Source of the DNA: Tabrizicola oligotrophica
GTDB lineage: Bacteria > Pseudomonadota > Alphaproteobacteria > Rhodobacterales > Rhodobacteraceae
DNA length: 64,000 nucleotides
Direction of reading: 5' to 3'
Assembly: GCF_011008935.1 (NCBI RefSeq)
Contig: NZ_JAAIVJ010000007.1
Coordinates: forward strand, 1 to 64,000
The notes below the pieces were generated by a model. It saw only the letters and a program-made list of their open reading frames with translations. It had not been told where the DNA came from and ran no database searches. Positions 1-64,000 of the stretch are shown here, piece by piece. Numbering within the stretch: the first letter of the stretch is position 1; each line of letters starts with the position of its first letter. A program made the translations under genes and the position numbers.

Positions 1-122
1 CTCAACCGCACGAAACGCCGACCTGCCGCGTTGGCTTGACTGGTTCAACAAATCAAGACCACACTCAGCCCTTAACGGCCTATCACCCTTCTCAAGGGTG
101 AATGACCTCCTAAGAACTCACA
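1..122 (+). mobile_element. Right end of an IS481-family insertion sequence (left part outside window)
   Basis: The first 122 bases hold the 3' end of a transposase and then a terminus that, read inward on the minus strand, begins TGTGAGTTC. IS481-family ends start with TGT. The bases just outside (123-128) are CCTAGG, which fits the NCTAGN target known for Bordetella IS481. The boundary at 122 is inferred from that match; the other end and the duplicated target lie outside the window. An 8-bp inverted repeat with a 3-base loop (83-101) falls inside the transposase tail. Confidence 0.65.
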
Positions 123-127
123 CCTAG
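2..127 (+). CDS. IS481-family transposase, C-terminal fragment (cut by window start)
   Basis: Frame 2 is open from the window edge and gives 41 residues ending at TAG 125-127. It contains [17 protein letters not shown] followed by a short run ending LLRTHT. The pattern of tryptophan/tyrosine, then RPHSAL, then a proline/Ser-Arg stretch and a short LL-R-H tail is the usual end of the DDE integrase domain of IS481 (and related IS3) transposases. The catalytic residues are outside the window, so activity cannot be judged. The stop codon is supplied by the CTAG target outside the IS end and overlaps the ispH stop codon read from the other strand. Confidence 0.75.
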
Positions 128-1077
128 GCTTCCTCGGTCCGCAACACGCGCGGCACCTTGAATTCGATGTTCTCCTGCGCAGTTTCCACCAGTTCGACCG
201 AGGTGTCGAAGCGGGCGCGGAAAGCGTCGATCACTTCGTTCACCAGCACTTCCGGCGCAGAAGCCCCGGCGGTGACGCCGACCGCCCGGATGCCCGCGAG
301 CGCCCGCCAGTCAATGTCGGAGGCGCGCTGGATCAGCTGGCTGTAGGCGCAGCCCGCCGCGCGCCCCACCTCGACCAGCCGCTTGGAGTTCGACGAATTC
401 GGCGCACCGATCACCAGAAGCGCGTCGATCCGCGGCGCGACGGCCTTGACCGCCACCTGACGGTTGGTGGTGGCGTAACAGATGTCCTCATGCGCCGGCG
501 CGAGAATGGCCGGGAAGCGGGCCTGAAGCGCTGCCGCGATTTCGGCGGTGTCGTCCACCGACAGCGTGGTCTGGGTGATGAAGGCCAGCTTGGCCGCATC
601 GCGCACCTTGAGGTCCGCCACATCGGCAACCGTCTCGACCAGCAGCACCTCGCCTAGTGGCAGCTGGCCCATGGTGCCGATCACTTCGGGGTGGCCCTCA
701 TGGCCGATCATGATCATCTGCAAGCCGCTCTCATGGTGCCGGGCGGCCTCGTTATGGACCTTGGTCACCAGCGGGCAGGTGGCGTCGACGGCGATCATGT
801 TGCGGTGTGCGGCCTCGGCGGGAACCGATTTCGGCACGCCATGGGCGGAAAAGATCACTGGCCGGTCGGTCGGGCACTCGTCCAGCTCCTCGACGAAGAC
901 CGCCCCTTTGGCGCGCAGGCCATCGACGACGAATTTGTTGTGCACGATCTCGTGGCGCACATAGACCGGTGCCCCCCATTTCTCGATCGCCATCTCGACG
1001 ATCTTGATCGCCCGGTCAACGCCTGCGCAAAAGCCGCGCGGGGCGGCGAGGTAAAGGGTCAGGGGCGGCAGGCTCAT
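124..1077 (-). CDS. ispH: 4-hydroxy-3-methylbut-2-enyl diphosphate reductase
   Basis: Last enzyme of the MEP isoprenoid pathway; it reduces HMBPP to IPP and DMAPP with an Fe-S cluster. The 317-residue length is normal. The three conserved cluster cysteines are visible at about C17 (PRGFCAGV), C101 ([11 protein letters not shown]) and C200 ([11 protein letters not shown]), as is the substrate motif NSSNSKRL. It is the last gene of a minus-strand run (NYN protein, YqaA-like protein, ispH). Its TAG stop lies inside the CCTAGG sequence next to an IS481-type terminus, so the insertion landed at the stop codon and left the protein apparently intact. Confidence 0.97.
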
Positions 1078-1146
1078 CTTGTCACCTATGGGATGGGGCA
1101 GGCGAGAGGTAAGGGCTGCGGCGGCTTTGGTCCAGAGGGGAAACCG

Positions 1147-1596
1147 TCAAAGCGTGGCGGAAGTGACCAGCGCAAGCGCGATGTAGCGGCCAGTCTTGGC
1201 CAGAGTGAGCAGGGTCAGGAAACTCGTCAGCGGCATCCGCAAGGCGCCTGCCAGCGCCACCACCACATCGCCCCCGGGCGCCCATGACAGCAAAAGCGAC
1301 CAGCGGCCCCAGCGCGCGAACCAGTTTTCGGCGCGGGCCAGCTTTTCGGGCGGCAGGCGGAACCAGCGCCAGATGCCGGCCTCGCCAAAGCCGCGCCCGG
1401 CGGCGTAGGTCAGGCAGGAGCCCAGCACATTGCCAAGGCTTGCCACCACGACCAGGGCCGGCAAGGCCCAGCCGCTTGCCGCGAGGGCGACAAATGTCAG
1501 TTCGGATTGCATGGGAACCGGTGTTGCCGCCAGAAGGGCCGCAAGGAACATGCCGCCCATGGCCGCAAGCTGTGCGGCAAACTCCGTCCAGATCAT
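1147..1596 (-). CDS. YqaA/DedA-like small inner-membrane protein
   Basis: The predicted protein has 149 residues with several hydrophobic segments and resembles the short YqaA branch of the SNARE-associated/DedA superfamily. Supporting motifs are the amphipathic ATPVPMQSE segment near the N terminus, the G-N-x-x-G-S helix and the late APGGDVV loop. DedA-type proteins are linked to lipid or undecaprenyl-phosphate flipping, but the role of YqaA is not established. I chose ATG 1596; an upstream GTG at 1614 would add six residues. It lies 69 bases before ispH on the same strand, so cotranscription is likely. Confidence 0.75.
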   Translation of the reverse strand: MIWTEFAAQLAAMGGMFLAALLAATPVPMQSELTFVALAASGWALPALVVVASLGNVLGSCLTYAAGRGFGEAGIWRWFRLPPEKLARAENWFARWGRWSLLLSWAPGGDVVVALAGALRMPLTSFLTLLTLAKTGRYIALALVTSATL

Positions 1597-1645
1597 GGAA
1601 AGACCGGGCGGCACCCGCCGCCCGGCCCCTTGCGGTCAAGGGAGG

Positions 1646-2221
1646 TCACTTCGCCCCAACCGCGGTGTCTTCCCGTTCGATCGGGCGCGGCTCGCGCGGC
1701 GGCCGACCGATCACATCGCGCAGTTCGTCCAGCTCGATGAAATTGTCGCATTGGCGGCGGAGTTCATCGGCGATCATCGGCGGCTGGCTGCGGATGGTCG
1801 AAACCACCGAAACCCGCACACCCTGCCGTTGCAGGCTTTCCACCAGCGGACGAAAATCGCCGTCACCCGAGAACAACACGACATGGTCAACCCGGCTGGC
1901 AAGCTCCATCGCATCGACCGTGAGTTCGATGTCCATGTTGCCCTTGACCTTCCGGCGGCCCTGGCTGTCGGTGTATTCCTTCGCGGGCTTCGTGCGCATG
2001 GTGAAGCCGTTGTAGTGCAGCCAGTCCACCAGCGGACGGATCGGCGAATAATCGTCATTCTCCAGAAGCGCCGTGTAGTAGAAGGCACGCAGAAGCTTGC
2101 CCCGACGCAGGAACTCTTGCCGAAGAAGCTTGTAGTCGATGTCGAAGCCCAGCGACTTGGCGGCCGCGTAAAGGTTCGAGCCATCAATGAACAGCGCGAG
2201 CCGTTCGTCCTTGTAAAACAT
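1646..2221 (-). CDS. NYN domain protein (LabA/DUF88 family), putative ribonuclease
   Basis: The protein has 191 residues. The N-terminal strand LFIDGSN, the mid-domain NMDIELTVDAM and the VLFSGDGDF motif supply the acidic residues of a PIN-like NYN nuclease fold. LabA-like proteins are common in alphaproteobacteria and are thought to act on RNA, but the substrate is unknown. The C-terminal 25 residues are polar and rich in Arg, Pro and Glu, and probably disordered. It is divergent from folK across 142 bases and leads the minus-strand run ending in ispH. Confidence 0.85.
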   Translation of the reverse strand: MFYKDERLALFIDGSNLYAAAKSLGFDIDYKLLRQEFLRRGKLLRAFYYTALLENDDYSPIRPLVDWLHYNGFTMRTKPAKEYTDSQGRRKVKGNMDIELTVDAMELASRVDHVVLFSGDGDFRPLVESLQRQGVRVSVVSTIRSQPPMIADELRRQCDNFIELDELRDVIGRPPREPRPIEREDTAVGAK

Positions 2222-2363
2222 TCAGTCGTCCCCTCGAAAAAAAGCGCACCGATCGAACTTCCGTGAGTGAACTACGTAATGTAGCAATTCGATTGGCGAA
2301 CGATATTGGGTAGCAGGCACGCCGCCCCTGCGGCAAGACCAACTAACGGATAGGGTAGCACCT

Positions 2364-2957
2364 GTGTTCCTGAGTGAAAAGCAACTTCTGGTTGCATTTG
2401 GCACCAATCAGCGTTTCGGCGCCTTCTCGCCGGCAGAGCTGATTTTCGAAGCCGCGCGTGGCGTTGCCGCCGAGCTTGGCGCTGAAATGCGCCTCAGCGG
2501 GCTTTTCCAGACGCCGTGTTTCCCGGCGGGGGCCGGACCGGATTATGTGAACGCGGCGGCGCTTGTGACGTTGCGTCAGGTGATGGCGCCTGATGCGGTG
2601 CTAGCGGGGCTGCATCGGGTCGAGGCGCGATTCGGCAGGGAGCGCGGGGCGCGCTGGGCGTCGCGGACGCTGGACGTTGATCTCTTGGCGATGGGCGGCA
2701 TGGTGCTGCCCGATGCCGAGACGCAGGGCCATTGGCGCCGCCTGCCCGCCGAGGAGCAGGCGCGGCAAACCCCCGACCGGCTGATCCTGCCGCATCCGCG
2801 GTTGCAGGATCGCGCCTTTGTTCTTGTGCCGCTGGCCGATGTCGCCGCAGACTGGCGCCATCCGGTGCTTGGCCGGAGCGTGGCCGAGATGCTGGCCGCC
2901 TTGCCGCAGTCTGACCGGCAGGAGGTTGTCCGGCTGACCCCGGCCGCATCCGATTGA
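2364..2957 (+). CDS. folK: 2-amino-4-hydroxy-6-hydroxymethyldihydropteridine pyrophosphokinase
   Basis: HPPK transfers pyrophosphate from ATP to the pterin in folate synthesis. The predicted protein has 197 residues, slightly long for the family. Key motifs are the N-terminal LLVAFGTNQ strand, the ATP/pterin signature ASRTLDVDLLAMG and the C-terminal PHPRLQDRAFVLVPL. An insert between the last two motifs, rich in charged residues, accounts for the extra length. The start used is GTG 2364. It is followed after 73 bases by rpoZ, which has its own promoter-like sequence. Confidence 0.93.
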   Translation: MFLSEKQLLVAFGTNQRFGAFSPAELIFEAARGVAAELGAEMRLSGLFQTPCFPAGAGPDYVNAAALVTLRQVMAPDAVLAGLHRVEARFGRERGARWASRTLDVDLLAMGGMVLPDAETQGHWRRLPAEEQARQTPDRLILPHPRLQDRAFVLVPLADVAADWRHPVLGRSVAEMLAALPQSDRQEVVRLTPAASD

Positions 2958-2965
2958 TTATGCGC

Positions 2966-2994
2966 TTGTCAAGCCCCCGTTTCGCGCCTAAATA
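2966..2994 (+). promoter_or_regulatory. Probable housekeeping promoter of rpoZ-rsh
   Basis: TTGTCA at 2966-2971 and TAAATA at 2989-2994 are separated by exactly 17 bases, in the 73-base gap between folK and rpoZ. The match to the sigma-70 consensus and the position support a promoter; the start of transcription would be near 3001. Confidence 0.55.
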
Positions 2995-3030
2995 GGCCCT
3001 TCAATTTTCCCAGCCCTACTGGAGCATCCC

Positions 3031-3384
3031 ATGGCCCGCGTGACGGTCGAAGATTGCGTTGACAAGGTTCCGAACCGGTTCGAACTGGTGATGCTGGCCG
3101 CCCACCGGGCGCGCGAGATTCAGTCCGGCTCGGCCCCGACGGTGGACCGCGACAACGACAAGAACCCGGTAGTCGCCCTGCGCGAGATCGCCGACGAAAC
3201 CCAGTCGGCCGGGTCGCTGCGCGAGCGCATGATCGAAAGCCACCAGACCCAGATCGAGGTGGACGAGCCGGAGGAAGACCAGATGGCGCTTCTGATGTCG
3301 GGCGAGATCGACCGCCCGATGGCCGATGACATGTCGGAAGAGCGCATGCTGCGCATGCTCATGGAAGCCCAGGGCGAAAACTGA
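3031..3384 (+). CDS. rpoZ: DNA-directed RNA polymerase omega subunit
   Basis: The omega subunit helps assemble RNA polymerase and contributes to a ppGpp site. The 117-residue protein starts MARVTVEDC and carries the omega core [16 protein letters not shown], then an acidic C-terminal extension typical of alphaproteobacteria. It lies 33 bases upstream of the (p)ppGpp enzyme gene on the same strand, the common rpoZ-spoT pairing. Confidence 0.96.
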
Positions 3385-3417
3385 GTGTGAATCAAGGCCG
3401 TAAGGCCGGGTAGGGCG

Positions 3418-5538
3418 GTGATGATCGACGTTGAAGACCTCATCGCCCTTGTTCGGAACTATAACCCCCGCTCCAACGCCGACCTGATCCGCCGGGCCTA
3501 TGCCTATGGCATGCAGATGCATGAGGGCCAGTTCCGTAAATCGGGCGAGCCCTATTTCACCCATCCGGTCGCCGTCGCGGCCATCCTGACCGAGCAACAG
3601 CTGGACGATGCGACCATCGTCACCGCGCTGTTGCACGATACCATCGAAGACACCAAGTCCACCTATTCCGAGGTGGACCGCCTGTTCGGCCCCGAGGTTG
3701 CCGAACTGGTGGATGGCGTCACCAAACTGACCAACCTGCAACTGTCCTCGACCGAATCGCAGCAGGCCGAGAACTTCCGCAAGCTGTTCATGGCGATGTC
3801 CAAGGATCTGCGGGTCATTCTGGTCAAGCTCGCCGACCGGCTGCACAACATGCGCACCATCCGCAGCATGAAGCCGGAAAAGCAGGCGCAGAAGGCGCGT
3901 GAAACCATGGAGATCTATGCGCCGCTCGCAGGCCGCATGGGGATGCAGTGGATGCGCGAGGAGCTGGAGGACCTGTCCTTCAAGGTTCTCAACCCCGAGG
4001 CGCGCAATTCGATCATCCGCCGGTTCCTGACCCTGCAAAAGGAAGCCGGCGATGTGGTGCATCAGATCACCGGCGATATCCGGACCGAACTGGAAAAGAT
4101 GCAGATCGAGGCCGATGTCTTTGGTCGCGCCAAGAAGCCCTATTCGATCTGGCGCAAGATGCAGGAAAAGGATCTGGCCTTTTCGCGCCTGTCCGACATC
4201 TACGGCTTCCGGGTGATCTGCGGCTCGGTTGCCGATTGTTATCGCATCCTTGGGGTGATCCACCAACGCTGGCGCGCGGTGCCGGGCCGGTTCAAGGATT
4301 ATATCAGCCAGCCCAAGAACAACGGCTATCGTTCGATCCACACCACTGTGTCGGGTCGGGACGGCAAGCGGGTCGAAGTGCAGATCCGCACCCGCGAGAT
4401 GCACGAGGTGGCCGAAGCCGGCGTGGCGGCGCACTGGTCCTATCGCGAAGGCGTACGGGCGAAGAACCCCTTTGCGGTCGACCCGGCGAAGTGGATCGCC
4501 AGCCTGACCGAACGGCTGGACGAGGAGGATCACGACGAGTTTCTCGAACATGTGAAGCTCGAGATGTACTCCGACCAGGTGTTCTGCTTCACGCCCAAGG
4601 GTGACGTGGTGCAGCTGCCGCGCGGGGCGACGCCCCTGGATTACGCCTATGCCATCCACACCCGCATCGGCAACTCCTGCGTTTCGGCCAAGGTGGACGG
4701 CATCCGCGTGCCGCTCTGGACCCGGCTGAAGAACGGTCAGTCGGTGGAAATCATCACCGCCGAAGGCCAGCGCCCGCAGGCCAGCTGGATCGACATTGTC
4801 ACCACAGGCCGGGCCAAGGCCGCAATCCGCCGGTCGTTGCGGGAAGAGGACCGCGGGCGCTTCGTGCGCTTGGGTCATGAACTGGCGCGCGCCGCCTTTG
4901 AACATGTCGGCAAGAAGGCCACCGACAAGGCCCTGCGCACCGCCGCCAAGATGTTGGGCGTTCCCGACGAGGCCGAGCTTCTGGCGCGGCTTGGGTCGGC
5001 CGAGCTGACCGCCCGCAAGGTGGTGGAAACGCTTTACCCCGAGCTTTCGCTCTCGGCGGCCGAGGAGGTGGACACTGCGCGCCCGGTCGTCGGTCTGACC
5101 GACGAGCAGACCTTCCGCCGCGCCCAGTGCTGCCAGCCCCTGCCGGGCGAACGCATCGTCGGCATCACCTATCGCGGTCAGGGTGTCGTGGTGCATGCCA
5201 TCGACTGTCCGGCGCTTGAGGAGTTCGAAGAGCAGCCGAACCGCTGGGTTGACCTGCACTGGAATGCCGGGCGCCACAAGCCGATACACTCTGTCAGTCT
5301 TGAAATCACGATTGCGAATGATGCCGGGGTCCTGGGGCGCATCTGCACCTTGATTGGCGAACAGAAGGCCAATATCTCGGACCTGCGGTTCACCGAACGC
5401 AAACCGGATTTTTACCGTTTGATCGTTGATGTTGACTTGCGCGATGTGGAGCATCTTCACATGGTCATGACCGCGCTTGAGGCCGAGACGGACGTGGCGC
5501 AAGTCGCCCGTCATCGGGATGTGACGCGAAAGCCCTAA
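3418..5538 (+). CDS. rsh: Bifunctional (p)ppGpp synthetase/hydrolase (Rsh)
   Basis: Makes and degrades the stringent-response alarmone. All domains are present in order in 706 residues: an HD hydrolase domain with an intact HDxxED (LLHDTIEDT, H73 onward) and RLHNMRTI; a synthetase domain (YGFRVIC, KNNGYRSIHTTV; about 240-350); a TGS domain (VFCFTPKGDVVQLP; about 390-450); and a C-terminal ACT domain (LEITIANDAGVLGRI; about 630-706). The intact HD motif indicates a bifunctional enzyme, the usual single Rsh of alphaproteobacteria. The start is GTG 3418 or the adjacent ATG 3421. Confidence 0.97.
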   Translation: MMIDVEDLIALVRNYNPRSNADLIRRAYAYGMQMHEGQFRKSGEPYFTHPVAVAAILTEQQLDDATIVTALLHDTIEDTKSTYSEVDRLFGPEVAELVDGVTKLTNLQLSSTESQQAENFRKLFMAMSKDLRVILVKLADRLHNMRTIRSMKPEKQAQKARETMEIYAPLAGRMGMQWMREELEDLSFKVLNPEARNSIIRRFLTLQKEAGDVVHQITGDIRTELEKMQIEADVFGRAKKPYSIWRKMQEKDLAFSRLSDIYGFRVICGSVADCYRILGVIHQRWRAVPGRFKDYISQPKNNGYRSIHTTVSGRDGKRVEVQIRTREMHEVAEAGVAAHWSYREGVRAKNPFAVDPAKWIASLTERLDEEDHDEFLEHVKLEMYSDQVFCFTPKGDVVQLPRGATPLDYAYAIHTRIGNSCVSAKVDGIRVPLWTRLKNGQSVEIITAEGQRPQASWIDIVTTGRAKAAIRRSLREEDRGRFVRLGHELARAAFEHVGKKATDKALRTAAKMLGVPDEAELLARLGSAELTARKVVETLYPELSLSAAEEVDTARPVVGLTDEQTFRRAQCCQPLPGERIVGITYRGQGVVVHAIDCPALEEFEEQPNRWVDLHWNAGRHKPIHSVSLEITIANDAGVLGRICTLIGEQKANISDLRFTERKPDFYRLIVDVDLRDVEHLHMVMTALEAETDVAQVARHRDVTRKP

Positions 5539-5583
5539 GGCGGGGCAAGGCTCGGGCGGCAGGCCCGAAGGGAAGGAAACGGG

Positions 5584-6300
5584 TTGGTCTTCAAGCGCAG
5601 AGATCCCTTGTCCTGGGGCGCGTGGCTGCGTGAGCAGGTCTATCCGCGTTCAGGCTTCCGCCGGGCGACGCGCTATGTCCTGCATCGCATGCGCCGCCTG
5701 CCCGACCAGCCCCACCGCATCGCGCGCGGGGTCTTCGCCGGCTCGCTGATCGGGTTCCTGCCCTTGCCGGGGATGCAGTTCATCGCGGCATGGCTGGCCA
5801 GCAGGGCGATCAACGGCAACCTGCTTGCCGCGCTGCTGGCGACCTTCAACACCAACCCCGTCACCACGCCGTTCTTCGCCGTTCTGGCGATGACGCTGGG
5901 CCACTGGATACTGGGCATCGAAAAGCCGCTGTCCTGGGACTATATCAGCGGCGCGACCGAACAGGCGGCATCTGACCTGTGGTTCAACACGCTGGCGATC
6001 TTCAACAGCGACGTGCCGCGCTGGGACGGGTTGATCCAGTTCTGGCATGAAATCTACCTGCCCTATTTCATCGGGGCGCTGGGGCCGGGCATCCTTCTCA
6101 GCCTGATCGGCTATTACATCACCATCCCGCTGGTCGAGGCCTATCAGAAGGCCCGCGCCGCCAAGGCCGACGACCGCAAGGAAAAGCGCCGCAAGCTGAA
6201 GGCAACCCTTGCCGATGCCGCCGCCCGCTTGCGCCCGCACCGCGATGGCGACAAACTCGACAAAAAAGAGACGGATGGGCACAAGCCCGACGATCAATGA
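5584..6300 (+). CDS. DUF2062 membrane protein
   Basis: The 238-residue protein starts at TTG 5584. The DUF2062 core is visible: a positively charged N-terminal region, then RGVFAGSLIGFLPLPGMQF, a second hydrophobic segment with NTNPVTTPFF, and a third near FIGALGPGILLSLIGYYI. The last 60 residues are very basic and charged and probably cytoplasmic. Function is unknown. It sits between rsh and pdxJ, with 18 bases to pdxJ, so it is part of the housekeeping operon. Confidence 0.88.
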   Translation: MVFKRRDPLSWGAWLREQVYPRSGFRRATRYVLHRMRRLPDQPHRIARGVFAGSLIGFLPLPGMQFIAAWLASRAINGNLLAALLATFNTNPVTTPFFAVLAMTLGHWILGIEKPLSWDYISGATEQAASDLWFNTLAIFNSDVPRWDGLIQFWHEIYLPYFIGALGPGILLSLIGYYITIPLVEAYQKARAAKADDRKEKRRKLKATLADAAARLRPHRDGDKLDKKETDGHKPDDQ

Positions 6301-6318
6301 CCGCCGAAGGAATGGGCC

Positions 6319-7068
6319 ATGGACAAGCTGCGACTGGGTGTGAACATCGACCATGTGGCCACTGTCCGCAACGCCCGCGGTTCAGTCTGGCCTGACCCCC
6401 TGCGCGCAGCCCTGCTGGCCGAAGCCGCCGGGGCTGACGGCATCACCGCCCACCTGCGCGAAGACCGCCGCCACATTCGCGATGCCGATATGGAGGCGTT
6501 GCGGGCGGGCATCGGCATTCCGCTGAACTTCGAATGCGCCGCGACCGAGGAGATGGCGGCGATCGTCCTGCGGCTGAAGCCGCACGCGGTTTGCCTTGTT
6601 CCCGAACGCCGCGAGGAACGTACGACCGAGGGCGGGCTGGACGTGGCCGGAGATGAAAGCCGGCTGGCGAAGTATATTGCGCCCCTGCGGGACGCCGGCT
6701 GCCGGGTGTCCATGTTCATCGGCCACACGCCGGCGCAGATCGAAGCTTCGGCCCGCATCGGTGCGGCGGTGGTCGAACTGCACACCGGCCATTATTCCGA
6801 CCTGCACGCCGAGGGCCGCATTGATGCGGCCGAGGCCGAATTGGCGGCCCTGCGCCAAGGCGCGGCGCTGGCGCATTCGCTGGGGCTGGAGGTCCACGCC
6901 GGCCACGGTCTGACCTATGACAACGTTGCCCCAATCGCCGCCATCCCCGAGGTGCGGGAGTTGAACATCGGCCATTTCCTGATCGGCGAGGCGGTCTTCA
7001 TGGGGCTTGGTCCGGCGATCGAAGAAATGCGGCGGCGGATGGATCAGGCGCGTCCGCACCGGGGCTGA
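6319..7068 (+). CDS. pdxJ: Pyridoxine 5'-phosphate synthase
   Basis: PdxJ condenses 3-amino-2-oxopropyl phosphate with deoxyxylulose 5-phosphate to form pyridoxine 5'-phosphate, the last step of DXP-dependent vitamin B6 synthesis. The 249-residue length is normal. Family motifs are [16 protein letters not shown] at the N terminus, [12 protein letters not shown], the LHTGHY region and the C-terminal [13 protein letters not shown] phosphate-binding loop. The next gene is lepB after 59 bases; acpS, often found here in relatives, is absent. Confidence 0.96.
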
Positions 7069-7127
7069 ACTTGACTCCCCGCCGCCCGGCGCGCATGTAG
7101 CGCCGAACCTGAAAGAAGGCGTAAGAC

Positions 7128-7907
7128 ATGGCAAAATCCGAAGGCGGCATTGGCGAGACCATCAAGACGGTGGTCTGGGCGCTTCTGATCGCGGGGGCGT
7201 TCCGCACACTGTTCTTCCAGCCGTTCTGGATTCCGTCGGAATCGATGAAATCGACCCTGCTGATCGGCGATTTCATCTTCGTCAACAAGATGGCCTATGG
7301 CTATTCGCGCTACTCCTGCCCCTTCGGCATCTGCCCCTTCACCGGCCGGATTCTGGCCTCGGAACCCGAGCGCGGCGATGTGGTGGTGTTCCGCCATCCG
7401 GTCAATGGCTCGGACATGATCAAGCGGCTGATCGGTCTGCCGGGCGACCAGATCCAGGTGAAACAGGGCGTGCTGTACATCAATGGCGCCGCCGCGCCGC
7501 AGGTGCCGGACGGGGTGTTCGAGGAGGTTTTCGAGCCGCAGGGCCCGATGGGCAACCGCCCCGGCTGCGCCAATGCGCCGTCGATGGGCGAGATCTGCGA
7601 AAAGCCGCGCTTCCGCGAGACGCTGCCGAACGGGATCGAGCATACGGTGCTGAACATCGGCGAGTCCACCGGGCTGCCCGACAATACCGATGTCTTCACC
7701 GTGCCGGAAAGGCACTACTTCTTCATGGGCGACAACCGCGACAATTCCACCGACAGCCGCTATCCGCAAACCGCAGGCGGGGTGGGTTTCGTGTCGGAAG
7801 AATATCTGATCGGCCGGGCGGACCGGGTGATGTTCTCTTCGGCGGGCAGCCGGATGCTGTATTTCTGGACCTGGCGCTCGGATCGCTATTTCAAGGCGAT
7901 CGAGTAA
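7128..7907 (+). CDS. lepB: Signal peptidase I
   Basis: A membrane-anchored S26 serine protease that removes signal peptides at the periplasmic face. The 259-residue protein has one N-terminal membrane anchor, then box B PSESMKSTLL with catalytic Ser39, the Lys box [12 protein letters not shown] with general base Lys99, and box E MGDNRDNSTDSR. It stops two bases before the start of a second peptidase gene whose C-terminal half is clearly homologous. This copy has the standard architecture and is the likely housekeeping enzyme. Confidence 0.95.
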   Translation: MAKSEGGIGETIKTVVWALLIAGAFRTLFFQPFWIPSESMKSTLLIGDFIFVNKMAYGYSRYSCPFGICPFTGRILASEPERGDVVVFRHPVNGSDMIKRLIGLPGDQIQVKQGVLYINGAAAPQVPDGVFEEVFEPQGPMGNRPGCANAPSMGEICEKPRFRETLPNGIEHTVLNIGESTGLPDNTDVFTVPERHYFFMGDNRDNSTDSRYPQTAGGVGFVSEEYLIGRADRVMFSSAGSRMLYFWTWRSDRYFKAIE

Positions 7908-7909
7908 GC

Positions 7910-8926
7910 ATGCCCTTCCTGACGGCGCTTTTCGACCTGAACGGCACCACAACCCGCAAGCAGGCCTTGCGGGTTTTCCTTGTGCTGCTGGCCGGGATTG
8001 CCGTTCTGCTGGCCGTCCAGTCGCTTGCGCCCGCCTATGAGCGGCTGGTCTATCCGGTGCTGGGGCTGGTTCTGGTCTGGTGGTGGGCGACCGTGGTGCG
8101 GCGCTTTCACGATGCCGGACACAGCGGGGCCTGGGCGGCACTGATGCTGGTGCCTTATCTCGGAGTGCTGGTGGCGCTGGCCGCGCTCATGCTGCGCGCG
8201 GACCGGCCCTTCAACAACAGCCATGCCGGCCTGCGGGCGGCGGGTTCGGTCGGCCTGGTGCTGATGGCGCTTTACTGGCTGTCACGCGGGCTCTGGACGC
8301 CGTATTGGAGCCCGACGGAATCGATGAAGCCGACGCTTCTGGTGGGCGACTATTACGTCACCCGCTATGCTGGCGCCGAAAGCCTGTCGCGCGGGGATGT
8401 CGTGGTGTTCCGCCACCCGGTCGGCGGCCATGCCATGGTCAAGCGCCTGATTGGCCTGCCCGGCGACCGGGTGCAGATGCAGGGCGGCGTGGTGATGCTG
8501 AACGGAACGGCGCTGGCCCAGACCGAGGCAGATCGCCTGAGCGAGCCCTTTGCCCCGCAGGGGCCGGCTGGTATCCTGCCCCGCTGCACCAATGCGGTCG
8601 TCGGGCTGGGCGGGACCTGCGATCTGGCGACGCGGCGCGAAACGCTGGCCGAAGGCCGGACCTATCTGGTCGGCAACATCGAGGACGGGGCCTTTGCCGA
8701 TCGGACCGAGGCCTTCACCGTGCCGGCGGGGCATCTGTTCTTCCTTGGCGACAACCGCGACAATTCCTTTGACAGCCGATTTGCCCAAGGCACCGGTGGC
8801 CTGGGCTTTGTGCCGGCGGAAAATGTGATAGGACGGGTGACACGCGTGCTGTTCTCTGCCTCGGGGGCACAACTCTGGGCGGTCTGGGATTGGCGCGGTG
8901 ACCGGATCTTCAAGGCGGTGGAATGA
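7910..8926 (+). CDS. DUF805-signal peptidase I (S26) fusion protein
   Basis: The 338-residue protein starts at ATG 7910, two bases after the lepB stop. Residues 1 to about 105 form a multi-span hydrophobic domain with the DUF805 signature [15 protein letters not shown] and a preceding segment like the DUF805 start. After another membrane segment comes a complete S26 peptidase domain: [10 protein letters not shown] with Ser138, [13 protein letters not shown] with Lys178, and [12 protein letters not shown]. It therefore looks catalytically competent. The peptidase half resembles the adjacent lepB closely, suggesting tandem duplication followed by domain gain. The substrate is unknown; DUF805 has no established function. 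The frame stays open upstream through lepB, but that part is a shadow. Confidence 0.85.
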
Positions 8927-9612
8927 GGCTTTCGGCAGATCTTCTGGCCTTTCAGGGCCGCATCGGGCACCAGTTCCGCCAGCCCGCGCTCTTGGTGCGG
9001 GCGGTGACGCATTCGTCGATCTCCTCGCCGACGCGGCCCGACAACCAGCGGCTGGAGTTTCTGGGCGACCGGGTGCTGGGGCTGGTGATGTCCGAGGCGC
9101 TTCTGGCAGCCGATACCAAGGCGACCGAAGGCCAGCTCGCGCCGCGCTTCAACGCGCTGGTGCGCAAGGAAACCTGCGCCGAGGTGGCGCGCGAGTTGGG
9201 CTTGGGCGAGGTGCTGAAGCTGGGTCGGTCCGAGATGCTCTCGGGCGGGCGGCGCAAGGAGGCGCTGCTTGGCGACGCGCTGGAGGCGGTGATTGCCGCG
9301 GCCTATCTGGACGCCGGGTTCGAGGCGGCAAAGGCGCTGGTGCTGCGGCTTTGGGGCAACCGCATCGGCGCGGTCGAACCTGACGCCCGCGACCCCAAGA
9401 CCAGCCTGCAGGAATGGGCGCAGGGACGCGCCATGCCGCCGCCGAGCTACAGCGAACTTGGCCGCGACGGGCCCGATCATGCGCCACAATTCACCGTGGA
9501 AGTAAAACTCGAAAACGGCGAGGCGGAACGCGCCCGCGCCGGAACGAAACGCGCCGCCGAACAGGCCGCAGCCCGGGCGCTTCTGGCCCGGATGGAGAGC
9601 AGAAATGACTGA
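8923..9612 (+). CDS. rnc: Ribonuclease III
   Basis: Cleaves double-stranded RNA in rRNA and mRNA processing. The 229-residue protein has the catalytic signature [16 protein letters not shown], the second acidic motif [16 protein letters not shown], and a C-terminal dsRNA-binding domain beginning about [12 protein letters not shown] and ending [11 protein letters not shown]. Its ATG overlaps the preceding stop by four bases and its end overlaps era by eight, which implies translational coupling. lepB-rnc-era is a widely conserved order. Confidence 0.96.
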
Positions 9613-10531
9613 AGCGAACCTGGGCACCCGCGCCGGATTTGTTGCCCTGATCGGCGAGCCGAATGCCGGGAAATCGACGCTTCTGAACCGCATGGTCGGG
9701 GCCAAGGTGTCGATCGTCACCCACAAGGTGCAGACCACCCGCGCCCGGATTCGCGGCATCTGCATCGAGGGGCAAAGCCAGATCGTGTTTGTCGACACCC
9801 CCGGCATCTTCCGCCCGCGGCGACGGCTGGACCGCTCGATGGTCAAGGCGGCCTGGGGCGGGGCTTCGGATGCCGATATCGTCGTGCTCTTGATCGAGGC
9901 GCATCGCGGGCTGACCGAAGGGGCGCAGGCCATCATCGACCGGCTGCGCGACGAGATGCCGCGCGGCAAGCCGGTGGCGCTGGCGATCAACAAGATCGAC
10001 CGGGTGAAGGCCGAAGCGCTGCTCGCCTTGGCGCAGCAGGTGAACGAGGCCTTCCCCTTTGCCAAGACCTTCATGATTTCGGCCGAGCGCGGCCATGGCG
10101 TTGACGATCTGCGCGAGTGGCTGGCGGCCGAGGTGCCAGAGGGTCCGTGGTTCTATCCCGAGGACCAGATCGCCGATCTGCCGATGCGGATGATCGCGGC
10201 CGAGATGACCCGCGAAAAGCTGACGCTGCGCCTGCATGAGGAATTGCCCTATCAGCTGACCGTCGAGACCGAGAAATGGGAGGACAAGCCCGACGGATCG
10301 ACCCGGATCGACCAGATCGTCTATGTCTCGCGCGATGGGCACAAGGGTATCGTGCTGGGCAATGGCGGCGAAACGATCAAGGCCATCGGTGTGGCGGCGC
10401 GGGCCGAGATTTCGGCCTTCCTTGACCGCAAGGTGCACCTGTTCCTGCAGGTGAAGGTGCGTGAGAACTGGCAGGAAGAGGCCGAGCGCTATTCCGAGAT
10501 GGGGCTGGATTTCAAGGACGGCGATGCCTGA
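9605..10531 (+). CDS. era: GTPase Era
   Basis: Era is an essential GTPase that binds 16S rRNA and assists 30S maturation. The 308-residue protein shows G1 [10 protein letters not shown]3 DTPG, G4 NKID and a C-terminal KH domain with the loop [14 protein letters not shown]. The start overlaps rnc by eight bases. Confidence 0.97.
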
Positions 10532-10539
10532 GCCGCAGA

Positions 10540-10559
10540 CGGAATTTGCGCAAATTCCG
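10540..10559. repeat. Perfect 20-bp palindrome after era
   Basis: CGGAATTTGCGCAAATTCCG reads the same on both strands and lies nine bases after the era stop. It could fold as an 8-bp stem with a GCGC loop and act as a weak terminator, or be a protein-binding site. No T-run follows. Confidence 0.6.
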
Positions 10560-10589
10560 GGCCATTCGGCCGGGGTTGCGCGCCTGGCA

Positions 10590-10632
10590 GACGTCGGAGC
10601 CTCCGGCGGGGATATTTGGTCCAGTGTGAAAG
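10590..10632 (+). repeat. Probable copy of a Rhodobacterales intergenic repeat motif
   Basis: The segment contains a small cggag/ctccg inverted repeat followed by GGCGGGGATATTTGG and a GTGTGAAAG tail just before the DUF1491 start. From memory, a CCTCCGGCGGGgaTATTTgg-type motif recurs in intergenic regions of this order. I found only this copy in the window. Confidence 0.4.
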
Positions 10633-10633
10633 C

Positions 10634-10972
10634 ATGAGCGTGCGTCTGGCGACCGGGGTCTGGGTGGCGGCCTATCTGGCGCGGCTGCGGGTGGCGGGGC
10701 TTGCGGCCTATGTCGTGGCCAAGGGCGATCCGACGGCCGGCGCGGTGGTGGTCAAGCTGGTGCGCGCCGGGGGGCGGGCCAAGGCCATGGCGCGGCAGTT
10801 CGATTTCGGCAGCGGCGCGCGGCTGTGGCGGGTGCTGGCCGAGGGTGACGAGCGCGAGGTGGATGCGATGCTGGCGCGCGAGCGGGGACGCGACCCGGAT
10901 CTCTGGCTGATTGATGTCGAGGATGCGGACGGCATGGGCCTGCTGGATGCCGAGGGTCTGAGCGCGGGCTGA
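10634..10972 (+). CDS. DUF1491 family protein
   Basis: The 112-residue protein matches the alphaproteobacterial DUF1491 pattern: an N-terminal basic helix ending YLARLRVAGLAAYVV, then GDPTAGAVVVKL, and a C-terminal DPDLWLIDVED. Function is unknown. It regularly sits near era and recO in this order. I chose ATG 10634; an upstream GTG 10616 is possible but lies in the repeat-like segment. Confidence 0.85.
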   Translation: MSVRLATGVWVAAYLARLRVAGLAAYVVAKGDPTAGAVVVKLVRAGGRAKAMARQFDFGSGARLWRVLAEGDEREVDAMLARERGRDPDLWLIDVEDADGMGLLDAEGLSAG

Positions 10973-11011
10973 GCCTTGCCATTTGCCCCGTCTCGGGCCG
11001 ATAGTCGGGGC

Positions 11012-11731
11012 ATGGATTGGCGGGACGAGGGCTGCATCATCGCCGTGCGGGCGCATGGCGAGAGTGCGGCGATCATCGAGGTGTTCACGGCGGTACATGG
11101 CCGCCATGCCGGTGTGGTGCGCGGTGGCGCGTCGCGGCGGATGGCGGCTGTGTTGCAGCCAGGCTCGCAGGTGGCGGTGGCCTGGCAGGCGCGACTGTCG
11201 GAGCATATGGGCGTGTTCTCGGTCGAGCCCCTGCACCTGCGTTCGGGGTTGATGGCGGATCGGCTGGCTTTGGCGGGGTTGAACGCGATTTGCGCACTCT
11301 TGCATGTGGCCCTGCCGGAACGGGTCGCGCATCCGTTGCTGTGGCGCTCGACGATGGCGCTTCTCGCGGCTCTGGAGTATGGGCCGGGCTGGCCGGAGGA
11401 GTACCTGCGCTGGGAGGCGATGTTACTGGAAGAGCTGGGCTTTGGTATGGATCTCGGGCGCTGCGCGGTGACGGGCGCGCGCGAGGGTCTGGTCTATGTC
11501 AGTCCGAAAACCGGGCGGGCGGTCAGTGCCGCAGGCGCCGGGGACTGGGCGGCGCGGCTCTTGCCCTTGCCGGCAGTGCTTTTGGGGCAGGGGCGTGCGA
11601 GCGCGGAGGAGTTGGCGCAAGGCTTTGCCGTGACCGGGCATTTCCTGGCCAGAGGGCTGGAGCCGGTGTTGCAGGGCCGCCCGTTGCCCGCCGCGCGCGC
11701 CCGGCTCCTGGATCTGTTGGCGACGCTTTGA
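11012..11731 (+). CDS. recO: DNA repair protein RecO
   Basis: RecO works with RecR in the RecFOR pathway, loading RecA on gapped DNA. The 239-residue protein begins MDWRDEGCIIAVRAHGE, the usual RecO OB-fold start, and contains the helical core with LERVAHPLLWRS-like and RWEAMLLEELGFGMDL motifs, then RCAVTGAREGLVYVSPKTGRAVS. Length and context (era-DUF1491-recO) fit. I chose ATG 11012; the frame is open to 10976. Confidence 0.92.
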   Translation: MDWRDEGCIIAVRAHGESAAIIEVFTAVHGRHAGVVRGGASRRMAAVLQPGSQVAVAWQARLSEHMGVFSVEPLHLRSGLMADRLALAGLNAICALLHVALPERVAHPLLWRSTMALLAALEYGPGWPEEYLRWEAMLLEELGFGMDLGRCAVTGAREGLVYVSPKTGRAVSAAGAGDWAARLLPLPAVLLGQGRASAEELAQGFAVTGHFLARGLEPVLQGRPLPAARARLLDLLATL

Positions 11732-11780
11732 GGTCGCAGACAGAGCCGGCCTTGCCGCCGGAACCGGATAAGTTGCGCGC

Positions 11781-12998
11781 ATGGCATTGCGTTACATCCC
11801 CCTGCATCTGAAGCACCCGGCGACTCCGAAGATCACCGATTTTGCAATCTTGTCCGGCCTTGAGGCGGCGGTGCGCGGCACGCTGATCTCGACCGTGCCG
11901 ATTGCGGTCTATGATGCCTTCGGCTCGGCCAGCAATTTGTCAACGGTTTATCTGGTGGCCGGGGTCATCACGCTGTTCTGGGGCCTGATGGTGCCTAGAC
12001 TGACCCAGATCTTTCCGCGCCGCTGGGTCTATTCGGCGGGATGCGGGCTCTATCTGGTGGCGATGGCGCTGTTCATTCTGGGCACGGCGCTGTCAGTGCA
12101 GCTGGCGATCCTGATTTCGGCCATGGCGACGGTGACGACCTTTGTCTGCCTGAACGCCTATGTGCTGGATTATGTCGCCCGCGCCGATCTGGGAAGAACC
12201 CAAGGCCAGCAGATGGTCTATGCCGCCGTGCCCTGGGCGGTGGGGCCTTTGACCGGGGTCTGGCTGCGCGGGCTTTGGGCGCCGCTGCCGTTTCTGGTGG
12301 CGGGGGGCTTTGCGGCGCTGCTGCTGGCGGTGTTCTGGTATCTGCGGCTGGGCAACGGCAAGCAGATTGCCCGCGCCAGGGGGCCGGCGGTCAATCCGCT
12401 GGCCTATCTGGGGCGGTTCTTCCAGCAGCCGCGCCTCATCATCGGCTGGCTTTTTGCAGTGTTCCGCAGCTGTGGCTGGTGGGTCTATGTCGTCTATGTG
12501 CCGGTCTTTTGCATCGAGAGTGGGCTGGGGGACAAGCTGGGCGGGGTGATGCTGTCGGTCAGCAATGCGACGCTTCTGATCTCGCCTTTGCTGGCTGGGA
12601 TGGCGCGGCGGCTGACCGTGCGGCGCACCATGCTGTGGACGCTTGCCTATTGCACGCTGCTGTTCACCGGGGCGACGGTGTTTTCCGCCTTCCCCCATGT
12701 CGCGCTGGCGCTGCTGTTCCTGTCCTCTTTCGGGCTGGTGATGCTGGACGTGACCGGCGGCCTGCCCTTCCTGATGTCGGTCAAGCCGTCGGAGCGGGCC
12801 GAGATGGCTGCGGTCTATTCCAGCTTCCGCGATGTTTCGGGCATCCTGACGCCGGGGGCGGCCTGGCTGGTGCTGCTGGTGTTTCCGCTTTCAGGCATCT
12901 TTGCCGCCAGCGGGGTGGCCTTCGGCCTGTCCTGGTGGCTGGCGCAGAACCTGCATCCCCGGCTTGGCACGCCGCGCCCGTCGCGGGGCGGGGCGTAA
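11781..12998 (+). CDS. Major facilitator superfamily transporter
   Basis: The 405-residue protein has about twelve predicted hydrophobic segments and MFS-like positive loops, for example between TM2 and TM3 (LTQIFPRRW) and around the middle (ARRLTVRRTM). The substrate cannot be read from the sequence. It lies 49 bases after recO on the same strand and converges on the acyl-CoA dehydrogenase gene, with 22 bases between the stops. Confidence 0.85.
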   Translation: MALRYIPLHLKHPATPKITDFAILSGLEAAVRGTLISTVPIAVYDAFGSASNLSTVYLVAGVITLFWGLMVPRLTQIFPRRWVYSAGCGLYLVAMALFILGTALSVQLAILISAMATVTTFVCLNAYVLDYVARADLGRTQGQQMVYAAVPWAVGPLTGVWLRGLWAPLPFLVAGGFAALLLAVFWYLRLGNGKQIARARGPAVNPLAYLGRFFQQPRLIIGWLFAVFRSCGWWVYVVYVPVFCIESGLGDKLGGVMLSVSNATLLISPLLAGMARRLTVRRTMLWTLAYCTLLFTGATVFSAFPHVALALLFLSSFGLVMLDVTGGLPFLMSVKPSERAEMAAVYSSFRDVSGILTPGAAWLVLLVFPLSGIFAASGVAFGLSWWLAQNLHPRLGTPRPSRGGA

Positions 12999-13020
12999 GG
13001 GCTTTGGTCGGGGCCGGGGC

Positions 13021-14685
13021 TCAGTCCAGCAGCCGCCGGGCGATGACCTGCGCCTGAATTTCGGCCGCGCCTTCGAAGATGTTCAGGATGCGGGCGTCGC
13101 AGAGGATGCGGCTGATCTGGTATTCCAGCGCAAAGCCGTTGCCGCCGTGGATCTGCAGCGCGTTGTCGGCCGATGCCCAGGCCACGCGGGCGCCGAGAAG
13201 CTTGGCCATCCCCGCCTCAAGGTCGCAGCGCTTGTCGTGGTCTTTCTGCCAGGCGCTGAAATAGGTCAACTGCCGGGCGACCATGATTTCCACTGCCATC
13301 ATCGCGAGTTTCGAGGCGATGCGCGGAAACTCGATCAGTGATTTGCCGAATTGCTTGCGGTCCTGGGCATATTTCATGCCGGTTTCCAGCGCCGATTGCG
13401 CCACGCCGATCGCCCGCGCGCCGGTCTGGATGCGGGCGGATTCGAAGGTCTGCATCAGCTGCTTGAAGCCTTGGCCGGGAACCCCGCCGAGAAGGTTGTC
13501 GGCCGCCACCTTGAACCCGTCAAAGCCCAGCTCGTATTCCTTCATGCCGCGGTAGCCCAAGACCTCGATCTCGCCGCCGGTCATGCCGGGGGTGGGGAAG
13601 GGGGCCGCGTCGGTGCCGGGGGTCTTTTCGGCAAGGAACATGGAAAGGCCGCGGTAATCGGAGGTCTCGGGATCGGTGCGCGCCAGAAGCGTCATGACAT
13701 GGGTCCGGGCGGCGTGGGTGATCCAGGTCTTGTTGCCGGTCACTTCCCAGCCTTCGTCGGTGCGCACGGCGCGGGTGCGCAGGGAGCCGAGGTCGGAGCC
13801 GGTATTCGGTTCGGTAAAGACAGCGGTGGGCAGGGTTTCGCCGCTGGCCAGACGCGGCAGCCATTTCGCCTTCTGTTCCGGCGTGCCGCCGCATAGGATC
13901 AGTTCGGCGGCGATTTCCGAGCGGGTGCCGAGCGAGCCGACGCCGATATAGCCGCGCGAGAGTTCTTCGGAGACCACCACCATCGAAGCCTTGGACAGGC
14001 CGAACCCGCCGAATTCCTCGGGAATGGTCAGGCCGAACACGCCCATTTCCGCCAACTCCTGAATGATCCCCATCGGGATCAACTCGTCGTTGAGGTGCCA
14101 TTGATGGGCAAAGGGAATGACCTTTTCTTCGGCATAGCGGCGGAACTGGTCGCGGATCATTTCCAGTTCCTCGTCCAGCCCCGTCGCGCCAAAGGTGGCG
14201 CGGCCGTGGTTGTCGCGCATCAGCGCCACCAGCCGGGCACGGGCGGCGGGGGTGTTGCCTTCGGCCATCAGCCGCGCTGCTGCTGCGCCGGGCGCGGGCA
14301 GGGCCACCCCGAGGTCTTGCAGCCGGGCCATTTCGCCCTGGCTCATCGGGATGCCGCCGCGGATCTGGCTCAGGTATTCGCCATAGGCGATCTGCAGCAA
14401 CAGGCCTTCCATCTCGCCAAAGCTGCCCGCCTCTTGCAGCCGCCCGGCCCAGGCACGCATCTGGCGCAGCGCCTCGGTATAGGTGGCCAGCCACGACAGG
14501 CTATGCGCCGCGAACTGATGCTCCTCCAGTGCAGCGCCGGAAATCTTGCCACCAACCGTCACCATGCCGCGCAGCGCCTCGCGCGCCTCGGCAAACAGTG
14601 CCTCGACTTCGGGCAGGGCCTCGGCGGTCAGCGTCAGGAGATCGTCCAGAAGCGGCGCGGTGGGGGTGCGGGCATCGAGAGCCAT
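13021..14685 (-). CDS. mcd: Acyl-CoA dehydrogenase, probable (2S)-methylsuccinyl-CoA dehydrogenase
   Basis: The 554-residue length is about 170 longer than a normal acyl-CoA dehydrogenase because of an N-terminal helical extension (residues 1 to about 160). The dehydrogenase core follows: FTEPNTGSDLGSLRT, NKTWITHAARTHVM, RIQTGARAIGVAQSAL, KSLIEFPRIASKLAMM and HGGNGFALEYQISRI. The extended form with this core is characteristic of methylsuccinyl-CoA dehydrogenase of the ethylmalonyl-CoA pathway, used by Rhodobacter relatives to assimilate acetyl-CoA without isocitrate lyase. Electrons would pass to Etf, encoded at 28456-30128. The assignment rests on length and recalled similarity; another extended dehydrogenase is the alternative. 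Confidence 0.78.
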   Translation of the reverse strand: MALDARTPTAPLLDDLLTLTAEALPEVEALFAEAREALRGMVTVGGKISGAALEEHQFAAHSLSWLATYTEALRQMRAWAGRLQEAGSFGEMEGLLLQIAYGEYLSQIRGGIPMSQGEMARLQDLGVALPAPGAAAARLMAEGNTPAARARLVALMRDNHGRATFGATGLDEELEMIRDQFRRYAEEKVIPFAHQWHLNDELIPMGIIQELAEMGVFGLTIPEEFGGFGLSKASMVVVSEELSRGYIGVGSLGTRSEIAAELILCGGTPEQKAKWLPRLASGETLPTAVFTEPNTGSDLGSLRTRAVRTDEGWEVTGNKTWITHAARTHVMTLLARTDPETSDYRGLSMFLAEKTPGTDAAPFPTPGMTGGEIEVLGYRGMKEYELGFDGFKVAADNLLGGVPGQGFKQLMQTFESARIQTGARAIGVAQSALETGMKYAQDRKQFGKSLIEFPRIASKLAMMAVEIMVARQLTYFSAWQKDHDKRCDLEAGMAKLLGARVAWASADNALQIHGGNGFALEYQISRILCDARILNIFEGAAEIQAQVIARRLLD

Positions 14686-14828
14686 GGCAAGTCCTTTAGG
14701 GATTCTGCGGATGCGAAAGAGTTAGTCACTTTGCAGGCGCAGCGCAATATCCTTTCGTGAAACGGGGCATGAGCTGATGGAATATGTCGCACAGATTTTC
14801 GGGGATGCGGTCTGGCGCACAAGCGGCT

Positions 14829-15626
14829 ATGCCACCTGAAACCGGGAGATTGACCTTGGAGTCATTGTTGCACCTGACGGGCGATCCGGCCTTCTGGGCC
14901 GCCTGTGCCGTCACGCTGTTCGCGGGTTTCGTGAAGGGTGTGGCGGGGTTCGCCATGCCGCTCATCATGATCTCGTCGTTCTCAGCCTTCCTGCCGCCCG
15001 AGCAGGCGCTGGCCGGGCTGATCCTGCCGACGCTGGTGACCAATGTCAGCCAGGCGACGCGACAGGGCGTGGCGGCAGCCTGGGACAGCGTTCTGGCCTA
15101 CCGCCGGTTTCTGATTGCCACGCTGGTAATGATCGTCGTCTCGGCGCAATTCGTGCGCGTCATCCCGCAGGCGGCGTTCCTGATGCTTCTGGGTCTGCCG
15201 ATCACCGCGTTCGCGCTGGCCCAGATCAGCGGCCGCAAGCTGGCGCTTCGGCTGGAGCATCGGGACCGCGCCGAGTGGATCATGGGCGGGATCGGCGGGC
15301 TTTACGGCGGGGTGTCCGGGGTCTGGGGGCCGCCGCTGATCGTCTATCTGTTGTCGATCGGGGCCGAGAAGGTGGAAACCGTTCGGGTGCAGGGGGTGGT
15401 ATTCTTCCTTGGCGCGCTGGTGTTGTTCGGCGCGCATCTGCAGACCGGGCTGATGGCCGGGCCGAACCTCTGGTTCTCGGCTGCGCTGGTGCTGCCGGCA
15501 ATGGCGGGACAGGTGTTCGGGCAGAGGGTGCAGGACCGGATGGATCAGGCCCGATTCCGGCGCTGGACGCAGGGGCTTTTGGTGCTGACCGGGGTCAATC
15601 TGGTCTGGCGGGCGCTGATGCTGTGA
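14829..15626 (+). CDS. TauE/SafE family anion permease
   Basis: The protein has 265 residues and about eight hydrophobic segments. Two related halves are visible, each with the family hallmark: GFVKGVAGFAMPLIM near the N terminus and GGIGGLYGGVSGVWGPPLIVY in the middle. The family exports or imports organosulfur or organic anions; the substrate here is unknown. I chose ATG 14829; an upstream ATG 14784 would add 15 residues without a convincing signal. It is divergent from mcd across 143 bases. Confidence 0.85.
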   Translation: MPPETGRLTLESLLHLTGDPAFWAACAVTLFAGFVKGVAGFAMPLIMISSFSAFLPPEQALAGLILPTLVTNVSQATRQGVAAAWDSVLAYRRFLIATLVMIVVSAQFVRVIPQAAFLMLLGLPITAFALAQISGRKLALRLEHRDRAEWIMGGIGGLYGGVSGVWGPPLIVYLLSIGAEKVETVRVQGVVFFLGALVLFGAHLQTGLMAGPNLWFSAALVLPAMAGQVFGQRVQDRMDQARFRRWTQGLLVLTGVNLVWRALML

Positions 15627-15640
15627 CATCCCCACCGCTC

Positions 15641-15666
15641 TCCCCTCCCCACGGAGGGGGAGGGGA
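15641..15666. terminator. GC-rich hairpin after the TauE/SafE gene
   Basis: TCCCCTCCCC (15641-15650) pairs perfectly with GGGGAGGGGA (15657-15666) over a six-base loop, 15 bases past the stop. There is no T-run, so termination is plausible but not certain. Confidence 0.5.
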
Positions 15667-15680
15667 AGGGCCAAATGACA

Positions 15681-15705
15681 AAGGCCCCGCGCGTGGCGGG
15701 GCCTT
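15681..15705. terminator. Bidirectional terminator between the TauE/SafE gene and pckA
   Basis: AAGGCCCCGC and GCGGGGCCTT form a perfect 10-bp stem with a five-base loop. The arms carry A and T at their outer ends, and the hairpin lies between convergent genes, as expected for a two-way terminator. Confidence 0.75.
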
Positions 15706-15726
15706 TGCACGGAAAGGCCTTCAGCC

Positions 15727-17325
15727 TCAGCCGATGGCGGCCGCTTTTACATCGGCGTCGATGTGCGGCAGATACTGGCCGAAGTTCTCTGAGAACATCT
15801 TCACCAGCTTGGCGGCCTGCGCGTCATAGGCCGCCTTGTCGGCCCAGGTCGCGCGCGGATCCAGCAGCGTGGCATCGACGCCCGGAACCTCGACCGGTAC
15901 TTCAAAGCCAAAGTTGGCATCCTTGCGGAACTTCACCTTGTTGAGCGAGCCATCCAGCGCGGCAGACAGCAGCGCGCGGGTGGCCTTGATCGGCATGCGC
16001 CGCCCGGTGCCGAAAGCCCCGCCCGACCAGCCGGTGTTGACCAGCCAGCAGGTCGCGCCGGTCTTGGCGATCTTTTCCTGCAAGAGCTTGCCGTAAACCT
16101 CAGGCCGGCGCGGCATGAAGGGCGCACCAAAGCAGGTCGAGAAGGTGGGGGTGGGTTCGACCACGCCACGTTCAGTCCCCGGAGTCTTGGAGGTGAAACC
16201 CGACAGGAAGTGATACATCGCCTGCGCCGGGGTCAGCCGGGCGATCGGGGGCAGCACGCCATAGGCATCGCAGGTCAGCATGATGACGTTCTTCGGCATG
16301 CCGCCCAGACCCGTCGCGGAGGCGTTGGAGATATACTCCAGCGGATAGGCGCAGCGGGTGTTTTCCGTCAGCGACTTGTCGGCGAAGTCCAGCTCCAGCG
16401 TTTCGGGGTCGTAGACCATGTTCTCCACCACGGTCGCGAACTTGTGGGTGGTGGCGTAAATTTCCGGCTCGGCCTCGGCCGAGAGATTGATGGTCTTGGC
16501 ATAGCAACCGCCTTCGAAGTTGAAGGTGCCATTGTCAGACCAGCCGTGTTCATCGTCGCCGATCAGCGTGCGGTCGGGCGCGGCCGAAAGCGTGGTCTTG
16601 CCGGTGCCGGAAAGGCCGAAGAAGATCGCGGTTTCATCCAGATTGCCCGGCGCGTGGTTGGCCGAGCAGTGCATCGGCATCACGCCCTTTTCCGGCAGGA
16701 TGTAGTTCAGAAGCGTGAAGACCGACTTCTTGTTCTCGCCCGCGTAGGCGGTGTTGCCGATCAGGATCAGCTTCTTGTCGAAGTTGAGCGCGATCACCGT
16801 CTCGGTGCGGCAGCCGTGCTTGGCCGGGTCGGCCTTGAAGGTCGGGCAGTTGATGATCGTCCAGTCCGGGGTGAAGCTGTCGAGCTCCGCCCGGTCGGGG
16901 CGGCGCAGCATATGGCGGATGAAGAGGCCGTGCCAGGCCAGTTCCGTCACAACCCGCACGTCCAGACGGTGCGCCGGATCGGCGCCGCCAAAGAGGTCCT
17001 GCACGAAATAGTCGCCGCCCTTCATGTGGGACAGCATGTCGGCATGCAGGCGGTCAAAGGCCTCCGGCGCCATCGGCGCGTTGTTTTCCCACCAGATGGT
17101 GTTTTCGACCGACGCAGTACGGACGACGAATTTGTCTTTCGGCGAGCGGCCGGTGAACTGGCCGGTGCTGCACAGGAACGCGCCACCCTTGCCCAGACGA
17201 CCCTCGCCGCGCGCGACGGCGGCTTCGACCAGAGCGGGCTCGATAAGGTTGTAATAGACGTTACCCAGTCCCGTGATGCCTTGCGCCTCAAGCGTCGCCT
17301 TGGGGTTCACACGTCCATTTGTCAT
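15727..17325 (-). CDS. pckA: Phosphoenolpyruvate carboxykinase (ATP)
   Basis: Converts oxaloacetate to PEP at the start of gluconeogenesis. The 532-residue length is normal. The kinase P-loop GLSGTGKTT is at 237-245, followed by the metal-binding [24 protein letters not shown] marks the oxaloacetate site near residue 60. It is divergent from chvI-chvG across 352 bases, the arrangement seen in many alphaproteobacteria, where ChvI and PTS components influence pckA expression. Confidence 0.97.
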
Positions 17326-17677
17326 CCTGCATGCTCCAGTTACCGCCGAAATCGGGCGGGGTGATCAGAGATCGGGCGGCCGGGCCATGGCCTGCCCCTG
17401 TTGATCGGGGGCTGCCCCCGATGCGCGCCCTATAACATGGTGATTTTGGGCGGAATAGGACGCATTCGCACAGTTAGCGCAACCACCTGTCGATTAGCGC
17501 TACCAATGGACACCATCGGAAACAACTGCGGCAAATTAGTCATTCCTTGGGAATTTCCATGGCTCAATAGAGGCCATGTGCGGGGTGATTCGCACATATT
17601 GGTTGATTCCGAGGCCCGGAAAATGGATCATGTGAAAAAATTTCAGGCAAGCCGAGCAGAATAGGGAAGCCCAAATC
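17326..17677. promoter_or_regulatory. pckA/chvI divergent regulatory region
   Basis: No gene is visible in these 352 bases, but the stretch is rich in repeats. Nearest pckA is a hairpin (ATCGGGGG 17404-17411 with CCCCCGAT 17415-17422). Then come two direct repeats TTAGCGCAACC (17474) and TTAGCGCTACC (17494), exactly 20 bases apart; the second contains the palindrome TAGCGCTA. Nearest chvI are ATTCC-TTG-GGAAT (17542-17554) and CATGGC-N9-GCCATG (17558-17578). These are candidate operators; the proteins that bind them are unknown. Confidence 0.55.
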
Positions 17678-18379
17678 ATGGCAAGGATCGCCCTTGTGGA
17701 CGACGACAGGAACATCCTGACGTCGGTAGCGATGACTCTTGAGGCCGAAGGTTTCGAAGTGGAAACCTACAACGATGGCCAGTCCGCGCTGGACGCGTTC
17801 AACCGTCGCCTGCCGGACATGGCAGTCCTTGACATCAAGATGCCGCGGATGGACGGGATGGACCTGCTGCAACGCCTGCGGCAGAAAACCACGATGCCGG
17901 TGATCTTCCTGACCTCGAAGGACGACGAGATCGACGAGGTTCTGGGCCTGCGCATGGGGGCCGACGACTATGTGAAGAAGCCCTTCAGTCAACGGCTCTT
18001 GGTAGAGCGTATCCGGTCGCTTCTGCGGCGGCAGGATGCCATTGTCACCGGCGAGGTCGCCGTCACCGAAGAGACCAAGCTGATCGAACGCGGGCATCTG
18101 CGCATGGACCCGCTGCGCCACGCGGTCGCCTGGAAGGGCAAGGACGTGTCGCTGACTGTCACGGAATTCATGCTTTTGCAGGCGCTGGCGCAGCGGCCGG
18201 GCTTTGTGAAGTCGCGCGATCAGCTGATGGACGTGGCCTATGACGATCAGGTCTATGTCGATGACCGTACCATCGACAGCCACATCAAGCGGCTGCGCAA
18301 GAAGATGCGTTCGGTTGACGAAGAGTTTTCCGCCATTGAGACGCTTTACGGCATTGGTTATCGTTACAACGAAGAATGA
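17678..18379 (+). CDS. chvI: Two-component response regulator ChvI
   Basis: OmpR-type regulator of 233 residues. The receiver has the acidic pocket DDD at 8-10, phosphoacceptor D52 ([12 protein letters not shown]), the T of FLTSKDD and K of VKKPFS. A winged-helix DNA-binding domain follows, with [20 protein letters not shown] and the C-terminal [13 protein letters not shown]. Gene order (pckA, chvI, chvG, hprK) identifies it as ChvI, which controls envelope and carbon-metabolism genes in alphaproteobacteria. It overlaps chvG by four bases. Confidence 0.93.
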
Positions 18380-20061
18380 CAGCCGCCGGCAAGATCGACA
18401 TGGCCAGGGCAAGACCCGCCAAGGCGGGGGATCTTCTTTTGGGCGAGGATTGGGAAACCGCCGAAGCCAGCCTTGATCCGGCCATCACCGAGGGCCGGGC
18501 ACGGCGCAGCCTGATCTCGCTCAACCGCTCGCCCCTGGCCCGCAAGATCATTGTCTTCAACCTTCTGGCGCTGATTGTGCTGGTTTCGGGTGTGCTGTTC
18601 CTGAACCCGTTCCGTGACAGCCTTGTGGTTCAGCGCGAAAAGGCGCTCGTCACCGAAGCCCAGCTTGTGGCCAATGTCGTCAGCGCCAGCCAGGCCGCCG
18701 GCGGGGCCTTGCCGCGCAGCGTCGGGGATATCGCCGTCGGGCCGGGGCTTGAGGTGTTCCTGTTTGATCCGTCCGGCGCCTTGATCGCGCAGGGGCGGGG
18801 CAAGGCGCGGCCGGGCCAGACGCAGGAAAAGCCGCGCTCGACGGTCATCACCGATTTTCTGAACACGATCTGGAGCGGGGTTTCCGGCGTGGTCGGCGGC
18901 AGCAATACCGTATCCCCGCCGGTCTCGGGAACCGCCCTTGCCGGGGATCTCTTTGCCAAGGCGGTGCTGGGTGAAACCGCCGTTGCAACCGGGCGCGGCG
19001 CGGGCGGCGGGGTGATCTTTTCGGTTGCGACACCGGTTGTCCAGAATGGAACTCTGCTCGGCGTCGTCGCCCTTGCTTCGGCCGAGGGTGAGATTGACCG
19101 TCTGGTCCGTTATGAGCGCGAGCAGATCCTTCAGATGTTCGTGATTGCGCTTCTGGTGTCGATCGGCCTGAGCCTTGTCCTGGCCTCGACCATTGCCAAT
19201 CCGCTGTCCGATCTGGCCGCCGCCGCCGAACTCGGGCGGGACCGCGATTCGCGCAAGCTGTCGCCGGGCCGCATCCGCATTCCCGATCTGGCCGCACGGC
19301 CCGACGAAATCGGGCGGCTCTCGATTGCGATGCGCGGCATGGTGGCCGCACTCTATGACCGGATCGAGGCCAACGAACAGTTCGCCGCCGACGTGAGCCA
19401 TGAAATCAAGAACCCGCTGGCCTCCTTGCGCTCGGCTGTCGGGTCCCTGCGCATGGTGAAGAAGGAAGAACACCGCGAGAAGCTTCTCGATGTGATCGAT
19501 CATGACGTGCGCCGGCTTGATCGCCTTGTCAGCGACATCTCGAATGCCTCGCGGCTGGACAGCGAACTGGTCAAGGAAGAGGAAGAGGAATTCAACCTCG
19601 TCATCACCCTGACCAATCTGGCGGAATTTCTCGGGCAGCAGGCGGGGGAAAAGGGGGTGGAGTTCATCACCGATTTCCCGGCCGATCCGATCCTGATCCG
19701 CGGGCTGGAGGGGCGTCTGGCGCAGGTCTTCGTCAACCTCATCAGCAATGCGATTTCGTTTTGCGAGGATGGCGACGCGGTGCGGGTCTGGGCGCGGCGG
19801 CGGGAAAACCGCGTGCTGATCGTGGTCGAGGATACCGGCCCCGGCATTCCGGAACAGGCCCTGGCCAAGGTGTTCAAGCGGTTCTACTCCGATCGTCCGG
19901 CCACGCATTTCGGCAACAACTCGGGCCTTGGCCTGTCGATCTCGAAGCAGATCGTCGAGGCGCATGGCGGGGTGATCTGGGCCGAAAACATCCGCCCGAC
20001 CAATGCCGACCCGACCTCCGACCCGTTGGGCGCGCGCTTCGTGGTAGGTCTGCCGATTTGA
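18376..20061 (+). CDS. chvG: Sensor histidine kinase ChvG
   Basis: Membrane sensor of 561 residues. A basic N-terminal tail precedes TM1 (about 55-75), then a periplasmic region of about 180 residues, TM2 near residue 255, and a HAMP segment. The dimerisation box [13 protein letters not shown] has phospho-His342. The ATPase domain shows N-box [15 protein letters not shown] and [16 protein letters not shown]. It is the partner of ChvI. The ATG overlaps the chvI stop, and its own stop overlaps the presumed TTG start of hprK. Confidence 0.93.
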
Positions 20062-20483
20062 CCGCCGAGCCGCTCTTGCTGCATGCAAGCTGCGTGGCGG
20101 TGAAGGGGCGGGGGTTGCTGATAACCGGGCCTTCCGGCGCGGGAAAATCGACGCTGGCGCTGCAGATGATGGCACTGGGCGCCGATCTGGTGGCGGACGA
20201 CCAGACTATGATGCGCCCGAGGGCAGGCAAGCTGATCGCCTTTGCGCCGACGCCGACCGCTGGTCTGATCGAGGCCCGCTTTCTCGGCCTGCTCAATGCG
20301 CCGCATCTGCCAGAAACCGAGATCGCCCTGGTGATCGACCTTGCCCGGCTTGAGACCGACCGACTGCCGCCCTTTCGGGAAATTGCCATTGCCGGCATCA
20401 CCTGTGCCCTTGCCTATTCCAGCGCCGCGCCCCATCTTCCATCTTCGCTCATGTGCTGGCTTGCGCATGGGCGGCGGGCCTGA
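20058..20483 (+). CDS. hprK: Short-form HPr kinase/phosphorylase
   Basis: Phosphorylates HPr on Ser46 as a regulatory switch. Only the C-terminal kinase domain is present (141 residues); the N-terminal domain of Gram-positive HprK is absent, which is normal for alphaproteobacterial versions. The Walker A GPSGAGKSTL lies near residues 24-33, followed by DLVADDQ. No ATG fits the N terminus, so I used TTG 20058, which overlaps the chvG stop by four bases. The target residue Ser46 is present in the HPr encoded downstream. Confidence 0.88.
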   Translation: MTAEPLLLHASCVAVKGRGLLITGPSGAGKSTLALQMMALGADLVADDQTMMRPRAGKLIAFAPTPTAGLIEARFLGLLNAPHLPETEIALVIDLARLETDRLPPFREIAIAGITCALAYSSAAPHLPSSLMCWLAHGRRA

Positions 20484-20489
20484 GGGACG

Positions 20490-21407
20490 ATGCGCGTGCC
20501 GGAACGAACTGACCACCAGCAGACGGAACACCGGCTGATCCTTGTGACCGGACCCTCGGGGGCCGGACGGTCGACCGCGATTCATGCGCTGGAGGATCTG
20601 GGCTATGAGGTCATCGACAACCTGCCCCTGACGCTGATCCCGCATCTGATCGACGGGCCGTCCTTGGGCCATCCGATTGCGCTGGGACTTGACGTGCGCA
20701 ACCGTGACTTCAGCGCGACGGCGCTGATCGAGCTGATCGACACGCTGACCCGCGATCCGCGCGTGGGGCTTGAGCTGCTCTATCTCGACTGCGCCCCGAA
20801 CACGCTGATCAACCGCTACAGCCAGACCAGGCGCCGCCACCCGCTCGCTTCGGCAGAGACCCCGAGCGAAGGGATCTCCCGCGAACTGGACCTTCTGGCA
20901 CCGATCCGCGTGCGGGCGGACCACCTGATCGACACCACCGAAATGTCGCCCCATGACCTGAAAGCCGAGATTCAGGGCTGGTTCAGTCGGGGGGCGGCAA
21001 AGCCCATGGCGGTTTCGGTGCAAAGCTTCAGCTACAAGCGGGGCCTGCCGCGCGGGCTCGACATGGTGTTCGACTGCCGCTTCCTGCGCAATCCCTACTG
21101 GGACCCGGATTTGCGGCAAAGGGACGGGCGTGCTCCGCAGGTTGCGGCCCATATCGCCGAGGATCCGCGCTTCGTTGACTTCATCGAACGGGTGTCCGGG
21201 CTGCTGCTGATGCTGCTGCCGGCGCATCTGGCAGAAGGCAAGGCACATCTTTCGATCGGCTTTGGTTGCACAGGCGGGCAGCACCGCTCTGTTGCAGTCG
21301 CAGAAAAATTGAGCAAGGTGCTTGCAGATGCAGGCTGGCCGGTGTCAAAACGGCATCGGGAACTGGAACGGCGGGGCACAGAGGCCACGTCGGGGAAATC
21401 GGGGTGA
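20490..21407 (+). CDS. rapZ: RNase adapter/nucleotide-binding protein RapZ
   Basis: RapZ (YvcJ/YhbJ) family, 305 residues. The N-terminal P-loop is GPSGAGRST, with Arg in place of the usual Lys, and a YEVIDNLPL motif follows. The C-terminal domain carries [14 protein letters not shown] and [16 protein letters not shown]. In E. coli RapZ delivers GlmZ sRNA to RNase E; in alphaproteobacteria its role is unclear, though it is always near hprK and PTS genes. It starts six bases after hprK. Confidence 0.92.
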
Positions 21408-21414
21408 TTGGCGC

Positions 21415-21816
21415 GTGATCGGCATCGTGATCGTGGCACATGGTGGCTTGGCGCGGGAATATCTCGCCGCCATCGAACATGTCGTGGGACCGCAGACGGC
21501 CATCCGCGCCATCACGATCGAGGATGACCACGATCGCGGCGAGAAGCAGGCCGAAATCTGCGCGGCCACGGATGAGGTCGATGAGGGCTCTGGCGTCGTG
21601 CTGGTGACCGACATGTTCGGCGGCTCGCCGTCCAATCTGTCGCTGATGGCCTGTGCCGGAGCCGGCCGGCGCATCCTTTACGGGGCCAACCTGCCCATGC
21701 TCATCAAACTGGCAAAATCCCGCGACCTGCCGGTTGCCGATGCCGTCGCGGCGGCGCTGGAAGCCGGTCGCAAATACATCAACAGTCTCGATCTGGGTGG
21801 GGGGGACGCCGCATGA
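21415..21816 (+). CDS. PTS EIIA component, mannose family
   Basis: The 133-residue single-domain protein starts at GTG 21415. The N-terminal VIVAHGGLAREYL carries the phosphorylatable His9, and VVLVTDMFGGSPSNLSLM is the second EIIA-Man motif. No sugar permease genes (EIIB, EIIC) occur nearby, so it belongs to the incomplete regulatory PTS of alphaproteobacteria rather than to a sugar uptake system. It overlaps ptsH by four bases. Confidence 0.92.
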   Translation: MIGIVIVAHGGLAREYLAAIEHVVGPQTAIRAITIEDDHDRGEKQAEICAATDEVDEGSGVVLVTDMFGGSPSNLSLMACAGAGRRILYGANLPMLIKLAKSRDLPVADAVAAALEAGRKYINSLDLGGGDAA

Positions 21817-22082
21817 CCGCGCAAGTCCTGAGAATCGTCAACGAAAAGGGCCTGCACGCCCGCGCATCGGCCAAGTTCGTGGAGCTTGTCGAGGCCCATG
21901 ACGCCATGGCCGAGGTCAGCAAGGACGGCATGACAGTGTCGGGCGACTCGATCATGGGGCTTTTGATGTTGGCAGCCTCGCGCGGAACCTCTATTGAGGT
22001 CCGGACAAGCGGGGCGCAGGCGGTCGAACTGGCTGGCGCGCTTGAGGCCCTGGTGGCCAACCGCTTTGGCGAGGACCGCTGA
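21813..22082 (+). CDS. ptsH: Phosphocarrier protein HPr
   Basis: The 89-residue HPr has the active-site motif KGLHARASAKF with His15 and the regulatory serine in SGDSIMGLLML at exactly residue 46, the site used by HprK. With EIIA and HprK upstream it forms the regulatory PTS. Enzyme I is not in the window and must be encoded elsewhere. Confidence 0.96.
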   Translation: MTAQVLRIVNEKGLHARASAKFVELVEAHDAMAEVSKDGMTVSGDSIMGLLMLAASRGTSIEVRTSGAQAVELAGALEALVANRFGEDR

Positions 22083-22112
22083 CACGGTGGACCGACGGGA
22101 AGGCTTGGGTTC

Positions 22113-22991
22113 GTGATCGACACGCCGCAACTGGAAGAGACCCCGCTGGCCGGGACAAGCGCCAAGGTCGAGCGCACCTATGACATGCGGCGGCTGTCCT
22201 ACGCCGGCACCTTCAAGAACCCCGTCAAGGCCAATGCGATCCGCACGCTGGAATGGCTGACCGCAAAGGTCACGCTGCTGCGGCTGATCCGCAGTTTCGA
22301 AAAATCCGGGGCGCCGTTCGGGGCGCCGTTCTGGCCCAAGGCGATCCGCCACATGGGCATCCGCATCGACACCCCGCCCGAGGAGATTGCCCGCATCCCC
22401 AAGACCGGGGCGGTGGTCGTGGTGGCCAACCACCCGTCGGGACTGGTGGATGGCATGATCATGGCCGAAATGGTCAACCGCGTGCGGTCGGACTTCAAGA
22501 TCCTGACGCGCAGCCTTCTGACCGGAATCCCCGAGGTCGAGGAATTCATGATCCCCGTGCCTTTCCCGCATGAGGACAACGCGCGTGAGCTGGGCCTGCA
22601 GATGCGGGACGAAACGATGAGGCACCTCAAGGCGGGTGGGGTCATCATCCTGTTTCCGGCCGGCAAGGTGGCGATGTCCGAAGGCTGGTGGGGGCCGGCG
22701 ATCGAGGCGGAATGGAATGTCTTTACCCACAAGATCGTGCGGTCCTCGGGCGCGACCATCGTGCCGATGTTCTTTGCCGGCCAGAACAGCCGCACGTTCC
22801 TGATTGCCAACAAGCTGTCGGACACGTTGCGGCAGGGCTTGCTTCTGTATGAAATCAAGCGGGCGCTGTTCAAGCCGCAGCGCCCCTTCATCGGCGAGCC
22901 GATTCCGGCGAGCGAACTTGCCAAATGGGAAGGCAACCCGCGCGGGTTCCTCGCTTGGCTGCGCCAGCACACGCTGGATCTGGGCAAGTAA
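22113..22991 (+). CDS. Lysophospholipid acyltransferase (PlsC-like) family protein
   Basis: The 292-residue protein starts at GTG 22113. It carries the acyltransferase motif NHPSGLVDG (the H-x4-D site, motif I) and later FPAGKVAMSEG, equivalent to the motif III FPEG block, then a TIVPMFFAGQNSR stretch. No clear membrane anchor is seen. The family transfers acyl groups to glycerolipids or ornithine lipids; the exact acceptor cannot be read. It follows ptsH by 30 bases and may be cotranscribed. Confidence 0.85.
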   Translation: MIDTPQLEETPLAGTSAKVERTYDMRRLSYAGTFKNPVKANAIRTLEWLTAKVTLLRLIRSFEKSGAPFGAPFWPKAIRHMGIRIDTPPEEIARIPKTGAVVVVANHPSGLVDGMIMAEMVNRVRSDFKILTRSLLTGIPEVEEFMIPVPFPHEDNARELGLQMRDETMRHLKAGGVIILFPAGKVAMSEGWWGPAIEAEWNVFTHKIVRSSGATIVPMFFAGQNSRTFLIANKLSDTLRQGLLLYEIKRALFKPQRPFIGEPIPASELAKWEGNPRGFLAWLRQHTLDLGK

Positions 22992-23039
22992 CCCGGCCTC
23001 CTCGACGTCTTGCAGACGCTGGTCGGCCTGCCCTCTGGC

Positions 23040-23915
23040 TCAGCGGGTCGGAACCGGAACTTCGCCGCGATAATCGTAGAAGCCGCGCTGGGTCTTGCGG
23101 CCAAGCCAGCCCGCCTCGACATATTTGGTCAGCAGCGGGCAGGGCCGGTATTTGGTGTCGGCCAGCCCTTCGTGCAGCACGTTCATGATGGCAAGACAGG
23201 TGTCGAGCCCGATGAAATCGGCCAGTTCCAGCGGCCCCATCGGGTGATTGGCCCCAAGCTTCAGCGCCTGGTCGATGGAGCGCACATTGCCGACGCCTTC
23301 ATAAAGCGCATAGACCGCCTCGTTGATCATCGGGATCAGGATGCGGTTGACGATGAAGGCGGGGTAATCCTCGGCGCTGGCGGCGGTCTTGCCCAGCTTG
23401 CCCACGACGGCCAGCAAGGTGTCATAGGTGTCGGTATTGGTGGCAATGCCGCGGATCAGCTCCACCAGTTGCATCACCGGCACCGGGTTCATGAAGTGAA
23501 AGCCCATGAACCGTTCCGGCCGGTCGGTCCTTGACGCCAGCCGGGTGATCGAAATCGACGAGGTGTTGGAAGTCAGGATCGTCTGCGCCCCGAGATGCGG
23601 TGCGAGCGTCTCGAAGATCTGGTTCTTGATCGGCTCGCGTTCGGTCGCGGCCTCGATGATCAGGTCGCAGGGGCCAAGCTCGGGCAGGGCAAGCGTGGTC
23701 TTGATGCGCCCCATCGCGCCGGCGCGGTCCTCTTCGGAGATCTTCCCGCGCGAGGCCTGGCGTTCCAGATTCTTGTCGATGGTGGCGACGGCCTTTTTCA
23801 GCCCGTCCTCGGAAATGTCGTTCAAGAGAACGTCATAGCCTGAAAGCGCAAAGACATGGGCGATCCCGTTGCCCATCTGGCCCGCGCCCACAATCCCGAC
23901 CGACCGGATATCCAT
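23040..23915 (-). CDS. 3-hydroxybutyryl-CoA dehydrogenase
   Basis: NAD(P)-dependent oxidation of 3-hydroxyacyl-CoA, or the reverse. The 291-residue protein has the N-terminal Rossmann motif VGIVGAGQMGNGIAHVF, SNTSSISIT, the active-site region RFMGFHFMNPVPVM, and the C-terminal domain with GANHPMGPLELADFIGLD. ATG 23915 is the start, although the frame stays open far upstream. In relatives this gene tends to follow etfA; here a plus-strand block of about 4.5 kb lies between them. Confidence 0.93.
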   Translation of the reverse strand: MDIRSVGIVGAGQMGNGIAHVFALSGYDVLLNDISEDGLKKAVATIDKNLERQASRGKISEEDRAGAMGRIKTTLALPELGPCDLIIEAATEREPIKNQIFETLAPHLGAQTILTSNTSSISITRLASRTDRPERFMGFHFMNPVPVMQLVELIRGIATNTDTYDTLLAVVGKLGKTAASAEDYPAFIVNRILIPMINEAVYALYEGVGNVRSIDQALKLGANHPMGPLELADFIGLDTCLAIMNVLHEGLADTKYRPCPLLTKYVEAGWLGRKTQRGFYDYRGEVPVPTR

Positions 23916-23940
23916 GCTGCCCCCTTGGTTTTCTCTGCCC

Positions 23941-23970
23941 AACATAGGCCGGGCGCGCAGGCGGGGGCAA
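23941..23970 (-). promoter_or_regulatory. Possible promoter of the hydroxybutyryl-CoA dehydrogenase gene
   Basis: Read on the minus strand, TTGCCC (23970-23965) and TATGTT (23946-23941) are 18 bases apart and end 25 bases before the ATG. This is a reasonable sigma-70-type match in the divergent gap to the DUF6473 gene. Confidence 0.35.
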
Positions 23971-24071
23971 GGGCAGCAAAACTCATGGGAATTCGAGCAA
24001 ATGCAAACATTAGCGGCTTGGTAAGGGGAATCGGGCACTCTGGCTTTGGGTGTGAAATCTATGGGTGTGTG

Positions 24072-24899
24072 ATGGCCTATGCCTTTCCGGGCGCGGGGGC
24101 GCTCGACTATTCGCCGTGCAGCTATGCTGCATCGGGGCTGACCTTTCGCGGCCCGAGGGCCGATCTGAGGGAGCCTTTCATCAGTTGCATCGGGGGGACG
24201 GAGACCTATGGCAAGTTCATCCCGACGCCCTATCCCGACATTCTGGAGGAAATGCTGGAAGTGCAGGTGGCCAATCTGGGCTGCGTGAATGCGGGGCCGG
24301 AGGTTTTCGTGCAGGAGCGCGCCCTGATGCAGGCGCTGTCCGGCGGCCTGGCCTGCGTGGTGCAGATCACCGGGGCGCAGAACCTGTCGAACCGCTATTA
24401 CTCGGTGCATCCGCGCCGCAATGACCGTTTCACCGGGCCGACGCCCCTGCTTCGGTCGCTGTTCCGGCAGGTGGATTTCACCGAGTTCAGCTTTACCCGC
24501 CACCTGATGCACGTCTTGCAAACCCATTCGGCGGATCGGTTCGAAGTGCTGGTCGAGGAATTGCGGGCGGCCTGGGTGGCGCGGATGAAGGATCTGCTGG
24601 GGCAGATCAGGTGCCCGACAGTGCTGCTCTGGCTGGCCGATGCCGCCCCCCCCGCGCCCGGCAGGCGGGCCGATCTGGCCCGCGATCCCATGCTGGTCGA
24701 TGCCGAAATGGTCGCGGCGATCCGGCCCTTGGCCACGGCCTATGTCGAAATGCTGCCCAGTCCGCAGGCACGGGCCAAAGGGGCGGAAGGCATGGCCTTT
24801 GGCCCGCTTGAGGCCCATGCGGCCGCCAGCCTGCCCGGTCCCGTCGTGCATTACGATCTGGCCAAGCGGCTGGTGCCGGTGCTGCGGCAGTTGATCTGA
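24072..24899 (+). CDS. DUF6473 family protein
   Basis: The 275-residue protein begins MAYAFPGAGALDYSPC. Family-like features are LTFRGPRADL, then ISCIGGTETYGKF, and NLGCVNAGPEVFV, a Gly/Asn pattern that recalls SGNH-type hydrolase blocks. The family is largely restricted to Rhodobacteraceae and its function is unknown. No signal peptide or membrane segment is clear. It is divergent from the hydroxybutyryl-CoA dehydrogenase gene and followed by a long hairpin. Confidence 0.75.
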   Translation: MAYAFPGAGALDYSPCSYAASGLTFRGPRADLREPFISCIGGTETYGKFIPTPYPDILEEMLEVQVANLGCVNAGPEVFVQERALMQALSGGLACVVQITGAQNLSNRYYSVHPRRNDRFTGPTPLLRSLFRQVDFTEFSFTRHLMHVLQTHSADRFEVLVEELRAAWVARMKDLLGQIRCPTVLLWLADAAPPAPGRRADLARDPMLVDAEMVAAIRPLATAYVEMLPSPQARAKGAEGMAFGPLEAHAAASLPGPVVHYDLAKRLVPVLRQLI

Positions 24900-24931
24900 C
24901 GAGGGCATCCGCCATGCGAACATCCTTGAGG

Positions 24932-24970
24932 CAGAGGCATTGGTTAGTCTTAAACTAATCAATGCCTCTG
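24932..24970 (+). terminator. 17-bp stem-loop followed by a T-rich tract
   Basis: CAGAGGCATTGGTTAGT (24932-24948) and ACTAATCAATGCCTCTG (24954-24970) pair over all 17 positions with one G-U wobble and a five-base loop. GGATTTCTTTCTTTT follows. This looks like a strong intrinsic terminator for the DUF6473 gene, though such a long, less GC-rich inverted repeat could also be an operator or attenuator for the next gene. Confidence 0.7.
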
Positions 24971-25041
24971 GATTTCTTTCTTTTAACTTGCTAAGTTTTC
25001 CCGCATCCCTGCCCGCCAGAACGGCGCGAAAGGAAACTCGG

Positions 25042-26292
25042 ATGGGACGGGAAATGATCGATACGCTGGTGGTGGGGGCCGGTCAGGCCGGGGTCGCGAT
25101 GAGCGAGCATCTGGGCCGCGCGGGTGTGCCGCATCTGGTTCTGGAACGTGCGCGCATCGCCGAGCGGTGGCGCTCGGAGCGCTGGGATTCGCTGGTCGCC
25201 AACGGCCCGGCCTGGCACGACCGCTTTCCGGGGCTGGAGTTCGAAGGCTTCGGCCCGGACGAGTTCGTGCCGAAGGACAAGGTCGCCGAGTATTTCGAGG
25301 CTTATGCGAAGAAATTTGACGCGCCGATCCGCTGCGGGGTGGAAGTGAAGAAGGTCACCCGGCGCGAGGGCGGGCCGGGCTTCATCGTCGAAACCTCCGA
25401 TGGTGTGATCGAGGCCAATCGGGTGGTGTCGGCCACCGGGCCGTTCCAGAAGCCGGTGATCCCGCCGGTCGCCCCCAGGGACGCGGGTCTCTACCAGATC
25501 CATTCTGCCGGCTACCACAACCCGGAACAACTGCCCGACGGCGCGGTTCTGGTCGTTGGTGCCGGGTCGTCCGGTGTGCAGATCGCCGATGAGCTGAACC
25601 GCGCAGGCCGCAAGGTCTACCTCTCGGTTGGCGCCCATGACCGCCCGCCGCGCGCCTATCGCGGCCGGGATTTCGTCTGGTGGCTGGGGGTGCTGGGCCT
25701 TTGGGATCTGGAGGCGATGGCGCCGGGCACCGAACATGTGACGATTGCGGTCAGCGGTGCCTATGGTGGAAAGACCATTGATTTCCGTGAGTTGGCACAT
25801 CAAGGCATCACGCTCGTCGGCCTGACCGAAGCCTTCGGCAACGGCAAGGCGCATTTTGCCAACACCCTGAACGACAACATCCGCCGCGGCGATGAGAACC
25901 TCATGGGTCTTCTCGATGCCGCCGACGCCTGGGTAATGCGCAACGGCGCCGACCTGCCGGAAGAACCCGCGGCGCGGCGCGTTCTGGCGGACCCCGACTG
26001 CATGAAGAACCCGGTCCTTGAACTGGATCTGGCGGCGGCGGGTGTCACCGCGATCATCTGGGCCACGGGCTATGCCACGGACTTCAGCTGGCTGCCGTCC
26101 GGCGCACTGGATGCCAAGGGCAAGCCCCGGCACCAACGCGGCGTTTCGGCCGAGCCGGGGGTGTATTTCGTCGGCCTGCCCTGGCTGTCGCGCCGGGGGT
26201 CCACCTTCATCTGGGGGGTCTGGCACGATGCCCGCCATGTGGCCGACCATATCGCCACCCAGCGCAAGTATCTGGAGTATCGCAAGGGCTGA
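25042..26292 (+). CDS. Flavin-containing monooxygenase-like FAD/NAD(P)-dependent oxidoreductase
   Basis: The 416-residue protein has two nucleotide-binding motifs: FAD site VVGAGQAGVAMSEHLGRAG at residue 9 onward and NADPH site LVVGAGSSGVQIADELNRAG near 170. A C-terminal IIWATGYATDF matches the ATG/TGY motif of FMO and N-hydroxylating enzymes. The FMO fingerprint FxGxxxHxxxY is only loosely recognisable (YQIHSAGYHNPEQL). The substrate is unknown. It starts at ATG 25042 behind AGGAAACTC and is the first gene of a run with RidA, DUF1028 and LysR genes, so oxidation of an amine or imine-forming compound is a reasonable guess. Confidence 0.82.
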   Translation: MGREMIDTLVVGAGQAGVAMSEHLGRAGVPHLVLERARIAERWRSERWDSLVANGPAWHDRFPGLEFEGFGPDEFVPKDKVAEYFEAYAKKFDAPIRCGVEVKKVTRREGGPGFIVETSDGVIEANRVVSATGPFQKPVIPPVAPRDAGLYQIHSAGYHNPEQLPDGAVLVVGAGSSGVQIADELNRAGRKVYLSVGAHDRPPRAYRGRDFVWWLGVLGLWDLEAMAPGTEHVTIAVSGAYGGKTIDFRELAHQGITLVGLTEAFGNGKAHFANTLNDNIRRGDENLMGLLDAADAWVMRNGADLPEEPAARRVLADPDCMKNPVLELDLAAAGVTAIIWATGYATDFSWLPSGALDAKGKPRHQRGVSAEPGVYFVGLPWLSRRGSTFIWGVWHDARHVADHIATQRKYLEYRKG

Positions 26293-26306
26293 GGCCCGTT
26301 GCCTTT

Positions 26307-26326
26307 GCCTGCCCACGCGGGCAGGC
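26307..26326 (+). repeat. Hairpin between the monooxygenase and RidA genes
   Basis: GCCTGCCC and GGGCAGGC form an 8-bp stem with a four-base loop. No T-run follows, and the next gene is on the same strand, so it may modulate mRNA stability or cause partial termination within the operon. Confidence 0.5.
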
Positions 26327-26356
26327 TTCCCCGAACAGGACGAACAGGAGACGACC

Positions 26357-26773
26357 ATGGCGCATTACCGCCACCGCAAGTTCAACACCAAGGACACCTA
26401 TCCCGAACAGAAGCTCGACAACGATCTCTGTCAGGCCGTCGTCACTGCAGGCGGGCGCACGATCTATCTGCGTGGCCAGTGCCCGCAAAATCTGGATGAT
26501 GCCAAGGACATCGGCAGCCACGATCCGGTGGAGCAGACCCACAAGGTCATGCAGAACATCCGCCAGCTGATCGAGGAATGCGGCGGCAAGATGGAGCATC
26601 TGGTCAAGGTCGTGGTCTACATCACAGACGTGCGCCATCGCGAGGCGGTTTACCGCACCATGGGCGAATACCTGAAAGGCGTGCATCCGGTTTCAACCGG
26701 GCTTGTGGTCAATGCGCTGGCCCGGCCGAACTGGCTGGTGGAAATCGACGGCACCGCCGTCATTCCGGATTGA
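26357..26773 (+). CDS. RidA family protein (enamine/imine deaminase-like)
   Basis: The 138-residue single-domain protein shows the RidA/YjgF/YER057c fold pattern: LRGQCPQN, a central helix with THKVMQNIRQLIEECGG, VVVYITD, and NALARPNWLVEIDGTAVI near the end with a conserved Arg at about 123 and Glu at about 129. Members hydrolyse reactive imines or enamines from PLP or flavin enzymes, and several subgroups sit in catabolic operons. Pairing with a flavin oxidoreductase and DUF1028 suggests a pathway-specific role. It is four bases upstream of the DUF1028 gene. Confidence 0.88.
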   Translation: MAHYRHRKFNTKDTYPEQKLDNDLCQAVVTAGGRTIYLRGQCPQNLDDAKDIGSHDPVEQTHKVMQNIRQLIEECGGKMEHLVKVVVYITDVRHREAVYRTMGEYLKGVHPVSTGLVVNALARPNWLVEIDGTAVIPD

Positions 26774-26777
26774 TCCC

Positions 26778-27452
26778 ATGACCTTCTCGCTTGTCGCCCG
26801 CTGCGCGGAAACCGGCATGTTCGGAGTGGCGATTTCCTCCTCCTCCCCTGCCGTGGCGGCGCGCTGCGCCTATGCGCGCGCCGGAGTGGGGGCGGTGGCG
26901 AGCCAGAATATCACCGATCCCCGGCTTGGGCCGATGGGGTTGGACCTGATGCAAAAGGGTCTTTCGGCGGCGGAAACCATTGCGGAAATCCGCAAGCAGG
27001 GCACATTCATCGACTATCGGCAGGTTCTGGTGGTCGATGCCAGAGGGGGTACGGCGATCCATTCCGGCCCGAAGGCGCTTGGCATCTGGTCCGAGGCGCA
27101 GGGGCCGGATGTGGCCTCGGGCGGCAACCTGCTGGCCGATCCGGCTGTGCCGCAGGCGATTGTCGATGGCTTCCGGGCCGCCAAAGGCCATCTCGGCGAC
27201 CGTCTCATCGCCGCGATGCGGGCCGGCGTGGCTGCGGGGGGCGAAGCCGGCCCGGTGCATTCCGCCGGGATGCGGCTTGTCGATGCCGTCGACTGGCCGG
27301 TGGCGGACCTGCGGGTCGACTGGTCTGACGACGATCCGATCGAGGCGCTTGCCCGGCTGTGGGATATCTACAAGCCGCAGCTTGGGGCCTATGTCCAGCG
27401 CGCGCTCGACCCGCGCGAGGCGCCGTCCTACGGCGTGCCGGGCGACGAATGA
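26778..27452 (+). CDS. DUF1028 family protein (Ntn-hydrolase-like)
   Basis: The 224-residue protein begins TFSLVARCAETGMFGVAISSSSPAV, the diagnostic DUF1028 start, and carries ASQNITDPRLGPMGLDLM and SGGNLLADPAV. The fold is thought to resemble Ntn hydrolases; the reaction is unknown. DUF1028 genes are often found with RidA genes and amidase- or peptidase-type enzymes. It lies between the RidA and LysR genes with short gaps of four and six bases. Confidence 0.88.
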   Translation: MTFSLVARCAETGMFGVAISSSSPAVAARCAYARAGVGAVASQNITDPRLGPMGLDLMQKGLSAAETIAEIRKQGTFIDYRQVLVVDARGGTAIHSGPKALGIWSEAQGPDVASGGNLLADPAVPQAIVDGFRAAKGHLGDRLIAAMRAGVAAGGEAGPVHSAGMRLVDAVDWPVADLRVDWSDDDPIEALARLWDIYKPQLGAYVQRALDPREAPSYGVPGDE

Positions 27453-27458
27453 CGCGCG

Positions 27459-28397
27459 ATGCCGCTGCGTTTCACCCTTCGGCAGCTGGAATACTTCGTC
27501 GCGGTCGGCGAAACGGGGTCCATCGCGCTGGCCTCGGAAAAGCTGCATGTTTCGTCACCGACTATTTCGGCGGCGATTGCGCAGCTTGAGGCCGAATTCG
27601 GCCTGCAACTCTTTGTACGGCAGCATGCGCGCGGGTTGGCGCTGACGCAGGCGGGGCGGCAGTTGCGGGCCAAGGCCGGTCAGGTTCTGGCCGAGGCCGA
27701 AGCGATGAACCGGCTGGTGGGCGAGATTGCGGGCAATGTCCGGGGCAGCCTTGCGATCGGCTGCCTGTTGACCTTTGCGCAGATCCTTGTGCCGCAGCTG
27801 CGCCGGGGGTTCGAAGATGCCCATCCGATGGTGCAGATTCGCCAGTACGAGATGCACCAGCAGCAGATCTTCGATGCCCTGCGCGCGGGCGAGATCGACG
27901 TGGCGCTGACCTATGATCTTGCGATCCCGGACGATCTGGTCTTTGTCCCGCTCGTCAGTTTGCCGCCCTATGTGCTGTTCCCCGAGGACCACCCGCTCGC
28001 CGATCAGCCGCAGGTGACGGCCGAGATGTTGCAGGATCACCCGATGGTGCTTCTCGACCTGCCGCTGAGTTCAGATTACTTCCTGTCCTTCTTCCGCCTG
28101 TCAGGGCTGAAGCCGCTGATTGCCGAGCGCACGCGCGACATGGCGGTGATGCGCAGCCTTGTGGCGAACGGCTATGGCTATTCCATCGCCAATATCCGCC
28201 CCTTGAACGATCTGGCCCCGGATGGCCGCAGGCTGCGCTATGTGCCGATGGTCGGGCCGGTCAAGCCGATGATGCTGGGGATCGTGATGGCCAAGGCGGC
28301 GGATTCGGTGCTGACGGTTTCGGCCTTTGTCGACCATTGCCGCGCGGCGGTGACCGATGCGAGCGTGCCGGGGCTGACGATGCCTGCGCCAAAATGA
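27459..28397 (+). CDS. LysR-type transcriptional regulator
   Basis: The 312-residue protein has an N-terminal winged helix (LRQLEYFVAVGETGSIALASEKLHVSSPTISAAIAQLE, given here as two halves, LRQLEYFVAVGETGS and SPTISAAIAQLE) and a periplasmic-binding-like effector domain from about residue 90. It is the last gene of the run that begins at the monooxygenase. An unusual point is that it is transcribed with its presumed targets rather than divergently, so it may regulate the operon from its own product or act elsewhere. The inducer is unknown. Confidence 0.9.
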   Translation: MPLRFTLRQLEYFVAVGETGSIALASEKLHVSSPTISAAIAQLEAEFGLQLFVRQHARGLALTQAGRQLRAKAGQVLAEAEAMNRLVGEIAGNVRGSLAIGCLLTFAQILVPQLRRGFEDAHPMVQIRQYEMHQQQIFDALRAGEIDVALTYDLAIPDDLVFVPLVSLPPYVLFPEDHPLADQPQVTAEMLQDHPMVLLDLPLSSDYFLSFFRLSGLKPLIAERTRDMAVMRSLVANGYGYSIANIRPLNDLAPDGRRLRYVPMVGPVKPMMLGIVMAKAADSVLTVSAFVDHCRAAVTDASVPGLTMPAPK

Positions 28398-28400
28398 AAA

Positions 28401-28422
28401 GGGGCGCCCCGAAAGGCGCCCC
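28401..28422. terminator. Bidirectional terminator between the lysR gene and etfA
   Basis: GGGGCGCC and GGCGCCCC pair over eight bases with a six-base loop. On the minus strand the stem is followed by TTTTCATTTT, a good intrinsic terminator for etfA; on the plus strand it also ends the LysR gene. Confidence 0.75.
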
Positions 28423-28455
28423 CATATAGCCGTGCGGGTTTTCAACCCACCTTGC

Positions 28456-29367
28456 TTACAGCTTGCCGGTCATTTCCGGCACAGCGGCAAACAGGTCCGC
28501 GACAAGGCCATAGTCCGCGACCTGGAAGATCGGGGCTTCTTCGTCCTTGTTGATGGCGACGATGATCTTGCTGTCCTTCATCCCGGCAAGGTGCTGGATG
28601 GCGCCCGAGATGCCGATGGCGACGTAAAGCTGCGGCGCCACGACCTTGCCGGTCTGGCCGACCTGCCAGTCGTTCGGGGCATAGCCACTGTCGACCGCCG
28701 CGCGCGAGGCGCCGACGGCGGCGCCCAGCTTGTCGGCCAGCTTTTCGATCAGGTCGAAGGACTCTTTCGAACCGACGCCACGGCCACCCGAGACCACAAC
28801 CTTGGCCGAGGTCAGTTCCGGACGGTCCGAAGCCGCCACGCGGTCCTCAACCCAGGTCGACAGATCCGACGACTTGGCAGCAACCGCTTCAACGCCGGCC
28901 GAGCCACCATTGCCAGCCGCAGCGAAGGCCGCGGTGCGCACGGTGAAGACCTTTTTCGCGTCGCCCGATTTCACGGTCTGAATCGCGTTGCCGGCATAGA
29001 TCGGCCGCTCGAAGGTGTCGGCATCGACCACGGCGGTCACGTCCGACAGCACCATCACGTCCAGCAGCGCGGCGACGCGCGGCAGCACGTTCTTGGAAAA
29101 CGCGGTCGCGGGCGCGGCGATGTGGCTGTAGCCACCGGCCAGACCGACGATCAGGTCGGCGAGCGATTCGGCAAGGCCATGGCCCGCGTCCTCGGCGTGC
29201 AGCACCTTGGCGGCACCTTCCAGCTTGGCAGCTTCAGCGGCGGCCGAAGCCGGGCCGGCGACCAGCAGGTGAACCTCGCCCAGGCCTTTGACAGCGGTCA
29301 GCGCCTTGGCCACCGCATCGGTTGCCAGCTGCGCGCCATTCACATCGGCAAGAAGAAGAACGGCCAT
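28456..29367 (-). CDS. etfA: Electron transfer flavoprotein alpha subunit
   Basis: The 303-residue protein has the C-terminal FAD-binding domain signature [12 protein letters not shown], then [24 protein letters not shown] and [20 protein letters not shown]. With EtfB it takes electrons from acyl-CoA dehydrogenases, including the probable Mcd at 13021, and passes them to ETF-ubiquinone oxidoreductase. Its ATG overlaps the etfB stop. Confidence 0.97.
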
Positions 29368-30128
29368 CAGATCACCCCCGCTTCGTCTTTGAGTTTCGCA
29401 ATCAGTTCCTCGACCGAGGCCACCTTGACGCCGGCCTTGCGGCCCGCCGGTTCGGTGGTCTTCACGACCGTCAGGCGCGGCGCGACATCCACGCCGTAAT
29501 CGGCGGGGGTCTTGATCGCCAGCGGCTTGGCCTTGGCCTTCATGATGTTCGGCAGCGAGGCATAGCGCGGCTCGTTCAGACGCAGGTCGACCGTGACGAT
29601 GGTCGGCATCTTGACCGAGATGGTCTGCAAGCCGCCGTCCACTTCGCGGGTCACGACGGCCTTGTCGCCGTCGATGGCCAGTTCGGAAACGAAGGTGGCC
29701 TGCGACCAGCCCAGAAGCGCCGACAGCATCTGGCCGGTGGCGTTCATGTCATTGTCGATCGCCTGCTTGCCGGCCAGCACCAGACCGGGGGCCTCTTCCT
29801 TGATGACGCCGGCCAGAAGTTTGGCAACGGCCAGCGGCTCGATGTCGGTATGCACGTCGGCGGTGGCCTCGATCAGAATCGCGCGGTCAGCACCCATGGC
29901 CAAGGCGGTGCGCAGGGTTTCCTGCGCCTGCTTCACGCCGATCGACACCACGACCACTTCGGTCGCGACGCCCTTTTCCTTCAGCCGGATCGCCTCTTCG
30001 ACGGCAATCTCGTCGAACGGGTTCATCGACATCTTCACGTTCGCAAGATCAACCCCGCTGCCATCCGCCTTGACGCGAACTTTCACGTTATAGTCGATCA
30101 CACGTTTGACAGGCACCAAGACCTTCAT
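29367..30128 (-). CDS. etfB: Electron transfer flavoprotein beta subunit
   Basis: The 253-residue protein begins [19 protein letters not shown] and has the AMP-binding and recognition regions typical of EtfB ([43 protein letters not shown]). The start is ATG 30128; the frame is open a little further upstream. It is first of the etfBA pair. A short GGCCC/GGGCC hairpin at 30149-30162 lies in its leader. Confidence 0.97.
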
Positions 30129-30292
30129 CGGCAGAATCTCCCAACAGCGGCCCCGAAGGGCCAATCCAAGCTCTCGCAGGCCTCATACCGATTCCCGGCG
30201 CGGGGTAACAGTGCAAATACGACAGGTGAGGGCGGCGAGACGCCGCGTTTGAACAAATCTCGACATGTGTGTCGAGTTTGTCGCGCGAATCG

Positions 30293-30865
30293 TCAGCGCG
30301 TCAGGCCGGGCACCCACAAGACGTCGTCCGCGCCGTTGTTGTTGGCGATGCGTCCGGCGACAAAAAACCAGTCGGACAGCCGGTTGAGGTATCTGACGGC
30401 TTCGGTGTTGACCTCTTCCGCGCCGGCGAGTTCCACCACCAGCCGCTCGGCCCGACGGCAAACGGTGCGGCACAGGTGCAATTGCGCGGCCAAGGCGCTG
30501 CCGCCCGGCAGGATGAAGCTGCGCAAGGGCGTGAGCCCGGCGTTCATCGCGTCGATTTCCCGCTCCAGCCGGTCCACCTGCGCGGCGATCATGCGAAGGG
30601 GGGTATAGGGCAGCGTGCGGTCCAAATGCATGTCGGGGGTGCAAAGATCGGCCCCGAGATCGAAAAGGTCGTTCGAAATGCGGGCAAGGGCGACATCCAT
30701 CTCGCCCGTCGCATGCAGGCGGGCCAGCCCGACGGTCGCGTTCGTCTCGTCCACCGTTCCATAGGCCGACACGCGCGGCGAATGCTTGGCCACCCGTGTC
30801 CCGTTGCCCAAGGCGGTCTCGCCGGCATCTCCGGTTCTGGTGTAGATCTTCGACAGAACGACCAT
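30293..30865 (-). CDS. PduO-type corrinoid adenosyltransferase
   Basis: Transfers adenosyl from ATP to cob(I)alamin. The 190-residue protein has the family start KIYTRTGDAGETAL, the central SAYGTVDETNA and the ATP-binding helix LCRTVCRRAERLVVEL. Adenosylcobalamin is the cofactor of the ethylmalonyl-CoA and methylmalonyl-CoA mutases, which fits the presence of a probable mcd gene. It lies upstream of etfBA on the same strand. A 7-bp hairpin (30259-30276) follows its stop. Confidence 0.92.
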   Translation of the reverse strand: MVVLSKIYTRTGDAGETALGNGTRVAKHSPRVSAYGTVDETNATVGLARLHATGEMDVALARISNDLFDLGADLCTPDMHLDRTLPYTPLRMIAAQVDRLEREIDAMNAGLTPLRSFILPGGSALAAQLHLCRTVCRRAERLVVELAGAEEVNTEAVRYLNRLSDWFFVAGRIANNNGADDVLWVPGLTR

Positions 30866-31074
30866 CAGTTGCCCCCCTGACTGCGCAGATAGGCGAAGCT
30901 CACGATCAGCACCACCGCCACGAACTGCGCGCCCAGCCGCCAGCGCATGATGCGGTTGGCGTGCTTGCGGTTGAACTCCCCGCCCTTGGCGAAGCTGCCG
31001 ATGCCGAGCATCAGGATCACCAGTACGACAAGGCTGGCGATGGCGGCGACAATGAAAAGTGGATCATTCAACAT
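30865..31074 (-). CDS. HIG1-domain twin-transmembrane protein
   Basis: The 69-residue protein has two hydrophobic helices (FIVAAIASLVVLVILMLGIG and GAQFVAVVLIVSFAYL) joined by a basic loop, FNRKHANRIMRWRLGAQ, which matches the hypoxia-induced-gene (HIG1) loop pattern R-x-R-x3-Q. Related proteins associate with respiratory supercomplexes. ATG 31074 has a GAGGTG Shine-Dalgarno sequence six bases upstream and is preferred over ATG 31098. It overlaps the adenosyltransferase start and is divergent from the NRPS gene. Confidence 0.8.
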   Translation of the reverse strand: MLNDPLFIVAAIASLVVLVILMLGIGSFAKGGEFNRKHANRIMRWRLGAQFVAVVLIVSFAYLRSQGGN

Positions 31075-31110
31075 GTCTGGCACCTCTTTGCGTTTCATCT
31101 AGCGCGGGGT

Positions 31111-31139
31111 TTGAGAAAAGCGAAGCCTCGATCTATAGT
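31111..31139 (+). promoter_or_regulatory. Probable promoter of the NRPS gene
   Basis: TTGAGA (31111-31116) and TATAGT (31134-31139) are 17 bases apart, each matching five of six sigma-70 consensus bases. This is the strongest promoter match I saw. Transcription would start near 31146 and give a leader of about 110 bases. Confidence 0.6.
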
Positions 31140-31188
31140 GGCCGAATTGTACCGGGTCTAGAAAACGCCAGTTTCACGCCACAGGATG

Positions 31189-31219
31189 GGCCTCGAAAGC
31201 TGAAACAGCCAGCGAGGCC
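31189..31219 (+). promoter_or_regulatory. Leader hairpin before the NRPS gene
   Basis: GGCCTCG (31189-31195) pairs with CGAGGCC (31213-31219), and an inner GCTG-AAA-CAGC stem lies within it, separated by a three-by-three internal loop. It falls in the predicted untranslated leader, 37 bases before TTG 31256. Confidence 0.5.
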
Positions 31220-31255
31220 ATTTGAAAATGGGATCATTGTTTCGGCGGGTGGGAA

Positions 31256-34200
31256 TTGGCCGAAGAAGACACGCAACCTCGAGGGTCAGTGACGATACAG
31301 GCAAAGCAAGCAACGCCGGGCTCCGGTCTGGCGACGGCCATGCAGCAGGGCTTGCTTCTGGAAAGCAGCCATGCCGGTCGCCCTTGGGCAAATCTTGAAC
31401 AGATCATTGTCGAGGGACCGAGGGCCGCGTTCGATCCCGCTCGGTTAAGCGCGGCCTGGCTCACGCTTGCGGCGCGTCACGATGCGCTGCGCATGCAGTT
31501 TGAACAGGATGGGCAGGGCCATATCCTGCAACGGGTGCGCCCTGAACCAGAGCTGACCTTTGCAGTGGCCAAAGGCGGGCCGGCCGATCTGGAGGCGTTT
31601 CTGGCCGCCGACCGCCTCGCCGGGGTTGATCCGGAAGCCGGTCCGGGATGGCGTGTGACCCTCTTGGCCGGGCCGCCCCGTTCGGTCATGGTCTGGACCA
31701 TCCACCACGCGCTGATCGATGGCACCTCGATGGCGATCGTGCTGGAAGAGCTGGGCCAGATCCTGCAAGGCCAGGACACCGGTCCCGTCCCGCCACTGCA
31801 CTTTGCCGAATATTCCACGATCCTGTCGCGCCAGGACAAGACGGCGGCAAAGGTCTTTTTCGCCGGGATGTTTGGCGACCGGACCGCCGCGCCGGGCTTC
31901 GTTCCGGTCAGCGTCGCGCAACCCGGTCGCATGGCGGTTCTGACGCAGGCCTTGCCGCGCGGTGAAAGCGATGCCTTGCGGGCTGCGGTCCGCGCTGCCG
32001 GAGCCACCACCCTGAACGCGGTTCAGGGAGCCTGGGCGCTGGTGCTGTCGCGTTGGACCGGGCAGCCGGAAGCCTGCTTTGGTCTGGTTGATTCCGGTCG
32101 AAGGGTCATCGACGGGCTGGACGGGACGGTGGGGTGCCTGATCTCGACCTTGCCGATGCGGTTGCCGATTGACGGGACCCAGACGGTCGCCGGTTTCCTG
32201 TCGTCCCTGCGCAAGCTGACCGTCGAAATGCGGCAGCATGCCCATGCCAGTTCCACCGAGGTTCGGCGCTGGGTCGGATTGCCGGGCGGCGCCGTGCTGT
32301 TCGACACGATCGTGATGCATGCCCATGCCTCGCTGGACCGGCGGATGCGGCAGGTGGGTGGGGTCTGGGCCGATTGGTCGGTGCGGCTGGTCGAAGAAGG
32401 CACCGCCGCCGCGACTTTGGCCGTGACCGACGATCCCGAAATCCAGATCCTGCTGGAACATGATCCGTCGCGGATCGGGCATGACCGGGCGCGGGCGCTG
32501 CTGGCGCAGGTCGCGCGGCTTCTGGCCGGCATGGCCTCTGCAGCGGGGCAGGACCGCCTTGGCGAGTTGGAGATGATTTCCGCGCAGGAGCGGGCAGAGC
32601 TGCTTGCCCTGGGCGAGCCGCAGTCGACCTTGCCGGAGACCCAGTCCTGCGTTGCCCGCCGCTTCGAGGCGGTGGCGCTGGCCCGGCCCGACGCCACAGC
32701 GATCATCGAGGCGGAAACAGGGCTTGTATTCAGCTTTCGTGACCTTGACCGATGCGCGAATGCGCTGGCGCTGCGGCTGCAAGAGGCGGGCGTTGCGCCC
32801 GGCGACGTGGTAGGCATCCGCCTGTCGCGCGGGGCGGCCCATATCGCGGCCCTGTTCGCCACGCTCAAGCTGGGGGCGGCCTTCCTGCCGCTTGATCCCG
32901 ATTTGCCGGAGGTCTGGCTTTCGGGGCTGGTGCACCGCGCCGGGGCCAAGGCGGTGGTCGGCCTTGACGGGCGCTCGCTGGGGGCGCCGGTGGAACTGGT
33001 TGCCGACCCCGCCGAACGGGCGGAACATCCGCCCGCCCGGCCCCCGGTTCAGGCAGACCGCATGGCCTATGTGCTGTTCACCTCGGGCTCGACCGGGGAA
33101 CCCAAGGCGGTGCGGGGGGTGACAGGGGCGCTGTCGGCCCATGCCTCTGCGACCATCGCGGCCTTTGGGCTTGGCCCTGCGGACCGGGTGATGCAGTTCG
33201 CCGGCCTTGGCTTTGACGTTGCGCTGGAGGAAATCTTCCCGACGCTGCTGGCCGGCGCGACCGTCGTGGTGCGGAACGAGGCCGCCGCCGGATCGGTTCG
33301 GGCCTGTCTGGACCTGATGCAGCAGCACGGCGTCACGGTGGCGAACCTGCCGGCCAGCTTCTGGCATGTCCTGGTGGATGACCTGGCCGCGACGGGCCAG
33401 CGCCTGCCGGGGGCCTTGCGCCTGATGGTGACGGGAAGCGAGCGCATCCGTCCGCAATCGCTGCGCCGGTGGCGCGTGATCGCACCGGATGTCGACTGGA
33501 TCAACGGCTATGGCCCGACCGAAACGACCATCACCGCGACGGCCCTTGTCTTGCCGAAAGGTGCCGCGCTGCCGCCTGACATGGCCGAAGTGCCGATCGG
33601 GCGCCCGCTGGCCCATGCGCGTGCCATCCTGCGGGCGCCTGATGGCAGCCTCACCCCCCGGGGCGGTCGGGGCGTGCTGTGGATCGGCGGGCCGGCCGTG
33701 ACAGGGGGCTATCTGGGCGATGCGCCCCGCACCGAGGCGGTGTTTCAGCCCGATCCGTACCATCCGGGCGGGCGTCTTTATTGCACTGGCGATCAGGCGC
33801 GGTGGCGAAATGATGGCACGCTTGATTTTCTGGGGCGTGGCGACCGGCAGGTCAAGCTGCGCGGGCACCGGATCGACCTGCATCAGGTCGAGCAGCTGTT
33901 GGCCGGTCTGGACGGGGTCAGGCAGGCCCATGTTGCCCTGTCGGCGGTCGGCGGCACGGATCGCCTGCTTGGCTGGGTCGTGACCGACCCCGGTGTCGAG
34001 CTGCGCAGCCTTGTGCGTCAGGCCAATCGACGCCTGCCGCGCGTCATGGTGCCCCGGCTGATCGCCGTCGATCGGTTCCCGGTCGGTGCCAATGGCAAGA
34101 TCGACACCCGCGCGCTGCCGATGCCTCCGGCCGAGGCGCCACCGACCAAAGCCCCAGCAGATGACGCCCTGACACGCAGGATCGCGGCCTGCATGGCCGA

Positions 34201-35170
34201 AGTGCTGGAGCGCGATGCCGTGTCCTCAGACGCAAGCTTCAGTGATCTTGGCGGGGATTCCCTGCTCGCCCTGCGGCTGGTCAGCCTGATCGAACAGCGC
34301 ACCGGCCATGTGCTGCAAACCTCGGACCTGCACAACAATGGCAGTGCCGCCGCGCTGGCGCAGATGTTGCAGGGCGGGTCGTCGAAGCCGCATTACATCA
34401 TTCCGATCCAGCCGGGGGGCACCCGACCGGCGTTCTTTGCCGTCCATGTGCTGGGGCGCAATGAAGACCTGTTCCGCCCGCTTGCTGCCGCCCTTGGCCC
34501 GGATCAGCCGGTTTATGGCCTGTCGGTCGGTATTCCGCGCAACCTCGACGACATCAATGTCGAACGTACCGCCCGGCTTTACTTCGAAGAAATCCAGACT
34601 TTCTACCCCGAAGGCCCGGTCGGGCTTGGCGCGGTGTCGATGGCGGCCTATTTCGCCTTTGAACTGGCCCAGCTCTTGCGCGCGGCGGGGCGCGAGGTGC
34701 GGGTCCTGGCGGTGCTGGATGCCATGGGTCCCGACGGCCGGCCCGCGCTTTCCGGGACGGCAAAGCTGAAGGCGCATCTCCTGCAGATCCGCCAGCACGG
34801 GATTGGGCATTTCGCCCGTGTCCTCAAGAACAAGATCGACCGCTACCGCGAGCGGCGCGAGGCGCTGCACAGCGCGCCCGACCAGATCAACCCCATTAGC
34901 CTGATCGCCGCCAATGTCTGCGCGGTCGAGTTCTACCGGCCGCAGCCCTACGATGGCCCGCTTGCGGTCTTTCGCGCCGATCACAGTTTCTGGGACAGCC
35001 CCGAGGCGCTGGCGACGGGCCTGGGCTGGGCCTCGGTGGCGCGCGGGGGCTTGCAGCGCTTCGATCTGCCGGGAACCCATCTGTCGATTCTGGAACCCGG
35101 CAAGGTCGATGTTCTGGCCGGACACCTGAGCCGCCTGATGTCCGGATCTGCCGACCGGCGCGACAGCTGA
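31256..35170 (+). CDS. Single-module non-ribosomal peptide synthetase (C-A-PCP-TE)
   Basis: The 1304-residue protein has one complete module. Condensation domain: catalytic HHALIDG at 150-156. Adenylation domain: FTSGSTGEPKAV at 608, NGYGPTETT, TGDQARW, RGHRIDLHQVE and NGKID at 946. Carrier domain: LGGDSLLAL with Ser1002. Thioesterase: from about residue 1050, candidate Ser1128, Asp1155 and His1275. Size and order resemble EntF, but no siderophore genes are near. Specificity residues aligned by eye to GrsA read D-V-E-N-V-G-G-I-T-K, six of ten equal to a published ornithine code, so a basic amino acid is a tentative guess. No phosphopantetheinyl transferase or exporter is adjacent. The start is TTG 31256 or GTG 31289. 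Confidence 0.93.
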   Translation: MAEEDTQPRGSVTIQAKQATPGSGLATAMQQGLLLESSHAGRPWANLEQIIVEGPRAAFDPARLSAAWLTLAARHDALRMQFEQDGQGHILQRVRPEPELTFAVAKGGPADLEAFLAADRLAGVDPEAGPGWRVTLLAGPPRSVMVWTIHHALIDGTSMAIVLEELGQILQGQDTGPVPPLHFAEYSTILSRQDKTAAKVFFAGMFGDRTAAPGFVPVSVAQPGRMAVLTQALPRGESDALRAAVRAAGATTLNAVQGAWALVLSRWTGQPEACFGLVDSGRRVIDGLDGTVGCLISTLPMRLPIDGTQTVAGFLSSLRKLTVEMRQHAHASSTEVRRWVGLPGGAVLFDTIVMHAHASLDRRMRQVGGVWADWSVRLVEEGTAAATLAVTDDPEIQILLEHDPSRIGHDRARALLAQVARLLAGMASAAGQDRLGELEMISAQERAELLALGEPQSTLPETQSCVARRFEAVALARPDATAIIEAETGLVFSFRDLDRCANALALRLQEAGVAPGDVVGIRLSRGAAHIAALFATLKLGAAFLPLDPDLPEVWLSGLVHRAGAKAVVGLDGRSLGAPVELVADPAERAEHPPARPPVQADRMAYVLFTSGSTGEPKAVRGVTGALSAHASATIAAFGLGPADRVMQFAGLGFDVALEEIFPTLLAGATVVVRNEAAAGSVRACLDLMQQHGVTVANLPASFWHVLVDDLAATGQRLPGALRLMVTGSERIRPQSLRRWRVIAPDVDWINGYGPTETTITATALVLPKGAALPPDMAEVPIGRPLAHARAILRAPDGSLTPRGGRGVLWIGGPAVTGGYLGDAPRTEAVFQPDPYHPGGRLYCTGDQARWRNDGTLDFLGRGDRQVKLRGHRIDLHQVEQLLAGLDGVRQAHVALSAVGGTDRLLGWVVTDPGVELRSLVRQANRRLPRVMVPRLIAVDRFPVGANGKIDTRALPMPPAEAPPTKAPADDALTRRIAACMAEVLERDAVSSDASFSDLGGDSLLALRLVSLIEQRTGHVLQTSDLHNNGSAAALAQMLQGGSSKPHYIIPIQPGGTRPAFFAVHVLGRNEDLFRPLAAALGPDQPVYGLSVGIPRNLDDINVERTARLYFEEIQTFYPEGPVGLGAVSMAAYFAFELAQLLRAAGREVRVLAVLDAMGPDGRPALSGTAKLKAHLLQIRQHGIGHFARVLKNKIDRYRERREALHSAPDQINPISLIAANVCAVEFYRPQPYDGPLAVFRADHSFWDSPEALATGLGWASVARGGLQRFDLPGTHLSILEPGKVDVLAGHLSRLMSGSADRRDS

Positions 35171-35240
35171 GCGCACTGGCTATTGAATCACGGGCATGCG
35201 CTGGGCATGGTGGGCGTGCATTCACACCCGCAGGACAGCC

Positions 35241-35849
35241 ATGCTGCTTTACACCTCGCCCACCACGCCCTTTGGCCGCAAGGTCATGGTTCTCATCCGC
35301 GAATCGGGATTGCGGGACCGGGTCGAGGAAATCACCGTCTCCGGCAGTCCACTTGATCCGGGCAGCTTGCCGCTGGAGCAGAACCCCTTGGGCAAGATCC
35401 CGGCGCTGGTTCCGGCGGGCGGCGGCGCGGCGATCTATGACAGCCGGGTAATCTGCCGCTATCTCGACGATCTCGCGGGGGCCGGGCTTTATCCGCAAGG
35501 GGCGGAGCTGTGGCCGGTCCTGACGCTGGAGGCGACGGCGGACGGCATTCTGGAGGCCGCCCTGCTGATGGTCTACGAAGGCCGCCTGCGTCCGGCTGAC
35601 TTGCGCTATGAACCCTGGGTCGAAGGGCAGTGGCAGAAGATCGCCCGCGCCCTTGACGCGGTCGAGGCGCGCTGGATGGCGGTGCTGAATGGACCTCTGA
35701 CCATGGCCCATGTCGCCGTCGGGGCGGCACTCGGCTATCTTGATTTCCGTCACGCCGTCCGCGACTGGCGGCAGGGACGACCGCAGCTGGCGGCATGGGA
35801 AAAGGTCTTTGCCGAGCGCCCGGCCATGGTCGAAACCCGGCCGGCGTGA
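35241..35849 (+). CDS. Glutathione S-transferase family protein
   Basis: The 202-residue protein has an N-terminal thioredoxin-like domain (LLYTSPTTPFGRKVMVLI, NPLGKIPAL, IYDSRVICRYLD) and a helical C-terminal domain. The cis-Pro in KIPAL and the following DSR match GST glutathione-site residues. The substrate is unknown. ATG 35241 is used; 15 further codons upstream lack support. It lies between the NRPS gene and petA; a GST next to petABC occurs in relatives, so linkage to the NRPS is not implied. Confidence 0.85.
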   Translation: MLLYTSPTTPFGRKVMVLIRESGLRDRVEEITVSGSPLDPGSLPLEQNPLGKIPALVPAGGGAAIYDSRVICRYLDDLAGAGLYPQGAELWPVLTLEATADGILEAALLMVYEGRLRPADLRYEPWVEGQWQKIARALDAVEARWMAVLNGPLTMAHVAVGAALGYLDFRHAVRDWRQGRPQLAAWEKVFAERPAMVETRPA

Positions 35850-36043
35850 CGGGGCGGTAGGGCAGCCAGCCGGCTTTGCAAGACCTGCAAGCCACAAAAG
35901 CAAAAAACTGCACCCCCTGTGCGCCTTTGACCGCTGGACGCCGCGGGTTTCCTTGTCTAAAACCCGCCCGGCAAGGCTGCGGGGGACCGCGGCCCCGTTG
36001 GCATATGGGTCGCATCGCGCGGCCTTGGAAGGGAGAAGATCTC

Positions 36044-36604
36044 GTGTCCCACGCAGACAATGACGCAGGCACCCGCAGGGATTTCCTGTATTACGCAACC
36101 GCCGGAGCCGGCGCTGTTGCGACCGGGGCGGCCGTTTGGCCGCTGGTCAATCAGATGAACCCCTCGGCGGACACCCGCGCGCTGGCGTCGATCTTCGTCG
36201 ACGTCTCCGGCGTCGACGTGGGCACCCAGCTGACGGTGAAATGGCGCGGCAAGCCGGTGTTCATCCGCCGCCGCTCGCCCGAAGAGATCGAGGCGGCCCG
36301 CGCCGTCACGCTGGAAGAATTGATCGACGCTGCGGCCGAAAATGCCAACAAGCCCGGCGCGGATGCGAGCGATGCCAACCGCGCGCTGGATGAAGCCGGT
36401 GAATGGCTGGTGATGATCGGCGTCTGCACCCACCTTGGTTGCGTGCCGATCGGCAATGCCTCGGGTGATTTCGGCGGCTGGTTCTGCCCCTGCCACGGCT
36501 CGCATTACGACACCTCCGGTCGTATCCGCAAAGGACCGGCCCCGCGCAACCTGGACGTTCCGGTTGCCGTGTTCGACGACGCAACCACCATCAAGCTGGG
36601 CTAA
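36044..36604 (+). CDS. petA: Ubiquinol-cytochrome c reductase Rieske iron-sulfur subunit
   Basis: The 186-residue subunit starts at GTG 36044. The N terminus has a twin-arginine-type anchor ([15 protein letters not shown]). The [2Fe-2S] ligands are in CTHLGC (C128, H130, C133) and CPCHGSHYD (C148, C150, H151), one residue off the Rhodobacter reference numbering. It carries electrons from ubiquinol to cytochrome c1 at the periplasmic side. It is followed by petB after 12 bases and petC. Confidence 0.97.
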
Positions 36605-36616
36605 GGAGCAAGACAA

Positions 36617-37930
36617 ATGGCCGGTATTCCGCACGACCATTACGAACCCAAGCCGGGCATCGAGACCTGGCTGCACAAGCGTCTGCCGATCGTCGGGCTT
36701 GTCTATGACACGCTGATGATCCCGACGCCGAAGAACCTGAACTGGATGTGGATCTGGGGCATCGTGCTGGCGTTCTGCCTGGCGCTGCAGATCGTCACCG
36801 GCATCGTTCTGGTGATGCATTACACCCCGCATGTCGACATGGCCTTCGCCTCGGTCGAGCACATCATGCGCGACGTGAACGGTGGGCACATGCTGCGCTA
36901 CCTGCACGCCAACGGCGCCTCGCTGTTCTTCTTTGCCGTCTACACCCACATCTTCCGCGGCCTCTACTACGGCTCGTACAAGGCGCCGCGCGAAGTGACC
37001 TGGATCGTCGGCATGCTGATCTATCTTGCCATGATGGCGACGGCGTTCATGGGCTACGTTCTGCCCTGGGGCCAGATGTCGTTCTGGGGCGCCACGGTGA
37101 TCACCGGCCTTTTCGGCGCGATCCCCGGCGTTGGCCCGACCATCCAGGAATGGCTTCTGGGCGGGCCGGCGGTGGACAATGCCACGCTGAACCGCTTCTT
37201 CTCGCTGCACTACCTGCTGCCCTTCGTGATCGCCGCCCTGGTGGCCGTTCACATCTGGGCCTTCCACACCACCGGCAACAACAACCCGACGGGTGTTGAA
37301 GTGCGCCGTGGCTCGAAGGAAGAAGCCGCGAAAGACACCGTGCCGTTCTGGCCCTACTATGTCATCAAGGACCTCTTCGCCCTTGGCATCGTGCTGGTGA
37401 TCTTCTTTGCCGTGGTCGGCTTCATGCCGAACTACCTTGGCCACCCCGACAACTACCTTGAAGCCAACCCGCTGGCGACGCCGGCGCATATCGTGCCGGA
37501 ATGGTACTTCCTGCCGTTCTACGCCATCCTGCGCGCCTTCACCGCCGACGTCTGGGTGGTGCAGCTGGTGAACTTCCTGTCCTTCGGCATCGTCGATGCC
37601 AAGTTCTTCGGCGTGCTGGCGATGTTCGGTGCGATTGCCGTTCTGGCGATCGTTCCGTGGCTTGACACCTCGTCGGTGCGCTCGGGCAAGTTCCGGCCCA
37701 AGTTCAAGGCCTGGTTCTGGCTGCTGGTCATCGACTTCGTGGTGCTGATGTGGGTGGGCGCCATGCCGACCGACGGGATCTACCCCTACATCTCGCTGAT
37801 CGCGGCGACCTACTGGTTCGCCTATTTCCTCGTGATCCTGCCGCTTCTGGGCGTGCTGGAAAAGCCGCTGCCGATCCCGGCGACGATCGAGGAAGACTTC
37901 AAGGCCCACTATCCCGGCGCGGCCGAGTGA
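36617..37930 (+). CDS. petB: Cytochrome b of the bc1 complex
   Basis: The 437-residue membrane protein has eight predicted helices. The four haem histidines fall at H97 and H111 (YLHANG and YTHIF) and at H198 and H212 (LHYLL and VHIW), with the standard 13-residue spacing. The Qo-site motif PEWY is present in [10 protein letters not shown]. It is the catalytic core for quinol oxidation and the proton-motive Q cycle. Confidence 0.98.
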
Positions 37931-37953
37931 GTGACGGAAAGGAACTGACCAAG

Positions 37954-38742
37954 ATGTTTCGCAAAATCGCAATCAGCGCCGTTTCCGCCCTTGCCCTGAC
38001 CACGGGCGCGGCTTTTGCCGCCGGGGCCGAAGCGGAAACCCACGACGTCGCCTTCAGCTTTGAAGGCCCGTTCGGCGCCTTCGACGAACACCAGCTGCAG
38101 CGCGGCCTTCAGGTGTTCACCGAGGTCTGCTCGGGCTGCCACGGCCTGAAATACGTCCCCATCCGCACGCTTGCGGATGAGGGCGGCCCCCACCTGCCGG
38201 AAGATCAGGTGCGCGCCTATGCCAAGAACTTCACCGTGATCGACAAAGAGACCGGCGAAGAGCGCGAGGCGCTGGCGTCGGACAACTTCCCGGCCAACAC
38301 CGGCGCTGGCGCCCCCGACCTGTCGCTGATGGCGAAGGCGCGGGCCGGGTTCCACGGTCCCTATGGCCTTGGCATCAACCAGATGTTCCGGGGCATTGGC
38401 GGGCCGGAGCATATCGTCTCGATCCTGACCGGCTACACCGGCGAGGAAAAGACCGAAGCTGGCGAGACCTTCTACGAAAACCACGCCTTCCCCGGCGGCT
38501 GGATCAAGATGGCTCCGCCCTTGTCGGATGATCAGGTGACCTTTGCCGATGGCCACCCGTCGAGCCTGCACCACATGGCCGAAGACGTTGCCGCCTTCCT
38601 GATGTGGGCAGCCGAGCCGCACATGATGGCACGCAAGCAGACCGGCTTTGTGGCGGTGATCTTCCTCGTCCTCCTGACGTCGCTGCTCTACCTGACGAAC
38701 AAGCGGCTCTGGGCCGGCGTCAAGGGCAAGAAGCACGTCTGA
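37954..38742 (+). CDS. petC: Cytochrome c1
   Basis: The 262-residue protein has an N-terminal signal peptide (ALTTGAAFA), a haem-binding CSGCH at 59-63 and a C-terminal membrane anchor ([15 protein letters not shown]). The PPLSDD stretch after KMA is compatible with the axial Met region. I chose ATG 37954, which has a GGAAAGGA upstream; GTG 37930 at the petB end is possible but would lengthen the signal peptide awkwardly. It is the last gene of petABC and is followed by a strong terminator. Confidence 0.96.
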
Positions 38743-38763
38743 TCCTGCCAGGATCTGACCTTG

Positions 38764-38790
38764 AAAACCCCCGCCAACGGCGGGGGTTTT
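38764..38790. terminator. Terminator between petC and thiQ
   Basis: AAAACCCCCGCC and GGCGGGGGTTTT form a perfect 12-bp stem with a three-base loop, and CATTTTCC follows. The A and T ends make it work in both directions. The last base overlaps the thiQ stop codon. Confidence 0.85.
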
Positions 38791-39482
38791 CATTTTCCAA
38801 GATAGGTTTGCAGAGCCAGGGGCGGGTTGGCGAAAATCTCTGCCGTCGGCCGCGGGGCATCTGCCACCCCATCGGCCACCAGCACGGTGAGCCCGGCGAA
38901 GCGCCGCGCGTCGGCGGGGTCATGGGTGACCATCAGCACCGTCGCGCCGGTTTCGGCGGCGGTTTCCGAAACCAGATCCAGCATCTCGGCCTTGAGCGCG
39001 GGACCAAGCGCAGCGAAGGGCTCATCCAGCAGAAGCACTGGGCGTGCGCGCAACAAGGCACGGGCCAGCGCCGCCCGGCCGATCTGGCCGCCGGAAAGCT
39101 GACCGGGTTTGCGCGCGCCCAACCCGGCGAGACCGACCCGGGTCAGGGTGGCGTCGATCCGGGCATGATCGGCTTCGGTCAGTCGCAGCCGGGGCGAAAT
39201 TCCAAGGCCCAGATTCTGTGCCAAAGTCAGATGCGGAAACAGGTTCTGATCCTGAAACAGGATCGACAGCGGCCGTTCGCCCGGTGGCATCGGTCCAAGG
39301 TCAGCGCCTTGCCACAACATCCGCCCACCGTAGGGCACAAATCCCGCCAAGGCCATGAGAAGCGTGGATTTTCCCGCTCCGGATGGCCCGATCACGGCGA
39401 CGCGCGCCCCCGCGGGCACCTGCCAGTCGGCGGTCAGGTGAAAATCCTCCTGCCGGATATCCAGCCTGTCAAGCCGCAGCAC
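38790..39482 (-). CDS. thiQ: Thiamine ABC transporter ATP-binding protein
   Basis: The 230-residue ATPase has Walker A GPSGAGKSTL, a Q-loop (LFQDQNLFPHLT), signature LSGGQ, Walker B VLLLDEPFAALG and the switch His in VTHDPADA. The residue after LSGGQ is Ile where most relatives have Arg or Lys. GTG 39482 gives the usual ThiQ length and a 14-base overlap with thiP; ATG 39533 would add 17 poorly supported residues. It is the last gene of thiBPQ, under the TPP riboswitch. Confidence 0.88.
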   Translation of the reverse strand: MLRLDRLDIRQEDFHLTADWQVPAGARVAVIGPSGAGKSTLLMALAGFVPYGGRMLWQGADLGPMPPGERPLSILFQDQNLFPHLTLAQNLGLGISPRLRLTEADHARIDATLTRVGLAGLGARKPGQLSGGQIGRAALARALLRARPVLLLDEPFAALGPALKAEMLDLVSETAAETGATVLMVTHDPADARRFAGLTVLVADGVADAPRPTAEIFANPPLALQTYLGK

Positions 39483-41007
39483 GGGTCGCCCCCCATCGGT
39501 CAAAGGCCCAGAACAGGGCAAAACTTGCGCCAACCAGCACCAGCGATGCTCCGGCGGCCGCTTCCATCCGATAGGCCCCCATCAGGCGCTGGATCAAGAG
39601 CGGCAGCGTCTCGGTTCGCGCGCCGGCGAACAGCGCGATAACCCCAAGGTCGCCCATCGACAGGGCTGCCGCAAGGCCTGCGCCAAAACCAAGCGGCCGG
39701 GCCAGACGCGGCAGGATGACAAGGCGAAGCCGGGCCGGACCCGAAAGGCCAAGGCTGTCGCAAAGTCGTCCGTAATCGGCCAGCAGGGCGCGGGTCTCGG
39801 GCAGCAGCAGGCGGAAGAGATAGGGCAGGGCCATTGCGGCGTTGACCGCCAGCGTGACTGGAAGCGCCAGCATCTCGGGCGACATCTGGGGATGGATAGC
39901 AAGAAAAAGCCCGGTCCCCATCACCAGACCCGAAGCGGAAAGCGGCAGCATCGCGGTCAGTTCCAGCCAGCCTTGTCCGCGGGCAACCGCAAGCGCGAGC
40001 GTCAGCGCGATGCCGCTGGCCAGCGCCGCTGACAGCACCGCAAGCCCGAAGGATCGCCCGAGCGCCGGCCATAACCCTGCTGGCAGATCTGTCAGGCCGG
40101 GCAGCCCACGGAGGAGGATCGCCAGAAGCGGACCCATCAGAAAGGCGATGGCAAGGCCGATTGTCACCCCGTCCGCGCCGCGCCGCCAGCCCTTGGGGGC
40201 GGGAATGGCGATGTCACGTCCCAGACCGGGGCCGAAAACCGCCGCTGTGGTCAGCCGGAAGCTGGCCAGCGTTATCGCCGCACAAAGCCCGAATTGCAGC
40301 GCGGCCAGCAGGGCGGCGCGACCGAGGTCGAACTCGAAACGCAGGGCCTGGTAGATTGCCAGCTCAAGGGTCGAGGCCTTTGGGCCGCCGCCAAGGGTCA
40401 GGGCCACGGCGAAACTGGTCAGGCAGAGGAGAAAGACGGTCGCAAGCGCCCCCGGCAAGAGGCTGCGCAGCATCGGCGCTTCCAGATGGCGAAACTGCGC
40501 CACAGGCGGCATCGACAAGGCTTCGGCCAGGCGGAAGCGCTCGGCCGGGATCGCCTGCCAGCCTTGCAGCAGGATGCGGGCCACAAGCGGCAGGTTCAGA
40601 AAGACATGGGCCAGCACGACGCCGTGCAGGCCGAAGATCGACAGGGTGGGCAGCCCGAGCGCGCTTATCGCCGCGTTCACCGGGCCCGCGCGTCCAAAAA
40701 TGGCCAGAAGGCCCAGCACCGCGACCACAACCGGCAAAAGGAACGGCGCCGCCAGCAGCCGGATCAGGGCCAGCCGGCCGGGAAACCGCCTGCGGGCCAG
40801 CGCGCGAGCCAGCGGGATGGCGAGAAGGCAGGAGACCAGGGCCGAAAGTGCCGCCTGCAGCAGCGTAAAGCGCAAGGCCGCGCCGTCGGCTGGGCCAAGC
40901 GACCAATCGGTCGCGTGGCCTGCCGTCAGCGCGGCGCTGCCAAGGGTCAGCGCGGCAACGGCCAGCCCCAGAAGGGCGGCGCTTATTGCGCCAGCGCGGC
41001 TTGCCAT
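39469..41007 (-). CDS. thiP: Thiamine ABC transporter permease
   Basis: The 512-residue protein has about twelve hydrophobic segments in two homologous permease halves, each with an EAA-type loop (for example AEALSMPPVAQFRHLEAP, and CDSLGLSGPARLRLVILP in the second half). This double-length permease architecture is typical of ThiP. It overlaps thiB by 25 bases and thiQ by 14. Confidence 0.9.
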   Translation of the reverse strand: MASRAGAISAALLGLAVAALTLGSAALTAGHATDWSLGPADGAALRFTLLQAALSALVSCLLAIPLARALARRRFPGRLALIRLLAAPFLLPVVVAVLGLLAIFGRAGPVNAAISALGLPTLSIFGLHGVVLAHVFLNLPLVARILLQGWQAIPAERFRLAEALSMPPVAQFRHLEAPMLRSLLPGALATVFLLCLTSFAVALTLGGGPKASTLELAIYQALRFEFDLGRAALLAALQFGLCAAITLASFRLTTAAVFGPGLGRDIAIPAPKGWRRGADGVTIGLAIAFLMGPLLAILLRGLPGLTDLPAGLWPALGRSFGLAVLSAALASGIALTLALAVARGQGWLELTAMLPLSASGLVMGTGLFLAIHPQMSPEMLALPVTLAVNAAMALPYLFRLLLPETRALLADYGRLCDSLGLSGPARLRLVILPRLARPLGFGAGLAAALSMGDLGVIALFAGARTETLPLLIQRLMGAYRMEAAAGASLVLVGASFALFWAFDRWGATRAAA

Positions 41008-41966
41008 TCCGCCACCGCGGCCTCGCGCATTGCGCCGGCCTCGTCCTGCGGCAGAAGCAGCGACGTGCCCGGCTGGATCAGGGTTTCAAACCCCTTGGGC
41101 AAGCCCGCCGCCAGCGGGTTCGCCGGGTACATCCAGTTCGTCGTCGGGATCACGCCCTGCGCCTCTTCGGACACCAGATAGGCAAGGAAGGCATCGGCCA
41201 GCGCGGGCTGGTCACTGGCCGCCAGCTTTGCCGCGACTTCGATCTGCAGGTAATGGCCCTCGCCAAAGGCCGCAGCCGCCTTGCCGTCATCGCTTTCGGC
41301 AATCAGGTGATAGGCGGGCGAGGTGGTGTAGGACAGAACCAGGTCGGCCTCGCCTTCAAGGAACATCCCGTAGGCCTCGGACCAGCCGGGGGTGACGGTG
41401 ACGATGTTGTCCTTCAGTCCCGTCCAGATTTCGGCCGCGCGGTCGCCATAGGCCGACTTGACCCACATCACCAGACCAAGGCCCGGGGTCGAGGAACGCG
41501 GGTCCTGGATGACGATCTTCAGGTCGGAGGCGGCCAGTTCCTCGAAGGATTTCGGCGGGTTGGCCAGGGTCTTGTTGTGGACAAACGCGAACCAGCCCCA
41601 GTCGAACGGCAGGAAATTCGCGTCCTCGTAAGGGGTCGGCAACCCGGTCACGGCGGGCTGGCCATGGGGCGCAAAGAGGCCGGTCGCCGCGGCCTGCGCA
41701 GTCAGGTTGGTATCAATCCCCACCACCACGTCGGCGGCGCTGGCAGGGCCTTCAAGCTGCACGCGCGCCAGAAGGGCGGCGCCGTCGCCAGCGGTCACGA
41801 AGCGCAGATCGCAGGCGCAGGTGGTTTCGAAGCCCTTTTCGATCGCAGGGCCGGGGCCCCATTCCGAGGCGAAGCTGTCATAGGTGTAAACGTCAAGCAC
41901 GGGCGTCTCGGCCATTGCCATGCTGGCAAGGCAAACAAAACCCGCAGCGAGAGGGATGGTCTTCAT
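40983..41966 (-). CDS. thiB: Thiamine ABC transporter substrate-binding protein
   Basis: The 327-residue protein has an N-terminal signal peptide (IPLAAGFVCLASMAMAETP) and a binding-protein fold with the ThiB/Fbp-type start LDVYTYDSFASEWGPG. It binds thiamine or its phosphates in the periplasm. ATG 41966 follows GGAGG at 41976-41972 and lies about 50 bases downstream of a TPP riboswitch. The frame is open upstream into the riboswitch, but that part is not coding. Confidence 0.93.
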   Translation of the reverse strand: MKTIPLAAGFVCLASMAMAETPVLDVYTYDSFASEWGPGPAIEKGFETTCACDLRFVTAGDGAALLARVQLEGPASAADVVVGIDTNLTAQAAATGLFAPHGQPAVTGLPTPYEDANFLPFDWGWFAFVHNKTLANPPKSFEELAASDLKIVIQDPRSSTPGLGLVMWVKSAYGDRAAEIWTGLKDNIVTVTPGWSEAYGMFLEGEADLVLSYTTSPAYHLIAESDDGKAAAAFGEGHYLQIEVAAKLAASDQPALADAFLAYLVSEEAQGVIPTTNWMYPANPLAAGLPKGFETLIQPGTSLLLPQDEAGAMREAAVAEWQAALAQ

Positions 41967-42014
41967 GGGTTCCTCCAGTTGCGACGGTCGAGGTCGGGAT
42001 GGAGGGCTTCCATG

Positions 42015-42098
42015 CACCTTCCCTCCGCCGGTATGAGCCGGTTCAGGTTCAACGGGTCCGCATTGCTGCATCTCAGCCTTTTCAGGCACCCCGAGGTG
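42015..42098 (-). promoter_or_regulatory. TPP riboswitch (THI element) controlling thiBPQ
   Basis: Read on the minus strand, the hallmark blocks appear in order: CTCGGGGTGCC, CTGAGA, GGACCCGTTGAACCTGA and ATACCGGCGGAGGGAAGG. These form the conserved aptamer core that binds thiamine pyrophosphate. Downstream, CCCTCC (42006-42001) could pair with GGAGGG of the aptamer end (42026-42021) or with the thiB Shine-Dalgarno GGAGG (41976-41972), suggesting translational control. Confidence 0.93.
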
Positions 42099-42104
42099 CG
42101 AAGG

Positions 42105-42132
42105 AACATAGCGCCACTGCTGCCGGGCGCAA
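42105..42132 (-). promoter_or_regulatory. Probable promoter of the thiBPQ riboswitch transcript
   Basis: On the minus strand, TTGCGC (42132-42127) and TATGTT (42110-42105) are 16 bases apart. The predicted start, about seven bases downstream, coincides with the first conserved riboswitch bases at 42098. Confidence 0.45.
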
Positions 42133-42139
42133 GGGGAGA

Positions 42140-42478
42140 TCAGGCGGCGCGGCTGTCACCCGGCGCAGCGCGGCCGGCAGCCAGGCTGATCTTCGAGCTT
42201 TCGTAGGCAGAAGCAATGGCGCCGACGTCGATGCCGGCTTCGCCGGCGGCAGCCCGCCTTTCCCCGTCCTGGCACAGCCGCGCCAGCGTCTGGAACCCCA
42301 GATTTAGGGCCGAGCCCTTGAGAAAATGCAATGTGGATTCCAGCGCCCTCGCCGCCTGACAACCTGCAAGCCCCTGCACGGCTTCGTCAGCCTCTTCCAG
42401 GAAAAGAGTCACCACCTCAGCGAAATCTTCGTCGCCGATTTCGGTGCGAAGTTCGGCAACCCGGGTCCAGTCGATCAT
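42140..42478 (-). CDS. Histidine phosphotransfer (Hpt) domain protein
   Basis: The 112-residue four-helix protein has an Hpt motif LHFLKGSALNLGF with the phosphorylatable histidine at about 51. It has no kinase domain, so it should relay phosphate between a hybrid kinase encoded elsewhere and a response regulator. It is divergent from a receiver-PP2C gene at 42640, across 161 bases, which makes that protein the likely partner. Its stop lies 8 bases upstream of the thiBPQ promoter-like sequence. Confidence 0.88.
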   Translation of the reverse strand: MIDWTRVAELRTEIGDEDFAEVVTLFLEEADEAVQGLAGCQAARALESTLHFLKGSALNLGFQTLARLCQDGERRAAAGEAGIDVGAIASAYESSKISLAAGRAAPGDSRAA

Positions 42479-42639
42479 GCGCGCCTCCTGCCACTGGCTG
42501 CCGACTTTGCCGGGAACTGCTTAAGAAACCTTTAGCTGTTCCGGGGCCGTGTCTCGAATTTTAGCCTTCACCTTCCCTTAAGCGGTTGGGCGCAGACAGG
42601 GGCTGCCGGGTGGGGTTTCCGGTGGTTTCGGGGGTTGGC

Positions 42640-43902
42640 GTGGGATTGATCGAACAGAAGGCTGGCGCATCGGCGGGCGGGGTTGCGCCGCTGCCCGTGT
42701 TGGTGGTCGATGACAGCAAGGCACAGCGCCGGGTACTGGCGCTGCAATTGCAGCGCTGGGGCTATCAGGTGACGGAGGCCGCTTCGGGCGAAGAGGCGCT
42801 TGAGGCCTGCCGCGCCGTGCCTTTTGAAATGGTCCTGTCCGACTGGATGATGCCGGGCATGACAGGGCTGGAGTTCTGCCGCAAGTTCAAGGACCTGCCG
42901 CGTGAAGGTTATGGCTATTTCGTGCTGCTCACCTCGAAATCGGAAAAGACCGAGGTTGCCGACGGGCTGGAGGTCGGAGCGGACGATTTCCTGTCGAAAC
43001 CTGTCAGCTTTGACGAACTGCGCGCGCGGCTGCGCGCGGGGGAGCGGATTCTCGGCATGCAGCGGGAACTGGTGCAAAAGAACCGCCTGATCGGCGCCAC
43101 GCTGGATGAATTGCAAAAACTTTACGATTCGCTCGATCGTGACCTGATCGAGGCGCGCAAGCTGCAAGACGGGCTGATGCGCGACCGGTTCCGCGATTAT
43201 GGCGGGGGCACGGTGTCCCTTTTGCTGAAGCCCTCGGGCCATGTCGGCGGTGATCTGGTGGGCAGTTTTGCCATCGATTCGCAGCGCGTGGGCGTGTTTT
43301 CGGTCGACGTCTCGGGGCATGGCGTGGCCTCGGCCATGATGACGGCTCGTCTGGCGGGGCTTTTGTCCGGTGGCTCGCCCGATCAGAACATTGCCCTGAA
43401 AGCCGGTGCGCAGGGCCGGCGCGATGCCTATCCGCCCGCACTGGTGGCCGAACGGCTGAACCGCCTGATGCTGGAGGAATTGCGGGTCGATCAGTATTTC
43501 ACCCTCGCCTATGCCGAGGTGAACATGGCCACCGGCGCCTTCGCGCTGACGCAGGCCGGCCACCCGCATCCGATGGTTCTGCGCAAGGGCGGGCGGGTCG
43601 AGATGCTGGGCGAAGGCGGGTTGCCGATCGGACTTTTTGACGGGGCGATTCACGGCCAGACTCGGGGCCAGCTCCGCGCAGGCGACCGGCTGATTCTGGT
43701 TTCAGACGGCCTGACCGAATGTCCCGACCCGGCGGGCACCGAACTTGGCAGCGAGGGGCTGCGCCAACTTCTGGCGCTGAATGCGGGCTTGCCCAGCGCC
43801 GATCTGCTGGAGGCGCTGGTCTGGGATCTGGCCCATCACGCCGGGGGCAGCGAGTTTCCCGATGACGTCTCGGCGCTGATCTTCGACTATCGCGGCGCCT
43901 GA
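42640..43902 (+). CDS. Response regulator fused to a PP2C-type (SpoIIE) phosphatase
   Basis: The protein has 420 residues from GTG 42640; TTG 42586 would add 18 residues. The receiver is at about 17-135 with VVDDSKAQRR, phosphoacceptor Asp in VLSDWMMPGMTG and KPVS. A coiled segment (MQRELVQKNRLI to LIEARKLQDGL) links to a PP2C domain with the metal-binding GGDLVG, VDVSGHGVASAM, VSDGLTE and PDDVSALI, so it appears active. RR-PP2C proteins usually dephosphorylate an anti-sigma antagonist in partner-switching. No STAS or anti-sigma gene is near. Confidence 0.92.
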   Translation: MGLIEQKAGASAGGVAPLPVLVVDDSKAQRRVLALQLQRWGYQVTEAASGEEALEACRAVPFEMVLSDWMMPGMTGLEFCRKFKDLPREGYGYFVLLTSKSEKTEVADGLEVGADDFLSKPVSFDELRARLRAGERILGMQRELVQKNRLIGATLDELQKLYDSLDRDLIEARKLQDGLMRDRFRDYGGGTVSLLLKPSGHVGGDLVGSFAIDSQRVGVFSVDVSGHGVASAMMTARLAGLLSGGSPDQNIALKAGAQGRRDAYPPALVAERLNRLMLEELRVDQYFTLAYAEVNMATGAFALTQAGHPHPMVLRKGGRVEMLGEGGLPIGLFDGAIHGQTRGQLRAGDRLILVSDGLTECPDPAGTELGSEGLRQLLALNAGLPSADLLEALVWDLAHHAGGSEFPDDVSALIFDYRGA

Positions 43903-44342
43903 CGCCGCATCAGCACCTGCGCCAGCATTGCCCGGTCGCCCGCATTGCCCAAAAGGCCCAAGGCCTCATATGCCGGCATCCAATGGGCGGAGTGGCCCGG
44001 CTCGCCGGGTGGTCCCATGCGCAGCGTCGGGCGGGCGACATAGACGGTGCAAAGCTTTTCCGCCCAGAACCCGTAGTCCGGCATGTAGCAGAACCGCCGG
44101 AAGGCGCCGAAGCGCTGCGCCCCGGTGATGTGCCAGCCGGTTTCCTCCATCACCTCGCGGTGCAGGGCGGGCAGGGGATTTTCTCCCGGATCAATGCCGC
44201 CGCCCGGCAACTGGAATTCGTCATCGGGTTCGGCCTGATGGGTCAGCAGGATGTCATCGCCCCGCAGAAGAATGGCGTAGACCCCGGGACGGCGGCGATA
44301 GGACTGCCCCGGCTTCACCGCCTCGCCATAGCGTCTGATCAT
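43887..44342 (-). CDS. NUDIX hydrolase
   Basis: The 151-residue protein has a complete Nudix box, GGGIDPGENPLPALHREVMEETGW, read here as GGGIDPGEN followed by REVMEETGW. It hydrolyses a nucleoside diphosphate-linked substrate, not identifiable by sequence alone. ATG 44342 is the start, although the frame is open much further upstream. Its end overlaps the phosphatase gene end by 16 bases on the opposite strand. Confidence 0.88.
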   Translation of the reverse strand: MIRRYGEAVKPGQSYRRRPGVYAILLRGDDILLTHQAEPDDEFQLPGGGIDPGENPLPALHREVMEETGWHITGAQRFGAFRRFCYMPDYGFWAEKLCTVYVARPTLRMGPPGEPGHSAHWMPAYEALGLLGNAGDRAMLAQVLMRRQAPR

Positions 44343-44352
44343 GCGTCCCCCC

Positions 44353-44380
44353 TTGGTCCGGCGGTTGCCCTGACTATATA
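44353..44380 (+). promoter_or_regulatory. Possible hslO promoter
   Basis: TTGGTC (44353-44358) and TATATA (44375-44380) are 16 bases apart in the 78-base divergent gap between the NUDIX gene and hslO. The position and AT-rich -10 support a promoter for hslO. Confidence 0.45.
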
Positions 44381-44420
44381 GGCGCGATATGCCAAGAACG
44401 GCAGCCTTAGGAAACCCCAC

Positions 44421-45410
44421 ATGACCGCGCAGAACATCGCCTGGGACGATACCGTCCTGCCCTTTCAGCTTGACCGTGCCGACATCCGCGGCCGCGTTGC
44501 CCGTCTGGACGGCGTGCTGGACCAGGTCTTGAAGCAACACAGCTACCCGCCGGTGATCGAGGCGCTGGTGGCCGAGATGGCGCTTCTGACCGCGCTGATC
44601 GGCCAGTCGGTGAAACTGCGCTGGAAGCTGTCGTTGCAGGTGCGCGGCAAGGGGCCGGCGCGGCTGATCGCCACCGATTACTATGGCCCGGCGACCGAGG
44701 GCGAACCCGCCCGCATCCGGGCCTATGCCAGCTATGACGCCGAGCGGCTGGATCATGCTGCCGATCCTTTCAGCCAGATCGGCGAAGGGTATTTCGCGGT
44801 CATGATCGACCAGGGCGAAGGGATGATCCCCTATCAGGGCTTTACGCCCATCGCGGGCGGCTCGCTTTCGGCCTGCGCCGAAACCTATTTTGCCCAGTCC
44901 GAACAGCTGCCGACCCGCTTCATGCTGACCTTTGGCCAAAGCCAGGTCCCCGGCAACAAGCTGCACTGGCGCGCGGGCGGCGTGATGCTGCAACACATGC
45001 CGCAGGCGGGAAGCAGCCGCGCAGTCGCGGCCGAGGCGGGCTCGGGCGAGGGCGGGCTGCTCAGCCATGTCGATATCCTGTCGGGCGTCGACAGCGAGAA
45101 CTGGACGCGGGCGAACACGCTTCTCGATACAGTCGAGGAGCTGGAGCTTGTCGGCCCTTCGGTGTCGCCGACGGAGCTGCTGGTACGGCTTTTCCACGAA
45201 GAAGTGCCGCGGGTCTTTGAGGTGCAGCCGGTGCGGTTCGGTTGCTCCTGCTCGGAAGACAAGGTGCGGCAGGCGATGTCGATCTATTCCGCCAAGGACA
45301 TCCAGAAGATGACCACCGAGGCGGGCGTGGTGACGGCCGATTGCCAGTTCTGCAGCGCGCATTATGAGCTGGACCCGGCCACCCTGGGCTTTGAGGCCAG
45401 GAATGCCTGA
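44421..45410 (+). CDS. hslO: Hsp33 redox-regulated molecular chaperone
   Basis: The 329-residue chaperone is activated by oxidation. The C-terminal zinc switch is complete: C275 and C277 (GCSC) and C308 and C311 (CQFC). The N-terminal domain has SVKLRWKLSLQVRGKGPARL. It overlaps the downstream NUDIX pyrophosphatase gene by 8 bases. Confidence 0.95.
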   Translation: MTAQNIAWDDTVLPFQLDRADIRGRVARLDGVLDQVLKQHSYPPVIEALVAEMALLTALIGQSVKLRWKLSLQVRGKGPARLIATDYYGPATEGEPARIRAYASYDAERLDHAADPFSQIGEGYFAVMIDQGEGMIPYQGFTPIAGGSLSACAETYFAQSEQLPTRFMLTFGQSQVPGNKLHWRAGGVMLQHMPQAGSSRAVAAEAGSGEGGLLSHVDILSGVDSENWTRANTLLDTVEELELVGPSVSPTELLVRLFHEEVPRVFEVQPVRFGCSCSEDKVRQAMSIYSAKDIQKMTTEAGVVTADCQFCSAHYELDPATLGFEARNA

Positions 45411-45984
45411 CGCCTTTCGCCTTCGCGACGCCCTTGCGCGCCCCGGAGGCGAATCGTCCGATTTCGATCTGAACCCGGCCGTCCAGTTGCCGACCGGCCG
45501 GGTCTTGCGCCCGGCTGCGGTGCTGGTGGCGGTCTGGGGCGACCGGCTGATCCTGACCAAACGCGCCTCGCATCTGAAGCACCACCCCGGCCAGATCGCC
45601 TTTCCCGGTGGCAAGCTCGATCCGACCGATGCCAGCCTTGAGGCTGCGGCGCTGCGGGAATCGCGCGAGGAGATCGGCCTGCCCGAAGCCGCTGTCGAGA
45701 TCTGGGGTCGCCTGCCGCCGCATGAGACCGTGACCGGCTTTGCCGTGACGCCCATCCTCGCCCGTGTTACCGGGGATTTCACGCCGGCGCCCGAGGTTGG
45801 CGAAGTGGACGAGGTGTTCACCGTGCCGTTGTCGCATGTGCTGGACCGCAGCCGGTACGGGATCGAGCGCCGCCTGTGGCGTGGCGAGTGGCGGCGCTAT
45901 TACGCCGTGCCGTTCGGCCCTTATTACATCTGGGGGGCAACGGCCCGCATCCTGCGCGGGCTGGCCGAAAGGGTCGCGGCATGA
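45403..45984 (+). CDS. NUDIX coenzyme A pyrophosphatase
   Basis: The 193-residue protein has the CoA-pyrophosphatase signature before the Nudix box (LTKRASHLKHHPGQIAFPGG) and a complete box (GGKLDP to RESREEIGL). It likely cleaves CoA or acyl-CoA to 4'-phosphopantetheine and 3',5'-ADP. It starts at ATG 45403 inside the hslO end and overlaps cca by four bases. Confidence 0.9.
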   Translation: MPDAFRLRDALARPGGESSDFDLNPAVQLPTGRVLRPAAVLVAVWGDRLILTKRASHLKHHPGQIAFPGGKLDPTDASLEAAALRESREEIGLPEAAVEIWGRLPPHETVTGFAVTPILARVTGDFTPAPEVGEVDEVFTVPLSHVLDRSRYGIERRLWRGEWRRYYAVPFGPYYIWGATARILRGLAERVAA

Positions 45985-47156
45985 AGGTGACGGGCGACTG
46001 GCTGAGCCATCCCGGCACGCAGGCCCTGTGCGCCGTGCTGGAAACTGCCGGCCACAAGGCGCTGTTCGTCGGCGGTTGCGTGCGCAATGCGCTGCTGGGC
46101 GTGCCGGTTGCCGATGTCGACATTGCGACCGACGCCTTGCCCTCAGAAGTCAGCCGGCTGGCAGAAGCTGCCAGTCTGCGCGTGGTGCCAACCGGCATCG
46201 ACCACGGCACGGTGACGGTGATCTCCGGGGGCTGTGCGCATGAGGTGACGACCTTCCGCCGTGATGTGGAAACCGACGGCCGCCGCGCCGTCGTCGCCTT
46301 TGCCTCGGAAGTGGCCGAGGATGCCGCGCGGCGCGATTTTACCATGAACGCGCTTTATGCCGATGCACGGGGCAGGGTGATCGACCCCTTGGGCGGCCTG
46401 CCGGACCTTGTGGCCCGGCGCCTGCGGTTCGTTGGCGATGCGCATCTGCGCATCCGCGAGGATTACCTGCGCATTCTGCGATTCTTCCGCTTTCACGCCC
46501 ATTACGGCGATCCGGCGCAGGGCATCGACCCCGAGGGTCTGGCCGCCTGCGCCGAGCTGGCGGCGGGCATTGACGGATTGTCGCGCGAACGCATCGGGGC
46601 CGAGATGCGCAAGCTGCTCGCCGCGCCCGATCCGGCGCCCTCGCTTGCCGCGATGGCAAGGGCCGGGGTGCTGGTCTACGCCCTGCCGGGGGCGGACCCG
46701 CGCGCGCTTGCCCCGCTGATCCATCTGGAGGCGGGTTTGCCGGTCCGCTGGCAGCGCCGCCTTGCCGTGATCGGCGGGCAAGAGGTGGCCGAGGTCCTGC
46801 GCCTGTCGCGCGCCGATGCCGGCACTGTCGCTGCCCTGCGTGAAGCGGCGGGTCGTCTGCTGACCCCTGCGGCGCTGGGCTGGAAACTTGGCGAGGCCAC
46901 GGGTGCCGATGCGGTCCTTGTCCGTGCGGCCCTTATGGAAGGCCCGGTGCCTGCGGGTTGGCAGGCCGAGGTGGCCCGGGGGGCCGCCGCGCGGTTCCCG
47001 ATCAGTGCCGCCGATCTGATCCCCGCCTTCACCGGGCCCGCCCTTGGCCAAGAGCTGAAGCGGCTTGAAACGCTTTGGCTGCAAAGCGACCTGCGGCTCA
47101 AACGCGACGCGCTGCTCGGTGAAAACGGGCGTGACAGGCCGGATACCCCGCGGTAG
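45981..47156 (+). CDS. cca: CCA tRNA nucleotidyltransferase / poly(A) polymerase family
   Basis: The 391-residue class II nucleotidyltransferase has the GG motif LFVGGCVRNALLG, the catalytic DVDIATD, and RRDFTMNALYAD. The third motif ends EDYLRILRFFRFHAHYG. The C-terminal helical region matches the alphaproteobacterial CCA-adding or poly(A) polymerase subfamily; the two cannot be separated from sequence alone. It overlaps the preceding NUDIX gene by four bases. Confidence 0.92.
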   Translation: MKVTGDWLSHPGTQALCAVLETAGHKALFVGGCVRNALLGVPVADVDIATDALPSEVSRLAEAASLRVVPTGIDHGTVTVISGGCAHEVTTFRRDVETDGRRAVVAFASEVAEDAARRDFTMNALYADARGRVIDPLGGLPDLVARRLRFVGDAHLRIREDYLRILRFFRFHAHYGDPAQGIDPEGLAACAELAAGIDGLSRERIGAEMRKLLAAPDPAPSLAAMARAGVLVYALPGADPRALAPLIHLEAGLPVRWQRRLAVIGGQEVAEVLRLSRADAGTVAALREAAGRLLTPAALGWKLGEATGADAVLVRAALMEGPVPAGWQAEVARGAAARFPISAADLIPAFTGPALGQELKRLETLWLQSDLRLKRDALLGENGRDRPDTPR

Positions 47157-47186
47157 CCTTCGCAGACCGAACCAGAGGAGGACGGC

Positions 47187-47219
47187 ATGGGCTACGGGAA
47201 GATCTGGCACCTGATCTGA
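47187..47219 (+). CDS. 10-codon candidate leader peptide before the ABC exporter genes
   Basis: ATG at 47187 is preceded by GAGGAGG, a strong Shine-Dalgarno sequence, about six bases upstream. It reads MGYGKIWHLI and stops at TGA 47217-47219. It ends three bases before mutually exclusive hairpins (see 47222-47253), and the ABC transporter start is 77 bases further on. No homologue is known to me; expression and function are unproven. Confidence 0.45.
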   Translation: MGYGKIWHLI

Positions 47220-47221
47220 CA

Positions 47222-47253
47222 GGACCGATCCCGTTGGCGGTCCCGTCGGGGCC
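47222..47253 (+). promoter_or_regulatory. Mutually exclusive hairpins upstream of the ABC exporter
   Basis: Hairpin 1: GGACCG (47222-47227) pairs with CGGTCC (47238-47243), with an inner CC-GTT-GG stem. Hairpin 2: GGTCCC (47239-47244) pairs with GGGGCC (47248-47253) over a three-base loop. They share bases 47239-47243, so only one can form at a time, which is compatible with attenuation driven by the leader ORF just upstream. Confidence 0.45.
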
Positions 47254-47295
47254 CCGCTGCCCCAGTCCGCGCGTCTTGCCCAAAAGGCCTTTCTC

Positions 47296-49137
47296 ATGTT
47301 CCGTTTCTTCGAAAATCTGGTCGATCCCTACGCCCCTTATCCGCAAACCGACACGCCGCCGCGCCGGCTGTGGCCGTTCCTTGCCGACTACATCCGCCCG
47401 TTCCGCAAGGTCTTTGCCGCCACCGCGCTTTTGTCAGTGCTGACCGCCTTCGCCGATGTGGCGCTGATCTGGTATGTCGGGCGGCTGGTGGACCAGTTGG
47501 CGAGCGCTGGTCCGGCAGCGTTTTGGGCGGATCATGGGACCGAACTGATCGCCGTTGCGCTGGCCGTGCTGGTCCTGCGACCGCTGCTCCTGGTCGGCAA
47601 TGTCGCACTGCTGCACAACGCCATCCTGCCGAATTTCGGCACCATGATCCGGTGGCGCGCGCATGCCCATGTGATCCGCCAGCCGGTCGGCTGGTTCGAA
47701 AGCGATTTCGCGGGCCGCATCGCCAACCGCATCATGCAGACACCGCCGGCGGCGGGCGACGCGGTGTTCCAGACCTTTGACGCCATGGCCTTCGCCTCTG
47801 TCACCATCGTTGGCGCCGGGATCATGCTGGCCGAGGCCGACCCGCGCCTTGTGCTGCCGCTGGTGATCTGGTTCGCGCTTTATCTGGCGCTGGTCAACTG
47901 GACCGTGCGCCGGGCGGGGCCCGCCTCGAAGGCAAGTTCCGATGCCCGTTCTGCGGTTACGGGGCGGGTGGTGGATGCCTATACCAACATCCATTCGGTC
48001 AAGCTTTTCGCCCGGCATGAGGCCGAGATGGCCTATGCCAAGGAAAGCATCGAACACGCCCGCGCGACCTTCAAGCAGGAAATGCGGATCATCACCAGAA
48101 TGGATCTGGCGCTGACCACGCTGAACGGCGGGCTGATCGTGGCGGTCACCGGCTGGGCGATCCTGCTGTGGTATCAGGGCGCGGCAAGCGTCGGCACTGT
48201 GGCTGCGGCCTCGGCGCTGGTGCTGCGGCTGAACAACATGACCTATTGGATCATGTGGGCCTTCACCGCACTGGTGCAGGCTTTGGGCGTGGTGCAGGAG
48301 GGGATGGAGACCATCACCCATCCCATCGGGCTGGTCGATGCCGCCGGAGCCAAGCCGCTGGCGTTCCGCGAAGGCCGGATCGAGATCGATGGCGTCAGCC
48401 ACCATTACGGACGGGGCTCGGGCGGGTTGCAGAACCTGTCGCTGACCATCCGGCCGGGAGAAAAGATCGGCGTGGTGGGGCGGTCGGGGGCGGGCAAGTC
48501 AACGCTCGTCAAGCTGATGCTGCGGTTCTACGACACGGAAAGCGGGCGCATCCGGATCGACGATCAGGACATTGCCACCGTCACACAGGACAGCCTGCGC
48601 GCCCATATCGGCATGGTGCAGCAGGACTCGTCCCTGCTTCACCGCTCGGTGCGCGACAACATCCTGTATGGCCGTCCCGAGGCGACCGAAGCCCAGATGA
48701 TCGCCGCCGCCAGACAGGCCGAGGCACATGACTTCATCCTGACGCTGGAAGACCCGCAAGGCCGCAAGGGCTATGACGCCCATGTCGGCGAGCGCGGCGT
48801 CAAGCTGTCCGGCGGGCAGCGGCAGCGCGTGGCGCTGGCCCGCGTGATCCTGAAGGACGCGCCGATCCTCATTCTGGACGAGGCGACCAGCGCGCTGGAT
48901 TCCGAGGCCGAGGCCGCCATTCAGGCGGCGCTTTATGGCGTGATGCAGGGCAAGACGGTCATCGCCATCGCCCACCGGCTTTCGACCATCGCCGCGATGG
49001 ATCGCATTGTCGTGCTGGAGGATGGCCACATCGCCGAAGAAGGCAGCCATGCCGAACTTTTGACCGCGAACGGGCTTTACGCCCGCTTCTGGGCGCGCCA
49101 ATCAGGAGGCTTCATCGGGCTGGAGGAAGACGCATGA
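47296..49137 (+). CDS. ABC exporter half-transporter 1 (permease-ATPase)
   Basis: The 613-residue protein has an N-terminal six-helix membrane domain and a C-terminal ATPase: Walker A GRSGAGKST at about 395, LSGGQRQR at about 504, Walker B LILDEATSALDSEAEA and switch IAHRLSTIAAMD. Both nucleotide motifs look intact. It overlaps a second, similar gene by four bases; the two probably form a heterodimeric exporter. The substrate is unknown; lipids, peptides or drugs are all possible for this MsbA-like type. Confidence 0.92.
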   Translation: MFRFFENLVDPYAPYPQTDTPPRRLWPFLADYIRPFRKVFAATALLSVLTAFADVALIWYVGRLVDQLASAGPAAFWADHGTELIAVALAVLVLRPLLLVGNVALLHNAILPNFGTMIRWRAHAHVIRQPVGWFESDFAGRIANRIMQTPPAAGDAVFQTFDAMAFASVTIVGAGIMLAEADPRLVLPLVIWFALYLALVNWTVRRAGPASKASSDARSAVTGRVVDAYTNIHSVKLFARHEAEMAYAKESIEHARATFKQEMRIITRMDLALTTLNGGLIVAVTGWAILLWYQGAASVGTVAAASALVLRLNNMTYWIMWAFTALVQALGVVQEGMETITHPIGLVDAAGAKPLAFREGRIEIDGVSHHYGRGSGGLQNLSLTIRPGEKIGVVGRSGAGKSTLVKLMLRFYDTESGRIRIDDQDIATVTQDSLRAHIGMVQQDSSLLHRSVRDNILYGRPEATEAQMIAAARQAEAHDFILTLEDPQGRKGYDAHVGERGVKLSGGQRQRVALARVILKDAPILILDEATSALDSEAEAAIQAALYGVMQGKTVIAIAHRLSTIAAMDRIVVLEDGHIAEEGSHAELLTANGLYARFWARQSGGFIGLEEDA

Positions 49138-50978
49138 GCCTTTTGCGCATGGGCGACTGGATCGACGCCTTCCGCCCCACCCATCAAGCCCCGCCGCAGA
49201 CCCTTGGCGCGTTCTTCAAATGGAGCCTGTCGGGGTCATGGGCCCAGCTTTGGCTGGCCGCGCTCCTGTCCTCGCTTGCGGGGGTGACCGAGGTGGTCTC
49301 GGCTCTGGTTCTGGGCTGGGTGATCGACGCGACCATCACCGGCAATCCGGCCTCGTTCTTTACCGACCACGGGGCGCTCATCTTCTGGTCGATGGCGTTT
49401 TACCTGATCCTGCGGCCGCTCTCCTATGCTGCGTCAAGCGCCACCATCCAGATCACGCTGGGGCCGAACCTCCTGCCCCTCGTTCTTTCGCGCCTGCACC
49501 GCTGGACGTTGGGGCAGGCGCTGACCTTCTTCGACAATGATTTCGCCGGCCGCATCGCGCAAAAGCAGATGCAGGCGGCGCGGGCGGTGACGGATGTCAC
49601 GACGGAAACCATCAACACGGTATTCTTCGCGCTGGCTTCGGTGGTGGCCTCGGTGCTGTATCTGTTCGCCGTGGATATCTGGATCGGCGTGGCGCTGGCG
49701 GTCTGGCTGGGCGGCTATCTGGTGTTGATCCGCATCTTCATTCCCATGGTGCGGGAAAACTCGGCCGCGCGGGCCTCCAGCCGGGCGATGGTGACGGGGC
49801 AGGTGGTCGACACCATCACCAATATCAAGACGGTGAAGCTGTTTGCCCATTCGGCCTTTGAGGACCGGGTGGCGCTGAAGGCGATGGAGGTGTTCCGCGA
49901 CCGGTCGCTGGAATATGGCGTCATCGCCGCATGGTTCCGTCTGGCCCTGATGACGCTTGCGGGCATCCTGCCGGTGATCCTGATCGGCGGCACCATCCTG
50001 CTTTGGCAAGAGGGCGTGGCGACGCCGGGTGATATTGCCGCGGCGGGTGCGATTTCCATGCGGATCGCGCAGATGACCGGCTGGGTCAGCTTTACCCTGA
50101 TGACGATCTACACCTCGGTCGGCGAGGTCGAGGACGGCATGCATACGCTGGCCGCGCCGCATTCGCTGGCCGACGCGCCGGGGGCCGTGGTCCTGCCGCG
50201 TGTCCGGGGGGAAATCGCGCTTCAGGGCGTGACCTTTGCCTATGGCCGCCAGCGGGGCGGGGTGGCAGACATCAACCTGTCGATCCGGGCCGGCGAGAAG
50301 TTGGGGATTGTGGGCGCTTCGGGCGCGGGAAAATCCAGCCTCGTGGCGCTGCTGCTCAGGCTTTACGACTGCGAGGCCGGGCGGGTTGTGGTGGACGGCC
50401 ATGACGTGCGCGATGTGACGCAGGAATCCTTGCGCCGTCAGATCGGCATGGTCACGCAGGAAACCGCGATGTTCAACCGCTCGGCCCGCGACAACATCGC
50501 CTATGGCCGGCCCGAGGCGAGTGAGGCGGAAATCATCGCAGCGTCGAAGGCGGCGGAAGCGCATGAGTTCATTGACGGCATGCTCGATCATCAGGGCCGG
50601 CGCGGCTATGACGCCTTCCTTGGCGAACGCGGGGTGAAGCTGTCGGGCGGGCAGCGGCAGCGCATCGCGCTGGCCCGGGCTTTCCTGAAGGATGCGCCGA
50701 TTCTGGTGCTGGACGAGGCGACAAGCGCGTTGGACAGCGAAGTTGAGGCCAACATTCAGGCCGCGCTGGGGCGGGTGATGGAGGGCAAGACCGTTCTGGC
50801 CATCGCCCACCGGCTGTCCACGATTGCCGCCATGGACCGGATCATCGTGATGGAACAGGGCCGCATCGTCGAGATGGGCGATCACGCTGGCCTTTTGGCG
50901 CAAGGCGGGGTTTATGCGCGCTATTGGAACCGCCAGTCCGGCGGGTTTCTGGGCACGGACGAGGACGAACAGGCGTGA
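49134..50978 (+). CDS. ABC exporter half-transporter 2 (permease-ATPase)
   Basis: The 614-residue partner of the preceding gene has the same architecture: Walker A GASGAGKSS at about 394, LSGGQRQR, LVLDEATSALDSEVEA and AIAHRLSTIAAMD. The two proteins are clearly related and the ATGA overlap implies equal synthesis. Its stop overlaps the GTG start of the RNA methyltransferase gene by four bases, so all three are likely coupled. Confidence 0.92.
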   Translation: MSLLRMGDWIDAFRPTHQAPPQTLGAFFKWSLSGSWAQLWLAALLSSLAGVTEVVSALVLGWVIDATITGNPASFFTDHGALIFWSMAFYLILRPLSYAASSATIQITLGPNLLPLVLSRLHRWTLGQALTFFDNDFAGRIAQKQMQAARAVTDVTTETINTVFFALASVVASVLYLFAVDIWIGVALAVWLGGYLVLIRIFIPMVRENSAARASSRAMVTGQVVDTITNIKTVKLFAHSAFEDRVALKAMEVFRDRSLEYGVIAAWFRLALMTLAGILPVILIGGTILLWQEGVATPGDIAAAGAISMRIAQMTGWVSFTLMTIYTSVGEVEDGMHTLAAPHSLADAPGAVVLPRVRGEIALQGVTFAYGRQRGGVADINLSIRAGEKLGIVGASGAGKSSLVALLLRLYDCEAGRVVVDGHDVRDVTQESLRRQIGMVTQETAMFNRSARDNIAYGRPEASEAEIIAASKAAEAHEFIDGMLDHQGRRGYDAFLGERGVKLSGGQRQRIALARAFLKDAPILVLDEATSALDSEVEANIQAALGRVMEGKTVLAIAHRLSTIAAMDRIIVMEQGRIVEMGDHAGLLAQGGVYARYWNRQSGGFLGTDEDEQA

Positions 50979-52195
50979 AGATCACCATCGACAGGCTGGG
51001 ACATCTGGGCGACGGCATTGCCATCGGCGAAGCAGGACCGATCTACGCACCGGGTTTCCTGCCGGGCGAGGTGGTCGAGGGCGAACTGGTCAAGGACACG
51101 CTGACCGGCGGCAAGATCGTCACGCCCTCGGCCGATCGGGTGAAGCCGCCCTGCCCGCATGCCCGCACCTGCGGCGGGTGCCTGATGCAGCACGCCGGCG
51201 ATGACTTTGTGGCGCATTGGAAAGAAGGCATCGTGCGCGGCGCTCTGGCCGGGCAGGGGCTGGAGGCGACCTTCCGCCCGATGGCCACCTCGCCCGCCCG
51301 CTCGCGCCGCCGCGCCACTCTGACCGGGCGCAAGACCAAGGGCGGCGCGCTGATGGGTTTTCACGCCCGCGCCAGCGACACCATCGTCGACGTGCCGAAC
51401 TGCCAGCTGCTGCACCCCGATCTGGTTGCCGCTTTCCCGGCGTTGGAGGAACTCGTCAAGATGGGCGGCTCGCGCACGACCGAGGTGCAGCTGACCATCA
51501 CCCGCAGCCTTGCCGGGGCCGATGTCGCTGTGACCGGCGGCAAGCCGCTCGATGCCCAGTTGCAGATGGAGATGGCGCGGCTCTGCGAGGCACAGAAGAT
51601 CGCGCGGCTGACATGGAACGGCGAAACCGTCGCGCTGCGCGCCGCGCCCATGCAGCGTTTTGGCCGTGCGCTGGTCGCCCCGCCGCCGGGGGCCTTCCTG
51701 CAAGCCACCGCCGAGGGCGAAAGAGCTCTGCTGCAGGCCGTGGCGCTGGCCATCGGCCCGGCCCGCAAGGTGGCCGATCTTTTCGCCGGCTGCGGCACCT
51801 TCAGCCTGCCGCTCGCCGAGCGGGCCGAGGTTCATGCGGTCGAAGGCGAGGCGACGATGACCGCCGCTCTGGAAAAGGGTGCGCGCAATGCCGAAGGGCT
51901 GAAGCGGGTGACGGTGGAAACCCGCGACCTGTTCCGCCGCCCTCTGGAACCTGACGAGTTCAAGGGGGTGGAGGCTGTCGTCATCGACCCGCCCCGCGCC
52001 GGGGCGGAAGCGCAGGTTGACCGGCTGGCCGCCGCGAAGGTGCCGGTCATCGCCTATGTCTCTTGCAACCCGGTCACCTTTGCCCGCGATGCAAAGGTGC
52101 TGGTCGCCGCGGGTTACAGGCTGGATTGGGTGCAGGTGGTCGACCAGTTCCGCTGGTCTGCCCATGTCGAACTCGCCGCGCGATTCTCGCGCTGA
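50975..52195 (+). CDS. RNA (uracil-5-)-methyltransferase, TrmA/RlmD family
   Basis: The 406-residue protein has a short TRAM-like N terminus, an Fe-S cluster cysteine set beginning C60, C66 and C69 (PPCPHARTCGGC), SAM motif VADLFAGCGTFSLPLA, IDPPRAGAEAQ and the catalytic VSCNPVTFARD. It methylates a uridine in 23S rRNA or tRNA; RlmD- and RlmC-type activities cannot be separated here. The start is GTG 50975, overlapping the ABC gene stop. Confidence 0.9.
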   Translation: MKITIDRLGHLGDGIAIGEAGPIYAPGFLPGEVVEGELVKDTLTGGKIVTPSADRVKPPCPHARTCGGCLMQHAGDDFVAHWKEGIVRGALAGQGLEATFRPMATSPARSRRRATLTGRKTKGGALMGFHARASDTIVDVPNCQLLHPDLVAAFPALEELVKMGGSRTTEVQLTITRSLAGADVAVTGGKPLDAQLQMEMARLCEAQKIARLTWNGETVALRAAPMQRFGRALVAPPPGAFLQATAEGERALLQAVALAIGPARKVADLFAGCGTFSLPLAERAEVHAVEGEATMTAALEKGARNAEGLKRVTVETRDLFRRPLEPDEFKGVEAVVIDPPRAGAEAQVDRLAAAKVPVIAYVSCNPVTFARDAKVLVAAGYRLDWVQVVDQFRWSAHVELAARFSR

Positions 52196-52327
52196 GGCCG
52201 GGTTGAAAATCCTGTGATCGGGGCGCTTGGGGCTGATCCTCTCTGGCAAGGTCGGCGGAAATCCGCTATGCGCCACAGAAAACCACCGCGCGGCGCATCG
52301 CGCGCAAGACTGGGGCAGTTGCGGCAC

Positions 52328-52819
52328 ATGGCCTTCCTTCGGGTTCTTCTTCTGATTGCCATCGGCTTTGGCGTCACGGCTTGCGGCAGCAAGTTCAGGA
52401 CCTATCGCGGCCCGGAAGTGACCCAGGTTCTGGTCAGCAAGTCTGACCGCAAGATGTATCTCTTCCACAATGACAAGGTGCTGAAGGAATACGACATCGG
52501 CCTTGGCTTTGCGCCCGAAGGCCACAAGCAGTTCGAAGGCGACGGCAAGACGCCCGAGGGTAATTATACCATCAGCCACCGCAACCCGAAGTCCGAGTTC
52601 CACCTGTCTCTGGGCATCAGCTATCCCAATGACGCCGACCGTGCCTTTGCCGCCGAAAATGGCAAGCCGCCGGGAGGAGACATCTTCATTCATGGCGGGC
52701 CAAACCGGAAAGTGACCAAACAGGATTGGACGGCGGGCTGCATCGCCGTGACCGACCGGCAGATGGAAATGGTCTATGCAATGGTGAAGCCCGGGACCCC
52801 GGTCCAGATTCAGCCCTGA
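52328..52819 (+). CDS. Lipoprotein L,D-transpeptidase (YkuD domain)
   Basis: The 163-residue protein begins with a lipoprotein signal ending VTACGS, so Cys is the lipidation site. The YkuD domain follows, with IFIHGGP and the catalytic TAGCIAV. It should form or edit meso-DAP cross-links or attach proteins to peptidoglycan. I chose ATG 52328 because it starts the signal; the frame is open about 38 codons further upstream without support. It converges on a CAP-domain gene across a terminator. Confidence 0.88.
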   Translation: MAFLRVLLLIAIGFGVTACGSKFRTYRGPEVTQVLVSKSDRKMYLFHNDKVLKEYDIGLGFAPEGHKQFEGDGKTPEGNYTISHRNPKSEFHLSLGISYPNDADRAFAAENGKPPGGDIFIHGGPNRKVTKQDWTAGCIAVTDRQMEMVYAMVKPGTPVQIQP

Positions 52820-52826
52820 GGATATG

Positions 52827-52852
52827 AAAAAGGGGGCCGCGGCCCCCGTTTT
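52827..52852. terminator. Terminator between the L,D-transpeptidase and CAP genes
   Basis: GGGGGCC and GGCCCCC pair around a GC centre, with AAAAA before the stem and GTTTT after it. It sits between convergent genes and works in both directions. Confidence 0.8.
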
Positions 52853-52877
52853 CCTTTCAGGACAAAGCGTTGCCGGT

Positions 52878-53396
52878 TCAGGCGCCGGTCAGCAGCGTCC
52901 ACCAGATCTTGCCGCCTTCTTCCTGATACCAGGACAGGCCAAGGTTGCGGGCCGCCGGATCAAGCACCACATCGCGGGTGTCGGGCTGCGCCATCCAGGC
53001 GGCGAGCGTCTCCATTTCGGTTTCGTAGGTTTCCGAAATCAGTTCCCCCAGAAACTTGCCGGCATAGCCCACGCGCTGCACCCGCAGCAGCGGCGAAGAG
53101 CCGTCGGAGCCGAAGTGCCAGGGCCGGTTCTGCACCGACATGTCGCGCGAATGGGTCAGGGCCGCGGCCGTCAGTTCGGCGTTCAGCACCAGAGGCACCG
53201 AGCCGCCAGCGGAACGCAGGGTGTTGATCGAATCCAGCACACGATAGGGAATCTTCTCGGCGGTCGCCTCATTGATGCGATAGACGCGCGGCAGGGGCTT
53301 GCCATCGGCGCCGACTCTGGGCTGGCTGGCGCCGACACCGCAGGCCGCCAGCATGGCTGCCGTTCCGCCCATCAGAAACACTGTCCGTCTGTTCAT
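52878..53396 (-). CDS. CAP-domain (SCP/PR-1) lipoprotein
   Basis: The 172-residue protein has an N-terminal lipoprotein-like signal (RRTVFLMGGTAAMLAAC, with the lipobox LAAC) and a CAP domain: VLDSINTLRSAGG, LTAAALTHSRDM, and a C-terminal ARNLGLSWYQEEGGKIWWTLL. Bacterial CAP proteins are exported, and their function is unclear. It lies between two YkuD transpeptidase genes, which suggests an envelope role. Confidence 0.87.
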   Translation of the reverse strand: MNRRTVFLMGGTAAMLAACGVGASQPRVGADGKPLPRVYRINEATAEKIPYRVLDSINTLRSAGGSVPLVLNAELTAAALTHSRDMSVQNRPWHFGSDGSSPLLRVQRVGYAGKFLGELISETYETEMETLAAWMAQPDTRDVVLDPAARNLGLSWYQEEGGKIWWTLLTGA

Positions 53397-53459
53397 GATC
53401 TTCCACCACCAAAAGGCCGCCTGGCGGCCCGCATCGGACCCGTCTTTATCCAATGTCAC

Positions 53460-53504
53460 GGCGGGGATCAAACCCAACTCTGCGTGACTGCGCCGATCCC
53501 CGCC
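53460..53504. repeat. Inverted repeat between the CAP and second L,D-transpeptidase genes
   Basis: GGCGGGGATC (53460-53469) and GATCCCCGCC (53495-53504) pair perfectly across a 25-base loop. The repeat sits in the 189-base divergent gap and could be an operator for both genes. No function is known. Confidence 0.5.
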
Positions 53505-53585
53505 ACAATGACGGGCCTTTGATTTGCGCCTTTGACCGCTTGGATGTAGAAGGGCGCGAAATTCCAACCTCGTGGAGATCTGCGG

Positions 53586-54194
53586 ATGACCGCCGAATAT
53601 TCCAAGCCGCTGAACCGCCGCCTGTTCCTGACCGGAGCAGCCGTCCTCGGCAGCGCCGCGGCCATGCCGGCCCTTGCCCAGACCGTCGAAGGCAGCACCG
53701 AGATGTTGCCCGCGGCGGGCGATCAGGTGCGCAACAACATTTCCAGCTTCCGTATGCTGGACTGGCAGAGCTACTTCGAAAACACCAAGAAGGGCGCGAT
53801 CCTGGTCGACATCACCTCGCGGGCCCTGCATTTCTGGTCGGAAGACCAGTCGATCTATCGGCTTTACCCGACTTCGGTGCCGCTGTCCGAGGAACTTACC
53901 CGCCGGGGCCGGACCGAGGTTGTCGAAAAGGTGGTGAACCCGAGCTGGCGGCCCACGCCGTCGATGCGCGAGCGCAACCCGGAATGGCCGGAGGTGGTCG
54001 AAGGCGGTGCGCCGGACAATCCGCTTGGCACCCGCGCGCTTTACCTCAGCTGGACCTATTACCGCATCCATGGCACCCATGACACCCGCAAGATCGGGCG
54101 CCGATCGTCAAACGGTTGTGTCGGCCTTTACAACGAACACATTCAAGAGTTGTTCGATATGGCGCAAGTTGGCACGCAAGTGTTGCTTATTTGA
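53586..54194 (+). CDS. Exported L,D-transpeptidase (YkuD domain)
   Basis: The 202-residue protein has a twin-arginine-like signal (NRRLFLTGAAVLGSAAAM), a linker, and a YkuD domain with YRIHGTHD and the catalytic SSNGCVGL. Unlike the lipoprotein paralogue at 52328 it should be soluble in the periplasm. It is divergent from the CAP gene and followed by a small exported-protein gene. Confidence 0.9.
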   Translation: MTAEYSKPLNRRLFLTGAAVLGSAAAMPALAQTVEGSTEMLPAAGDQVRNNISSFRMLDWQSYFENTKKGAILVDITSRALHFWSEDQSIYRLYPTSVPLSEELTRRGRTEVVEKVVNPSWRPTPSMRERNPEWPEVVEGGAPDNPLGTRALYLSWTYYRIHGTHDTRKIGRRSSNGCVGLYNEHIQELFDMAQVGTQVLLI

Positions 54195-54342
54195 CGACAC
54201 CGCTGGTCTCGCCGCGCCGGTAGCTTTGGGGTGCATTGCAAATCACCCGGCAAGCTGTTTAGGAAGGCGGCATGAGGAATAATCTTGGGTGTGTGGCGTC
54301 GCCTCTGAAAAATTCGGCGCCATGCGAAATCTGGAGGTCACT

Positions 54343-54522
54343 ATGAAAAAGATCGCTCTCGCTGCCGCTCTGTCGGTTGCTGCTACCACCGCTTTCGCTG
54401 GCGGCATGGCTGAGCCCGTGATGGAGCCGGCTGTTGTCGAAGCTGGCACCTCGTCGTCGGGCGGCATCCTGCTCCCGCTGCTGCTGCTGGTGGTTGTTGC
54501 CGCCGCTGTGGCGTCGAACTAA
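54343..54522 (+). CDS. Small exported protein with C-terminal hydrophobic helix
   Basis: The 59-residue protein starts at ATG 54343 behind a GGAGGT sequence. It has a signal-peptide-like start (MKKIALAAALSVAATTAFAGG), a short acidic, proline-containing middle, and a terminal hydrophobic run (ILLPLLLLVVVAAAVASN). It would be processed or anchored as a tiny membrane peptide. I recognise no family. A strong terminator follows, so it is expressed as its own short unit. Confidence 0.8.
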   Translation: MKKIALAAALSVAATTAFAGGMAEPVMEPAVVEAGTSSSGGILLPLLLLVVVAAAVASN

Positions 54523-54548
54523 TCCTTTCGGGATTGTTCAAGATAGGG

Positions 54549-54579
54549 GCGGCAGGGTTTCCTGCCGCTCTTTTCTTTT
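54549..54579 (+). terminator. Intrinsic terminator after the small exported-protein gene
   Basis: GCGGCAGG (54549-54556) pairs with CCTGCCGC (54561-54568) over a four-base loop, directly followed by TCTTTTCTTTT. A textbook stem plus T-rich tail. Confidence 0.85.
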
Positions 54580-54598
54580 GTGCCAGGGAAAGGCCGGG

Positions 54599-55657
54599 TC
54601 AGACCCAGCCTGCCAGATTGGCCTCGATCACCTGAGCCAGCGCCGCGATATGCGCCGCGTCGTCGTTCAGGCAGGGGATATAGGTGAATTCCTCGCCGCC
54701 CGCGTGTTCAAACGCTTCCCGAATCTCGCCGTTGATCTCTTCCAGCGTTTCGATGCAATCGGCCGAAAAGGCCGGAGCGATCACCGCGATGCGTTTCTTG
54801 CCCTGTTTGGCCAATTCCGCCACATGCTTGACGGTATAGGGCTTCAGCCATTCCTCGCGGCCAAAGACAGACTGGAAGCTGATCTCGATATCGGCCTTCT
54901 CCCAGCCCAGCCGCTCGCGCAGAAGCCGCGTCGTCCTTGCGCATTGGCAATGGTAGGGGTCGCCCTGCATCAGATAGCGGATCGGCATGCCGTGATAGCT
55001 GGCCACCAGCACATCGGGCCGGTGGTCCAGCTTGGCATAGGCGCGCTCGACGGATTGCGCCAGCGCCTCGATATAGGCGGGGTGATCGAAATATTCCGGC
55101 ACCACCCGCACGGCGGGCTGGCGCTTTTCCTTCATCAGGGCGGCAAAGAAGGCGTCATTTGCCGTGGCCGAGGTGGCACCCGCGTATTGCGGGTAAAGCG
55201 GGAAGAACAGGATCTTCTCGCAGCCCGCCGCCACCATGTCCCGCACTTTCGATTCGGTCGAGGGATTGCCATAGCGCATGGCGAAATCGACCATCACCTT
55301 GTCGCCATGGGCGGCTTGCATCGTCGCAGCAAGTGCTGCCGTCTGGTTCCTGGTGATCGTCATCAGGGGGCTTTCGCCCTTGTCGTGATTCCAGATCAAC
55401 TTGTAATTCGCGCCGGACGAAAAGGGCCGCTTGGTCAGGATGATGAGTTGCAGCAGCGGCTGCCACTTCCAGTTCGGGATGTCGATCACCCGCTTGTCAG
55501 ACAGAAACTCGTTCAGATAGCGCCGCATCGACCAGTAATCGTAATGGTCCGGCGTGCCGAGGTTGGCCAACAGGATTCCGATCTTCGGGGCCTTCACGGC
55601 CGGATGGTCGGCAGGGGCGTGGGCGAGGCGGTCGGTTCCGGGCGTGACGTCGGTCAT
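54599..55657 (-). CDS. hemH: Ferrochelatase
   Basis: Inserts ferrous iron into protoporphyrin IX, the last step of haem b synthesis. The 352-residue protein has the family motifs GILLANLGTPD near the N terminus, SYHGMP with the active-site histidine, and APAFSADCIETLEEI containing the conserved acidic residue of the metal site. It is consistent with the many haem proteins in the window. It is convergent with the small exported-protein gene. Confidence 0.96.
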   Translation of the reverse strand: MTDVTPGTDRLAHAPADHPAVKAPKIGILLANLGTPDHYDYWSMRRYLNEFLSDKRVIDIPNWKWQPLLQLIILTKRPFSSGANYKLIWNHDKGESPLMTITRNQTAALAATMQAAHGDKVMVDFAMRYGNPSTESKVRDMVAAGCEKILFFPLYPQYAGATSATANDAFFAALMKEKRQPAVRVVPEYFDHPAYIEALAQSVERAYAKLDHRPDVLVASYHGMPIRYLMQGDPYHCQCARTTRLLRERLGWEKADIEISFQSVFGREEWLKPYTVKHVAELAKQGKKRIAVIAPAFSADCIETLEEINGEIREAFEHAGGEEFTYIPCLNDDAAHIAALAQVIEANLAGWV

Positions 55658-55706
55658 GAGAGTTCCTGCTTTGGCTCACCCCGAGATAAAGCGCGCCGCC
55701 GCAGGG

Positions 55707-56519
55707 TCAACCTTTTTGGTCGCGCAACGGGGTCTCTGCGGCATTCAGTGCATCGGCCAGCCGTGCCGCCGCCGATCCGGGGCGCAGCGGTTTTTGCTGG
55801 CTGTCATGCGGCGCCCAGCCGGTCAGGCAGATGATCTCGAAGGTCGCGGGAATGCGACCCTCGGCATCGGCGTAACGGCCCTGATAGATCTCTGCTGCCC
55901 GCAGGAACACGTCGCGCCGGGTCGGGCGGCGCAGGCGGGCGGCGAGCGCATTGCCCTCTCCCATCGCCCTGAGATCGCGCATCAGGTGGAAGGCGTCGCG
56001 GTAGAGCACGGTCTTGGTGAAGCTGTCGGCGACCGGCAGGGCAAAGCCCGCGCGGTGGAGCAGACCGCCCAGATCGCGGATCTCGCCCATCGGCAGCACC
56101 CGCGGCGACAGCCCGCCCGTCAGCTGACTTTCCGCCTCGGCCAGTGCCGCGCGCAGCTCGTTCAGCGTCTGGCCGCCGAACATCATCCCGATGAACAGCC
56201 CGTCGGGGCGCAGGGCACGGCGACATTGCACCAGCTGCCCGACCGGATCATTGGCCCAATGCAGCGTCAGGGCGTGGATCACCAGATCCTGCCCGCCCTC
56301 GTGCAGGGCGAGGGTGTCCTCATCCGGGATGCAGCGGAAATCCTGCCACAGGTCCGGAAAAGCCGTCACCACCACCGGGGCTGTAAAGGTTCTGTTAACC
56401 TCGATGAGTCTCTCCTGAACCTCAAGCACGGCCTCTGCCTGCAGAAACAGCGCCTTGGCGCGGGCGCGGTGCAGGGCAAGCGCCTTGCGGTCGGTCAGAA
56501 GCGGCGGCGTCGGGCTCAT
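55707..56519 (-). CDS. NDUFAF5-like methyltransferase-fold protein
   Basis: The 270-residue protein has the NDUFAF5-type N terminus LTDRKALALHRARAKALF and an overall BioC/NDUFAF5-like class I SAM-fold pattern with ALRPDGLFIGMMFG. The expected SAM motif I (a glycine-rich DLGCGTG-type loop) is replaced by APVVVTAFPDLW, so cofactor binding may differ. Mitochondrial NDUFAF5 hydroxylates an arginine of a complex I subunit. In this organism a complex I assembly role is a guess. Confidence 0.7.
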   Translation of the reverse strand: MSPTPPLLTDRKALALHRARAKALFLQAEAVLEVQERLIEVNRTFTAPVVVTAFPDLWQDFRCIPDEDTLALHEGGQDLVIHALTLHWANDPVGQLVQCRRALRPDGLFIGMMFGGQTLNELRAALAEAESQLTGGLSPRVLPMGEIRDLGGLLHRAGFALPVADSFTKTVLYRDAFHLMRDLRAMGEGNALAARLRRPTRRDVFLRAAEIYQGRYADAEGRIPATFEIICLTGWAPHDSQQKPLRPGSAAARLADALNAAETPLRDQKG

Positions 56520-56549
56520 GGCGGGGGAACATAGGGGGCGGGCAAGGGA

Positions 56550-57281
56550 ATGCAAGCGACACTGGCACAAAAGGTCTTGCATCTGATCTACCCGCCGCAA
56601 TGTCTTGTCTGCGGCGCGCTGGTGACGACGGACTTTGGCCTCTGCGGTTCCTGCTGGCGCGATACGCCCTTCATCTCTGGGCTGGTCTGCGACCTTTGCG
56701 GCCTGCCCTTGCCGGGTGAGGAGACCGGCAAGCCCGAACATTGCGACGACTGCCTGACCCTTGCCCGGCCCTGGTCGCGCGGGCGCGCGGCGCTGCTTTA
56801 CAAGGACAAGGCCCGCGCGATGGTGCTGGCCCTGAAACACGGCGACAGGCTGGATCTGGTGCGGCCCGCCGCCGGGTGGATGCTGCGTGCCGCCGCGCCG
56901 ATTCTGGAGCCGGGCATGCTGGTTGCGCCAATCCCGCTGCACTGGATGCGGCTGTTCCGGCGCCGCTTCAACCAGTCGGCCTTTCTGTCCAAGGCCATTG
57001 CCCGCCCCGCCCGGCTGGAGCATTGCCCCGATCTCCTGATCCGACCCCGCCCCACGGGCTCGCAAGACGGCAAGGGGCGCGACGGCCGCTTTGCCAATAT
57101 GTCTGGCGCCATCGCGCTGCACCCCAAACGGGCGCCGCGGGTCGAGGGCCGGCATGTGCTTTTGGTGGATGACGTCATGACCTCGGGCGCGACCCTTGCC
57201 GCCGCGGCCGAGGCCTGCGTTGCAGGCGGCGCAAGGGCGGTTTCGGTTGTGACCATGGCACGCGTTGCGAAGGATGCCTAA
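56550..57281 (+). CDS. ComF family protein
   Basis: The 243-residue protein has two N-terminal zinc-ribbon cysteine pairs (CLVCGALV with CGSC, and CDLCGLPL with CDDC) and a C-terminal phosphoribosyltransferase-like domain with the PRPP-binding VLLVDDVMTSGAT. ComF/GntX-type proteins take part in DNA uptake or its metabolism; the role outside naturally competent species is unclear. The frame is open from the ATG 56550. Confidence 0.88.
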   Translation: MQATLAQKVLHLIYPPQCLVCGALVTTDFGLCGSCWRDTPFISGLVCDLCGLPLPGEETGKPEHCDDCLTLARPWSRGRAALLYKDKARAMVLALKHGDRLDLVRPAAGWMLRAAAPILEPGMLVAPIPLHWMRLFRRRFNQSAFLSKAIARPARLEHCPDLLIRPRPTGSQDGKGRDGRFANMSGAIALHPKRAPRVEGRHVLLVDDVMTSGATLAAAAEACVAGGARAVSVVTMARVAKDA

Positions 57282-57317
57282 ATCCTTATAGTCGCCGCAA
57301 CTGCCAAGGACACCGCA

Positions 57318-57572
57318 ATGAGATCCGTCGAAATCTACACCACCCAGACCTGCCCCTATTGCATCGCCGCAAAGCGGCTGCTGACCAAGAAAGGCGTCGC
57401 CTTCAAGGAAATCGACGTTGGCGGGCAGCCGCAGTTGCGCGCCGCGATGACGCAGCGTGCCGGTGGGCGTACGTCCGTGCCGCAGATCTTCATCAACGGC
57501 ACGCATGTCGGCGGCTGCGATGACATCCACGCGCTTGACCATGCCGGCAAGCTTGACCCGATGCTGGCCTGA
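57318..57572 (+). CDS. grxC: Glutaredoxin 3
   Basis: The 84-residue glutaredoxin has the active site TCPYC at C12 and C15, the cis-Pro region TSVPQIF and GGCDDIHAL. It reduces protein disulfides with glutathione. It starts 36 bases after comF and ends three bases before the nitrilase-family gene. Confidence 0.95.
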   Translation: MRSVEIYTTQTCPYCIAAKRLLTKKGVAFKEIDVGGQPQLRAAMTQRAGGRTSVPQIFINGTHVGGCDDIHALDHAGKLDPMLA

Positions 57573-57575
57573 CCG

Positions 57576-58406
57576 ATGCGCGCGGGGCTGGTGCAACTGA
57601 CCGTGGGCGACGATCCGGCAGCCAACCTGCCGGTGACGGTCGATCACATCCGCCGGGCCGCGGCGGGCGGGGCCGGTCTTGTCCTGACCCCGGAATGCAC
57701 CAATGCGCTGTCGGGCAACCGCGCGCATCAGCGTGCCGTGCTGCGCCACGAGGAGGACGATCCCACGCTGTCGGCGCTGCGGGATGAGGCGGCGCGGGCC
57801 GGGGTCTGGCTTTTGGTCGGCTCGCTGGGCGTGCTGACCCATGACGCCGATGGCCGGTTTGCCAACCGGTCGTTCCTTGTCTCCCCGACGGGCGAGATCG
57901 CCGCGCGTTATGACAAGATCCACATGTTCGACGTGAATGTCACGGAAACCGAGGTCTATCGCGAATCCTCGGCCTATCGTCCGGGGAACAAGGCGGTTCT
58001 CGCCGACGCGGGCTTTGCGAAGATCGGCATGGCGGTCTGCTATGATCTGCGCTTCCCGCAGCTTTTCCGCCGTCTTGCCCAGGCGGGCGCACAGATCCTT
58101 ACGGTTCCGGCCGCTTTCAATCACATCACCGGCGCGGCGCATTGGGAGGTTCTCTTGCGCGCCCGCGCCATCGAGACCGGCTGCTTTGTTCTGGCCCCGG
58201 CCCAGACTGGCTTTCATGGCGAAACGGGCGGCAAGGGGCGACGGACCTATGGCCATTCGCTTGCCATTGCGCCCTGGGGTGAGGTGCTGGCCGATGCGGG
58301 CGTCGAGCCGGGGGTGACCTTTGTCGACCTTGACCTGACCGAAGTCAGCAAGGCCCGCGCCCGCGTGCCAAGCCTGTCGCATGACCGCGGGTTCACCGGG
58401 CCATGA
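57576..58406 (+). CDS. Carbon-nitrogen hydrolase (nitrilase superfamily, Nit1/NIT2-like)
   Basis: The 276-residue protein has the catalytic triad Glu40 (LTPECTN), Lys114 (RYDKIHMFD) and Cys155 (AVCYDLRFPQLF). The DLRFP context fits the Nit1/omega-amidase branch rather than true nitrilases. The likely substrate is a deaminated glutathione or an omega-amide, but this is inference. The marR gene start overlaps its stop by four bases. Confidence 0.9.
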   Translation: MRAGLVQLTVGDDPAANLPVTVDHIRRAAAGGAGLVLTPECTNALSGNRAHQRAVLRHEEDDPTLSALRDEAARAGVWLLVGSLGVLTHDADGRFANRSFLVSPTGEIAARYDKIHMFDVNVTETEVYRESSAYRPGNKAVLADAGFAKIGMAVCYDLRFPQLFRRLAQAGAQILTVPAAFNHITGAAHWEVLLRARAIETGCFVLAPAQTGFHGETGGKGRRTYGHSLAIAPWGEVLADAGVEPGVTFVDLDLTEVSKARARVPSLSHDRGFTGP

Positions 58407-58846
58407 ACGACCGTACCGACGATCTGGCGGTGACGCTGTTTGGTGAGCTGTTCATGGCCGACCAGCTGGCGCGCAACCGCGTGTCCAAGGCGCTGCCCAA
58501 GGGGATGGAGCTGTCGCATTTTTCGGTGCTGAACCATCTGGCGCGCATCAATGACGAACGCACCCCGGCGCAGCTGGCGCGGGCGTTTCACGTCACCCGG
58601 GGCGCGATGACCAACACCTTGACCAAGCTCGAATGGGCCGGACACATCCATATCCGCCCCGACTGGGACGATGCCCGGCAGAAATTCGTCGCCATCTCGC
58701 CCTCGGGCCGTGCTGCCCGCGATGCCGCCGTGGCCGCCGTCATCCCGATGATCGGCGACGTGGTGCAGGCGCTTGGCGCCGACAAGGTGCGCGCCGTGTT
58801 GCCGATCCTGCGCGAGATGCGGGTCAAGCTGGAAGGCGAGGGCTAA
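58403..58846 (+). CDS. MarR family transcriptional regulator
   Basis: The 147-residue protein has a winged-helix domain (LSHFSVLNHLARIN, RAFHVTRGAMTNTLTKLEWAGHI and RPDWDDARQKFVAI) typical of MarR. The effector is unknown. It converges on paaK with 17 bases between, and could regulate that operon or the nitrilase gene to which it is coupled. Confidence 0.9.
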   Translation: MNDRTDDLAVTLFGELFMADQLARNRVSKALPKGMELSHFSVLNHLARINDERTPAQLARAFHVTRGAMTNTLTKLEWAGHIHIRPDWDDARQKFVAISPSGRAARDAAVAAVIPMIGDVVQALGADKVRAVLPILREMRVKLEGEG

Positions 58847-58863
58847 CGCCCGTCGCCCGTGGT

Positions 58864-60171
58864 TCAGGCCTTGGACCGGTTGTCGACGATGCGCACCGCC
58901 TTGCCCTGACTGCGCGGAACCTCGCCGGGCTGGCCGACGCGGGCCTCGACTGTGATCCCGAGGGTTTGCTTGATGCGCTTTTGCAAGGCGCGGGCATGGG
59001 CGGCGCGGGTTTCGTCCGCCGTGGCTTCGGTGGTTTCGACCCAGACGGCCATGGTGTCCAACCGGCCCTCGCGCAGCAACTCGATCTGGAAATGGGGCGA
59101 CAGGCCCGGTACCGCAAGCAATTGCTCTTCGATCTGGCTGGGGAACAGATTGACGCCGCGCAGGATGATCATGTCATCCGAGCGCCCCCGCAGCTTTTCG
59201 ATCCGCCGCATCGACCGCGCCGTGCCGGGCAGAAGCCGGGTCAGATCGCGGGTGCGGTAGCGGATGATCGGCAGCGCCTCCTTGGTCAGCGAGGTCAGCA
59301 CCAGCTCGCCCACCTGCCCGTCGGGCAACACCGCGCCGGTATCCGGGTCAATGATCTCGGCGAGGAAATGATCTTCCCAAAGATGCAGCCCGTCCTTGGT
59401 TTCCACGCATTCGATGGCCACGCCCGGCCCGATCACCTCGGACAGGCCGTAGCAATCCAGCGCGTGCATGTCGAAGGCCTGCTCGATCTCGGCGCGCATC
59501 GCGTTCGTCCAGGGCTCGCCGCCGAAGATGCCGACCTGCAGCGGCGATTTGCGCGGATCGCGGCCCTGTGCGCGGTATTCATCCAGAATCGACAGCATGT
59601 AGGACGGGGTCGCGCCGATGGTGGTCGCCCCGAAATCCTCGATCAGTGTCACCTGCCGGGGCGTCATGCCGCCCGAAACCGGCACCACCGTACAGCCGAG
59701 TTTCTCGGCCCCGTAGTGAAATCCGAGACCCCCGGTAAAGAGACCGTAGCCATAGGCCAGATGCACCACATCGCCGGGTCTTGTGCCGCACGCCCGCATC
59801 GACCGCGCCATCAGCCTCGCCCAGATGTCCAGATCACGCGCCGTATAGCCCACGACGGTCGGCTTGCCTGTGGTGCCGGACGAGGCATGCAGGCGCACGA
59901 CCTGCTCGCGCGGCACGGCGAACATGCCGAAGGGGTAATTGTCGCGCAGCGTCGATTTCAGGGTGAAGGGGAAGCGCCGGATATCATCGAGCGTTTTCAG
60001 GTCATCGGGATGCACCCCGGCCGCGGCAAAGCTGGCCCGGTAATGCGGCACATTGGCGAAAGCATGGGCCAGTGACCATTGCAGGCGCTTCAGCTGCAGG
60101 GCCTCGATCTCGTCGCGCGAGGCGGTTTCGATCGGCTCAAGGGTCTGGCGGCGTGGGCCAAGTTCAAGCAT
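58864..60171 (-). CDS. paaK: Phenylacetate-CoA ligase
   Basis: Activates phenylacetate to phenylacetyl-CoA. The 435-residue length from ATG 60171 is that of PaaK. Motifs are RLHASSGTTGKPTVVGYT (AMP-binding P-loop), YGLFTGGLGFHYGAE, GIFGGEPW, DCYGLSEVIGPGVA and GRSDDMIILRGVNLFPSQIEE. It is the last gene of an operon with an LLM oxidoreductase and paaI. The epoxidase paaABCDE is not in the window. Confidence 0.93.
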   Translation of the reverse strand: MLELGPRRQTLEPIETASRDEIEALQLKRLQWSLAHAFANVPHYRASFAAAGVHPDDLKTLDDIRRFPFTLKSTLRDNYPFGMFAVPREQVVRLHASSGTTGKPTVVGYTARDLDIWARLMARSMRACGTRPGDVVHLAYGYGLFTGGLGFHYGAEKLGCTVVPVSGGMTPRQVTLIEDFGATTIGATPSYMLSILDEYRAQGRDPRKSPLQVGIFGGEPWTNAMRAEIEQAFDMHALDCYGLSEVIGPGVAIECVETKDGLHLWEDHFLAEIIDPDTGAVLPDGQVGELVLTSLTKEALPIIRYRTRDLTRLLPGTARSMRRIEKLRGRSDDMIILRGVNLFPSQIEEQLLAVPGLSPHFQIELLREGRLDTMAVWVETTEATADETRAAHARALQKRIKQTLGITVEARVGQPGEVPRSQGKAVRIVDNRSKA

Positions 60172-60269
60172 GGGGGCATCCTTCGCAAAACAGCGCACCT
60201 TCGACATTCCTGCAAAAGCAGGAGAATTGGGCTTTGTCATGACAGGACCGGGATTTCCCAGAAAGATCC

Positions 60270-60680
60270 CTATTTTTTGGGGGAAATGTAACGCATTTGT
60301 GCCCGCATCACCGCAACCGTCCTGCCGTCTCCGCCGGTCACCCTCACGTCAAACAGGGCCGAGCGACCGGACCGCGCGAGGAATTCGCCCGTGGCAACCA
60401 GCGTTTCACCCGCCTTGCCGGGGCTGACAAAGGTGATGGTGTTGGTCTGGGTCACGGCCTGTTCCCCGGTGGAGTTCGCCGCAAAGCCCGCGGCGCAATC
60501 GGCCAGAAGATGCACCACGCCGCCATGCGCCGTGCGATGGCCGTTCAGGTGGCGCGGCTCCAGCGCCAGCCGAAGTTTCGCCCGCCCGTCGTGCGCCCGG
60601 ATCAGTTCCACCCCCATTTCCTGCGGGGCCGGGTCATCGGCCCAGAAGGCCTGCATCTGCGGGGTGATCTTTTCGCTCAT
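60270..60680 (-). CDS. paaI: PaaI-type hotdog thioesterase
   Basis: The 136-residue hotdog-fold protein has NGHRTAHGGVVHLLAD, with the catalytic His/Asp region, and FAANSTGEQAVTQTNTITF. PaaI removes CoA from stalled intermediates in phenylacetate degradation. Its start overlaps the LLM gene stop by four bases and it precedes paaK by 98 bases containing a small CCTGC-AAAA-GCAGG hairpin. Confidence 0.9.
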   Translation of the reverse strand: MSEKITPQMQAFWADDPAPQEMGVELIRAHDGRAKLRLALEPRHLNGHRTAHGGVVHLLADCAAGFAANSTGEQAVTQTNTITFVSPGKAGETLVATGEFLARSGRSALFDVRVTGGDGRTVAVMRAQMRYISPKK

Positions 60681-61705
60681 TCGGCCAGCAACTCATGTAC
60701 CATCGGGATGACCTTTTCGCCGTAAAGTCGCAGACAGTCCATAAGCTGTGCATGCGGCATCGGGCCGGTCGCGTATTTCATGTCGAAGCGCTGCACCCCA
60801 AGATCACGCACCGCCGAGGCGATCTTGCGCGCCACCGTTTCGGGACTGCCGACGTAAAGCGAGCCATGTTCCACCTCGTCCAGATAGCGGTCCTTGGTGG
60901 TGGGCGGCCAGCCGCGCTCGCGGCCGATGCGGCCGAACATCTCGGCGTAATGCGGCCAGAGCGCCTCGCGGGCCTCTTCATCCGTGGCGGCGACGAACCC
61001 CGGCGAATGGATGCCGATCGGGCGCACCGGCTGACCCAGCTGGGCGCAGGCTCGTTGGTAGAGATCGACATAGGGCGCGAAGCGGCGCGGGTCGCCGCCG
61101 ATGATGGCAAGCATCAGCTGCAGGTCTTGTCGCACGACGCGCACCACGGATTCCGGGCTGCCCCCGACGCCGACCCAGACCGTCATCGGCTGGCCCAGCG
61201 GCGGGTAGACCATCTGATTGCTCAGCGGGCTGCGGTGCTGGCCGGACCATGTCAGCGGCTGGCCTTTTGACAGTTTGGCGAAAATGTCGAGTTTTTCTTC
61301 GAACAGCACGTCATAGTCGCGCAGGTCGTAGCCAAAGAGCGGATAGCTCTCTGTGAAACTGCCGCGGCCCAGAATGGGTTCGGCCCGGCCATTCGACAGC
61401 GCATTCAGGGTCGAGAACCGCTGGAATACCCGGATCGGATCATCCGAAGACAGCACTGTCACCGCCGTCCCCAGCTTGATCCGGCTGGTGCGCGCAGCAA
61501 TGGCGGCAAGCAGCATCTCGGGTGAGGAGATGGCGAAATCCGGGCGGTGGTGTTCGCCAAGGCCGATGAAATGGATGCCCAGCTCGTCGGCCAGCACCGC
61601 CTGATCGACCACGTCGCGCAAGACCTGATCCATCGGCTTGGGCTGGCCATCCGCACCAAGGCTGACATCGCCAAAGCTATCAAGTCCCAGTTCCACGGCT
61701 GTCAT
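60677..61705 (-). CDS. LLM-class flavin-dependent oxidoreductase
   Basis: The 342-residue TIM-barrel protein resembles bacterial luciferase-like monooxygenases and F420/FMN-dependent enzymes: ELGIHFIGLGEHHRPDF, SRIKLGTAVTVLSSDDPIRVFQRF and WVGVGGSPESV. The substrate is unknown. It begins at ATG 61705; the frame is open about 30 codons upstream without support. It is first of the operon with paaI and paaK, which suggests a link to aromatic acid use. It is divergent from the RND genes. Confidence 0.87.
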   Translation of the reverse strand: MTAVELGLDSFGDVSLGADGQPKPMDQVLRDVVDQAVLADELGIHFIGLGEHHRPDFAISSPEMLLAAIAARTSRIKLGTAVTVLSSDDPIRVFQRFSTLNALSNGRAEPILGRGSFTESYPLFGYDLRDYDVLFEEKLDIFAKLSKGQPLTWSGQHRSPLSNQMVYPPLGQPMTVWVGVGGSPESVVRVVRQDLQLMLAIIGGDPRRFAPYVDLYQRACAQLGQPVRPIGIHSPGFVAATDEEAREALWPHYAEMFGRIGRERGWPPTTKDRYLDEVEHGSLYVGSPETVARKIASAVRDLGVQRFDMKYATGPMPHAQLMDCLRLYGEKVIPMVHELLAE

Positions 61706-61772
61706 CCTGCACCCTTTCGTGACTTCGGGGCTTAACATAGGCGGGGCGAGGAGCGGGGGGAAGTCGGGGGGC

Positions 61773-61838
61773 TTGCACAGCGGTTGTGCAGAACACATAT
61801 AATAGTTTGAATGTTTAAATCGGATGTGTTAGTCCGAT
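61773..61838 (+). promoter_or_regulatory. RND promoter with two inverted-repeat operators
   Basis: TATAAT at 61798-61803 is a perfect -10, with TTGCAC (61773-61778) 19 bases upstream as a poor-spaced -35. The inverted repeat TGCACA-N5-TGTGCA (61774-61790) covers that -35, and a second, ATCGGA-N8-TCCGAT (61819-61838), lies just downstream of the -10. This arrangement fits repression of the efflux genes by a dimeric regulator. No regulator gene is adjacent on the plus side. Confidence 0.55.
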
Positions 61839-61863
61839 CCAAACGAAACAGAAAGGGCGCGCT

Positions 61864-62826
61864 TTGGCACTTCGTTCTTTGATCTGGGCCGGCCTTGTGG
61901 CGGCGCTCTCCGGCTCGCCGCTGGCGGCGGGCGAACTTGTGGTGCAACCCATAGAAGTCATGGAAACCAAAGCGCTTTTCGGGCGTGTCGAGAGCCGTTT
62001 CGTGGTGCCCGCACGCAGTCGGATCGGCGGCACGCTGACCGCTCTGGACGTGACTGAAGGGTCCGAGGCCAAGGCCGGGCAGGTGATCGCCCGCATCACG
62101 GACCCCAAGCTCATGTCGCAGCTTGCCGCGGCCGAGGCGCGGATCGCTTCGGCGCAATCGCAGTTGCAGAACGCCGAGACGGAGTTGGCGCGCAATGAGG
62201 AGCTGCTGGCCAAGGGTGCGACAACGGTGCAGCGCGTCGATCAGGTGCGCACGACAGTCGAAGTTGCCCGCAATGCCGTGGCCGAGGCGGAGGCGGCGCG
62301 GCAGGTGACGGTGACGTTGATCGAGGATGGCAACGTACTGGCACCGGCGGAGGGGAGGGTGTTGTCGGTCCCGGTCCGGTTGGGCGCGGTGGTCATGCCG
62401 GGTGAGGCGGTGGCAACCATCACCGGCGGCGGCGTGTTCCTGCGGCTGGCGATCCCGGAACGGCACGCCTCGGACCTTGCGGTCGGGGCCGCGGTGGACG
62501 TCGACGGCGGCGCGGGAGCCATCGAAAAGATCTACCCGCAGATCGAACAGGGCCGGGTCATCGTCGATGTGGCGGTAGAAGGTCTGTCGGACAGCTTCAT
62601 CGGCCAGCGGGTTCTGGTGCGGGTTCCGGTCGCGGCCCGGCAGGTGCTGGCTGTGCCGGCGGCGGCCATCGAACAGCGGGCCGGGCTTGATCTGGTGACG
62701 ATCCGGACAGCCGGGGGCGAAGCCGAGGTTGCGGTGATTCCGGGGGCCGAGGTGGCTGGGCCTGATGGCGCGCTACGCGAAATTCTCACCGGTCTGCGCG
62801 CCGGGGATGCGGTGATCGTCCCATGA
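61864..62826 (+). CDS. RND efflux periplasmic adaptor (HlyD/MFP family)
   Basis: The 320-residue protein starts at TTG 61864 with a signal peptide (LIWAGLVAALSGSPLAAG). The barrel-sandwich motif is seen in SRIGGTLTALDVTEGSEAKAGQVIARI, read as SRIGGTLTALDV and GSEAKAGQVIARI, followed by an alpha-helical hairpin rich in Ala and Glu (about 90-140) and VLAPAEGRVLSVPV. It bridges the inner-membrane pump and an outer-membrane channel; no TolC-like gene is in view. It overlaps the pump gene by four bases. Confidence 0.92.
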   Translation: MALRSLIWAGLVAALSGSPLAAGELVVQPIEVMETKALFGRVESRFVVPARSRIGGTLTALDVTEGSEAKAGQVIARITDPKLMSQLAAAEARIASAQSQLQNAETELARNEELLAKGATTVQRVDQVRTTVEVARNAVAEAEAARQVTVTLIEDGNVLAPAEGRVLSVPVRLGAVVMPGEAVATITGGGVFLRLAIPERHASDLAVGAAVDVDGGAGAIEKIYPQIEQGRVIVDVAVEGLSDSFIGQRVLVRVPVAARQVLAVPAAAIEQRAGLDLVTIRTAGGEAEVAVIPGAEVAGPDGALREILTGLRAGDAVIVP

Positions 62827-64000
62827 GTGCCCCGGAAAAGAAGGCCCCCGAGACTGCTGACGCGCTGAAGGCAAGCGGCATTGCCGGGACGCTGACGCGC
62901 GCCTTCATAACCAGCCCGTTGACGCCGCTGTTCCTGCTGGCGGCGCTGGTGCTTGGCCTTGTCGCCCTTGTCACCCTGCCGCGCGAGGAAGAACCGCAAA
63001 TCTCGGTGCCGATGGTGGACATCCACCTGCGCGCCGATGGGCTGCGGGCCGAGGATGCCGTCAAGCTGGTGACGGAACCGCTGGAAACCATCGTGAAGTC
63101 GATCCCCGGCGTCGAGCATGTCTATTCCCAGACCCGCGACGATGGCGCGATGGTTACGGCACGGTTCGTCGTCGGCACCTCGGGCGATGCGGCCATTCTG
63201 CGCGTGCATGAGAAGGTGCGGGCCAACATGGACCGCATTCCCGATGGCATTCCCGAACCCCTGATCGTCGGGCGCGGCATTGACGACGTGGCGATCATGG
63301 TCGTCACGCTGTCGCCCAAGCCCGAGGTGGCCGACCGCTGGTCCTCTGCCGAATTGACGCGCGTGGCGCGCGAGGTGCAGGTCGAGGTCGCGGCGCTGCC
63401 CGATATCGGCCTGACCTATCTGGTCGGCGAGCAGCCCGAAGAAATCCGCATCTCGCCCGACCCGGAGCGACTGGCGCAGGCGGGCCTGACGCTGCAGGCG
63501 CTGGCCGGCAAAGTCGAGGGCGCGAACAAGGCCTTTGCCCTTGGCACCATCCGCCAAGACGGCAAGCAGATTGATCTGGCCGCCGGGGAAACCCTGCAAA
63601 GCCTTGACCAGATTGCCAATCTGCTGGTCACCACCCGCGACGGCCGCCCGGTCTACGTCCGCGATGTGGCGACCGTCAGCCTCAAGACAGACCCGCGCGA
63701 GAACCGGGTTTTCACCATGGCGCGCGAGGGCGAGGCGTTCCAAGGTCGGCTCCCCGCCGTTTCGCTGGCCGTGGCCAAGCGCCCCGGCGCCAACGCGGTG
63801 ACAATTGCCGAGGAAATCCGTCACGCCATCGCGGGGCTGGAAGGCCGTATCATTCCCGAGGGCCTGAACGTCGAATTCACCCGCGATTATGGCGAAAGCG
63901 CCAATGAAAAGGCCAACGAGCTTCTGTTCCATCTCGCGCTTGCCACGCTGTCCATCGTGGCGCTGGTCTGGGTTGCCATCGGCTGGCGCGAGGCGCTGGT
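62823..64000 (+). CDS. RND efflux pump (AcrB family), cut by window end
   Basis: The first 392 codons are present and the frame is open to the last base. TM1 (LTPLFLLAALVLGLVALVTL) is followed by the typical pump start PREEEPQISVPMVDI, the porter subdomains, and TM2 beginning near residue 365 (LALATLSIVALVWVAI). The full protein is expected to be about 1000 to 1050 residues. Substrate class (drug or metal) cannot be judged from this part. Confidence 0.93.
   Translation, partial: MSAPEKKAPETADALKASGIAGTLTRAFITSPLTPLFLLAALVLGLVALVTLPREEEPQISVPMVDIHLRADGLRAEDAVKLVTEPLETIVKSIPGVEHVYSQTRDDGAMVTARFVVGTSGDAAILRVHEKVRANMDRIPDGIPEPLIVGRGIDDVAIMVVTLSPKPEVADRWSSAELTRVAREVQVEVAALPDIGLTYLVGEQPEEIRISPDPERLAQAGLTLQALAGKVEGANKAFALGTIRQDGKQIDLAAGETLQSLDQIANLLVTTRDGRPVYVRDVATVSLKTDPRENRVFTMAREGEAFQGRLPAVSLAVAKRPGANAVTIAEEIRHAIAGLEGRIIPEGLNVEFTRDYGESANEKANELLFHLALATLSIVALVWVAIGWREAL

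Follow-up and report, generated by a model that had tools for sequence, protein, structure and literature searches.

The window, a 64,000-nucleotide stretch of Tabrizicola oligotrophica DNA lying on a contig here called C7, encodes a C-A-PCP-TE nonribosomal peptide synthetase (below, C-A-T-TE) that the initial annotation described as an orphan. This description is not supported, because the genome encodes, at another place, a partner synthetase system that is co-inherited with the gene; C-A-T-TE is probably not an orphan. We propose, with a probability of roughly 0.68, that it serves in trans a hybrid PKS/NRPS pathway with its other enzymes encoded on contig C4, and supplies the condensation and termination steps. 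The proposal is built on the domains and motifs of the protein, the exclusivity of its C domain, its co-inheritance with the presumed partner, the clustering of the two in three other genera, and a conserved binding pocket.

The gene occupies positions 31256..35170 of the forward strand and corresponds to an open reading frame of 1304 aa. The start codon is uncertain: the first in frame is TTG at 31256, with GTG at 31289 as an alternative. A weak sigma-70-like promoter match (TTGAGA-17-TATAGT, 31111..31139, forward strand) lies 117 nt upstream of the TTG, the search having returned one match where 0.3 were expected. Four domains on the same strand score above the curated Pfam cut-offs. These are a condensation domain (31334..32605, PF00668, residues 27-353, 1.4e-37) with its HHALIDG motif at 31703-31723; an adenylation domain (32633..34141, PF00501, residues 470-820, 9.9e-67); a peptidyl carrier domain (34178..34369, PF00550, residues 975-1038, 1e-12), in which the phosphopantetheine serine is Ser1002 at 34259-34261; and a thioesterase (34439..35131, PF00975, residues 1062-1292, 7.7e-11) with Ser1128 (34637), Asp1155 (34718) and His1275 (35078). 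The core motifs HHALIDG, FTSGSTGEPK, NGYGPTE, YCTGD, NGKID, LGGDSL and AVSMA are all readable, the last being the nucleophile motif of the thioesterase in place of GxSxG. The carrier serine and the Ser-Asp-His triad are invariant in all 25 C-A-T-TE proteins compared (the window copy and 24 relatives). C-A-T-TE is, as the initial annotation had it, a complete module with its own thioesterase; its catalytic residues are in place, and it is a genuine, intact single-module NRPS.

The initial annotation also saw neither a partner synthetase nor tailoring or siderophore genes with it. This is correct for the immediate surroundings, but not for the genome as a whole, which has a PKS/NRPS partner candidate on contig C4. 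Upstream are genes for a PduO-type cobalamin adenosyltransferase and ETF, and downstream a GST gene and petABC; we rejected all of these as pathway members because they accompany C-A-T-TE in its own genus only. A role in siderophore synthesis was likewise rejected: siderophore genes are absent nearby, and the equivalog models for EntF (270 of 2400 bits) and MxcG (386 of 2300 bits) both remain far below their cut-offs. C-A-T-TE provides the sole Condensation match in this 3.85 Mb, 99.98% complete genome, and most of the genomes that carry it have no other C-domain protein. One phosphopantetheinyl transferase was found, a Sfp-type protein (4PPT_N + ACPS) of 220 aa, on contig C2 at 188 kb.

The second assembly line was found on C4 through its carrier-domain matches. 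It comprises a polyketide synthase of 2172 aa (KS-AT-KR-DH-ACP-TE), a GT2 glycosyltransferase, and a protein of 1500 aa, here called F-A(LLM)-T, which carries a formyltransferase, an adenylation domain interrupted by a luciferase-like monooxygenase (TIGR04020), and a PCP. Adjoining genes encode a WecG-family glycosyltransferase and a protein resembling Wzy_C, the latter scoring below the Pfam cut-off. The adenylation code DILQ[MLF]GM[IV]WK, found in 36 homologues of F-A(LLM)-T, is close to the glycine code DILQLGLIWK, and the N-H-D residues of the formyltransferase are kept in 35 of the 36. F-A(LLM)-T has the layout of an initiation-type module and contains no C domain. In NRPSs, F domains have been described in initiation modules only (PMC8949500), and F-A(LLM)-T should therefore need a downstream C domain. 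No C-terminal tail specific to genomes with C-A-T-TE was seen on F-A(LLM)-T; its conserved basic tail is alike whether or not C-A-T-TE is present in the genome, and the comparison thus revealed no docking element dedicated to this pair.

The PKS/F-A(LLM)-T locus appears to be the same as a NRPS-like/T1PKS hybrid of Rhodobacterales (BMJDCPAI_00765-00767 of Roseibaca domitiana; PMC10584327) and as the PKS/NRPS genes Inhi_1972/1974 of Phaeobacter inhibens (PMC4062626), an equation made by gene sizes, order and numbering, not by alignment. In the passages of the first paper that concern it, the cluster is reported as unknown in 18/37 analysed species, and the corresponding passages of both papers make no mention of a separate C-A-PCP-TE partner. 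Nor was any report of such a partner found in the open-access literature.

Relatives of C-A-T-TE were sought in about a thousand related genomes, sampled at the level of family, order and class. Homologues are present in 12/397 genomes of the family sample and 16/393 of the order sample, and in the class sample they occur within the same family only. The pocket code D[VI]EN[IV]G[GSAC][IV]TK is found in 24/25 proteins, the outlier (L003) having DFEHNGGITK together with a C motif, HNALIDA, that has lost the catalytic His. Judged from these sequences, the C-A-T-TE family is restricted to Rhodobacterales and its pocket is nearly fixed, and so it is not a random orphan. Beside the L003 copy lies a two-domain sugar-isomerase/dioxygenase-like gene, by eye resembling a dehydroshikimate dehydratase; it was considered as a source of an aryl acid and rejected, since the other loci are without it.

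C-A-T-TE is closely tied to F-A(LLM)-T in its distribution. The latter occurs in 144/397 family genomes (36%), and in 11 of the 12 that hold C-A-T-TE. The lone exception is a congener (G001) in which C-A-T-TE is a pseudogene with two in-frame TAG stops and a frameshift, so that for intact genes the figure is 11/11; a second congener (G002) has both genes, with C-A-T-TE intact. A prediction set beforehand was then borne out in the order sample, with F-A(LLM)-T present in 11/11 new C-A-T-TE genomes against 22/65 controls without C-A-T-TE. The p-values (Fisher, 9e-5 for all C-A-T-TE genomes and 1e-5 for intact genes; 3e-5 for the hold-out test) are indicative and overstate the evidence, the genomes being related and not independent. 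The metagenome-assembled genome, of unstated completeness, that contains the divergent L003 has no F-A(LLM)-T. The reverse dependence does not hold: 133 of the 144 F-A(LLM)-T genomes of the family sample are without C-A-T-TE, which is therefore an accessory partner, and F-A(LLM)-T must also act in its absence. In one further genome (G003), fragmented and 88% complete, F-A(LLM)-T is present and C-A-T-TE was not detected.

Most genomes, that of the window among them, have C-A-T-TE and F-A(LLM)-T at unlinked positions. In three other genera they cluster. In G364 the reading frames overlap in what appears to be an operon, PKS-GT2-F-A(LLM)-T-PPTase-C-A-T-TE, an order that spans two contigs joined by an exact 121-base terminal overlap, and G130 has the same gene order without the PPTase. 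In G890, 11 kb separate C-A-T-TE from F-A(LLM)-T, an interval occupied by WecG, Wzx, Wzy-like and PKS genes, the whole falling within about 20 kb. The decay of C-A-T-TE where the partner is absent, the success of the hold-out test and this clustering all point to a pathway link.

The initial annotation had suggested a starter (lipo-initiating) C domain, and had named an LCL domain with a partner synthetase encoded elsewhere as a finding that would speak against its reading. A partner system elsewhere, half of that finding, is what we found; the C domain, for its part, resembles DCL and not starter domains, an assignment made by nearest neighbour among solved C domains. With both single-sequence and profile searches the nearest of these are PvdL (the domain after its E domain), BacC, McyB, SrfA-C and TycB1, all of the DCL subtype, with D-residue acceptance known or expected. 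Profile scores on the DCL side are 228 bits for SrfA-C, 224 for TycB1 and 305 for BacC (in two stretches), against 81 for the RzmA-type, 76 for ObiF1 and 60 for CDA-C1 on the starter side.

The ten specificity residues read by eye in the initial annotation, D-V-E-N-V-G-G-I-T-K, were recovered exactly by alignment through the A4-A5 motifs and the A10 lysine, and correspond to D654, V655, E658, N697, V725, G727, G751, I759, T760 and K948. Six of the ten agree with the ornithine code DMENLGLINK. That the pocket is of a basic type is strengthened by comparison with domains of measured code: for the A4-A5 pocket segment the best PDB match is ApnA A1 (4d4g), at 94 bits, with the next at 57. E658 and N697 align with E204 and S243 of ApnA A1. 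These two ApnA A1 residues were engineered to alter its specificity (PMC7242659). The family consensus DVENIGGITK agrees at 8/10 positions, and the window copy at 7/10, with each of two ApnA A1 codes of measured product, DVESIGGIAK (Arg, Tyr, Lys) and DVEDIGGIEK (Arg, Lys) (PMC5311044, Table 2). A search of the open literature gave no match to the exact family codes or to DMENLGLINK, returning only a serine code. Because of the ApnA A1 segment match, and the 8/10 agreement of the consensus as against 6/10 for the ornithine code, Arg or Lys is favoured as the predicted substrate and ornithine is possible; the earlier call of an ornithine-like specificity thus keeps its basic character, while the codes with measured products point to Arg/Lys.

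For the donor, the amino acid, the order of the PKS and NRPS steps and the release chemistry, we infer the following scheme. The Sfp-type PPTase would arm the carriers. F-A(LLM)-T would load and formylate glycine, and possibly oxidise it, as its domains and code suggest. The DCL-like C domain would then take this N-formyl aminoacyl unit, which is achiral, or a chain extended from it; an achiral glycyl donor would fit a domain of this type. The A domain of C-A-T-TE would supply an Arg/Lys-like basic amino acid, and its TE would free the product by hydrolysis, cyclisation or transfer. The PKS carries a TE of its own, which counts against a clear chain order. Glycosylation of the product and its export through a Wzx-like flippase are proposed as probable later steps because relatives sit in Wzx/WecG/Wzy loci. 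A MOP/Wzx-like flippase adjoins C-A-T-TE in eight of them (L034, L040, L043, L112, L116, L117, L118 and L120, convergent with it in L120) and is close to it in L035, L109 and L111; in the window's genome, no Wzx gene was seen near the C-A-T-TE locus or the PKS/F-A(LLM)-T locus. These neighbours suggest a glycan-associated product. A bolder version, in which the formylated peptide/polyketide unit made by the PKS, F-A(LLM)-T and C-A-T-TE is attached to a Wzx/Wzy-type surface glycan, with the C-A-T-TE thioesterase as acyltransferase onto a lipid-linked sugar, seems decidedly unlikely, but would mean that a module unlinked in the genome modifies an exopolysaccharide nonribosomally.

The same flippase loci allow for a different explanation of the co-inheritance. 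C-A-T-TE and PKS/F-A(LLM)-T might both belong to surface-glycan loci and make separate small molecules, or modify the same glycan separately, with no transfer of a chain between them. The eight flippase-adjoining loci have no F-A(LLM)-T nearby, the PKS has a TE of its own, C-A-T-TE is missing from most genomes with F-A(LLM)-T, and no F-A(LLM)-T tail is particular to C-A-T-TE genomes. We nevertheless consider this unlikely, in view of the coupled genes in G364, the adjacency in G130, and the need of F-domain initiation modules for a downstream C domain (PMC8949500), which in most such genomes C-A-T-TE alone could provide.

The initial annotation favoured a self-sufficient N-acyl amino acid synthetase, in which the C domain couples an acyl group, from acyl-CoA or acyl-ACP, to a basic residue such as ornithine, and the TE frees an acyl amino acid or lactam. 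Other bacteria have single C-A-T-TE modules that use free acyl donors (AB3403), and the complete module with its own TE, the basic pocket and the lack of an adjoining synthetase gene are what such an enzyme would show. Set against the far better scores of the C domain with DCL than with starter domains, the strict co-inheritance with F-A(LLM)-T and the clustering in relatives, this function is very unlikely. That the gene is a decaying or non-functional remnant is extremely improbable: the G001 pseudogene and the loss of the C-domain His in L003 show that decay occurs in the family, but the window copy is open and keeps all its catalytic residues, the pocket code type is kept in 24/25 proteins, and the carrier serine and TE triad in all.

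If C-A-T-TE does act in trans with the C4 enzymes, the consequences reach beyond this genome. The NRPS-like/T1PKS hybrid, present in the 36% of sampled family genomes noted above, ranks with the most frequent clusters of Rhodobacterales that have yet to be characterised, and its lack of a condensation domain makes it look incomplete. In some genomes, a module for condensation and termination that matches it would lie at a distance, and software for cluster detection would report that module as an orphan of its own. The pairing of the two loci opens the way to a concrete genetic test and predicts an Arg/Lys-like building block, and the association with flippase and glycan genes suggests a cell-surface product, not simply a secreted peptide.

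Among known systems, the nearest solved likeness to the C domain is found in the DCL domains of SrfA-C, TycB1, PvdL and BacC. The window's genome differs from such systems in having no epimerase or upstream D-residue module, and an achiral glycyl donor is proposed in their place. Domain order and intact motifs are shared with the C-A-PCP-TE synthetases of the EntF and AB3403 type, and the TE profile matches AB3403 (4zxh) and, weakly, EntF; C-A-T-TE differs from both in its pocket code, its DCL-like C domain and the lack of an aryl- or acyl-ligase partner nearby. The pocket is most like that of ApnA A1 of the anabaenopeptin synthetase (Arg/Tyr/Lys), which, unlike C-A-T-TE, is the loading domain of a multimodular line from cyanobacteria; the C-A-T-TE family is set apart by N at 278 and T at 331.

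The proposed trans partner of the C-A-PCP-TE synthetase, a formyltransferase-A(luciferase-like monooxygenase)-PCP protein, is found in 36% of the family genomes sampled. In the window's own genome it forms part of a hybrid line with a PKS and a GT2 (L031 7065-19126, at about 207-219 kb of contig C4); a GT of the WecG family lies close by, as does a Wzy-like protein. The PKS has the domain order KS-AT-KR-DH-ACP-TE, and the A domain of the partner protein carries a glycine-type code. Partner proteins end in a short, conserved basic tail, DAMARRRAMRARR-like, C-terminal to the PCP (for example L031 7065-11567). This tail is kept whether or not the genome has the C-A-PCP-TE synthetase, and may serve for docking of another partner, such as the PKS.

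The synthetase itself is decayed in the congener G001, where the pseudogene (L033 8210-12129) has one frameshift and two TAG stops; this genome lacks the partner. A divergent member from a Rhodobacterales MAG (L003 9944-13936), also with no partner in that MAG, has the pocket code DFEHNGGITK and a C motif, HNALIDA, from which the catalytic histidine is gone. Four other relatives replace only the first histidine of HHxxxDG (L040 and L116 SH, L109 QH, L120 PH), retaining the second, catalytic one.

Elsewhere in the window, an apparent ABC transporter set of ATPase, permease and binding protein (38790-42089, minus strand) is kept across the genus.

The only ACPS-family match in the window's own genome is an Sfp-type PPTase (L002 1159-1821, contig C2), and AcpS was not detected there at the threshold used for that search. 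One enzyme may thus serve both the fatty acid and the NRPS/PKS carriers. The ABC set, by reading only, resembles a thiamine-type importer.
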